Below are positions 1-34,830 of a stretch of DNA of 34,830 bases, piece by piece. Within the stretch, counting starts at the first letter, position 1. Every line of letters begins with the position of its first letter. The position numbers were made by a program, and so were the translations under genes. The stretch lies in NCBI GenBank assembly GCA_017462565.1, contig JAFTQW010000018.1, positions 1 to 34,830 on the forward strand. The letters run 5' to 3'. The notes beneath the pieces were generated by a model, which saw nothing but the letters and a program-made list of their open reading frames with translations, did no database searches and had not been told where the DNA came from. The DNA is from Ruminococcus sp. (GTDB taxonomy: Bacteria; Bacillota; Clostridia; Oscillospirales; Ruminococcaceae).

Positions 1-58
1 ATGCTCGATAATTTATAGTTATCATACGTTAACATCAATCTTAAAGGAGTTATATCCC

Positions 59-514
59 ATGATGAAATCTTTACATAAGTTATTTTTCACGCTTATATCA
101 ACAATATGGATAGTAATCATATATGGAATTGATCAAGAATGGAACTTTGTAAAACAATCAAGTTTACTCACAGCTATTTGCCTAGCATCAACTCCATTTT
201 TATTAATCACTATCTGGTATGTTATCACAAAGACTTGTTGCTCTAATGACAATGTATCAAATTGTGAAAATATTGATGAAGTAAATAATGATTTTCTCGC
301 AAACTATCTTGGATACTTTTTTATTGGCATTGGACTTGATAATTTTCACACGTTAGTTTGGATATACATAATCGTATTTGCATTTACTTTTGCATCACAA
401 ACGCAGTTTTTTAATCCAATGCTTTTACTAATTGGATACAAATACTATTACATTACAACGCTAAAGAATTGCATAGTGAAAATCTTAAGCGACTTAGTGA
501 TACTGCTTTTATAG
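59..514 (+). CDS. Four-helix membrane protein, KwaA-like (Kiwa candidate)
   Basis: 151-residue, very hydrophobic protein with about four membrane segments (near residues 5-25, 33-56, 84-111 and 115-131) and a polar loop (about 58-80) rich in Asn, Asp and Cys. An AAAGGAG box lies 9 nt before the ATG; a second ATG follows at once (position 62), so the start could be one codon later. The next gene starts 16 nt downstream with its own RBS, so the two form an operon. In the Kiwa anti-phage system a small four-helix membrane protein, KwaA, partners with the DUF4868 protein KwaB; size, topology and partner all fit. The KwaA assignment rests on topology and neighbour, not on motifs I can point to. 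AT-rich compared with the folate or pnp regions, in keeping with acquired DNA. Confidence 0.6.
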   Translation: MMKSLHKLFFTLISTIWIVIIYGIDQEWNFVKQSSLLTAICLASTPFLLITIWYVITKTCCSNDNVSNCENIDEVNNDFLANYLGYFFIGIGLDNFHTLVWIYIIVFAFTFASQTQFFNPMLLLIGYKYYYITTLKNCIVKILSDLVILLL

Positions 515-530
515 AATTTGGAGGAACAAA

Positions 531-1370
531 ATGAAATGCCTAATCGTTAAAGTAAAGGACAGAAAAAGAACACCAACTTACAAAAAAATGATTAGTGGAA
601 AAGATATATACTCATTTCCATCTAATTTAGATGACGCAATTGAATATTCGCCATCGACATTACATGAAGAAAATGAATGGTATATGATCACTTCATTTTC
701 CAAAACCAAGTTTTGTATTGAGTTTCTAAAAGAAGACTTTTCATCAGTTAACTATGAAAAGCTCAGTAGATCTGAAGTTGATTCTATTGATTATCTTTGT
801 TCAATACAAGATGACATTTTCTATTTTCAAAATATCAGCAAAGCAAACCTTAGGCCCCATAAAATTGTACATATTGGCGATGATTTTATCTATGAAGAAA
901 ACAGTAAAAATATTAATATTAATATAATTGCAGATGCAATATATCTGAAACAAGATGATACGCTTTATTTTCAAAGTCTATCAAAATTAACAAAGATATT
1001 TAAAGGCATAGAAGAACTATACCGTGAAGCTACTGATGAAGAAACAACCGAATTTCTCAATTCATCATTTATTAATCTGACAAATGGATATTCAACTTCA
1101 AAAGTTAAAACTGCAAATAGAAAGCGTATCACAATGGCATTAGAGACACTTTCAAAATTCAATACAAAAGAAAAGAAACAAATCTTTAAATACATTTCTA
1201 AATACTGTAACAATCTTGAAGTTGATGAAAAGAAAAAGTCATTTTCTATTGGCTCAGAAAAAGAATTAAAAGAACTAATATACGGAATTGAACAACGATA
1301 CTATACCACAGAAATCGGCAACGAAAAACGTTTGGCGAATTCCATCATAAAGATAAGTAATACTAATTAA
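531..1370 (+). CDS. DUF4868 / KwaB-like protein (Kiwa candidate)
   Basis: 279-residue soluble protein with no signal peptide. It resembles the DUF4868 family, whose founding defence member is KwaB. The recognisable parts are the stretch around residues 148-170 (Phe-rich, then FKGIEELYREATDEE) and the C-terminal part with basic RKRITMALETL (about 197-207) and LIYGIEQRYYTTEIGNEKRL (about 249-268). KwaB is reported to bind DNA and to act with membrane-bound KwaA. Start is supported by GGAGG 7 nt upstream. The gene ends overlapping, tail to tail, the minus-strand gene at 1367, so this cassette abuts the conjugative-element remnant. Family recalled from motifs only; a generic DUF4868 protein of other function is the main alternative. 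Confidence 0.62.
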   Translation: MKCLIVKVKDRKRTPTYKKMISGKDIYSFPSNLDDAIEYSPSTLHEENEWYMITSFSKTKFCIEFLKEDFSSVNYEKLSRSEVDSIDYLCSIQDDIFYFQNISKANLRPHKIVHIGDDFIYEENSKNININIIADAIYLKQDDTLYFQSLSKLTKIFKGIEELYREATDEETTEFLNSSFINLTNGYSTSKVKTANRKRITMALETLSKFNTKEKKQIFKYISKYCNNLEVDEKKKSFSIGSEKELKELIYGIEQRYYTTEIGNEKRLANSIIKISNTN

Positions 1371-1837
1371 TCATTATTCTGATACCTCACCGCCTTTTCA
1401 AAATTAATAATACCATTGATCCGTTTAACTTCATCCGTACACATAGCCCTTAGCTTTATCATAGTATCATCATCAATATCATGCACCGCAGCAAGCATAT
1501 GTGATATCGCACCTAACTCAACGGCAACCTTAAACAAGGCACGGGACAACCTCTGTTCCGTGCCTTTCACTATCCCCTCAGTAAGTGTTGCTATCTGCGG
1601 AGCAAGATAATCCACAAGCTCAGGCTTATTCTGCAAAAGGTAACCGCAGTAAAAACGAATTGCCTTTTCCATAAACTCCGTGCGTGACGAGCAGTTATCC
1701 GACTTGTATAAAATATCGACTGTTTTCATCGTCTCGGGAAAAACATACAGCGGAAACTTGATTTTTTCCGCTGTGACCCCATCGTTTTCTCCTGCAATAT
1801 CGGTGCTTTTTTTCATTTTTTGTACTTTTGACTCCAT
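1367..1837 (-). CDS. Ribbon-helix-helix-type accessory protein of a conjugative element
   Basis: 156 residues from the ATG at 1837, chosen because AAAGGAGG lies 12 nt upstream; the frame is open further upstream (to 1963) but without a better start. A basic, Lys-rich N-terminus is followed by a compact segment around residues 25-68 (KIKFPLYVFPETMKTVDILY, then SSRTEFMEKAIRFYCGYLL) typical of ribbon-helix-helix DNA-binding proteins in Firmicute ICEs. The C-terminal half is helical. Such proteins usually sit next to the transfer origin or relaxase; here the upstream intergenic region carries inverted repeats (see 1927-2073), so a role as oriT accessory or autorepressor is inferred. No relaxase gene is visible. 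Confidence 0.6.
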   Translation of the reverse strand: MESKVQKMKKSTDIAGENDGVTAEKIKFPLYVFPETMKTVDILYKSDNCSSRTEFMEKAIRFYCGYLLQNKPELVDYLAPQIATLTEGIVKGTEQRLSRALFKVAVELGAISHMLAAVHDIDDDTMIKLRAMCTDEVKRINGIINFEKAVRYQNND

Positions 1838-1926
1838 GATTTTCGCAAACCTCCTTTTTTGACTCCATTTTTTCAATGCTTGTAAATCCTCGCAAAATCG
1901 GCGAGCTTTGCTCGTCCAATGTGAAT

Positions 1927-2073
1927 GTTTTGGCGGCTTTGACGCCAAAACTTTAACCAGCAATATATTAAATGACCCTCTAACCCACCCGAAATCACCT
2001 GATTCCTACCATTCTTAAACTCTGCGACAAATGCCCGACATTCGCTTGTACTGTTCTTAGGGTAAACTTACCC
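1927..2073. other. Intergenic region with inverted repeats; candidate oriT/operator
   Basis: The 289-bp gap between the RHH gene and the DUF6103 gene holds a perfect 9-bp inverted repeat at 1927-1951 (GTTTTGGCG, 7-nt loop, CGCCAAAAC) and a second palindrome at 2060-2073 (GGGTAA, AC, TTACCC), with a C-rich stretch on one side. In ICEs the origin of transfer commonly lies beside the gene for an RHH accessory protein and has this kind of hairpin plus nick-region architecture. The repeats are seen directly; the oriT reading is inference. Confidence 0.3.
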
Positions 2074-2126
2074 CACCCACCGCCTTACCTTGCCACACGA
2101 GGCGACACGGCGCGAACTGCAGCGAG

Positions 2127-2363
2127 TTACTGCTCGGACTGCTTTTTCGATTCGGCAGGAGCAGGATTCTTCGGCTTTCTCGCAGGCTTTTTTGCCGACA
2201 TCATGTCAATGAAATCTCTCACATTCTGCGGAACGTTTTTCTGATATAGCCGCTCGACGTATTTACCTAACTCCGTCGCAAGAGTAGTGTTTTTCTGCTC
2301 CAAATACATTTCTACCGCTGAGTGCTTTTCCTCGTTGACGGATATTGAAACTGACTTCTTCAA
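2127..2363 (-). CDS. DUF6103-like small ICE protein
   Basis: 78-residue protein opening MKKSVSISVNEEKHSAVEMY, with a helical middle and a low-complexity Lys/Ala/Pro tail (KKPARKPKNPAPAESKKQ). This is the look of the DUF6103 proteins carried by Clostridia conjugative elements; function unknown, possibly nucleic-acid binding given the basic tail. Its ATG overlaps the stop of the upstream ArdA-like gene by 4 nt, indicating translational coupling in one operon. Confidence 0.6.
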   Translation of the reverse strand: MKKSVSISVNEEKHSAVEMYLEQKNTTLATELGKYVERLYQKNVPQNVRDFIDMMSAKKPARKPKNPAPAESKKQSEQ

Positions 2364-3529
2364 AGCGACATTCCTCCCATCTCAAAGTCCTCCAACTCAT
2401 CTTCTTCATCAGAAAATTCTTCGCTGATATCTTCTGTAAGTTGCTGTTCAGGCTGAACAGTAATCAAGGAATACAGCTCCTGACCTCTGCCTGAAATTGC
2501 CCCGTAGGAAGTTATTTCTCCATGTTTACGTTCAAGAATCACCCTTCCGAAGTCGCATAAATTCATATCTTCAACTGCTGAAAAATCAAAGTTTTTATGA
2601 ATATTTTTCAACAGATACTCCCTGCCAAAGTCGCTTTGATCGAAAATATTTCTGTCAAACTGATATTCGTCAAGCCTGCCGATACAGTCAAGCACATTCG
2701 GTATTTCATAAATATTTTCCAGTTCAATGACCGCTTTAAGCTTCACAAAATTATCGTGGGAAAACTGCGAAATCCGTTCTGCCAGTTCGTTTAACGTATC
2801 GATTTTATGTGCGTCATCAAACTTTAAATTCGGCAATGCCGACTGAAAATCGAGACAAATACCATTGTAAATTTCAGAAGGAATTTCTCCTTCACATGGC
2901 AGCGATATCCACCTTGCCTGTTCGATTTTTTCTTCGACCGGCACGACAAGTAGGCGGAAAAAGCAGTTCTCAGGTCTGCCGATTTCGATATGAATATCGG
3001 GCGGTTCATAGCCCAAAGTCACGCAGTAATGTTCGTTGATAAACACACCGCCCTCACGCTCCTGCATAAGCTGCCCGACTTTTTCACAGTCAAGCAGTTC
3101 CAGAATGTCATCGGGACAGCTTTCCAGTTCGGGCATAAGCTCATTTTCGATGACCGTCTCTCCCAATTCACGACAGCCCGAACAAGGATAAATCATCACG
3201 GAATCAAGCCCGTAAGTCATTTTCAGAATATCTTCGAAGCTGCTTTCGGGGTTAGCGATCAGCAGACTTCTGAAAGCGGTCATTTCCGACAAATCAAGAT
3301 TTTCCATACGTTCCGCAAACAAATTCAGTCGGTAAATATCCGCTGAAAAATTCCTGCGGCACAGCGCAAAGGGAAATTCCATATTGTCGTATTCCGAAAT
3401 TTCAAAATCCACGATCGGCTTATCATCGGGAATTTTCAGCTTGTCGAGCGTATCCCTAATCTCAAAAATATTCATTGGAAATTCCTTTATGAACAATGAT
3501 ATTTCACCGTTTATAAAAGTTATTCTCAT
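2360..3529 (-). CDS. ArdA-like antirestriction-domain ICE protein
   Basis: 389 residues from the ATG at 3529 (MRITFINGE), preferred over the ATG at 3553 because GAGGAG sits about 10 nt upstream of 3529 and the longer form would overlap the previous gene. Acidic protein (the tail has runs of Glu/Asp). The C-terminal third, around LDCIGRLDEYQFDRN and FGREYLLKNIH, resembles the ArdA fold segment found in Clostridia ICE proteins annotated as antirestriction proteins. ArdA proteins mimic B-form DNA to block type I restriction during conjugation; the strong acidity is consistent. Coupled to DUF6103 downstream. The N-terminal 230 residues are unassigned, so a distinct ICE protein with only a distant ArdA module is possible. 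Confidence 0.5.
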   Translation of the reverse strand: MRITFINGEISLFIKEFPMNIFEIRDTLDKLKIPDDKPIVDFEISEYDNMEFPFALCRRNFSADIYRLNLFAERMENLDLSEMTAFRSLLIANPESSFEDILKMTYGLDSVMIYPCSGCRELGETVIENELMPELESCPDDILELLDCEKVGQLMQEREGGVFINEHYCVTLGYEPPDIHIEIGRPENCFFRLLVVPVEEKIEQARWISLPCEGEIPSEIYNGICLDFQSALPNLKFDDAHKIDTLNELAERISQFSHDNFVKLKAVIELENIYEIPNVLDCIGRLDEYQFDRNIFDQSDFGREYLLKNIHKNFDFSAVEDMNLCDFGRVILERKHGEITSYGAISGRGQELYSLITVQPEQQLTEDISEEFSDEEDELEDFEMGGMSL

Positions 3530-3536
3530 AAAAAAA

Positions 3537-4523
3537 TTACTCCTCATCTTCATTTTCTTCTTTTGTCATATTTTGAATTTCATTGATTTTGGCCTGCACC
3601 TCCTGCGGATAATCCACGCCCTCATAGGTACACCAGCTTGACCATTCAGCGTTTGAAATAACTTCTTTGGTCACATAGCCGCAATCGGCAGAGGAGAAAA
3701 CAACCTCGCCATTACCGACATATATCCCATGCTGAGTACCGTCAAACAGTCCTATTCCTGCGACCTCCGGCATGGTATCAAGACTTCCTTGCTCAGTATA
3801 AACAAGCGTATTGTAATCGGAATTAAACATTTTATCCATAGGGTTGTAGTTCAGATACCCAAGCATAAGTCCTGCGTTATCTGCGTATCTGATGCGGTCA
3901 GCTTCGTTTCTTTCTCCGATAAAACCGTTCATATATCCCCAGCCTGACACATACGCATTTTCAGCCCATGCTGCAAGGTCAGTGCAATTTTTAGTCGTGC
4001 TGTCGGTGAACATATACTCATTGATGGTACTGTTCATCACCCATGTGTAGGTTCGCATAAATTCATTGTAGTCTATTTCAAGACTGTAAGTTGAATTTAT
4101 CGCTGCTATCAAATCATTGTCATTAGGAGCAATTGCAAACAGATTCGCATACGATTCTGCATTGAAATCCTGCACTCCGTCGAAGTAAGACAGATATATC
4201 AACTGCGCCTTTATGGTTTGAGCGCGAACTCCTGCATTTGTCATAGCGTCCTCAATTGCCTGCCCTTGATTCTGAAAAGTTGTTATCTGCTCCTGCTGTT
4301 CACTGTCCAGTCCAGCCATTATTGCGGACTCATTAAACAGACTTTTATCAATTTCCGGCGGTTCAACTTCCATACTTCCCATGCTTGAAAGCACAGCCAC
4401 AGGCAGACACATAAGCCCGAGAAAGCCTGCGGCGATACTGCCAACAGCAACAAACAGCTTGCCTCGTTTCTTTTCATCGCCGAGAACGTATACAGCTATC
4501 TTTTTAAGAACCGATATTGACAT
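3537..4523 (-). CDS. NlpC/P60-like cell-wall hydrolase of the conjugation apparatus
   Basis: 328 residues. A cytoplasmic Lys/Arg-rich start is followed by one membrane helix (about 22-47), a long helical stalk, and a C-terminal domain. In that domain NCTDLAAWAENAYVSGWGY puts a candidate nucleophile at Cys180, and QHGIYVGNGEVVF puts a candidate His at 265, the order expected for NlpC/P60 peptidases; the acidic C-terminus is probably a tail. ICE type IV secretion systems encode such membrane-anchored hydrolases to open peptidoglycan for the mating channel. The gene overlaps its upstream neighbour by 1 nt at 4523. The Cys motif differs from the common DCSG form, so activity is uncertain. Confidence 0.55.
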   Translation of the reverse strand: MSISVLKKIAVYVLGDEKKRGKLFVAVGSIAAGFLGLMCLPVAVLSSMGSMEVEPPEIDKSLFNESAIMAGLDSEQQEQITTFQNQGQAIEDAMTNAGVRAQTIKAQLIYLSYFDGVQDFNAESYANLFAIAPNDNDLIAAINSTYSLEIDYNEFMRTYTWVMNSTINEYMFTDSTTKNCTDLAAWAENAYVSGWGYMNGFIGERNEADRIRYADNAGLMLGYLNYNPMDKMFNSDYNTLVYTEQGSLDTMPEVAGIGLFDGTQHGIYVGNGEVVFSSADCGYVTKEVISNAEWSSWCTYEGVDYPQEVQAKINEIQNMTKEENEDEE

Positions 4524-4717
4524 TAACTCACCTCACGGACTTCAAAATCCGTAAACATATTTGAAGTTTTCATTTCCATGCCGTGCATATATTCAAGTGC
4601 TCCTCTCTCCGTGGAAAACAAAACAGGCTCGCCATTACGACGAACCCAATCCTCAAATATATTCCTGCTGTTTTCGGCATAGCGAGTTTTCCATATGCCG
4701 TAGTTTTTCTTCTGCAT
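4523..4717 (-). CDS. Small ICE protein of unknown function
   Basis: 64 residues, MQKKNYGIWKTRYAENSRNI to the end, with several Trp/Tyr/Arg residues and no membrane segment. The start has a strong AAAGGAGG 9 nt upstream. It is translationally coupled (1-nt overlap) to the NlpC/P60-like gene. I do not recognise the family with certainty; the position between the VirB4 remnant and the cell-wall hydrolase is where small unnamed T4SS-region proteins occur in these elements. Confidence 0.6.
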   Translation of the reverse strand: MQKKNYGIWKTRYAENSRNIFEDWVRRNGEPVLFSTERGALEYMHGMEMKTSNMFTDFEVREVS

Positions 4718-4781
4718 TTTTATCTACCTCCTTTTGTAGTCAAACTCGAATTTCATGTTCACTGCGAACAGTTTTGAGCAT

Positions 4782-4807
4782 AAAAAGAGCCGTCATAAAG
4801 ACAGCTC
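4782..4807 (-). terminator. Intrinsic terminator of the TipAS chimera gene
   Basis: On the minus strand an 8-bp stem (GAGCTGTC / GACGGCTC, one G-U pair, 5-nt loop) is followed by five T. It lies 8 nt past the stop of the gene at 4815, so that gene has its own transcript end inside the ICE gene run. Confidence 0.75.
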
Positions 4808-4814
4808 CTTAACC

Positions 4815-5489
4815 TTATTTCTCGCAATAATGTTCAATTGCTTTTGCCGCATACTCCGCTGTGCCTTTTCCATGCTTGTCAATGTTGTTCTTGAAACGCT
4901 CATCACCAACATATATCTGTCCAAGGCCTCGAAGAATCTCCGCAGTACAGTCATAGTAATTCTCCGTAATATGCCTTTGAAGCTTTTCTGCAATCTGTTG
5001 TGCTTTACAGTCGGAGAAATTAATTCCGCTTTTCATGCGCTCAGCAAATTCGGCAAATATCATGTCCAGCTGTACTGCTGCGTCCTGCATTTTTTCATCA
5101 GACATATCTTTTGTTTTATCAAGATATTCCTGATAGGCTTCTGATAGAAACTCTGCAATATCGTCCGCATTAGCATACCATTTTTGGCGCAGCTCATCGG
5201 CTTTTGCGGTATTCATATCCTTATCGGCGTTTACCAGATCTCCGGCGATCTGCAAATGTTCGGTCAGAAGCTTTTTAAATTCGTCAGCCTTTTTTTCACC
5301 GTAGAATATTTTCAGAACCTTTGCAAAATCTCCCGGATTTTCAAGCGGTCTGTTCGTAATATACTTTAAATCAGGTAATTCTTCCGCAGTGCTGATTATG
5401 AAAAAACGAGTCCAGTAAACATGTTGCGACCACAGTTTACGCATTTTATTAATGATTTCCTGACGATTGCAGGCACATGATCTTCTCAT
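4815..5489 (-). CDS. Chimeric protein: Clostridia CACNRQ-type N-domain fused to a TipAS domain
   Basis: 224 residues from the ATG at 5489 (MRRSCACNRQ), chosen for AAGGAG 7 nt upstream. Residues 1-115 match a family common in Clostridia and often misnamed acetylglutamate kinase (landmarks WSQHVYWTRFFIIST, NPGDFAKVL, FYGEKKADEF, WYANADDIAEFL). From about residue 117 the protein switches to the TipAS drug-binding domain normally found at the C-terminus of MerR/TipA regulators (CTAEILRGLGQIYV, DERFKNNIDKHGKGTAEYAA, AIEHYC). There is no MerR helix-turn-helix, so it cannot act as a classical TipA regulator; drug sequestration or sensing is possible but inferred. It has its own RBS and terminator, and no ICE function is obvious. 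Confidence 0.65.
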   Translation of the reverse strand: MRRSCACNRQEIINKMRKLWSQHVYWTRFFIISTAEELPDLKYITNRPLENPGDFAKVLKIFYGEKKADEFKKLLTEHLQIAGDLVNADKDMNTAKADELRQKWYANADDIAEFLSEAYQEYLDKTKDMSDEKMQDAAVQLDMIFAEFAERMKSGINFSDCKAQQIAEKLQRHITENYYDCTAEILRGLGQIYVGDERFKNNIDKHGKGTAEYAAKAIEHYCEK

Positions 5490-5552
5490 ATATACGCTCC
5501 TTATATAAAAAATACAGCTATATATCATGATATGTCAACATCTTTTTATAGG

Positions 5553-6398
5553 TTACCTTCCTCCTGCTGCACCAAACAACGCCGCCTTGTAATTCGGAGC
5601 AATGACCTGTAACAGATACCTTTCATTGCCGCACCGATACAGGCAAGTTCCACGCTCGGGATACTTTATCAAGCCATACTCCGATTCTTCAAGCTGTAAC
5701 GTATCAATAAACGCATTCGGTGAAATATTACCCGGATTGAACAGAAAATGATGTGACGGAATAGAGAACAGCGGCTTGGTAAACTCCTTGATTTCAGGCA
5801 GGAGAAAGTCCTCAATATTTTGCGAGGCTAATATGAAAGACGACTCTTTCTTTCGAACACGCTTCATACCGTTTCTGATATATTCAATTGCGGTCATGTT
5901 TGTGAGAAACAGATATAGCTCATCTATGGCTGCAACTGTATTTCCCTTGCCCAAAATCTGATTGCTCATATACGACAGAATGTTAAACAGCAAAGTATCT
6001 TTCAGCCTTTTGTTTGTATCCATAAGACCTTTCACTCCGAAACAAATAAACTCGCCGTCCCGTATATTGGTTTTGTCATTGAAATATTTTGACTCCGCAC
6101 CCTTGCACATACTGTGCAATCCAAGGCAGATATTCTGTAAAATTTCTTCCGTGTAAAGGTGCTTTTTCTCATGGTCGAATGCCATGAATTCTTTTTCAAT
6201 AAGCTCGTAGAGGTCGCTCATAATCGGATAATCCTCGCTTTTCAGCGTACTGAAATCCGTAAAATCATCTATACCGAATCTTTTGGCAAGGACTTTTTGT
6301 TCGTCTGTGAATGGGATATATGACAATTTATCACCTTCCTTGGGTTGAGTTTTTGCAGTATTTTCTTTGTACAAGCTGTCGCTTTTTTCTAATCGCAA
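5553..6398 (-). pseudogene. VirB4/TraE-type conjugation ATPase, C-terminal fragment
   Basis: 281 codons from a TTG at 6398, matching only the later part of a VirB4-like ATPase: PIMSDLYELIEKEF, the Walker B strand VAAIDELYLFLTN, the motif SFILASQNIEDFLLPEI, and a normal family C-terminus (QVIAPNYKAALFGAAGGR). Full proteins are about 600-800 residues; the N-terminal domain and Walker A loop are missing and an in-frame stop lies just upstream at 6402. With no Walker A it cannot hydrolyse ATP, so the transfer system is dead here. The break coincides with the end of the SDR/flavodoxin cassette, which apparently replaced the 5' part. Confidence 0.8.
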
Positions 6399-6424
6399 AT
6401 GTTACACTGTCTACAGCGCTCTCA

Positions 6425-6457
6425 TAAAAAAGCACTCAAGACCATAGTCCTGAGTGC
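6425..6457 (-). terminator. Intrinsic terminator after the SDR gene
   Basis: Minus-strand hairpin with 7-bp GCACTCA/TGAGTGC arms, extendable inward, followed by a run of T at 6425-6431. It lies 16 nt beyond the SDR stop and marks the edge of the inserted cassette next to the truncated VirB4 gene. Confidence 0.75.
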
Positions 6458-6472
6458 CGTACAATGTGCATA

Positions 6473-7303
6473 TTAATTATTCGGTTTTAACGGACCGTAG
6501 AAGTAGCTTGATGTTGCTCCGCCGTCAATCAAAAATGTGGATCCCGTGATAAAAGCACCTTTGTCGCTCATCAGAAGTTCAGCAACATTCGCCACCTCAT
6601 CGGCAGTGCCGGGACGACCGGCAGGGCATTTTGCAAACATATTTTTGTAGAAATCTCCCCGTGGACCGTTAAACTCATCGATAGCAAGCGGTGTTACGAT
6701 AATTCCGGGAGCGATGTCGTTGAGCCTTGCTCCACGCTCGCCCCATTTTACCGACTCCGCCATTGTGCGTTTTTCATTGCATCGTTTTGCCATTTGATAA
6801 GCATGAAGAGTGTCTTTTATATTTCCCGTCTGAAGTATTGGCAGATCAAGCAATTCCTCTGTGGGAGTAGTAGCAAGCAGTTCGTCTTCCTCTGCCGTCA
6901 ACGCAGGCATTCTCCAACCCGACTGGCTTGAAATCGTAACGCCTGTACCGCCCTTTTTTATGACCTTTCCGACTTCCTCCAAAAGCACTGCCGTACCGTA
7001 TAGATCAACCTTTAGAATAGTTTCAACCGACGCTTGGCTGGGAGATACTCCTGCGGCATTAACCAGCATAGAGATCTCACCATATTCCTGTGCCTTTGCG
7101 ATCAACTGCAAAATCGACTGACGGCAAGACAGATCCATTTGAACAGGCTCTGAGTCAAATCCTGCTTCGTTGAGGATTTTCGTGACAACCTGCGCATTAT
7201 CAAAATTTTTATCTCCCACAATGATTTTTTTACCGTAACCTATCCTGCGGGCAATTGCCATACCGATCTGACCTGCTCCTGTTAAAATCATTACATCTTT
7301 CAT
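6473..7303 (-). CDS. Short-chain dehydrogenase/reductase (SDR)
   Basis: 276 residues, full SDR length. Nucleotide-binding loop TGAGQIGMAIA (8-18), VNAAG (81-85), a catalytic-type serine in ISSQSG (124-129) and YxxxK as Tyr169/Lys173 (YQMAK). The Asp at 31 after the second strand favours NAD(H), by family rule. Substrate unknown; the C-terminal FITGSTFLIDGG is typical of classical SDRs. Second gene of an operon, 15 nt after the flavodoxin gene, divergent from a LysR gene that probably controls both. The cassette is metabolic rather than conjugative and sits inside the ICE remnant. Confidence 0.85.
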   Translation of the reverse strand: MKDVMILTGAGQIGMAIARRIGYGKKIIVGDKNFDNAQVVTKILNEAGFDSEPVQMDLSCRQSILQLIAKAQEYGEISMLVNAAGVSPSQASVETILKVDLYGTAVLLEEVGKVIKKGGTGVTISSQSGWRMPALTAEEDELLATTPTEELLDLPILQTGNIKDTLHAYQMAKRCNEKRTMAESVKWGERGARLNDIAPGIIVTPLAIDEFNGPRGDFYKNMFAKCPAGRPGTADEVANVAELLMSDKGAFITGSTFLIDGGATSSYFYGPLKPNN

Positions 7304-7318
7304 ATAAACTTCTCTCCT

Positions 7319-7840
7319 TTAATCTGCTATGTTTTTCTTTGCCCATGCTGCTATGGCATTTTCGGATTTTTCAGCGTCTGCACCGTGTACAGCCATACTT
7401 GTGCCAAAAACTGCTCCCGTGCATAAACGACGCAGATCACGTTCACTGCTGCCCATACCGCTTCCTTCGTGAGTCATCAGCGTCATAACCTTCTTACCTT
7501 TGAAATTCAGTCTTTCCAACAACGAAAATACCGCCATTGGATATGTTCCCCACCAACATGGGCTGAGTATAAACACATTGTCATATTCGGAAATATCATC
7601 AAGATATTTCTCAAGCTTAGGTCTTGCTCCTACCTCAAGCTCCTGTTTCGCTTGCTCGGTGCATTTGGTATAATCGGCACTGTATTGATTTACCGTGCGT
7701 ACCTCAAACAAGTCGCCGCCTACCGTATTCTGAATGTATTCCGCACAGATCTCCGTATTTCCTTTCGGTAGATCTACAATGTTTCCATTGACATAATTTT
7801 CGCCCCTGCGTGAATAGTAAACAATAAGATTTTTACTCAT
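7319..7840 (-). CDS. Flavodoxin-like protein
   Basis: 173 residues, cytosolic. N-terminal strand and loop (NLIVYYSRRGENYVNG), LSPCWWGTYPMAVFSLLE near the flavin ring, and THEGSGMGSSERDL, all features of long-chain flavodoxins of this Firmicute group. Expected to bind FMN and carry one or two electrons, probably to the SDR or another partner. First gene of the operon with the SDR; promoter at 7871-7899. Clearly similar to the flavodoxin at 19951-20466, which also faces a LysR gene. Confidence 0.85.
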   Translation of the reverse strand: MSKNLIVYYSRRGENYVNGNIVDLPKGNTEICAEYIQNTVGGDLFEVRTVNQYSADYTKCTEQAKQELEVGARPKLEKYLDDISEYDNVFILSPCWWGTYPMAVFSLLERLNFKGKKVMTLMTHEGSGMGSSERDLRRLCTGAVFGTSMAVHGADAEKSENAIAAWAKKNIAD

Positions 7841-7870
7841 ATTAAATACCTCCTCGGATTTTCTGTTTAT

Positions 7871-7899
7871 ATTATAATCCTTAATTACTTTTCAATCAA
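7871..7899 (-). promoter_or_regulatory. Promoter for flavodoxin-SDR operon
   Basis: Minus-strand TTGATT, 17-nt spacer, TATAAT, about 31 nt upstream of the flavodoxin start. It lies back to back with the LysR promoter, the usual arrangement for LysR control of a divergent operon. Confidence 0.65.
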
Positions 7900-7917
7900 T
7901 TCGTAATACTTTGCATA

Positions 7918-7946
7918 TTGATAAGTTTGGCTAATCGTTGTATAAT
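7918..7946 (+). promoter_or_regulatory. Promoter for LysR gene
   Basis: TTGATA, 17-nt spacer, TATAAT, 37 nt before the ATG at 7984. The two divergent promoters are only 18 bp apart, so one LysR site between them could affect both. Confidence 0.7.
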
Positions 7947-7983
7947 ATAATGAGAAAAAAAATACCGAAGGGAGCGTTTGCTT

Positions 7984-8868
7984 ATGCTGCTGCGGCAGAT
8001 AGAATATTTTCAGGCAGTTGTAGAATGCGGTAATTTTTATACTGCCGCCGAAAAATGTTATGTTTCACAATCCGCCATATCTCAGCAAATAAAAAAATTA
8101 GAAGACGAACTGGGCGTCAAGCTTTTGGATCGTCACAACCGCACATTCACTCTCACTAATGCAGGAGAACACTTTTATCGTAAAAGTCTGATTATCCGCA
8201 GCGACATAGAGCAGCTTGTCAGAGAAACACAAAGGCTTGAATCAGATGATGCTTTTACGCTCCGACTTGGCTGTTATAAAGGCTATCACGGGAGTGAGTT
8301 TTCCAATGCTATCTCTTTGTTCTCTGAGAAATATCCAAAAATCAATGTTCAAGTGACGATAGGCAGTCATGAAGAGCTGTATTATGCTATGGAAACAGGC
8401 GATATAGATCTTGCACTAAACGATCAAAGACGTGCTTTTTCGGGAGCATATAACAACATGGTGCTGTCGGAAAGCCGCACATATATAGAAATCTCTGCAC
8501 GAAACCCACTAGGTCATCTTGGACAGGTTGATGTTGAAGAATTAAAAAATACTCCTTGCATAATCGTTATCAACTCCGAGTGCAGGCAAGAAGAACAGAA
8601 ATACTATGATGAGATAGTAGGATTACATGGAGATTTTCTATTTGCCGATTCATTGCAGGAGGCAAGACTTATGATAATAACAGAGCAAGGCTATATGCCC
8701 TTAGACGTCATCGGAGAACAGGAATGGTTTGATTCGGCCGTAAAAAGGATTCTGCTGACAAGAAACGGAGAACCGGTCACAAAAACCTACTGCGCCTTCT
8801 GGAAAAAAGATAATTCGGGATATTATATTGAAGATTTTGCAGAGATGCTCAAAACCAAATTTTTATGA
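7984..8868 (+). CDS. LysR-family transcriptional regulator
   Basis: 294 residues from ATG 7984; AAGGGAG lies 9 nt upstream, whereas the in-frame TTG at 7978 is too close. N-terminal winged helix-turn-helix (residues 1-60: LRQIEYFQAVVECGNFYTAA, YVSQSAISQQIKKLEDELG, LTNAG), then a periplasmic-binding-protein-like effector domain (about 90-290). Divergent from the flavodoxin-SDR operon, which is its likely target. Effector unknown. Confidence 0.88.
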   Translation: MLLRQIEYFQAVVECGNFYTAAEKCYVSQSAISQQIKKLEDELGVKLLDRHNRTFTLTNAGEHFYRKSLIIRSDIEQLVRETQRLESDDAFTLRLGCYKGYHGSEFSNAISLFSEKYPKINVQVTIGSHEELYYAMETGDIDLALNDQRRAFSGAYNNMVLSESRTYIEISARNPLGHLGQVDVEELKNTPCIIVINSECRQEEQKYYDEIVGLHGDFLFADSLQEARLMIITEQGYMPLDVIGEQEWFDSAVKRILLTRNGEPVTKTYCAFWKKDNSGYYIEDFAEMLKTKFL

Positions 8869-8954
8869 TAATAGAAAACATATAAGTTCTCCACTGTCCT
8901 TTCTCAAGAATTCTTCAAGGTCTATGAATAGGATGTAGACGGTGGATCCCCTCT

Positions 8955-9668
8955 TCAATATTTCACATTCTCCGCAAACCTACTCATCAACTGCGAAAAG
9001 CTCTGCCTTTCCATCATATCCGAACTGAGGAACGCACCCGATACAACGGTCAGTTTGTTCTCGGAAAGTACAGCGTAGGTTTCCGTGTACCCGAACTGTG
9101 TCGCCATACCATCGGACTTCTGAACAGAACCGTACCGCTGATATTTTCCCTTAGAAACAACACTGCTTGTCATTCGATAGCTCGACACAAAATCGTCCTC
9201 GGTGATACCGCTCATCTGTGCGGAGGTCTGTCCGAAGTAATAATCCCCGAAGTTTTCAAGGATATATTCCATGTCGTAATCAAGCTGAGTCTGAGATAAA
9301 TCAATGCACATAACATCGACAGTTCCGCCGCCGTTTTTCCCTTTGAGCGATATATTTTGCACTCCGTTTGAATCGTCTTTTTCGGATTCAAATGTGCAAC
9401 CTTTCATCGCCTCAGTAACTATGCCCGAAACGTCTGCAAAGCATATATTTGAGTCAAAAAACTCCGCAATAAAAGTATCGGACTTTACCTGTTCTTCGTC
9501 AACCGTACTCTCCGCCTCCGAAGATACAGCCGAATCTGGTATAGACTCGGCTGTTACGGTTGTTGTGGTAGTTTCCTGTGCTGTCTGCAAAGGTGGGCTA
9601 ATCGTTCCGCAGGCGGTCATTGTCATTGCAATTGCCGCTAAAAATGCGGTTATTACTTTTGTTTTCAT
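8955..9668 (-). CDS. Putative lipoprotein of unknown function
   Basis: 237 residues with a lipoprotein signal (MKTKVITAFLAAIAMTMTAC; lipobox Cys at 20), then a Thr/Ser/Glu-rich linker (about 28-62) and a folded domain with no family I recognise. Start supported by AAAGGGGTG upstream. The stop of the DUF3852 remnant lies 16 nt upstream, so it sits in the old ICE operon and may be ICE cargo. Predicted to be anchored outside the membrane. Confidence 0.7.
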   Translation of the reverse strand: MKTKVITAFLAAIAMTMTACGTISPPLQTAQETTTTTVTAESIPDSAVSSEAESTVDEEQVKSDTFIAEFFDSNICFADVSGIVTEAMKGCTFESEKDDSNGVQNISLKGKNGGGTVDVMCIDLSQTQLDYDMEYILENFGDYYFGQTSAQMSGITEDDFVSSYRMTSSVVSKGKYQRYGSVQKSDGMATQFGYTETYAVLSENKLTVVSGAFLSSDMMERQSFSQLMSRFAENVKY

Positions 9669-9684
9669 ACTCTAATTCACCCCT

Positions 9685-9912
9685 TTACACGATCGACCAG
9701 ATATACAGCGGAGCGGTTAAAGTGAAGATCAGACAGCCGAAAATTATGGCTATGGGAGTCCATTCCAGTTGACCATGTTTTCGATAGTCGAGATATGCGA
9801 GTCCGATCTTAACAAACAGCAAAACCGCAAGAATTACGTCAATTACGGGAAACACAACATTGTTTACAACCGATACAACCTGCGACCTTGCAGTGGTCCA
9901 TGTGCTTTGAAC
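9685..9912 (-). pseudogene. DUF3852-like membrane protein of the ICE, 5'-truncated
   Basis: The minus-strand frame ending at the TAA at 9685 encodes about 75 codons ending in two membrane helices (FPVIDVILAVLLFVKIGLAY, then a YRKHGQLEW loop, then IAIIFGCLIF and LTAPLYIWSIV). This is the C-terminal part of the DUF3852 family found in Clostridia conjugative elements near the VirB4 gene. The signal peptide and start are missing: upstream the sequence belongs to a different ICE gene read in another frame, so the two are joined by deletion around 9900-9915. No start codon with an RBS serves it. Confidence 0.65.
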
Positions 9913-10558
9913 CGCACCCGCAATGCCACAAGCCCTATGCCCGGCAGATCCAATATCATATGAGAAAACTGCTCCTTGTACTTTTCAATCTGCTCATCGG
10001 TAAGTGAACAGCTGTCCCACTCGCCATATTCATTCTGATAATTGCCTGAGATGTAGAAAGTGCCATAAAACCATGCTCACGTTCTTCGGGCAAATCGTTT
10101 TCCTTGATACCCTGATTGATCTGGTCCGCATATTTTGTCATCTTTTCGTTATCAAGGATACAGCACTCAGGCGGATAATCCTCAATGTGCTGATATATCT
10201 CCAACGGACAACATAAACGCAGTTCATGAGAGTGTGTCAGCATATGATTTTCATACAGCAGTTTTGCATTCGGTACATACTGAGCGTACCGGGCGTAAGA
10301 TGATCCCTCAGATTCTATCAGCAAACCATCGCCATTTTCCTTATCATAGATCAGCAAACAGTGATAATTATCATCGCCGTCGCAGAACATCATTTCCGAA
10401 TTCTCTGTAATCAGATCGTTGTCACGCAGTGGATGGCTTTTCAGATTATCAAATTCGTCATGAGAAACCGCTATCGCTTTCTCCACCACGCAGGATTTTG
10501 TTCTGAACTCAGACTCCTTTCGGAGCAGTTTTGCGTTGACTACAAGTTTTTCGTTCAT
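9864..10558 (-). pseudogene. ICE cargo protein (DUF6329-like), frameshifted
   Basis: From the ATG at 10558 (GAAGGA 6 nt upstream; a second ATG at 10576 is possible) the frame reads MNEKLVVNAKLLRKESEFRT, EFDNLKSHPLRDNDLI, ESEGSSYARYAQYVPNAKLL, a pattern of ICE proteins I associate with DUF6329. The uninterrupted frame runs to 9956, but around 10060-10080 the sensible reading jumps to another frame that continues FYGTFYISGNYQNEYGEWDS, LTDEQIEKYKEQF, ILDLPGIGLVALRV and stops at 9864. The continuous frame therefore ends in an out-of-frame tail (last ~25 residues). Family name uncertain; the frameshift is clear from the coherent C-terminal reading. Confidence 0.6.
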
Positions 10559-10636
10559 TTGCATTCCTTCTTTCATTTTAGTTTCCTTTTTAATAGTATA
10601 TCTGCCACATGGATATCACGCCTTTCCTTAGAAATG

Positions 10637-10690
10637 AAAAAAGCCGATTTTATTGGTTTCTCTACTTTGTGAGATACCAACAAAATCGGC
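10637..10690 (-). terminator. Strong terminator-like hairpin
   Basis: 15-nt arms at 10643-10657 and 10676-10690 (GCCGATTTT..TTGGT with one A-C mismatch) close an 18-nt loop, followed on the minus strand by six T. No gene on the minus strand is clearly served by it; it is the third terminator-like hairpin in a row after tRNA-Trp. Confidence 0.65.
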
Positions 10691-10717
10691 ATTAGAAGTT
10701 TGTGAAAGTTTTTTCAT

Positions 10718-10760
10718 AAAAAATAGGCAGTCTAAGAGCGAAATCTGCTCAAAGTCTGCC
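10718..10760 (-). terminator. Terminator-like hairpin
   Basis: Minus strand: GGCAG / CTGCC outer stem, GAGC / GCTC inner stem with short internal mismatches, then TATTTTTT. It could end a small RNA transcribed from between here and tRNA-Trp. Confidence 0.5.
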
Positions 10761-10857
10761 AATTTGTTTGACAATGTTCAATTGTTGAGGGTTCAAACCT
10801 CTTTTCAGCCGAAATGCATCCACGGTTTTCACCTTAAAAATTTCGGGCGCAGAACAT
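10718..10857 (-). ncRNA. Candidate small RNA between tRNA-Trp and the ICE remnant
   Basis: The 357 bases between 10559 and 10915 hold no convincing gene. On the minus strand this part can form a hairpin with 7-bp arms (CCGAAAT / ATTTCGG) and ends in the terminator-like structure at 10718-10760. It starts just after the tRNA-Trp terminator. No promoter stands out, so this may be only a read-through region or an element end. Confidence 0.22.
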
Positions 10858-10882
10858 GAAAAAAGCCCGATATTTCGAGCTT
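10858..10882 (-). terminator. Terminator of tRNA-Trp
   Basis: Minus strand AGCTCG, 6-nt loop, CGGGCT (one G-U pair), then six T, about 34 nt past the encoded CCA end of the tRNA. Confidence 0.7.
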
Positions 10883-10915
10883 TTTGGGGTGAGCATCCAT
10901 TTGGTCTCACCAATA

Positions 10916-10991
10916 TGGCAGGGGCAGAAGGACTTGAACCCTCGGCACGCGGTTTTGGAGACCGCTGCTCTACCAGCTGAGCTATACCCCT
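10916..10991 (-). tRNA. tRNA-Trp (anticodon CCA)
   Basis: 76-nt cloverleaf read on the minus strand. The acceptor stem AGGGGTA pairs with TGCCCCT, followed by discriminator G and an encoded CCA. D-arm with AGCTCAGCTGG; anticodon stem GCGGT/ACCGC around loop CTCCAAA, giving anticodon CCA; T-arm GGTTCAAGTCC. Discriminator G is usual for bacterial tRNA-Trp. The 3' end faces the ICE remnant, but I see no repeat of the tRNA end elsewhere in the window that would mark an attachment site. Confidence 0.95.
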
Positions 10992-11041
10992 ATGTACAAA
11001 TTTTATATAACAAATCAACCATATCACTCACAACATAATTT

Positions 11042-11070
11042 ATTATATCATGAAATAAAATAAATGTCAA
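11042..11070 (-). promoter_or_regulatory. Promoter of tRNA-Trp
   Basis: Perfect consensus on the minus strand: TTGACA, 17-nt spacer, TATAAT; predicted start about 45 nt upstream of the mature tRNA 5' end. Confidence 0.85.
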
Positions 11071-11135
11071 CAGTTTTTATAAATATTTATTTTTTAACTA
11101 ACAAGAACGTTTGGAACAAATATTTAGATCAAAGC

Positions 11136-11312
11136 ATTAAGGCAACACCGCACGAAATTGTGGCGAAGATGCACAGCCGCTTTTTCGTTAGCTGCATAAA
11201 AATTTCGCAGTCATACCTTCGTATGTCAAATGATTTTTGTGTAAGATACGGAAAAGAGCAAACAGATTCGTTACAAAGCCGTTAGGCGGTCTTTGTGCGG
11301 TATTGCCTTAAT
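11136..11312. repeat. MITE-like element with 18-bp terminal inverted repeats
   Basis: The left end ATTAAGGCAACACCGCAC and the complement of the right end agree at 17 of 18 positions, bounding 177 bp with no coding capacity. This is the architecture of a non-autonomous transposable element. A target duplication cannot be defined with confidence (AT-rich, TTAA-like ends). It sits 24 bp upstream of the -35 box of the CotH-dockerin gene. Confidence 0.75.
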
Positions 11313-11336
11313 TTTAAACAAATTGATTAAATAATG

Positions 11337-11365
11337 TTGACATTATATAGTTTATATGTTAGAAT
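11337..11365 (+). promoter_or_regulatory. Promoter of CotH-dockerin gene
   Basis: TTGACA, 17-nt spacer, TAGAAT. Start of transcription expected near 11372, giving an AT-rich leader of about 50 nt before ATG 11424. Confidence 0.7.
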
Positions 11366-11423
11366 AAGATAATAAATTATTCAATATGTTCCATTTTATA
11401 ATTTAAATGAAGGAGGGATTATA

Positions 11424-13826
11424 ATGCAAATAATAAAAAAGATATCCGCTATTGCATTAACCGCAGCGAGCACTTTAACTTTATACAGCGAGCCATTTTC
11501 TTTTATTTCAAAAGCCTCTGTTATTAATGTTTCTCCTGCTTCTGAAGAAAACATAATTACCGGAGATGTAAACAACGACGGTATTTTTAACATGAACGAT
11601 GTGGAAATGCTGCAAAATTATCTGCTAAACAACGAATCTATTATTAATTGGAAGGCAGGAGACCTTATTGCAAATGATAATTTGGATTCATTTGATTTGG
11701 TATGTATGAGAAAGTTAATTTCAGAAAACATCGCTGACACTTACAAATCGCTAATGATAAACGAAATCTGTTCAACCAATAAAAACTCTTTCAAAGATGC
11801 AGCCGGAGCTTCACCGGATTGGGTAGAAATTTATAACTCATCAGACAACGATATTACTCTTGATGGAATTGGTCTTTCAGACGGAAAAAATAATAAATTT
11901 AAATTTACATTTCCTTCCGGAACCACAATTTCTGCCGGAGGATATGTTCTGGTTTTATGTGACAACGCTGTTGTTCAGACAGAAAATGAATTTCATGCGG
12001 CTTTCAAAATAAGTGAACTCGGCGAAACTATATATCTTACTCATCCTGAATTCGGTGAAATTGATTCTGTCAGCGTACCGGAATTATCTACAGATATTAC
12101 ATATGGTCGATATCTGAACGGATCTAACGCATTCAAAAAGCTCTCACCTACTCCGAATGCAACAAACGATACTGCTTCGATCAAAGCTGATATGCCGATT
12201 TTCTCTGCTGACGGAGGATTTTACGATTCGGATTTTCAGCTTTCTATCAGCGACAGAAACGAAAATGAAATTTATTATACAACCGATGGAAGCGATCCGA
12301 GAAATTCTCAGACATCAAAGCTTTACACAGATAAAATCAACATTTATAACAACACTAATGATCCCAATATATACAGCTCTCTTAAAGATATAACCCTTTA
12401 TGATTATACCGGACCGCTTAAAAACGTCGACAAAGGTATAGTCATAAAAGCCGTAAGCAAAACTCCTTCAGGAGAATTCAGCGATGTCGTTTGCAACAGC
12501 TATTTCGTTGGCAAAAACAATTCATATTATAAGGATATGAAGGTCATTTCAATGTCGACAGACGGAAGCTTTCTCTTCGATCCGGATAACGGAGCATATA
12601 TGGTCGGAAGCGGATATCATGAGTGGGCAAATAATCCCAATCACCCGAAATATGATGAAGGAGACGTACAAAATCCCACAAACTATAACAAAGATGGCAT
12701 AGAAAGTGAATTTCCGGTAAATATTCAGGTCTTTGAAAACGGTACGCTCGCTTACACATCTGATGTGGGAGCTCGTATTGCAGGCAACTGGACAAGAGCA
12801 AACCCTCAGAAATCTATCCGTCTTTACGCACGAAGTGAATATGGCGATTCTAAAATGAAATATGCTTTCATTGACGGTCTGACTGATACAAGCGGAAATC
12901 TGATCGGAAAATACGATAAGATAACACTCAGAAACGGCGGAAACGACAGCGATTATCTTCATTTCCGTGATGCCTGGATACACGATCTCGCCTCTGACAG
13001 AGCCTGCGACGTACAAGGCTCAGAACCATGTATCCTCTTTATAAACGGTGAATTCTGGGGCTTCTATTTCCTGCGTGAAAAACTTGATGATTACTATATT
13101 CAGTCGCACTACGGCATAGAAAAAGAAAATGTCACCATGATAAAAAACGGTGAAATGATCTCCGGTTCAGAAAATGCTGCCAATGAATATTATTCTCTTA
13201 TAAAATGGGCATCAACAGCGGATATGACCATTCCCGAAAATTATCAGCGTATATGCGATGCTTTCGATATTCAAAGCTTTATGGATTACATTGCAATAGA
13301 AACGTATCTTAACAACGATGACTGGGCAAAAAATAACGGCTCATCCGGATATCTTAATAACTGGCAGGTATGGCGTTCCAGTTCACCTGATCAGAACATC
13401 CCATATGCAGACGGAAAATGGCGTTTTATGCTATACGATCTTGATATGACAGCCGGTCTTTATAAAAGTGAAACTACTTCAGCTTCTTATGATTACCTTA
13501 ATAAAATGTATCGTGGAGGTTCAAGCTTTGTCACAATGTTCTATAACCTTTTAAATAATGAAGATTTCCGTCAGAAATTTTATAACAACTATATCGAAAT
13601 TATAGAAACAGTTTTTGAAAAAGAACGTGTTGAGTCAAAAATAACAGAATATGTTTCAGCCTATAAGCAGGCAATTCTTGATACAAGGGAACGCTTCAGA
13701 CGTGATTGGATAATCAATTTTCTGAATTACGACAATGAAGTTAATATACTGAGAAACTTCTTTCAGACACGTCCTGATTATGCAAAAAAATATCTTGATG
13801 AGCTTATGGAAAATACAGCCAAATAA
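11424..13826 (+). CDS. Secreted CotH-family protein with N-terminal dockerin and lamin-tail domain
   Basis: 800 residues; AAGGAGGG upstream of the ATG. Signal peptide (about 1-31), then a dockerin-like pair of calcium loops: GDVNNDGIFNMNDVEMLQNYL (47-67), and a degenerate second repeat near 79-100 (GDLIANDNLDSFDLVCMRKLI). Next a lamin-tail domain (about 110-205: INEICSTNKNSF, WVEIYNSSDNDITLDGIGLS), a chitobiase C-terminal-type module (about 255-345: YYTTDGSDPR), and a CotH kinase-like domain (about 370-790: LRNGGNDSDYLHFRDAWI, LFINGEFWGFYFLREKLDD, WRFMLYDLDM). CotH proteins in cellulosome-forming ruminococci are secreted and attach through dockerins; their substrate there is not settled. Only the second dockerin repeat is unusual. 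Confidence 0.88.
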   Translation: MQIIKKISAIALTAASTLTLYSEPFSFISKASVINVSPASEENIITGDVNNDGIFNMNDVEMLQNYLLNNESIINWKAGDLIANDNLDSFDLVCMRKLISENIADTYKSLMINEICSTNKNSFKDAAGASPDWVEIYNSSDNDITLDGIGLSDGKNNKFKFTFPSGTTISAGGYVLVLCDNAVVQTENEFHAAFKISELGETIYLTHPEFGEIDSVSVPELSTDITYGRYLNGSNAFKKLSPTPNATNDTASIKADMPIFSADGGFYDSDFQLSISDRNENEIYYTTDGSDPRNSQTSKLYTDKINIYNNTNDPNIYSSLKDITLYDYTGPLKNVDKGIVIKAVSKTPSGEFSDVVCNSYFVGKNNSYYKDMKVISMSTDGSFLFDPDNGAYMVGSGYHEWANNPNHPKYDEGDVQNPTNYNKDGIESEFPVNIQVFENGTLAYTSDVGARIAGNWTRANPQKSIRLYARSEYGDSKMKYAFIDGLTDTSGNLIGKYDKITLRNGGNDSDYLHFRDAWIHDLASDRACDVQGSEPCILFINGEFWGFYFLREKLDDYYIQSHYGIEKENVTMIKNGEMISGSENAANEYYSLIKWASTADMTIPENYQRICDAFDIQSFMDYIAIETYLNNDDWAKNNGSSGYLNNWQVWRSSSPDQNIPYADGKWRFMLYDLDMTAGLYKSETTSASYDYLNKMYRGGSSFVTMFYNLLNNEDFRQKFYNNYIEIIETVFEKERVESKITEYVSAYKQAILDTRERFRRDWIINFLNYDNEVNILRNFFQTRPDYAKKYLDELMENTAK

Positions 13827-13864
13827 GAAGTGCGTTATATTTTTATGTGAACATACTCTAAAAA

Positions 13865-13903
13865 AATCAGCCTTATTCATAATCATAATGAATAAGGTTG
13901 ATT
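13865..13903. terminator. Long hairpin after the CotH gene
   Basis: 16-nt arms (AATCAGCCTTATTCAT and its near-complement, one G-T pair) around a 7-nt loop. The plus-strand T tract is weak and an A run precedes the left arm, so it may act in both directions, insulating the convergent CotH and GH5 transcripts. Confidence 0.6.
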
Positions 13904-14000
13904 TCATAAATTGAACAAAGGAAACAAATAATTTTTTATTATATTAAACTGCGCCTTATGTGCAGATAAACGCAGAATAATAGATTACTTTGATGATTGA

Positions 14001-14034
14001 TACTGCTTGATAATAAATAAATTATCAAGCAGTA
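14001..14034. terminator. Perfect 14-bp hairpin after the GH5 gene
   Basis: Arms TACTGCTTGATAAT at 14001 and its exact complement ending at 14034, 6-nt loop, located 25 nt past the GH5 stop. There is no T tract on the minus strand, so it may be a 3'-end stabiliser rather than a terminator. Confidence 0.45.
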
Positions 14035-14058
14035 CCGGGAAATTCTATTTAAAAAATA

Positions 14059-16698
14059 TTAAGCTGTCGGATCGAGTGAAGAAACAAGCTCAAGTTTGAA
14101 TTTCTGAATCTGAAGAGCGTCTTCATTTGTGATTCCGCTTGTTCCGTTTTCATAAACGTCGGCATTAAGAGTGCCCTCTTCTGTGATATGGCTTGGATCA
14201 GAACCGTTAAGACCATATTTATCAGGATTTGAAAGCGACTGCATGATGAGAACAGCGTCAGACATATCTATCTTACCGTCGCAGTTAGAGTCACCATAGG
14301 TTCTTTCTGTTGTTCCCTTAACAGGAGATGTAATCGTGGCAGACTTTACATCAACATAATTATGAGCTGTTCCGTCAGGGTAGTTATTTCCCCAGCTCTG
14401 AGCTGCCCACCAGTATGCAAGGTTAGCTTCCTTTTCATTCATGCACATTTCACCGAGCTTTGTGAAAAGAGATTCGTTTCCGGATTCTTCAACCTTTTCG
14501 TCGTTAACTGTAACCTGAGCCGGCTTAGTCATATCGATCTTTACAACTCCGGAATCGTTTGTCTGCCATTCGTAAGCTACCCAGTATTCTACGCCGTCAA
14601 CTTCTTCTATGAATGCGATACATCCGCCGCCGCCAACGCAGTCTTTTTTCTCAACTTCAAGAACCATTTCCTTGCCTATACCGGATTGGAATGTGATCTT
14701 ATCTTCGGTAACAACACCCTTTTCGCCTTCAATTACCGGCTTATCAGGATTATCCGGGTTATCAGGATTATCAGGGTTCTGGTTGCTGCCTGTGTTCCAT
14801 GAACCCTTGCCCATATTTGTATCAAGAGGAAGATTCATAGGTCTTACATTGATTACGGCAATACATTCTTTAGCTGCCGCAGCTTTAAGATCGGATACCT
14901 CGCTTTCCGATTTTCCGGCTGTTACGGACGAATCAGGTCTGTCTCCCCAATTCAGATCAAGCGACCACCAAAGCTGAATTTCAGCAGTTGTACTTTCCTG
15001 ACAAAGCTTTGAAAGCATCTCAAGCTCCGATTTATCAGTAACAGTTCTGTTTTCAGACCAGCAGGTGCAGTTCATTATAGATGTATCTGTAAGATCAATC
15101 GTAGTTGGAACAGGCATATCTTTATTCTGACTTGCGTCCCACTCAACGCCGGCTCTGAAAGGATAACCTATCCAGTATCCTTTTCCGTCAACGTTCAGAT
15201 TGAAGCAGAGAGCGCCGCCTCCGCAAAGTGATTTCGTTGTATCAATATCGAAGTAAATCTCTGCCTTTTCGCCTATAGGAGACGGGAACATAACCTTGCC
15301 GTCAGGATATATAGTGCAGTTGGAATTGCTTACAACGCCGTCTACGCCGCCGCCTGAGAAATCGGTTCTGGGAGCACCGTACTTTTCGGAAGCATCTGCA
15401 ATAGAATCGTAGATGAATTTTTTATTTGTTCTGTCAAGGAAACGATAAGCCTCGTTGTCTCCTTCAGCATTTGAATTGTCCCACAAACAGCAGCTGATGC
15501 CTCTTGCTCTTGCAGCTGCATAGTAATAAGCTGTCTGATCTGTTCTTGCCTGAGTATTATTTCTGTTAGTTGCACCGAATTCGCCGATAACAACCGGAAT
15601 ATTCTGCTGAACGAATGCAACATAAAGAGTATCAAACATATCGTCCAATGATTTTTTCATTGTATCGTCAAATTGTGTAGGAGCGCCTTCGCTTGTTTTG
15701 CCCATAGAAAAGTCGAACGGCTCGTAAGCATGAACTGAGAGAATAAGTCTATCCTTGGCAGAATCCTTTGGCATCTGGAAGTATTTGCTCTGCATAGCTG
15801 CCTCTGCCTTAGCCGAAGTTGCCGGAACCATAATAAAACGATCGCTGTTACTTCCGCCTGTGGATCTGATCGTATCAACGGCAGCCTGATTTATTTTGGT
15901 AATACACTCAAGAGCTTCATGACAGCAATCATCATCTGCATACCACCACTCGTGAATGTTGCCGACCTGACGTGGTTCGTTCATCGTTTCAAAAACAAGA
16001 TGATTGTCGCAGTCCTTAAAATTATTTCCAAGCTGAGTCCAGATCTTTGTAACATAATTAACAGAAGAGTCAAGATGCTCATAATCCGGGTAAATATAGC
16101 AATCCTTGTTTCCGGCAGCCCAAGAAGGATCGTAATCGGGATTTGTGAAGCCGGAAGCCTTTTCGTTATCATGGTGTATGTTAAGAATAACATACATATC
16201 CTTAGAAAGTGCGTAATTAACGATCTTACTTACCCTATCCAGCCAATCCTGCTTTATGTTGAAATTTTCATCAAGGTGGTTATGCCATGATACAGGGATA
16301 CGAATAGTTGTATATCCTGCGTCCTTGATCGCATCTATAGTTTCAAATGTTGTAATGCCAGCTTCTCCATCGCTAAGCCAATCATACTCAAGGAACATAT
16401 TTGCATCGCCCTCAACAGCGCCGGTATTATTGATAGCGTCAAAAGTATTTCCGAGATTGAAACCTGCACCCATATTGTTAACAAAACGGAATGCTTCGTT
16501 ATCGGGAACCTGTTTATTTTCGATATGCAGATCGGGAACAGAATAATTCTCCTCTGCATAAACGATTGTTGAAGCCTGATTATATTCGGGAATTGATAAA
16601 TATGCCGGAACAGCTGTAATAGCCATAGCCGCAGCAGCAATAACGCTTATAATTTTATTTTTCATACTATTGTGCAACCCTGATGTAATTAAAAACAC
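14059..16698 (-). CDS. GH5 endoglucanase with two repeated carbohydrate-binding-type modules and C-terminal dockerin
   Basis: Secreted glycosidase, 879 residues from GTG 16698 (AGGAGG 10 nt upstream); the ATG at 16665 gives a more typical signal peptide (MKNKIISVIAAAAMAITAVP) but lacks an RBS, so the start is open. GH5 domain about 66-440: GFNLGNTFDA, acid/base Glu241 in FETMNEPR, nucleophile Glu373 in VVIGEFGA; the pattern suggests the GH5_4 type of endo-acting beta-glucanases. Two related modules follow (about 458-645 and 670-790), sharing GGGALCFNLNVDGKGYWIGY versus GGGGCIAFIEEVDGVEYWVAY and joined by a PDN-repeat linker; they resemble ruminococcal CBMs such as CBM80. A dockerin (GDSNCDGKIDMSDAVLIMQ, then NADVYENGTSGITNEDALQIQ) ends the protein. 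28 nt after the XRE gene. Confidence 0.9.
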   Translation of the reverse strand: MFLITSGLHNSMKNKIISVIAAAAMAITAVPAYLSIPEYNQASTIVYAEENYSVPDLHIENKQVPDNEAFRFVNNMGAGFNLGNTFDAINNTGAVEGDANMFLEYDWLSDGEAGITTFETIDAIKDAGYTTIRIPVSWHNHLDENFNIKQDWLDRVSKIVNYALSKDMYVILNIHHDNEKASGFTNPDYDPSWAAGNKDCYIYPDYEHLDSSVNYVTKIWTQLGNNFKDCDNHLVFETMNEPRQVGNIHEWWYADDDCCHEALECITKINQAAVDTIRSTGGSNSDRFIMVPATSAKAEAAMQSKYFQMPKDSAKDRLILSVHAYEPFDFSMGKTSEGAPTQFDDTMKKSLDDMFDTLYVAFVQQNIPVVIGEFGATNRNNTQARTDQTAYYYAAARARGISCCLWDNSNAEGDNEAYRFLDRTNKKFIYDSIADASEKYGAPRTDFSGGGVDGVVSNSNCTIYPDGKVMFPSPIGEKAEIYFDIDTTKSLCGGGALCFNLNVDGKGYWIGYPFRAGVEWDASQNKDMPVPTTIDLTDTSIMNCTCWSENRTVTDKSELEMLSKLCQESTTAEIQLWWSLDLNWGDRPDSSVTAGKSESEVSDLKAAAAKECIAVINVRPMNLPLDTNMGKGSWNTGSNQNPDNPDNPDNPDKPVIEGEKGVVTEDKITFQSGIGKEMVLEVEKKDCVGGGGCIAFIEEVDGVEYWVAYEWQTNDSGVVKIDMTKPAQVTVNDEKVEESGNESLFTKLGEMCMNEKEANLAYWWAAQSWGNNYPDGTAHNYVDVKSATITSPVKGTTERTYGDSNCDGKIDMSDAVLIMQSLSNPDKYGLNGSDPSHITEEGTLNADVYENGTSGITNEDALQIQKFKLELVSSLDPTA

Positions 16699-16726
16699 AG
16701 GATAGCATCCTCCTTTTTAATTATTT

Positions 16727-17629
16727 TTATTTGTTTTCTTCTTCTGCATCCCAGCAAGATATCTGAGGAATGGGATCAGTATTACTTTTATCGGGGGTCT
16801 TATAGGCTCCCTTTCCCCAACGGTCTATAAACGGTTCGCAGAACTGTATATAATTTGTCAGAGATTTTGCTAAAGAAAGCAGAATAGTAAGAGGGGTACT
16901 GTGAGTAAATCCATAAAGGATCATCGGTTCATCACTGATTTCTGCCGATACTCTCCATACAAGACCGAAACGATCAAGCTGATCAATAATGTTCTGAACT
17001 TTTTCAACCGGTATTTCAAGACGCTCTGAAATAACTTTAACTGAATGCATTCTGTTGCGTATACCGCTGCCAAGATAAAATATTATATTCAATGCGTCTT
17101 CATCGGCAAGCATTTTGAACAATCTTACCATATTCGGGGATGAATCTACATATCCGTTCACACCGTTTTCCGGTATCGCCAAAAAGCAGAAGTATTGCAG
17201 GTCATCATTCATGCGTGCGATTGCCATTTCGTTATCCGTACGCAGTTCTGCAAACGTTTCTCTTTCAAGATTATCAGGAAACCTTGCTTTATTCTCTGTA
17301 TAATCATTGAATGCGCACAATGCCGCATATGACATTTTCATCATCAGTTCGGAACGCTTTTCAGGTCGGGTACAATGCATTTCATCGGTTATCATCTGTT
17401 CAATATCAACTTTTTCATGTTGCTTATTGATTCCAAAAAGAGTATCGAGTGAAATGTTTAAAGTTTTAGCGAGCAGCGGCAGAAGGTCGCCGTCAGGATA
17501 ACTTGTATTTTCCCACTTGGAAACAGCCTGAGGTGAAACATTCATTTTGTTGGCGAGCTGTTCCTGAGTAAGACCAAGTTCCTTTCTTCGCTTTACTAAA
17601 TTTTTTCTAAAAGCAGTGTTATTACCCAT
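16727..17629 (-). CDS. XRE-family regulator cotranscribed with the GH5 gene
   Basis: 300 residues. N-terminal Cro/C1-type helix-turn-helix (7-62: RRKELGLTQEQLANKMNVSP, QAVSKWENTSYPDGDLLPLL). The rest is unlike typical short XRE repressors: a helical middle and, around 165-230, a second winged-helix-like segment (LFKMLADEDALNIIFYLGSG, ISERLEIPVEKVQNIIDQLD) of the ArsR type. The GH5 start is 28 nt beyond its stop, with only an RBS in between, so both share the promoter at 17672. Paired inverted repeats at that promoter suggest autoregulation, hence control of the cellulase. Ligand unknown. Confidence 0.8.
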   Translation of the reverse strand: MGNNTAFRKNLVKRRKELGLTQEQLANKMNVSPQAVSKWENTSYPDGDLLPLLAKTLNISLDTLFGINKQHEKVDIEQMITDEMHCTRPEKRSELMMKMSYAALCAFNDYTENKARFPDNLERETFAELRTDNEMAIARMNDDLQYFCFLAIPENGVNGYVDSSPNMVRLFKMLADEDALNIIFYLGSGIRNRMHSVKVISERLEIPVEKVQNIIDQLDRFGLVWRVSAEISDEPMILYGFTHSTPLTILLSLAKSLTNYIQFCEPFIDRWGKGAYKTPDKSNTDPIPQISCWDAEEENK

Positions 17630-17662
17630 AATTTTTCTCCGGAGTTGTTATGTTTTTTCTAC

Positions 17663-17730
17663 TGTGATTATATTATATCACAATATTTGGTAGAGTGCAA
17701 TTTAAAGTTTATATATTTTGTTCTACCAAA
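17663..17730 (-). promoter_or_regulatory. XRE-GH5 promoter with two inverted repeats
   Basis: Minus-strand TTGCAC, 17-nt spacer, TATAAT (17672-17700). The palindrome TGTGAT-8-ATCACA (17663-17682) covers the -10 box. A second pair, TTTGGTAGA at 17686-17694 and TCTACCAAA at 17722-17730, places one half in the spacer and the other upstream of the -35. Either could be an operator for the XRE protein or another regulator. Confidence 0.6.
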
Positions 17731-17773
17731 ACGAGAGTGCATCAACTGAAAGTAGAACACAGAGCAAACAAAA

Positions 17774-17802
17774 CTGCTGCACCTTTATGCAAGGTACAGC
17801 AG
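17774..17802 (-). terminator. Terminator of the redox operon
   Basis: Stem CTGCTG-ACCTT / AAGGT-CAGCAG with one mismatch and a 5-nt loop, followed on the minus strand by TTTTGTTTG; 22 nt past the aldo/keto reductase stop. Confidence 0.75.
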
Positions 17803-17824
17803 CTCATAAAATCATCAATTTTTC

Positions 17825-18664
17825 TTATGCCATTGTCATAAACCATTCTGCGATTTCAGGATCGTAGTGAGAGAAAAACAGACTCTCGCCGCCATCCAGC
17901 GCTTCAATCGCATTCATTTCATCTGCGGTAAGCGTAAAATCGAAAACATTGAAATTCTCCTCCATACGCTCCTTATGAGTGGATTTTGGAATCACCACTA
18001 CATCGCTTTGAAGCAAAAAGCGCAAAGCAGCCTGTGCGGTTGATTTACCGTATTTTGCACCGATTTCCTTTAAAACAGGATTGTTGAAGTAGTCATTTTT
18101 TCCCTCTGCAAAAGGTCCCCATGATTCAATCTGCGCACCATACTTTTTCAAATATTCTTTTGCATTCTTCTGCTGCTGGAACACATGGGTTTCCACTTGA
18201 TTAACTGCCGGTTTGATTTCTGCAAAATGTTGAATATCAATAAATCGATCCGGATAGAAATTGGACACTCCGATTGCTTTTATCTTACCTGCCTTATATG
18301 CTTCTTCCATAGCACGATATGTTCCGTAATAATCACCGAACGGCTGATGAATCAGCATCAGATCAATATAGTCTGTTTGCAGCTTGCGCAGAGATTCTTC
18401 AATAGATGCTTTTGCCTTATCATATCCTGCATTGCTGATCCATACCTTTGTTGTGATAAAAAGCTCATCACGGGGAATGCCGCACTTCACAACTGCATTT
18501 CCTACACCCTCTTCATTTGCATAAGCCTGAGCAGTATCAATAGAACGGTATCCCACGCTGATTGCATCAAGCACGCATCTTTCAGCTTCAGACGGATCAA
18601 CCTGATAAACGCCATACCCTAATTTCGGCATTTTTATGCCATTATTCAACGTTACGTATTCCAT
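17825..18664 (-). CDS. Aldo/keto reductase
   Basis: 279 residues from ATG 18664, selected because AAGGAG lies 9 nt upstream; the TTG two codons earlier is less likely. Complete (beta/alpha)8 AKR with the catalytic tetrad visible: Asp43 and Tyr48 (SIDTAQAYANE), Lys73 (TTKVW), His106 (LMLIHQPF). The NADPH-binding region carries VVIPKSTHKERMEEN (about 222-236). Belongs to the 2,5-diketo-D-gluconate reductase-like group (AKR5-type) by pattern; actual substrate unknown. Last gene of a five-gene operon, 2 nt after the FMN reductase-like gene. Confidence 0.9.
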   Translation of the reverse strand: MEYVTLNNGIKMPKLGYGVYQVDPSEAERCVLDAISVGYRSIDTAQAYANEEGVGNAVVKCGIPRDELFITTKVWISNAGYDKAKASIEESLRKLQTDYIDLMLIHQPFGDYYGTYRAMEEAYKAGKIKAIGVSNFYPDRFIDIQHFAEIKPAVNQVETHVFQQQKNAKEYLKKYGAQIESWGPFAEGKNDYFNNPVLKEIGAKYGKSTAQAALRFLLQSDVVVIPKSTHKERMEENFNVFDFTLTADEMNAIEALDGGESLFFSHYDPEIAEWFMTMA

Positions 18665-18666
18665 AT

Positions 18667-19203
18667 TCAAATGCTCCTTCCCATTTCATAAGCTTCATCA
18701 AACGCAGGAGTAGATTTAATTTCTCCAACATTCCACGCACCAACGCCATATATGATACCTGCTTCTTTCGCTCCGTCAAGGCAATCCTCGGTAAATCCCC
18801 GAAACGCTTCCATTGTGCGCTCTAAATTTGCCTTTTCGGCATCTGCCGCCGTCATAATAAAATAGAAATCCTTATTGCTGATCTCCGTATATCTCGGAAC
18901 AGTACGGTCAATAAAGGTTTTCATTTGTCCGTCCATTGAATAGAAATATACAGGCGTTGCCAGAACAATAACGTCAGCTTGAATCATTTTGTCAATAATC
19001 TTTGCCATGTCGTCTTTCTGTACGCATTTATGTGTGGAGTTGCATACGCCGCAGCCACGGCAATACCCGATATTTTCGGACGCAAGGAATATCTTTTCTG
19101 CCTTGTGACCGCTTTCCGTCGCTCCTTGTGCAAAACGGTCGCAGAGTATATCGGAATTTCCGCCTTTTCTCGGACTTGCCGAAATAATCAACACATTTTT
19201 CAC
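18667..19203 (-). CDS. NADPH-dependent FMN reductase / iron-sulfur flavoprotein-like
   Basis: 178 residues. Flavodoxin-fold N-terminus with the phosphate-binding loop SASPRKGGNSDILCD (9-23), a Cys cluster CRGCGVCNSTHKC (48-60) as in iron-sulfur flavoproteins and related reductases, and ATPVYFYSMDGQMKTFIDRT (82-101) for the isoalloxazine ring and dimer contact. Probably an FMN-dependent oxidoreductase. The start codon directly abuts the stop of the CMD-like gene and its own stop lies 2 nt before the AKR start, so translation is coupled. Whether the Cys residues bind a cluster cannot be judged here. Confidence 0.85.
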   Translation of the reverse strand: MKNVLIISASPRKGGNSDILCDRFAQGATESGHKAEKIFLASENIGYCRGCGVCNSTHKCVQKDDMAKIIDKMIQADVIVLATPVYFYSMDGQMKTFIDRTVPRYTEISNKDFYFIMTAADAEKANLERTMEAFRGFTEDCLDGAKEAGIIYGVGAWNVGEIKSTPAFDEAYEMGRSI

Positions 19204-19527
19204 TTATTCTTCCCCCCAGACTTCTTTCGCCATTCTGAATGCAGCCCAAGCTTTCGGCCATCCGGCATAAAATGCAGCATGAGTAATGATCTCTGCCATT
19301 TCTTCCTTTGTTACTCCATGATTCTTGGCATTCTGAATATGAAATTTTAATGAACTGTCAAGAATACCGCTTGCCATAAGAGCAGTTACAGTAACAATAC
19401 TTCTGTCTCTTGCGGACAATTTATCCTCTCTTGACCACACCTCTCCGAAAAGCACATCGTCATTCAATTGTGCAAATTTCGGAGCAAATGTGCCAAGCTC
19501 GTCTCTTCCTGCTGTTACTTTTGCCAT
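19204..19527 (-). CDS. Carboxymuconolactone decarboxylase-like protein
   Basis: 107 residues, a single CMD/AhpD-fold domain: LSARDRSIVTVTALMASG, then LKFHIQNAKNHGVTKEEMAE and HAAFYAGWPKAWAAFRMAKE. The CxxC pair of AhpD-type peroxidase partners is absent (DSSLKFH at that site), so a thiol-peroxidase role is unlikely. In Clostridia such proteins travel with cupins, flavodoxins and AKRs in LysR-controlled redox operons; the reaction is unknown. Fits one operon with its neighbours (9 nt after the cupin gene). Confidence 0.85.
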   Translation of the reverse strand: MAKVTAGRDELGTFAPKFAQLNDDVLFGEVWSREDKLSARDRSIVTVTALMASGILDSSLKFHIQNAKNHGVTKEEMAEIITHAAFYAGWPKAWAAFRMAKEVWGEE

Positions 19528-19536
19528 AAGAACACC

Positions 19537-19947
19537 TCATTTCAAATTTTTATATTCATCATCAGATACCGGCTCACACCATTCGGTTTTGCAGTTTTCT
19601 CCCGGAACCTCGACTGCAAGATGCTGAAACCATGAGTCTGCCGCAGCTCCGTGCCAGTGCTTTTCGTTTGCAGGAATATGCACAACATCGCCGGGGTTGA
19701 GCTTTCTCGCAGGCTTTCCCCATTCCTGATACCAACCGGATCCGGCAGTCACAAGCAGCATCTGACCGCCGCCGTTATCCGCATGATGGATATGCCAGTT
19801 GTTGCGGCAACCCGGTTCAAAAGTGACATTGCCTATTGCAACCTGTTCTGTGGAAAGCATATTCAAGTAACTTTGTCCAACGAAATACTGTGCAAATGCA
19901 TCGTTAGAAGCTCCTGTCGGAAATACGCTCATTTCTTTTTTACTCAT
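19537..19947 (-). CDS. Cupin-domain protein
   Basis: 136 residues, one cupin barrel. Motif 1 is GCRNNWHIHHADNGGGQMLL (two His for metal), motif 2 is GDVVHIPANEKHWHGAAAD (the third His). Likely metal-binding small enzyme or sensor of the kind often paired with CMD-like proteins. 3 nt after the flavodoxin stop, so within the operon. Substrate unknown. Confidence 0.85.
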   Translation of the reverse strand: MSKKEMSVFPTGASNDAFAQYFVGQSYLNMLSTEQVAIGNVTFEPGCRNNWHIHHADNGGGQMLLVTAGSGWYQEWGKPARKLNPGDVVHIPANEKHWHGAAADSWFQHLAVEVPGENCKTEWCEPVSDDEYKNLK

Positions 19948-19950
19948 AAA

Positions 19951-20466
19951 TTAATCCCTCCTAAATAACCATTTTTCAATTTCAGCCTTTGATCTTCCGA
20001 CATTTCCGCCTCGGATAGCAAGACCGCTTTCTACCTGCGCCTCAGGGCAAAGCTTTTTGATATCGTTCATACTTCCGCCCAAACCGCTTCCTTCATGAGT
20101 GCAGAAAGGCTTGATTAATTTTCCGCTAAAATCAAAATGTTCAAGAAAAGTAAATACTGCCATTGGCATCGTACCCCAGTAATTCGGAAAGCCAAGGTAT
20201 ATCACGCTGTAATTATTCAATGCTTCGGGATATTTTTTAAGCTCCGGACGAGCATCACGATTCTGATCTGCCTGTGCCTGTGCAATACATTCGTTATAGT
20301 TTTTGGAATAAGGCTGTATCTGCTCTATCCTGAACGTATCCGCTCCCGTCAGCTCAGCAATGATTTCCGCTGCAATTTCCGTATTGCCGATATCCAGATT
20401 TTTTATTATGCCGCTGACATAGTTTTCATCTGCTCTCGAATAAAATACTACAAGCTTATCTGACAT
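19951..20466 (-). CDS. Flavodoxin-like protein, first gene of redox operon
   Basis: 171 residues from ATG 20466 (GGAG 8 nt upstream; the ATG two codons earlier is too close to the RBS). Same family as the flavodoxin at 7319: LVVFYSRADENYVSG, IGNTEIAAEII, LGFPNYWGTMPMAVFTFLEH, THEGSGLGGSMNDI. Binds FMN by family rule and probably supplies electrons within this operon. Divergent from the LysR gene at 20594, its likely regulator. Confidence 0.87.
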   Translation of the reverse strand: MSDKLVVFYSRADENYVSGIIKNLDIGNTEIAAEIIAELTGADTFRIEQIQPYSKNYNECIAQAQADQNRDARPELKKYPEALNNYSVIYLGFPNYWGTMPMAVFTFLEHFDFSGKLIKPFCTHEGSGLGGSMNDIKKLCPEAQVESGLAIRGGNVGRSKAEIEKWLFRRD

Positions 20467-20526
20467 ATGCATTTCTCCTTATTTTTCAGAACTTGTTCTT
20501 ATACTTGTATTATATCACAAAACAGC

Positions 20527-20580
20527 TTGACATGGAATCTCCAATATGTTATTATAGTATAAACTATAAGTTGATACTAT
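20527..20580 (+). promoter_or_regulatory. LysR promoter with overlapping inverted repeat
   Basis: TTGACA (20527-20532), 17-nt spacer, TATTAT (20550-20555). An inverted repeat ATAGTAT...ATACTAT (20554-20580) spans the -10 edge and start site, well placed for LysR autorepression. The flavodoxin operon on the other strand has TATAAT at 20509-20514 but only a poor -35, as expected for a promoter needing activation. Confidence 0.65.
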
Positions 20581-20593
20581 GCGGAGGTTGAAT

Positions 20594-21493
20594 ATGTATA
20601 ATCCTATACTCGATACATTTATCGCAGTTTCCGACTGCGGCAGCTTTACAAAAGCTTCACAGCGTCTATATATATCCCCTACCGCCATTATGAAGCAGAT
20701 CAATACGCTGGAAAATCATCTGGAACTAAAGCTGATAGAACGCACGCCGTCAGGCGTACGGCTGACTTCTGCCGGCGAGATCATTTACCGCAGCGCTAAA
20801 TTTATGATAAAATATTCTCAGAAATCCATCACTGAAGCAAAAGCCAGCGTTTATGCAAATGATACCACTTTTTGTTTAGGAACGTCATTGTTAAATCCTG
20901 CTAAGCCGTTTATGGATATATGGTATCGCATCAATAAATTTTTTCCGGAATATAAGCTTCATCTTGTTCCTTTTGAGGATAATCATGAGGGAATTCTCTC
21001 GGAAATTGAAAAACTTGGAGAGAAGTTTGATTTTCTTATCGGCGTTTGCGACTCAAAAGCATGGCTTTCACGCTGCAATTTTCTTCCGCTGGGACAATAT
21101 CGGAAAATGATTGCCGTATCACGGGAACATTACCTTGCTCAAAAAAGCTGCATAGACCTTGAAGATCTGTACGGAGAAACAATCATGATGGTCGGGAAAG
21201 GCGATTCCGGCACAAACGATTTCATTCGTTGTGAGCTTGAAAAAAATCATCCGCAAATACACATTGAGGATACACCGCAATTTTATGACTTATCAGTATT
21301 CAACCGCTGTGCGGAAACAGGAAATGTTCTGCTGACTATCGAATGCTGGCAGGAAGTTCACCCCGGACTTGTTTCCATTCCCGTAAACTGGGACTACAGT
21401 ATCCCTTACGGCTTGCTTTACAGCTTAGATGCTCCGGAAGACGTACTCAGGGTTGTTGAAACAGTAAAAGACAACCTCTTGCTGATGAATTGA
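20594..21493 (+). CDS. LysR-family transcriptional regulator
   Basis: 299 residues from ATG 20594 (GGAGG 6 nt upstream; an earlier ATG at 20579 lacks an RBS). Helix-turn-helix at about 1-60 (LDTFIAVSDCGSFTKASQRL, YISPTAIMKQINTLENHLEL, VRLTSAGE), then the ligand-binding half. Divergent from the five-gene redox operon. Only loosely similar to the LysR at 7984. Confidence 0.87.
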   Translation: MYNPILDTFIAVSDCGSFTKASQRLYISPTAIMKQINTLENHLELKLIERTPSGVRLTSAGEIIYRSAKFMIKYSQKSITEAKASVYANDTTFCLGTSLLNPAKPFMDIWYRINKFFPEYKLHLVPFEDNHEGILSEIEKLGEKFDFLIGVCDSKAWLSRCNFLPLGQYRKMIAVSREHYLAQKSCIDLEDLYGETIMMVGKGDSGTNDFIRCELEKNHPQIHIEDTPQFYDLSVFNRCAETGNVLLTIECWQEVHPGLVSIPVNWDYSIPYGLLYSLDAPEDVLRVVETVKDNLLLMN

Positions 21494-21535
21494 TTATGTG
21501 ATTTGGTCTTTATCGGACTTATTCTATACTATAGG

Positions 21536-21569
21536 CAGTCTCTAAAAACCTGTTGAAATGCCGAGACTG
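21536..21569 (+). terminator. Weak hairpin after LysR gene
   Basis: CAGTCTC / GAGACTG arms with a 20-nt loop, 42 nt past the LysR stop; no good T tract. Otherwise nothing is visible between the LysR stop and the ABC-F promoter. Confidence 0.3.
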
Positions 21570-21642
21570 TGTTCATAGAAAAAGCGTGCGTATTTTTTGC
21601 AAATCTTATATTCCGGCCGAGAAAAAATTCTGAATTATCCCC

Positions 21643-21671
21643 TTGACAATATCAAAATTTGCTGTTATAAT
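21643..21671 (+). promoter_or_regulatory. Consensus promoter of the ABC-F gene
   Basis: Perfect TTGACA, 17-nt spacer, TATAAT, giving a leader of about 255 nt before the ABC-F start. A maximal promoter plus a long leader points to control by attenuation. Confidence 0.85.
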
Positions 21672-21710
21672 AAACTTGTAATTTTTTGTTATAAGAATTG
21701 AGGTGGAAAG

Positions 21711-21731
21711 ATGCGTAATATTTCTTGCTGA
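21711..21731 (+). CDS. Leader peptide MRNISC of the ABC-F gene
   Basis: Six-codon reading frame (ATG to TGA) with its own GAGGTGG RBS 4 nt upstream, starting about 33 nt after the predicted transcription start. Short leader peptides on which drug-bound ribosomes stall control many ABC-F and other ribosome-protection genes. No protein function is expected. Support is position, RBS and the downstream terminator. Confidence 0.6.
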   Translation: MRNISC

Positions 21732-21881
21732 TTTTTTGCATATCTGAATACTGTTTTCAGCACAGAATAGTTTCTGGGCTTGTTTGCTGTATAATGATAT
21801 GCGAGCAGGAAATGTTCGCTCTTTCTTGAATTATAGTATAGAATGCTCTTTTCATAATGGGTATATCTTTTTGTTTTCAAA

Positions 21882-21915
21882 AGACTGCGGATATTTTCTG
21901 CGGTCTATTATTTTT
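21882..21915 (+). terminator. Attenuator terminator in ABC-F leader
   Basis: Stem AGACTGC / GCGGTCT (one U-G pair) with an 11-nt loop, followed by ATTATTTTT; flanking GTTTTCAA / TTGAAAAC can extend it. It lies 7 nt before the RBS (GGAGGG), so terminated transcripts exclude the gene. A further hairpin lies at 21759-21780 between the leader peptide and this structure. The competing antiterminator is not clear to me. Confidence 0.65.
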
Positions 21916-21933
21916 GAAAACGGAGGGATATTT

Positions 21934-23409
21934 ATGTCTATTATAAAAATTCAAAATCTTTCATTCGGTTACGATTCCAGCTATGAAAACGTATTTGAAA
22001 ATGTTAATTTACAGCTTGATACCGCCTGGAGGCTCGGTTTTACCGGACGTAACGGACGTGGAAAAACTACTCTTCTCAAAATTCTTATGGGAGAGCTTGA
22101 ATACACCGGAAAAATAATTTCATCGGTCGATTTTGAGTATTTTCCATATGATTCAAAATCTTATTATTTCACGGCGGACGTTATCCACGACATAGCGCCG
22201 CAAGCTGAAGATTGGGAAATCAGACGTGAACTCAGTCTTCTCGAAGCAGACGAAGAGCTTCTTTACCGTCCGTTTGATTTGCTTTCAAACGGTGAACAGA
22301 CCAAAATTCTCATTATCGGAATGTTCCTTCGGGAAAATAGTTTTCTTCTTATTGACGAACCGACCAATCATCTGGATTTTCATGCAAGAGAGCTTCTTGC
22401 CGCCTATCTTAAAAGAAAATCAGGATTCATTCTTGTTTCGCATGACAGAGCTTTTCTTGATTCATGCATAGATCATATTCTTGTTATAAACAAAACAAAT
22501 ATTGAGGTTCAGAAAGGAAATTTCAGTTCCTGGAATGAAAATTGTGAACGCTTGGAACAGTTCGAGCAAAGCCAGAACGAACGTCTGAAAAAAGAAATAC
22601 GTCATCTCGAACAAGCGGCAAAGCGGTCTGCTTCATGGTCGGAAAAAGTTGAGAGCACAAAATACGGTGAAAAAAATTCCGGACTAAGACCGGACAGAGG
22701 CTATATCGGTCATAAAGCGGCTAAAATGATGCAGCGAGCTAAAAGTCAGGAAAATCGTATGAAAAACGCTGTTAATGAAAAATCCGGACTGCTTCACAAT
22801 ATTGAACAATCAGAAGCTCTTAAAATATCTCATTTAAAATATCCACAGAAAATCCTTGTAAGAGCTGATAAGCTTTCCGCTTTTTATGACGGCATTGAAG
22901 TTTTTTCCGATGTTTCATTCCAGATAAATCAGGGAGACCGAATTGCAGTTACAGGCAGAAACGGCTGCGGAAAATCCACTCTTCTGAAACTTATCTGCGG
23001 CGAGGATATTGAAAATACAGGTATTCTTAAAATCGGAAGCGGTCTTAAAATTTCTTATGCATCTCAGGATACATCCAATTTAAATGGAAACTTATCGGAT
23101 TATGCTGAAAAATGTAATGTGGATGAAAGTCTGTTTAAAGCTATTCTTCGCAAACTGGATTTTTCACGGGAGCTTTTCCAGCGTCCGATTGAAAGCTATA
23201 GTCAGGGTCAGAAGAAAAAAGTTGCCCTCGCCAGAAGTTTATCTGAAAAGGCGAATTTATATATCTGGGATGAACCCTTGAATTATATTGACGTTTTATC
23301 AAGAATACAAATAGAAGAATTACTTAAATCATCCGAAGCGTCAATTTTATTTGTTGAACATGACAAACGCTTCTGTGAACAAACTGCTACAAAATATATA
23401 TTATTATAG
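21934..23409 (+). CDS. Lsa-like ABC-F ribosomal protection protein
   Basis: 491 residues from ATG 21934 (CGGAGGG 7 nt upstream); the open frame back to 21784 is leader. Two ABC domains without membrane helices: Walker A GRNGRGKTT (about 38-46) and GRNGCGKST (about 344-352), signatures LSNGEQTKI and YSQGQKKKV, Walker B FLLIDEPTNHLD and LYIWDEPLNYID, with a charged linker (about 195-300) for the ribosomal E/P site. N-terminus (FGYD, WRLGFTGRNG) and size resemble Lsa-type proteins giving lincosamide, streptogramin A and pleuromutilin resistance; a housekeeping role is also possible. Second Walker B has Leu-Asn in place of Thr-Asn. Leader and attenuator suggest antibiotic induction. Confidence 0.85.
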   Translation: MSIIKIQNLSFGYDSSYENVFENVNLQLDTAWRLGFTGRNGRGKTTLLKILMGELEYTGKIISSVDFEYFPYDSKSYYFTADVIHDIAPQAEDWEIRRELSLLEADEELLYRPFDLLSNGEQTKILIIGMFLRENSFLLIDEPTNHLDFHARELLAAYLKRKSGFILVSHDRAFLDSCIDHILVINKTNIEVQKGNFSSWNENCERLEQFEQSQNERLKKEIRHLEQAAKRSASWSEKVESTKYGEKNSGLRPDRGYIGHKAAKMMQRAKSQENRMKNAVNEKSGLLHNIEQSEALKISHLKYPQKILVRADKLSAFYDGIEVFSDVSFQINQGDRIAVTGRNGCGKSTLLKLICGEDIENTGILKIGSGLKISYASQDTSNLNGNLSDYAEKCNVDESLFKAILRKLDFSRELFQRPIESYSQGQKKKVALARSLSEKANLYIWDEPLNYIDVLSRIQIEELLKSSEASILFVEHDKRFCEQTATKYILL

Positions 23410-23484
23410 TAATATTATCTTACTTTCAGTTTATGCTTTATCAGACTGTTTTAAAAATCTTTTGAAAAATTTTCCCAAAACTAC

Positions 23485-23513
23485 TTTACATTATTTTGAA
23501 TTTGTGATATAAT
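23485..23513 (+). promoter_or_regulatory. rpsO promoter
   Basis: TTTACA, 17-nt spacer, TATAAT; about 80-nt leader before rpsO. Confidence 0.75.
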
Positions 23514-23529
23514 AATATCACCGTGTACT

Positions 23530-23556
23530 TGGATTCGGGCTTGTCCTCATGATCCA
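23530..23556 (+). promoter_or_regulatory. rpsO leader hairpin, candidate S15 autoregulatory site
   Basis: TGGAT / ATCCA outer stem with an inner GG/CC pair, just after the predicted transcript start. S15 represses its own messenger through leader structures in many bacteria, but the fold differs between phyla, so this is only a positional guess. Confidence 0.3.
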
Positions 23557-23601
23557 CCCTTATCTACGTTAGCGGAATATTTTATTTAAGAGGTGCTTTC
23601 A

Positions 23602-23868
23602 ATGTTACTGAAAGAAGAAAAAACAGCCGTTATTGAGGCTAACAGAACTCACGAAAACGACACAGGATCTCCAGAGGTTCAGATTGCTATTCTCACAAAG
23701 AGAATCAATGATCTTACAGCTCACCTCAAGACCCACAAGAACGATCACCACTCCAGAAGAGGTCTTCTTAAAATGGTTGGTCACAGACGTAACCTTCTTG
23801 GATACCTTAAGAAGAAGGATATCAACAGATATCGTGCTATCGTAGAAAAGCTCGGTCTTCGTAAGTAA
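23602..23868 (+). CDS. rpsO: 30S ribosomal protein S15
   Basis: 88 residues, normal length. Conserved S15 core: [52 protein letters not shown], and the usual ending. Start at ATG 23602 with AAGAGGTG upstream. Binds 16S rRNA helices 20-22 early in 30S assembly. Followed by pnp in the conserved rpsO-pnp order, with a terminator between. Confidence 0.97.
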
Positions 23869-23878
23869 TTCTGTATTC

Positions 23879-23911
23879 AAGGCAGACGGGTCTTTATACC
23901 CCTCTGCCTTT
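23879..23911 (+). terminator. rpsO terminator
   Basis: AGGCAGACGGGT paired with ACCCCTCTGCCT (one mismatch) and a short T run, 10 nt past the rpsO stop; probably a partial terminator before pnp. Confidence 0.7.
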
Positions 23912-23988
23912 ACGTCTTTATTTTCAATGCGCATTATTCATTAAAGGGGATTTAAAATAAAAGATTGATCAATACGCATACAAGGTAA

Positions 23989-24052
23989 CGGCTTTTAGCA
24001 TTAAATTGTGACGCAAAATAAATGTTTGCGCCAGAGTTTATTGCTAAAGCCG
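23989..24052 (+). promoter_or_regulatory. Long stem-loop in the pnp leader
   Basis: Outer arms CGGCTTTTAGCA and TGCTAAAGCCG (one bulge) enclose an inner CGCAAA / TTTGCG stem, about 64 nt in all, ending 29 nt before the pnp start. In Enterobacteria a leader stem cut by RNase III lets PNPase repress its own messenger; a comparable role here is inference from shape and place. Confidence 0.5.
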
Positions 24053-24080
24053 GTATAATAAATTTTCAGGAGGATTTTTT

Positions 24081-26195
24081 ATGTTTGAAAATTACAGAAC
24101 ATTTGAAACGACCTATGCAGGCAGACCGCTTATTGTTGAAACCGGCAAAACCTGCGGATTATCAAACGGCTCATGCTGGGTACGATACGGTGAAACCGTC
24201 GTTATGGCTAATGTCACCGCAAGCGCTAAGCCGAGAGAGGGCATTGATTTCTTCCCTCTTTCAGTTGATTACGAAGAACGTCTTTACTCCGTCGGAAAAA
24301 TTCCCGGTTCATTCACTAAAAGAGAGGGTAAGCCTTCCGAAAAGGCTATTCTTACATCAAGATGCGTTGACAGACCTATTCGTCCGCTCTTCCCAAAGGA
24401 TATGAGAAACGACGTTTCAGTTGTTATGACCGTTCTTTCCGTTGAACCCGATAATTCTCCGGAAATTGCCGGAATGATCGCAACTTCTATCGCTATCTCA
24501 ATTTCCGATATTCCGTGGAATGGTCCTATCGCCGGAATCAATGTTGGTCTTGTAGACGGTCAGATCGTCCTCAATCCTACTCTTGAACAGAGAGCTAAAA
24601 CAGACCTCGTTCTTACTGTTGCCGGTACTGCTGAAAAAATCGTTATGATCGAAGCCGGAGCCAACGAAGTTCCCGAAGATACAATGCTTGAAGCTATTCT
24701 TAAAGGTCATGAAGAGATAAAGAAAATGGTTGCGTTTATCAATGATATCCGCAGTCAGATCGGTAAACCCAAGTTTGCTTTTGAATCTCAGGAGGTTGAT
24801 CACGATTTATTCGACGCTATCGAAGAATTTGCTTCCGAGCGTGTTAAATTTGCTCTGGACACAAACGATAAAAATGTCCGTGACGAAAGACTTGCTCCTA
24901 TCGTAGACGATATTCACGCTAAATTTGATGAAGAATATCCCGAAAAAATCGCCATGATAGATGAGTGCATTTATAAGCTTCAGAAAAAAATCGTTCGTAC
25001 ATGGCTTTATGAGGGCAAGCGTGTTGACGGCCGTGGCATCGACGAGATCCGTCCGCTCTCAGCAGAAGTCGGACTTCTTCCACGAGTTCACGGTTCCGGT
25101 CTTTTCACAAGAGGACAGACTCAGGTTCTTACTATTGCAACTCTCGGTCCTGTGAGCGACGCTCAGAAAATCGACGGTCTTGACGAAGAAGAATCCAAGA
25201 GATATATGCATCAGTACAATTTCCCAAGCTACTCTGTTGGTGAAACCAAGCCAAGCAGAGGTCCGGGAAGACGTGAGATCGGTCACGGTGCTCTTGCAGA
25301 AAGAGCTCTTGCTCCGGTAATTCCTCCGGTTGAAGAATTCCCGTACGCTCTCAGACTCGTTTCCGAGGTTCTTTCCTCCAACGGTTCAACTTCGCAGGGC
25401 TCGATCTGCGGTTCTACACTTGCTCTTATGGATGCAGGCGTTCCTATCAAAGCTCCTGTTGCCGGAATTTCATGCGGTCTTATTACACTTCCCGACAGTG
25501 ACGATTTTATGACAATGGTCGATATTCAGGGGCTTGAAGATTTCTTCGGCGATATGGACTTTAAAGTTGGCGGTACTCATAAGGGTATCACAGCTATTCA
25601 GGTTGACATTAAGGTTGACGGTCTTACTCCTGCTATCATCAAGGAAGCATTCGAGAAAACAAGAAAAGCTCGTCTTTATATCCTTGATGAGATAATGCTC
25701 AAGGCTATTCCTGAACCAAGAGCAACTGTAAACAAGTATGCTCCCAAAATGCTCCAGACTAAGATTCCGGCTGATAAGATTCGTGAAGTTATCGGACAGG
25801 GCGGTAAGGTTATTCAGAAGATCTCCGCAGACTGTGACGTTAAGATCGACATAAATGATGACGGAAACGTATTCGTAAGCGGTATTGACGCTGACAACAC
25901 CAAAAAGGCTATTCAGATAGTTGAAACTATCGCTAACGGTCCGGAAGTCGGCGCACTTTACAGAGGTAAAGTTGTAAGACTTATGGAATTCGGCGCATTT
26001 GTTGAAATCGTTCCCGGTATGGACGGTCTCGTTCACATTTCCAAGCTTGACAAGCAGAGAGTTGAAAAGGTTGAGGATATTGTTTCTGTAGGCGATGAAA
26101 TTATCGTTAAGGTAACTGAAATCGACCGTATGGGCAGAATCAATCTTTCACGCAAAGATGCTCTTGCTGAAATTGAGGCTAAAAAGAATAAATAA
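24081..26195 (+). CDS. pnp: Polyribonucleotide nucleotidyltransferase (PNPase)
   Basis: 704 residues, full length; AGGAGG 8 nt upstream of ATG. Two RNase PH domains (about 10-140 and 320-460, with FFPLSVDYEERLYSVGKIPG and the catalytic-side GSTSQGSICGSTLALMDAG), an alpha-helical linker between them, a KH domain (about 555-615, KIREVIGQGGKVIQKI) and an S1 domain (about 622-695, GALYRGKVVRLMEFGAFVEI). Degrades RNA 3' to 5' with phosphate in the RNA degradosome. Begins after a long leader hairpin and ends with a strong terminator. Confidence 0.97.
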   Translation: MFENYRTFETTYAGRPLIVETGKTCGLSNGSCWVRYGETVVMANVTASAKPREGIDFFPLSVDYEERLYSVGKIPGSFTKREGKPSEKAILTSRCVDRPIRPLFPKDMRNDVSVVMTVLSVEPDNSPEIAGMIATSIAISISDIPWNGPIAGINVGLVDGQIVLNPTLEQRAKTDLVLTVAGTAEKIVMIEAGANEVPEDTMLEAILKGHEEIKKMVAFINDIRSQIGKPKFAFESQEVDHDLFDAIEEFASERVKFALDTNDKNVRDERLAPIVDDIHAKFDEEYPEKIAMIDECIYKLQKKIVRTWLYEGKRVDGRGIDEIRPLSAEVGLLPRVHGSGLFTRGQTQVLTIATLGPVSDAQKIDGLDEEESKRYMHQYNFPSYSVGETKPSRGPGRREIGHGALAERALAPVIPPVEEFPYALRLVSEVLSSNGSTSQGSICGSTLALMDAGVPIKAPVAGISCGLITLPDSDDFMTMVDIQGLEDFFGDMDFKVGGTHKGITAIQVDIKVDGLTPAIIKEAFEKTRKARLYILDEIMLKAIPEPRATVNKYAPKMLQTKIPADKIREVIGQGGKVIQKISADCDVKIDINDDGNVFVSGIDADNTKKAIQIVETIANGPEVGALYRGKVVRLMEFGAFVEIVPGMDGLVHISKLDKQRVEKVEDIVSVGDEIIVKVTEIDRMGRINLSRKDALAEIEAKKNK

Positions 26196-26202
26196 AATAT
26201 CA

Positions 26203-26233
26203 AAGTCACTCTCATATTGAGAGTGACTTTTTT
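26203..26233 (+). terminator. pnp terminator
   Basis: 12-bp perfect stem AAGTCACTCTCA / TGAGAGTGACTT with a 3-nt loop and a T run. Confidence 0.9.
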
Positions 26234-26250
26234 GAAAGGCAAAATTACAT

Positions 26251-26622
26251 ATGTCTGATAAATTACTCTGTATTCTGCTGCTCATACTCTGGATGTTCTG
26301 CGTCCGATGCTTCATATACCGGAATACTCAGCGTGATTTGAATAATAAACGTTTCAGCGTCCCAAAACCGATTTACTTTCTTATGTTTCCCTATTTACGA
26401 AGAAAATTTAATACCGAAAGTAATTTTCAAGTAACTGTATTTGAACTGCTGTTTTTTATATTCATCTGTATTCCTAATATAATATTATGCATTATCAGTA
26501 TGATATTGCTGATTTTGGATATTCCTTTGTATGGTCAGATAATGCATTATGACATTGCTTATGTTGTTGCTGCTGCTCTGATTATGTATTTTGTCAGAGA
26601 TATTTTCGATAGCAAAAAGTGA
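26251..26622 (+). CDS. Small membrane protein of unknown function
   Basis: 123 residues with three predicted membrane helices (about 5-22, 63-92 and 100-116) and a basic loop (RNTQRDLNNKRF, FPYLRRKF). GAAAGG upstream of the ATG. No family recognised. It follows the pnp terminator at once and has no clear promoter of its own, so it may depend on read-through. Confidence 0.55.
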   Translation: MSDKLLCILLLILWMFCVRCFIYRNTQRDLNNKRFSVPKPIYFLMFPYLRRKFNTESNFQVTVFELLFFIFICIPNIILCIISMILLILDIPLYGQIMHYDIAYVVAAALIMYFVRDIFDSKK

Positions 26623-26659
26623 TAATCATAACAAGCATTACTGATTCAGAAAATCATAA

Positions 26660-26755
26660 AAAATGCAAAAAGACTGCCCTTTCAAGGCTACCGGTGCTGC
26701 CCGGCAAACTCTGCTCAAAAGGCGTGCAGCTTATCCCCTATGAATACGTGCTCTG
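26660..26755. ncRNA. Unidentified structured stretch, candidate ncRNA
   Basis: The 173-bp gap between convergent genes has a compositionally distinct, GC-richer block able to form successive short hairpins on either strand (GCC-CTTTCAA-GGC, CCGG-TGCTGC-CCGG, CTGC-11-GCAG), next to the panD terminator. It fits none of the riboswitch or RNA families I compared by eye (SRP, c-di-GMP-I, THF, ZTP, FMN, TPP). Strand and function unknown. Confidence 0.3.
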
Positions 26756-26761
26756 AATAGT

Positions 26762-26792
26762 AAAAAAGACGCTTCATATTTGAAGCGTCTTT
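26762..26792 (-). terminator. panD terminator (possibly bidirectional)
   Basis: 11-bp perfect stem AAGACGCTTCA / TGAAGCGTCTT with 4-nt loop and six T on the minus strand, 4 nt past the panD stop. Confidence 0.88.
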
Positions 26793-26795
26793 AAT

Positions 26796-27179
26796 TTATA
26801 TAAGCTTACCATGCTTTTCATAATCTGCAACTTTAATTATCTCATTTTTTTCTCCGACAAAAACTACTCTTGGACGATGAGAAGAAGATTCCTCGGGTGA
26901 CATACTTGCATATGCCATTATAATTACCGTATCACCTTTCTGTCCGGAACGGGCTGCCGCACCGTTGAGACAAATCACTCCGCTACCACGCTCGCCTGCA
27001 ATAACATATGTTTCAATGCGGCTTCCGCTGTTTACATTGACAATATGAACGTGTTCATACTCATAAAGTCCGGCAGCTTCCATAAGCTCTTCATCAATGG
27101 TAACGCTGCCTACATAATTCAGTTCAGCCTGAGTTATAACGGCACGGTGTATCTTACTTTTCAGCATTGATATCTGCAT
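26796..27179 (-). CDS. panD: Aspartate 1-decarboxylase
   Basis: 127 residues. Self-cleaving pyruvoyl enzyme making beta-alanine for pantothenate. Cleavage site Gly24-Ser25 is visible ([10 protein letters not shown]), as are the downstream [17 protein letters not shown] and substrate-pocket [14 protein letters not shown] segments. Third gene of panBCD, 14 nt after panC. Confidence 0.96.
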
Positions 27180-27193
27180 TATACCGTCCTCCC

Positions 27194-28042
27194 TTACACG
27201 TCTTCTGTAAAGAAATTGTCGATAAGACGTGTCCTGCCGATATAAACAGCAATTGCGCAGAGTGCGGGACGGTCAAGCTCTGATATCTGCTGCATTGTTG
27301 CACAATCAACAATTTTTACATAATCTATCTTTGCAAGCGGCTCGGAACTGATATGCTGTTTCATTGCTTCAATTATTGCAGAACAGCTCTTTTCGCCGTT
27401 TTTGACCATACTCATACCAAGAAATATTGATTCGGAAAGAACCAAAGCTGCTTTTCTTTCATCTTCGCTGAGATAAGTGTTTCGTGAACTTTTTGCAAGT
27501 CCGTCAGTTTCACGGACAATAGGGCATCCGATTATTTCTATATCCATATTCAAATCATCTGCCATATGACGGATAACTGCAAGCTGCTGAGCGTCCTTTT
27601 TGCCAAAGTACGCACGATCGGGTTTTACAATGTTAAAAAGCTTTGAAACTACAGTGCATACTCCCCTGAAATGTACAGGACGGCTAAGACCGCAAAGTTC
27701 CTGCGTAAGAACCGTCATGTCAACAAACGATGAAAAGCCTTCGTGATACATCTCCTCGGGTTCGGGATTGAAAATAAGATCACCACCATGTGCTTCAACT
27801 ACCGCTGAATCGAGTTCAATATCACGGGGATAGCTTTCAAGATCCTCCGTAGGTCCGAACTGCATAGGATTCACAAAATCAGATACAACAGTTCTGTCGT
27901 TATCCCTGTGAGACGCTTCAATAAGGCTTGCGTGTCCCTCATGAAGATATCCCATTGTTGGAACAAGACCTACTGTCAGTCCCAGAGCTCTCCATTCTTT
28001 TACCTGACTGCGTACTTCTTCAATAGTTTTAACTATCTTCAC
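27194..28042 (-). CDS. panC: Pantothenate synthetase
   Basis: 282 residues. ATP-dependent ligation of pantoate and beta-alanine. HIGH-like motif HEGH (34-37, [14 protein letters not shown]), [17 protein letters not shown], and KMSKS-like [11 protein letters not shown]. The start overlaps panB by 4 nt (ATGA), so translation is coupled. Standard length, no lesions. Confidence 0.96.
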
Positions 28043-28881
28043 TTCTGATCTTCCTCCTTGATAAGTTCAGCTATTACATCTTCATCTATGCTGTAAGTGT
28101 GTTCCTCCGACGGAAAAGCGCCGGATTTTGTTTCATTTATATAGTCGGTGATACCCTGCCGCATAAGCGTTCCCACATCCGCAAAGCGCTTTACGAATTT
28201 TGGGGTATGGCCTGTTGTCAGTCCAAGCATATCCTGATATACCAGAACCTGTCCGTCGCATCCGCTGCCTGCTCCGATTCCGATAGTAGGAATAGTAAGT
28301 TTTTTTGTTATTATTTCTGCAAGCTTTGCAGGGATTCCTTCAAGTACGACTGCACAAGCTCCGGCATCCTGAATTTTCATTGCGTCGTCTATCAGTTTTC
28401 TTGCATTATCAAGACTTTTGCCCTGAACCTTGAAGCCGCCGAAAGCGTTGACTGACTGCGGCGTCAATCCAAGATGAGCGACAACAGGAACAGAAGCTTT
28501 TACAATAGCGCTTATTCTATCGCAGACATCAGCTCCACCCTCAAGCTTCACTGCATTTGCTCCGCCCTCTTTAATAAGTCGTCCGGCATTTGCTACCGCG
28601 TCCTGAACGCTTACCTGATAAGAGAGAAACGGCATATCCGCTACGACAAAAGCATTTTCCGCACCTCTTGAAACGGCGGCTGTATGATGAATCATATCAT
28701 CCATAGTTACAGGAAGCGTGTTTTCATATCCCAGCATTACCATTCCAAGCGAATCGCCGACCAGAATCGAATTTACTCCGCACTGATCCATTATTTTAGC
28801 CGTGGTATAATCATAAGCGGTAATCATTGTGATCCTGTCTCCGGTTTGCTTCTGCTTAAGCAATGTAGAAATCGTATTCAT
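28039..28881 (-). CDS. panB: 3-methyl-2-oxobutanoate hydroxymethyltransferase
   Basis: 280 residues. Makes ketopantoate from alpha-ketoisovalerate and methylene-tetrahydrofolate, linking this operon to the folate genes just upstream. Conserved [56 protein letters not shown] and [14 protein letters not shown]. First gene of panBCD; AAGGAG 7 nt upstream. Confidence 0.97.
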
Positions 28882-28938
28882 ATATGATTCTCCTTAAAAT
28901 AATGTTACCTTTCCGTCATACGGATAAGATACAAATAT

Positions 28939-28967
28939 ATTATACCACAAATTTCTTATTTTTTCAA
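28939..28967 (-). promoter_or_regulatory. panBCD promoter
   Basis: Minus-strand TTGAAA, 17-nt spacer, TATAAT, with a leader of about 50 nt holding a short CCGT/ACGG hairpin. I see no match to the pan RNA motif. Confidence 0.75.
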
Positions 28968-28993
28968 TATGTTCCGAGAATTATTACAAAAGT

Positions 28994-29491
28994 TTATTTC
29001 TTTGAAACAGCTTCATAAACGCAGAATTTCACTCCGGGAGTTTTTCCGATGATCGTGGATTCAAGTCTGAAACGATCAATATCTGATCTTGGAAAAAATG
29101 CGTCTCCGTTATAATCTGCGTCTATTTCAGTAAGATAAAGTCTTTGAGCATATTTCATTCCCTGAGAATAAATTCTCTGTCCTCCGCAAAGGAATATCCT
29201 TGGCGGTATTTCATTTTCATCCGCATACTCTTCCCCAAGAGAAATAGCCTCTTCAAGGCTACGTACTGTTCGCAGATTATCACCTGAGAAGTTTTTGCTC
29301 TGCGTAACGATAATATTGAACCTTTCTGGTAAAGGTCTGCCTATTTCTTCATAAGTATTCCGTCCCATTATGACTATGCCGCCCGTAGTTACTTTGCGGA
29401 AATACGCCATATCCTCCGGAATATTCCATGGTATACGTCCGCAGGAGCCAATAACCCCGTTTCTTGCAACGGCTGCAATGATACTAACCAT
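28994..29491 (-). CDS. folA: Dihydrofolate reductase
   Basis: 165 residues. Reduces dihydrofolate to tetrahydrofolate with NADPH. VSIIAAVARNGVIG, then IPWNIPEDMAYFR with the acidic catalytic residue as Glu26 (Glu/Asp both occur), VIMGRNTYEEIG, and FLCGGQRIY for the cofactor. Start overlaps the folB-folK stop by 8 nt. Last gene of the folate operon. Confidence 0.95.
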   Translation of the reverse strand: MVSIIAAVARNGVIGSCGRIPWNIPEDMAYFRKVTTGGIVIMGRNTYEEIGRPLPERFNIIVTQSKNFSGDNLRTVRSLEEAISLGEEYADENEIPPRIFLCGGQRIYSQGMKYAQRLYLTEIDADYNGDAFFPRSDIDRFRLESTIIGKTPGVKFCVYEAVSKK

Positions 29492-30305
29492 TATTTTTCA
29501 GCTTTTCAAGAAGCTGTGCAAGAGTAAGTCCGAGAATAGGATGTCTGTATCCGGGAGCAAGCTCGGCGGCGGGTTCAAGTACAAAAGTACGGTTATGCAT
29601 ATCGGGATGCGGAACTACAAGATCAGGATCATTGATTATCTCGTTATCATATAAAATAAGATCCAGATCCAGCGTTCGTGGTCCCCAGTGGATTTCACGA
29701 ACACGTCCGGCTTCATTTTCAATAGACTGCATAAGGCGAAGCAAACCATGCGGAGAATATATAGTGCGGCAAATTACTGCTCCATTGAGAAAATCCTCCT
29801 GATCAGTGTAACCGTAAGGCTTCGTCACAATAAGCTCGGATTGCTTAACATCTTTGACGTACTCGTTATTAATCAGTTTACCTACAGCTTCTTCAATATA
29901 AGCCCTGCTGTCGCCCATGTTTGAACCAAGAGCGATCACAGCCGTATGCCAGCTTCGATGTATCTTAACTGATACAGAGCCCAATTCCATATCTATAGGA
30001 GCTTCCGGCTTTCTTATTTCAATATCCACACTGTCAACCAATTCATAGGTACGGAGTATAGCTGATGCAACCGACTGGGCAGCAGCTTCAATGAGCTTGT
30101 ATGTGTTTTCAGTCATTACATTTTCGATAAGTTTGCATACGCTGCCGTAGTCCACCGATCGTTCAAGCTCATCGGATATTCCTGCGCTCTCCGTATCAAC
30201 ATAAAGAACCGCATTAACATAGAAATTTTGTCCATTTATATTTTCATGTTCAAAAACGCCGTGATGAGCAAATATTTTCAGATCTTCAATACATATTTTG
30301 TCCAT
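29484..30305 (-). CDS. Bifunctional dihydroneopterin aldolase / HPPK fusion (FolB-FolK)
   Basis: 273 residues. FolB part about 1-115 (CIEDLKIFAHHGVFEHENIN, SVDYGSVCKLIE, KLIEAAAQSVA, IRKPEAPI) makes hydroxymethyl-dihydropterin; FolK part about 118-270 (AVIALGSNMGDSRAYIEEA, TKPYGYTDQEDFLNGA, WGPRTLDLDLILYDN, VPHPDMHNRTFVLEP) pyrophosphorylates it. Direct fusion without a long linker. The start overlaps folP by 20 nt. Confidence 0.95.
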   Translation of the reverse strand: MDKICIEDLKIFAHHGVFEHENINGQNFYVNAVLYVDTESAGISDELERSVDYGSVCKLIENVMTENTYKLIEAAAQSVASAILRTYELVDSVDIEIRKPEAPIDMELGSVSVKIHRSWHTAVIALGSNMGDSRAYIEEAVGKLINNEYVKDVKQSELIVTKPYGYTDQEDFLNGAVICRTIYSPHGLLRLMQSIENEAGRVREIHWGPRTLDLDLILYDNEIINDPDLVVPHPDMHNRTFVLEPAAELAPGYRHPILGLTLAQLLEKLKNNG

Positions 30306-31122
30306 TTGAATATCCTTTCATTATTGCCTGAGTCATTCTGAGCGCACGGACATTTTCCTTAACATCGTGTACTCTGATGAATGAAGCTCCTCTCATTGCT
30401 CCGACTACAGTAACTGCAAGAGTTCCTTCAAGTCTGTCATCAGCGGGCAGATCAAGAGTCAAACCGATTACAGATTTTCTTGAAGCTCCCAGCAATACAG
30501 GATAGCCGAGACTGCTGCGCAGTAAATCAAGACGATCTATCGCTTCCAGATTGTTTTCATATGTTTTGGCAAAGCCTACTCCGGGATCAAGAATTATTTT
30601 ATCACTGCCAATGCCCGCTTTATGAGCAATATCAAGAGTGATTTTTAAATCTGAGATCATATCATCCATGAAATTTACATAGTCGATATTTTTTCTGTTA
30701 TGCATAAGACAGCATGGCAATCCGCTTTCAGCGATAAGCTTTGCCATTTCACCGTTGTCGTATTTAAGTCCCCATATGTCGTTGATAAGATCTGCTCCTG
30801 CTTTTATTCCAGCTTCCGCTACTCTGTATTTATAAGTATCAAGCGACACAGGAATATCAAAACGGCTTTTTACTGCTTCAATTATCGGTACTACTCTGCT
30901 TATTTCCTCGTCATCAGAGATTTTTATATATCCGGGACGAGTGGATTCTCCGCCAATATCTAATATATCCATACCGTCAGCAATCATTTGCTCAACGTGT
31001 TTAAGAGCCGTATCCAAACTATTAAAAGCTCCTCCGTCCGAAAAAGAATCAGGAGTAAAATTAAGTATTCCCATTATATAACAGTTATTCTCAGTATCAA
31101 ATTCTTTGTTTCCGATAAGCAT
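30286..31122 (-). CDS. folP: Dihydropteroate synthase
   Basis: 278 residues. Condenses the FolK product with p-aminobenzoate; target of sulfonamides. MGILNFTPDSFSDGG, ILDIGGESTRPG, VSLDTYKYRVA, LINDIWGL, LDPGVGFAKT, LLGASRKSVIG and FIRVHDVKEN all present. Starts 3 nt after the HD-domain gene. Confidence 0.96.
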   Translation of the reverse strand: MLIGNKEFDTENNCYIMGILNFTPDSFSDGGAFNSLDTALKHVEQMIADGMDILDIGGESTRPGYIKISDDEEISRVVPIIEAVKSRFDIPVSLDTYKYRVAEAGIKAGADLINDIWGLKYDNGEMAKLIAESGLPCCLMHNRKNIDYVNFMDDMISDLKITLDIAHKAGIGSDKIILDPGVGFAKTYENNLEAIDRLDLLRSSLGYPVLLGASRKSVIGLTLDLPADDRLEGTLAVTVVGAMRGASFIRVHDVKENVRALRMTQAIMKGYSNGQNMY

Positions 31123-31125
31123 GAT

Positions 31126-31623
31126 CTACACCTCTATTTTCATATTTCTTTTTTCATCAGACCAGTTACAATCTTCCTGTGCAGGACAGCAAAAACACAG
31201 CCGTGATTTTTTATCCGCTCTGTAAAATATCTCTTCCAGAGAGCAGTCATCTCCGATTTTATTCCGATGACTTCCGATAAGACTGAGTATTTTCTCTTTC
31301 ATTTCTTCATCGCACCCGACTTCGCTCAGTATAACTTCCGCTTTACGAATTCCGGCTTCATCGTGAGGAACACCGCTGATATACTCGTCAGTTCTTCCTA
31401 TATCATGAAGCAAGGCTGCTGAATATACAACGTCAGGGTCAGCATAAACCCTCTTTTGACTGCACATTATAAGCGTTATTCGTGCAACATTGAGAAAATG
31501 TTCAATATTATGCCTGCAAAATATACGATCGTGTTCAAGCTCCGCAAGCAATTTAAGCTCATTAAGATATTTACCGCAGACAATTATTCTGTTAGTTATT
31601 TTAAGTTTCAAATTATCCCTCAT
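31126..31623 (-). CDS. HD-domain protein of the folate operon
   Basis: 165 residues from ATG 31623 (MRDNLKL); no good RBS there, and the open frame to a TTG at 31677 has only a weak one, so the start is uncertain. HD phosphohydrolase core: HDRIFCRHNIEHFLNVARI and AALLHDIGRTDEY provide the metal-binding His/HD, then SHRNKI. C-terminus is Cys-rich (LCFCCPAQEDC). HD proteins between folE and folP recur in Clostridia. Folate synthesis needs a phosphatase for dihydroneopterin triphosphate; no Nudix gene is visible, so it could fill that step, but this is inference. Confidence 0.75.
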   Translation of the reverse strand: MRDNLKLKITNRIIVCGKYLNELKLLAELEHDRIFCRHNIEHFLNVARITLIMCSQKRVYADPDVVYSAALLHDIGRTDEYISGVPHDEAGIRKAEVILSEVGCDEEMKEKILSLIGSHRNKIGDDCSLEEIFYRADKKSRLCFCCPAQEDCNWSDEKRNMKIEV

Positions 31624-31749
31624 TCTGTTATCAGGTGTATATTTTCTCCGATTTGCCACAGTTACAGTACGGATCAATTGAAATTCCGACTCTTTGCATA
31701 AACTTTCCCCAAACCCCGATATAATAAGAATCCATCAGCTTAGAATCTA

Positions 31750-32343
31750 TTATAAACACTCTCCTTTTGTTGAATCCATAACCAGACTCTGCAAAAACGA
31801 ATCGTTTTCATATTCTCCGCAGAACGTAGCAGTAGTCGTCTTAGCAGGAAGATTACGTATTCCCCTTGCCGTCATACAGCTATGCGAAGCGGTGATAACA
31901 ACACCTACATCTTCCGAACCCGTTGCCTCTTTCATAATATCAGCAATATCCTGTCCGAGACGCTCCTGCAATTGCAGACGTTTTGCTGCCATATCGCATA
32001 TACGTGCGATTTTACTCAGCCCGATAACTCTTCCTTTCGGAAGATAAGAAACATTTACGTGCATATCATACATAAGAGCCATATGATGTTCGCAATAGCT
32101 GTATACGCTGATGTCACGCACCGTTACCGCAGAACTTTTTCCGTTTGCAAAGCTTTCCTCAAAGGTTTTTCCGAACATCTGCGCTATCTCATGGTTACTG
32201 TAAGAAATACCCTCGAATACCTCTGCATACATTCTTGCTACACGATCCGGCGTTTCCAGCAGCCCTTCACGGTCAGGATCTTCACCCAACGCCTCCAGAA
32301 TACCACGAATATGATATGCAATTTTTTTCTGATCAACTGCCAT
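31750..32343 (-). CDS. folE: GTP cyclohydrolase I
   Basis: 197 residues. Opens GTP to dihydroneopterin triphosphate, the shared precursor of folate and of queuosine (preQ0/preQ1). Zinc ligands Cys84 and His87 in YSYCEHHM and Cys156 in [21 protein letters not shown] and [20 protein letters not shown] are intact. AAGGAG lies 7-10 nt upstream of the ATG. 38 nt after the queE remnant and upstream of the folate genes, so it links two pathways. Confidence 0.97.
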
Positions 32344-32381
32344 TTTTATACGCTCCTTTATACTCCCCGTTTATCCGGCTT

Positions 32382-32965
32382 TCAGATATATTTATGAAGA
32401 TGTAACTGTAACCTTACACCATTAAATTTTTTCTTTTTCATAAATTCTACTATATCTCCGGGATTAATCTGCCAGTATAATGGACTGAAATATACATGAC
32501 ATATGCTGCATAAATTATATTTTCCTATCCATTTTTCTGCACGTTTCAGATCTTTTCTCGAACCTGATATAAATTTTATGCAATTCTGTTTTTAAGAAAT
32601 TTAATATTATCATCAAGCCGCATATTATCTTCCATACCGTTTCCCGAAAGCTTGTAATCCAATGTAATAATTATACGGTCATGTATACCCATAAAATTGC
32701 CGTTTGCAGCAGCGGCAAGTATATCAACGATCCGCCCCGTGAGCGTTGCATTTTAGATTCCTGTATCTTCAGTCAGCCTGCGAATCTTTTCTGCTGTCAT
32801 TTCCGTATAAAAAGCGTCGATCTCATTTTGCCCAGAGAGTATCACAACAGCTGCATCGGAGATTACATCTGCATGGTCTCTTATGAAGTAAGATAACTCA
32901 CCTGCTCTTGTACCCTTTCTGTTAATGCTCACAAAACATTCCGCCTCATGATATGTTTTTTCCAT
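32382..32965 (-). pseudogene. queE: Decayed queE (7-carboxy-7-deazaguanine synthase)
   Basis: All three minus-strand frames together spell QueE, with lesions. From ATG 32965: CFVSINRKGTRAGELSYFIR; then, in another frame, the radical-SAM cluster CNLRCSCCDTLWAK; then EIDAFYTEMTAEKIRRLTED followed by a stop; then TLTG, an apparent deletion, and IIITLDYKLSGNGMEDNMRL; then, after another frame change near 32585, KFISGSRKDLKRAEKWIGKY, YFSPLYWQINPGDIVEFM and VRLQLHLHKYI, ending at 32382. At least three frame changes, one in-frame stop and one internal deletion: it cannot give active enzyme. QueE makes CDG, the precursor of preQ0, from carboxytetrahydropterin. Confidence 0.85.
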
Positions 32966-32974
32966 TCCATAAAA

Positions 32975-33165
32975 TTATCTCTCATAAACTGCGCAATTTT
33001 CGGGTGTTTCGTATACTGCAATAAGATGCACAGGAAAACCTTCTTTATCCATAACAATTGCTTCTGTCTTACAGCAATAACCGTGAAGATCAGCAAAATT
33101 TTCATTATAACCGCTGAGAACAACTTGCGCTGTCAAAAGGACGCAGGCGGTTTCAGATAATACAT
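32975..33165 (-). pseudogene. queD: Decayed queD (6-carboxytetrahydropterin synthase)
   Basis: A start ATG at 33165 (GGAAGA upstream) begins MYYL; after a frame change the sequence reads LSETACVLLTAQVVLSGYNE, NFADLHGY (the N-terminal QueD block where the zinc His residues should lie, partly lost), then jumps across an internal deletion to GFPVHLIAVYETPENCAVYE at the stop, which is the normal QueD C-terminus. Only about 63 codons remain of some 120-165. Stop lies 9 nt before the queE remnant, the usual queD-queE order. The identification rests on the C-terminal ETPENCAVYE block, the degenerate N-terminus and the context. Confidence 0.7.
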
Positions 33166-33181
33166 AAAATCTTCCGGAAAA

Positions 33182-33209
33182 GCGGCTTTCCTATATAAAA
33201 GAAAGCCGC
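33182..33209 (-). terminator. Terminator hairpin before queD remnant, likely riboswitch expression platform
   Basis: 9-bp perfect stem (GCGGCTTTC / GAAAGCCGC, 10-nt loop) followed by TTTT on the minus strand, 16 nt before the queD start. Placed where the terminator of a preQ1 riboswitch would lie, but now separated from the aptamer by a MITE. Confidence 0.6.
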
Positions 33210-33218
33210 CTTATTCTC

Positions 33219-33380
33219 AAAACCTGTCTTCACAAGATTTGTGCGTAGATTTTCGGGCAAATTTAGCTGAGGACAAGACAAAATTTCACAGACCTACTAA
33301 CGCAAGTCAAGAAATTTTAACACAGTAATCGGCAAAATTTGACGAAAAGATGCGTGCAATATCTTGTGTAGACAAGTTCT
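33219..33380. repeat. MITE family copy 1
   Basis: About 162 bp with imperfect terminal inverted repeats (AACCTGTCTTCACAAGAT and its counterpart at the other end). Same family as 33581-33743 and 34481-34642. It lies between the preQ1 aptamer and the queD terminator hairpin. Confidence 0.8.
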
Positions 33381-33398
33381 CATTATTATATTCCAACT

Positions 33399-33442
33399 GC
33401 CCGGTTTTGTTTTATGACAGGATGGTGCAAACGAACTGTCAT
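33399..33442 (-). promoter_or_regulatory. preQ1-I riboswitch aptamer (candidate)
   Basis: Minus strand: P1 stem ATGACAG / CTGTCAT (7 bp, perfect), 15-nt loop beginning TTCG and ending ACCATC, then an A-rich tail AAAACAAAACC. This is the pattern of preQ1-I aptamers (GUUCG..ACCAUCC loop and an A-rich 3' tail); GUUU in the loop can pair with AAAC in the tail for the H-type pseudoknot. It starts within a few bases of the transcription start predicted from the promoter at 33447, and the first genes downstream are queD and queE remnants. Found by eye; a covariance-model score would settle it. Confidence 0.72.
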
Positions 33443-33446
33443 ATTT

Positions 33447-33475
33447 ATTATATCATACAAAAAAAGCAATGTCAA
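33447..33475 (-). promoter_or_regulatory. Consensus promoter of the former que-folE operon
   Basis: Minus-strand TTGACA, 17-nt spacer, TATAAT, perfectly conserved. Transcription would start at about 33440, at the 5' edge of the preQ1 aptamer. I see no other promoter as good closer to folE, so folE may still depend on it. Confidence 0.82.
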
Positions 33476-33580
33476 CATGATATGTTAAAAATCACAGGGC
33501 AGCTGAATGAAAAAGTCATCATCAAAATAGCAACAAAAACGTTTATATTTCATAATCATTTTAGTTAACTTAAATTAATT

Positions 33581-33743
33581 AGAATCTGTCTTCATAAAAT
33601 TTGTGCGTGGATTTTCGGGCATAATTTTACCAAAAGCAAGGCGAAAAAGCGAAAGCATACTGCCGTATGGTGAGCTTTTTCAACACAGCTATCGGTAAAA
33701 TTTGCCGAAAGGGCACGTGCAATAGCCTATGAACACAAGTTCT
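33581..33743. repeat. MITE family copy 2
   Basis: 163 bp, the most diverged of the three copies in its middle, with ends AGAATCTGTCTTCATAAAAT and GCAATAGCCTATGAACACAA. Lies 49 bp after the DUF4097 stop. Confidence 0.78.
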
Positions 33744-33792
33744 AAATACAAAAAACAGCACAATGATTTTCCTCTCAATGTGGCTGCCATCG

Positions 33793-34455
33793 TTATTCGT
33801 TTAAAAATTCAATATTAACATCGCCGTTATTAGCAAACACGTTCAGCGTTTTTTCACCGCCGTCTTTATTATCCGGCAGATTGCTCTTGCCTTTTTTTAT
33901 TTCGGACTGAATAGAAAAATCGTCATAGCTTCCGACAACCGTTCCCGAAATATCTCCATTTTTAACATTAAGAGTCAAATTGCTGCCTACATCTAAATTT
34001 TCAAAAACAATATTCCCTCCATTAGAAGAGATATTTGCACTTCCGGCTAAAGCCAATACAGAAAATGTTATATCCTCGTTTGTTGTAGATAGTGTAAGAT
34101 TGTTCAAAAGTGCGTCCGGTATTTGCAGCGATATTTTCCGATCTTCGGCAGAGGTTTTTACTCCAATATAATCCGTCCACTCTTTATCGCTTGCACTCGT
34201 CATAGTCAGCACATTTTCATCAGAAACGGAAATATCATAATACTCTTTGTTGTTTTCAAAATATTGAATATGTATCTGCTCGTCCTCAGACGCCGACACT
34301 TCAATTTCTCTGTCCCGTATATCAAGATTGATTTCATTGATCTGCGTATCAGACGTATAATTTTTCTCCTCAAATGGTTCGCTGTTGTTTGAGCAGCCAG
34401 ACAAAATAGAACTGCCCAGTACAAGACACAATGCAAGTGATATAGTTCTCTTCAT
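33793..34455 (-). CDS. DUF4097-type lipoprotein
   Basis: 220 residues with a lipoprotein signal (MKRTISLALCLVLGSSILSG, lipobox Cys21) and a beta-strand repeat domain (about 40-215: NLTLSTTNEDITFSVLALAG, SANISSNGGNIVFENLDVGS, LTLNVKNGDISG, NVFANNGDVNIEFL) of the DUF4097 adhesin-like type. Expected on the outer face of the membrane; role unknown. GGAGG 7 nt upstream of the ATG. Flanked by MITE copies; copy 3 ends 25 bp upstream of the start, so it probably occupies the native promoter region. Confidence 0.75.
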   Translation of the reverse strand: MKRTISLALCLVLGSSILSGCSNNSEPFEEKNYTSDTQINEINLDIRDREIEVSASEDEQIHIQYFENNKEYYDISVSDENVLTMTSASDKEWTDYIGVKTSAEDRKISLQIPDALLNNLTLSTTNEDITFSVLALAGSANISSNGGNIVFENLDVGSNLTLNVKNGDISGTVVGSYDDFSIQSEIKKGKSNLPDNKDGGEKTLNVFANNGDVNIEFLNE

Positions 34456-34480
34456 GTTAATTCCTCCGTAATAGTGTTTG

Positions 34481-34642
34481 AGAACCTGTCTTCACAAGAT
34501 TTGTGCGTAGATTTTCGAGCAAATTTTACCGGGAATAAGGCAAAATTTCGCAGACTTGCTGTCGCAATTCAAGAAATTTTAACGTAATCATCGGTAAAAT
34601 TTGCTGAAAAGATATGTGCAATATCTTGTGAAGATAGGTTCT
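34481..34642. repeat. MITE family copy 3
   Basis: 162 bp with good inverted ends (AGAACCTGTCTTCACAAGAT versus AGAACCTATCTTCACAAGAT on the opposite strand), closely similar to copy 1. Confidence 0.82.
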
Positions 34643-34704
34643 GATATTCTCATTCTTTCCCGTGAGCTGAAATCTGAAAGAACGACATAGCACGGCAACA
34701 GCAT

Positions 34705-34830
34705 TTACTTTTTACGAGAAAGAAGAATACGTAAAAGGACATCGGGATTAAGAGCAGCTTTGAACCTCATTTTACTTTTACTCAGGCGACCGTATTTTGC
34801 TTGATTTAGAAGCGAGAGAGCCAATTTTCG
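34705..34830 (-). CDS. C-terminal end of an unidentified protein, cut by the window edge
   Basis: The minus strand has an open frame of 41 codons running in from the window end and stopping at 34705 (ending LNPDVLLRILLSRKK), Leu-, Lys- and Arg-rich. Too short to name. It could be chance, but codon use resembles the neighbours and no stop interrupts it. Confidence 0.35.
   Translation of the reverse strand, partial: RKLALSLLNQAKYGRLSKSKMRFKAALNPDVLLRILLSRKK

Follow-up and report, generated by a model that had tools for sequence, protein, structure and literature searches.

Probable remains of a preQ1-riboswitch-controlled operon in front of intact folate genes in a Ruminococcus genome

The preQ1 attenuator of Bacillus subtilis precedes the queC operon. 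This class I element has a type II aptamer and controls transcription with the help of a downstream terminator (PMC11625349). Type I aptamers of the same class are described as having UU after the 5' strand of P1 and UC before its 3' strand (PMC11625349, PMC8752633), an A-rich L3, a conserved C followed by UA in the 3' tail, and a P2 formed between the P1 loop and the tail (PMC11625349). As for gene loss, a gut-bacterial preQ1-salvage genotype has been described as variant Ap, and 601 of 2,228 genomes were counted as able to salvage preQ1 (PMC6593275); another riboswitch-controlled gene has been reported to be inactivated by duplication (PMC8546581).

The locus described here shares with type I aptamers (RF00522) the plan of an H-type pseudoknot, the UU and UC, the A-rich L3, the C of the tail, and the queuosine genes downstream. 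It differs from them in an L3 that exceeds the Rfam consensus by about 4 bases, in the length of the loop that separates the two P1 strands (15 bases for the class of the window and 12 for the other class), in CCA (CCG in the window itself) where type I prefers CUA, in a covarying P2, and in a score below the Rfam gathering value. As in the B. subtilis attenuator, control would be exerted on transcription with a downstream terminator, here a predicted one; unlike the B. subtilis operon, the present one is decayed and includes folE as well as, in this lineage, genes for folate and pantothenate synthesis. As in variant Ap, queA and tgt are kept, queC and queE are lost, and QueT is present, whereas the loss here is caught with the old operon leader and the relics in place. 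Among the papers found by literature searches, none has a title or abstract describing the decay of this operon or this leader class, part of which may be included in the alignments behind the type I to III consensus models. These models reportedly come from one earlier paper. The kind of element itself is already known; what appears to be new is a preQ1 leader that has been orphaned or captured and whose branch is not called by the Rfam model.

The window, that is, the whole stretch of 34,830 nucleotides that was analyzed, is contig C43 of a Ruminococcus sp. genome (G000; 2,630,396 bases, 66 contigs, completeness 99.99%). It very probably contains the remains of an operon for the queuosine precursor preQ1 that was controlled by a preQ1 riboswitch. 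The features of this region are the following:

33447..33475, minus strand: sigma-70 type promoter TTGACA-17-TATAAT with TG before the -10 hexamer (12/12 matches)
33398..33441, minus strand: putative aptamer of preQ1 class I, type-I-like (R2 model, 59.1 bits, E 6.3e-15)
33224..33380, no strand assigned: MITE copy of 157 bases between the aptamer and the terminator-like hairpin (repeats in the same genome)
33181..33210, minus strand: terminator-like hairpin upstream of queD, with a short U tract behind it (-19.3 kcal/mol, z -5.78)
32975..33165, minus strand: queD relic (alignment to the intact queD of the sister genome)
32358..32970, minus strand: queE relic (alignment to the sister; TIGR03963 matches)
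31750..32343, minus strand: folE, GTP cyclohydrolase I, intact (PF01227, 5.1e-62)
about 31627..31742, minus strand: 3' relic of queF, ends approximate (alignment to the sister)
31126..31623, minus strand: HD-domain protein (PF01966, 1.9e-10; start from the sister alignment)
30286..31122, minus strand: folP, dihydropteroate synthase (TIGR01496, 8.2e-92)
29484..30305, minus strand: folB-folK fusion (TIGR01498, 1.5e-40; TIGR00525, 5.6e-34)
28994..29491, minus strand: dihydrofolate reductase, folA (models from 4.4e-35, all those shown below their cut-offs)
26796..28881, minus strand: panB, panC, and panD, pantothenate (TIGR00222, 1e-104; TIGR00018, 2.2e-100; TIGR00223, 1.3e-50)

The promoter at 33475-33447 is the sole site above 9/12 in 31600-33560, and its hexamers and spacing are identical in the sister genome G031. 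A weak 9/12 promoter-like site inside the queE relic (32502-32474) does not exceed the chance expectation. The element between the aptamer and the hairpin is short and non-coding and matches its own opposite strand, i.e., has inverted ends, and it is present in many copies, as is characteristic of MITEs; 34 matches were found in the same genome, 14 of them near full length and some of the short ones representing both strands of one copy. In the alignment with the leader of G031, the MITE is absent from the sister; apart from it and small changes, the two leaders resemble each other. Two further MITE copies are located within 1.3 kb of the first one (33586-33743 and 34486-34642 of the window), and between these two, a weakly LiaG-like protein is encoded on the minus strand (33793-34455; 1.4e-6, below the cut-off).

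Frames on the minus strand from 33190 to 32385 contain pieces of QueD and QueE. Pfam searches with single relic pieces gave little (the queD piece alone has a weak match, 0.14), and the identity of the relics was settled by base-by-base alignment to the sister, together with synteny. Compared with the sister, the queD relic has two 1-base insertions and an internal deletion of 231 bases, and the queE relic has several frame-breaking indels, an in-frame stop, and deletions. Pieces of the latter match the NCBIfam clostridial QueE model TIGR03963 (4.1e-23 for 32385-32591, 2.6e-5, and 0.0024), and the QueE of G031 is 80% identical to the last piece of the relic. The gene order in G031 is queD-queE-folE-queC-queF-HD-folP-folBK-folA-panB-panC, with the same promoter and aptamer (QueF: TIGR03139, 3e-52). 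In the window, about 1 kb is missing in two parts of 201 and 805 bases with a few aligned bases between them; this deletion begins directly after the folE stop and ends inside queF, so that queC and most of queF have been removed; the order of HD, folP, folB-folK, folA, panB, and panC is the same in both genomes. The lesions lie at the place where relatives have intact genes, and the genome shows no other queE match and no queC over the family cut-off, as is typical of pseudogenes. The folE gene is under strong purifying selection: dN and dS relative to the sister are 0.013 and 0.470, and its divergence at codon positions 1, 2, and 3 is 0.5, 1.0, and 24.4%, compared to 16.1, 11.3, and 19.4% for queD and 13.6, 9.0, and 24.2% for queE.

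These data bear out the original prediction, made from the letters alone, with respect to a consensus promoter on the minus strand, a MITE in the leader, a terminator-like hairpin, queD and queE remnants with frame changes, a stop, and deletions, and an intact folE joined to folate genes. The former queD-queE-folE operon that it proposed is found intact with the same leader in the sister, and the three genes lie on one strand in 29/29 fetched congener loci, queC being with them in 25/29. The loss of some 1 kb downstream of folE, with queC and most of queF, and the short queF relic (about 31742-31627) go beyond that first reading. As for its further claim that synthesis is lost and salvage possible, the whole genome contains one folE (a single PF01227 match), one tgt with queA about 1.4 kb before it, and one queT. 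A search of this genome with the last piece of the relic gave no second queE match, and no queC over the family cut-off was detected in it (four weak matches). These negative results for queE and queC, together with the presence of tgt, queA, and queT, support a loss of de novo synthesis with a possible salvage route, as had been claimed.

The aptamer at 33398-33441 comprises P1 (UGACAG/CUGUCA), the loop UUCGUUUGCACCAUC, an A-rich L3, and the P2 strand GGGC. RF00522 has no match in the window at the gathering score, and a relaxed limit of E 10 likewise gave no match in 33180-33560; the aptamer site is also absent from 8 weak RF00522 matches in the same genome (150 of 438 candidates scored), and 32 motif-bearing relatives and 8 queT loci remain below the gathering score (39 bits). 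The R2 model, based on 17 sequences with the 15-base loop, all from outside the window's family, finds 33398-33441 on the minus strand at 59.1 bits (E 6.3e-15), the next match in the window having 17.9 bits. This second match (22387-22427, E 0.0015) was rejected as a chance one; it lies inside a 541-aa open reading frame. Thus, the check suggested along with the original prediction, RF00522 at 33380-33460, gave no match with Rfam's own covariance model, and taken literally the prediction needs amending on this point, but the preQ1-I-type aptamer itself is supported by the R2 match, by covariation, and by gene context. The R1 model, which served for genome searches, was made from 27 motif sequences before queD, the window included; it revealed 58 places at E < 0.001 in 45 of 398 phylum genomes, the window's genome among them. 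The motif precedes queD in 26/29 congener loci. Of the three others, L011 has no motif copy, and the genome of L030 has a partial motif match near the start of another contig. In L034, the usual place upstream of queD has no aptamer, but a partial copy on the opposite strand, as if inverted, can be noted there by eye.

Helix P1 and pseudoknot P2 are backed by three sets of sequences: 14 from the genus, 53, and 17 from outside the window's family. In the 53 sequences, taken without the window, 99.2% of the P1 and P2 cells are paired, 6 pairs are changed on both sides with 48 such cells, and the covariation score is 0.269, slid versions scoring far lower; each of these four values was reached by 0/500 shuffles, a kind of shuffle that does not preserve relatedness. 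For P2 alone, 4/4 pairs are changed on both sides with 99.5% of cells paired among the 53 sequences, and 2/4 with 100% paired among the 17 outside the genus; one P2 pair is represented by C-G 24, U-A 18, U-G 7, and G-C 4 times in the set of 53. The number of further pair types was matched by 65/500 (n = 14), 33/500 (n = 53), and 36/500 (n = 17) of the shuffles, and in the set of 17, 9/500 shuffles reached the observed count of pairs with changes in both partners. Thirteen rows that were impossible to align without gaps were set aside, and the window, one base short, was excluded from A4. We discarded a simpler P2 in which UUUG would pair with CAAA, because changes in UUUG have no counterpart in CAAA and L036 has no UUUG.

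Two classes of the loop between the P1 strands can be distinguished, one of 12 bases (mostly UUCGNNACCAUC) and the other of 15 bases (mostly UUCGUUUGYRCCAUC). L066, which has a 12-base loop, aligns to RF00522 over the full length (22.4 bits, E 0.0071) with four extra L3 bases, and R2 recovers 15/15 tested loci with 12- or 13-base loops at E < 1e-9; these two results link the series to class I. The link to type I is provided by the UU, UC, and tail C hallmarks. The UU after the 5' strand of P1 and the UC before its 3' strand are present in 33398-33441 and invariant in the alignments; in the 3' tail after the A-rich L3, the C is present, within CCA in most of the genus, CCG in the window, and CUA in the 12-base class. 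One base between L3 and P2 is lost in the window (CCGGGC vs. CCAGGGC in the sister), and the outer P1 pair is U-A instead of the sister's U-G; P1 and P2 are still able to form. From sequence comparison, the element is best read as a type-I-like riboswitch of preQ1 class I that has longer loops and falls below the Rfam threshold.

A DNA-pattern scan blind to genes yielded at least 120 contigs with the motif. Among the matches listed, a gene of the queuosine pathway follows on the same strand within 2.5 kb in 116 of 120 contigs, a figure that stands without a background set of loci. For 81 of these 116 listed matches, the assignment is based on an E 1e-4 match to reference genes known behind the motif elsewhere, and each of the 81 includes QueD, QueC, QueT, or Vut_1; for the other 35 of the listed 116, the QueT and Vut_1 references were drawn from the unmatched contigs themselves, and Pfam confirms the family for 4/5 of those references. 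Three of the four listed contigs that have no queuosine gene have under 250 bases left, and the fourth, L218, has a lipoprotein-like frame. The first genes behind the motif were scanned in 25 loci (29 fetched phylum loci besides the window's, four near-duplicates being left out) and belong to the families QueT (6), Vut_1 (4), QueF (3), PTPS (3), HGD-D (2), nucleoside hydrolase (1), and radical SAM (1), five having no Pfam family. The motif is widespread in Clostridia. Since this common preQ1-type leader scores too low to be called by the standard RNA model, queuosine regulation in Clostridia is probably under-annotated.

The small first genes of L050, L054, L057, L064, and L073 have no Pfam family and are weakly similar to the archaeosine radical SAM protein RaSEA; their products are likely to be QueL-like. 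In L062, L071, L144, and L223, the motif precedes a gene of the HGD-D family, which is weakly double-cubane-reductase-like in L062 and is followed by queD and queE matches in L144 and L223; possibly, it encodes an unrecognised enzyme of queuosine metabolism. Among the matches listed, the motif also occurs in records labelled Treponema, Paludibacteraceae, and Bacteroidales (L136, L173, L176, and L191). This can be explained either by transfer between phyla or by misbinned contigs.

The leader of queT in the window's genome (L120, 912-967; C32) contains GCGAG, UUCGUAACCAUC, CUCGC, a stem inside L3, and then AAUCAAAACUAAGGAG, with a Shine-Dalgarno sequence at the place of GGGC, the P2 strand. Leaders of this build, with the same core loop, were also noted in L116, L117, L119, L121, L122, L123, and L245-L248. 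The extra stem in L3 is predicted by single-sequence folds in 6/6 distinct queT leaders of the genus, its sequence differing among them. The pattern of the queT leader was found in 5/391 class genomes from three genera, with one match each and none in the reversed control; the frames behind it appear QueT-like by eye in 4/5 cases, another frame having been picked in L247. Rfam makes no call in the 8 queT loci scanned, RF00522 scores the queT leader of the window's genome at 15.9 bits (C32:107706-107768), and R2 detects queT leaders weakly or not at all. A stem inside L3 of class I is not mentioned in the part of PMC11625349 consulted, a result that concerns that paper and not the whole literature. 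The queT leader might be an offshoot, with an extra stem inside L3, of a large long-L3 branch of class I switches in Clostridia; this suggestion forms one part of the reading, treated below, in which the window's leader still works, and it is jointly with that reading a tentative one.

In the ancestral state, the transcript would have started at the perfect promoter and run through the type-I-like aptamer of preQ1 class I. Binding of preQ1 would lock the GGGC strand into the P2 pseudoknot and block an antiterminator, and the terminator would then halt transcription before queD-queE-folE-queC-queF, so that the leader would have acted as an off-switch. A script with permissive thresholds, run without shuffled controls, was applied to 26 leaders, those of 25 congeners and that of the window; all 26 have a T-run hairpin before queD, and in 26/26, the P2 strand and the following bases can pair into the 5' arm of the hairpin as an antiterminator; 4 of 30 leaders are outside the motif pattern used (L011, L015, L030, and L034), L015 bearing the motif with extra bases. 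In the common lineage of the window and the sister, the folate and pantothenate cluster is placed directly behind queF, and queT is present in both. De novo synthesis may then have become dispensable in the lineage of the window, where queD and queE have degenerated, a deletion has removed queC and most of queF, and the leader has acquired the MITE; preQ1 would now be salvaged by way of QueT, Tgt, and QueA. In this one genome, folE was most simply kept because the folate genes still need its product. The sister pair would thus represent the states before and after a switch from making to importing a precursor of a tRNA modification, with a plausible reason for the survival of the one shared enzyme gene.

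The present state of the leader is a separate matter, for its aptamer and promoter now front folate and pantothenate genes. We consider it unlikely, though worth stating, that the leader still works, QueT-imported preQ1 turning down folate and pantothenate synthesis, which would make it a riboswitch captured by another pathway. That the leader no longer switches, the folate and pantothenate genes being transcribed from another promoter and the promoter, aptamer, and hairpin merely persisting through a recent decay, has a probability that we would put slightly short of even; what is left beside these two readings includes partial function. A leader that has stopped switching might now act as a fixed attenuator. 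A dead leader is suggested by the MITE within it and by the changed antiterminator partner: the bases just before the 5' arm of the hairpin differ from those of the sister, and the antiterminator looks weakened. The tract of the window's hairpin consists of 4 T, and a stricter terminator scan, which needs 5 T, does not list this hairpin. Excess conservation of the leader over the relics, which would be a sign of present function, is not significant (6/95 changed positions in the promoter and aptamer vs. 62/524 in the relics, p 0.07, the lost base being scored as a substitution). Because of the MITE, the changed antiterminator partner, and the lack of significant extra conservation, control of folate by preQ1 today can be called only possible. 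Against a dead leader, however, 31600-33560 contains no strong promoter-like site upstream of folE other than the 12/12 site, whose hexamers are those of the sister, P1 and P2 can still be formed with an outer pair U-A where the sister has U-G, and folE is under strong selection. The locus may serve as a test bed for the fate of a riboswitch once its pathway dies; if the leader works, the riboswitch has outlived its own pathway and been captured by another, and this can be seen beside an intact relative.

THF riboswitches exist, and with this precedent and folE in the operon in 29/29 fetched congener loci, the aptamer might be thought to sense another compound of the pterin or folate branch. 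We regard this as highly improbable: the motif also occurs before QueT, Vut_1 (YhhQ), QueF, and nucleoside hydrolase genes, the loop UUCGUAACCAUC recurs before the queT of the same genome with a Shine-Dalgarno sequence at the place of the P2 strand, and RF00522 aligns to the relative L066 over its full length. The probability is close to negligible that the decay is simulated by a duplicated fragment or by an error of sequencing or assembly and that a working que set exists elsewhere in the genome. The assembly does consist of 66 contigs, but its completeness is 99.99%, it contains one queE match (the relic), no queC over the cut-off, and a single folE, and the large deletions, the MITE, and many indels are located at the original syntenic place.

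In a survey of 60 genomes of the genus, folE was found in 52 (once in 51 of them and twice in G016), tgt in 53, QueT in 8, Vut_1 in 1, folP in 21, and the aptamer motif in 49, one of these being a partial match. Fifty genomes have folE and neither QueT nor Vut_1. Seven genomes (G020, G028, G030, G034, G067, G071, and G081; 79 to 100% complete, several of them 79-90%) have no folE, folP, or aptamer, and a QueT or Vut_1 gene is present in each of them; queE was not found in the four of them that were searched (G020, G028, G030, and G034). The genome of the window and that of the sister are the only two of the 60 with folE, folP, and a transporter (QueT). Hence, in 7/7 cases where folE is lost and a transporter is present, folP is absent, and folE is kept in the only genome that combines broken que genes with folP. 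G060 has no folE and has folP as well as an aptamer close to a contig start; this genome is in 440 contigs, and its que operon may sit in an assembly gap. Among the 21 genomes with folP, this gene adjoins the que operon only in the window's genome and the sister; in G082, it shares a contig with folE at a distance of about 25 kb, and in 17/21 genomes, it is on another contig than folE, where adjacency across contig ends is still possible. The linkage of folate genes with the preQ1 operon seems to be peculiar to the lineage of the window and the sister. In 32 of the 60 genomes, folE is present without a folP match and may be needed there for queuosine alone. In G016, queE and folE have two matches each (C203 and C218). 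In G066, a folE match contains an in-frame TGA (C22, 40535-41086), which is perhaps another decay in progress.
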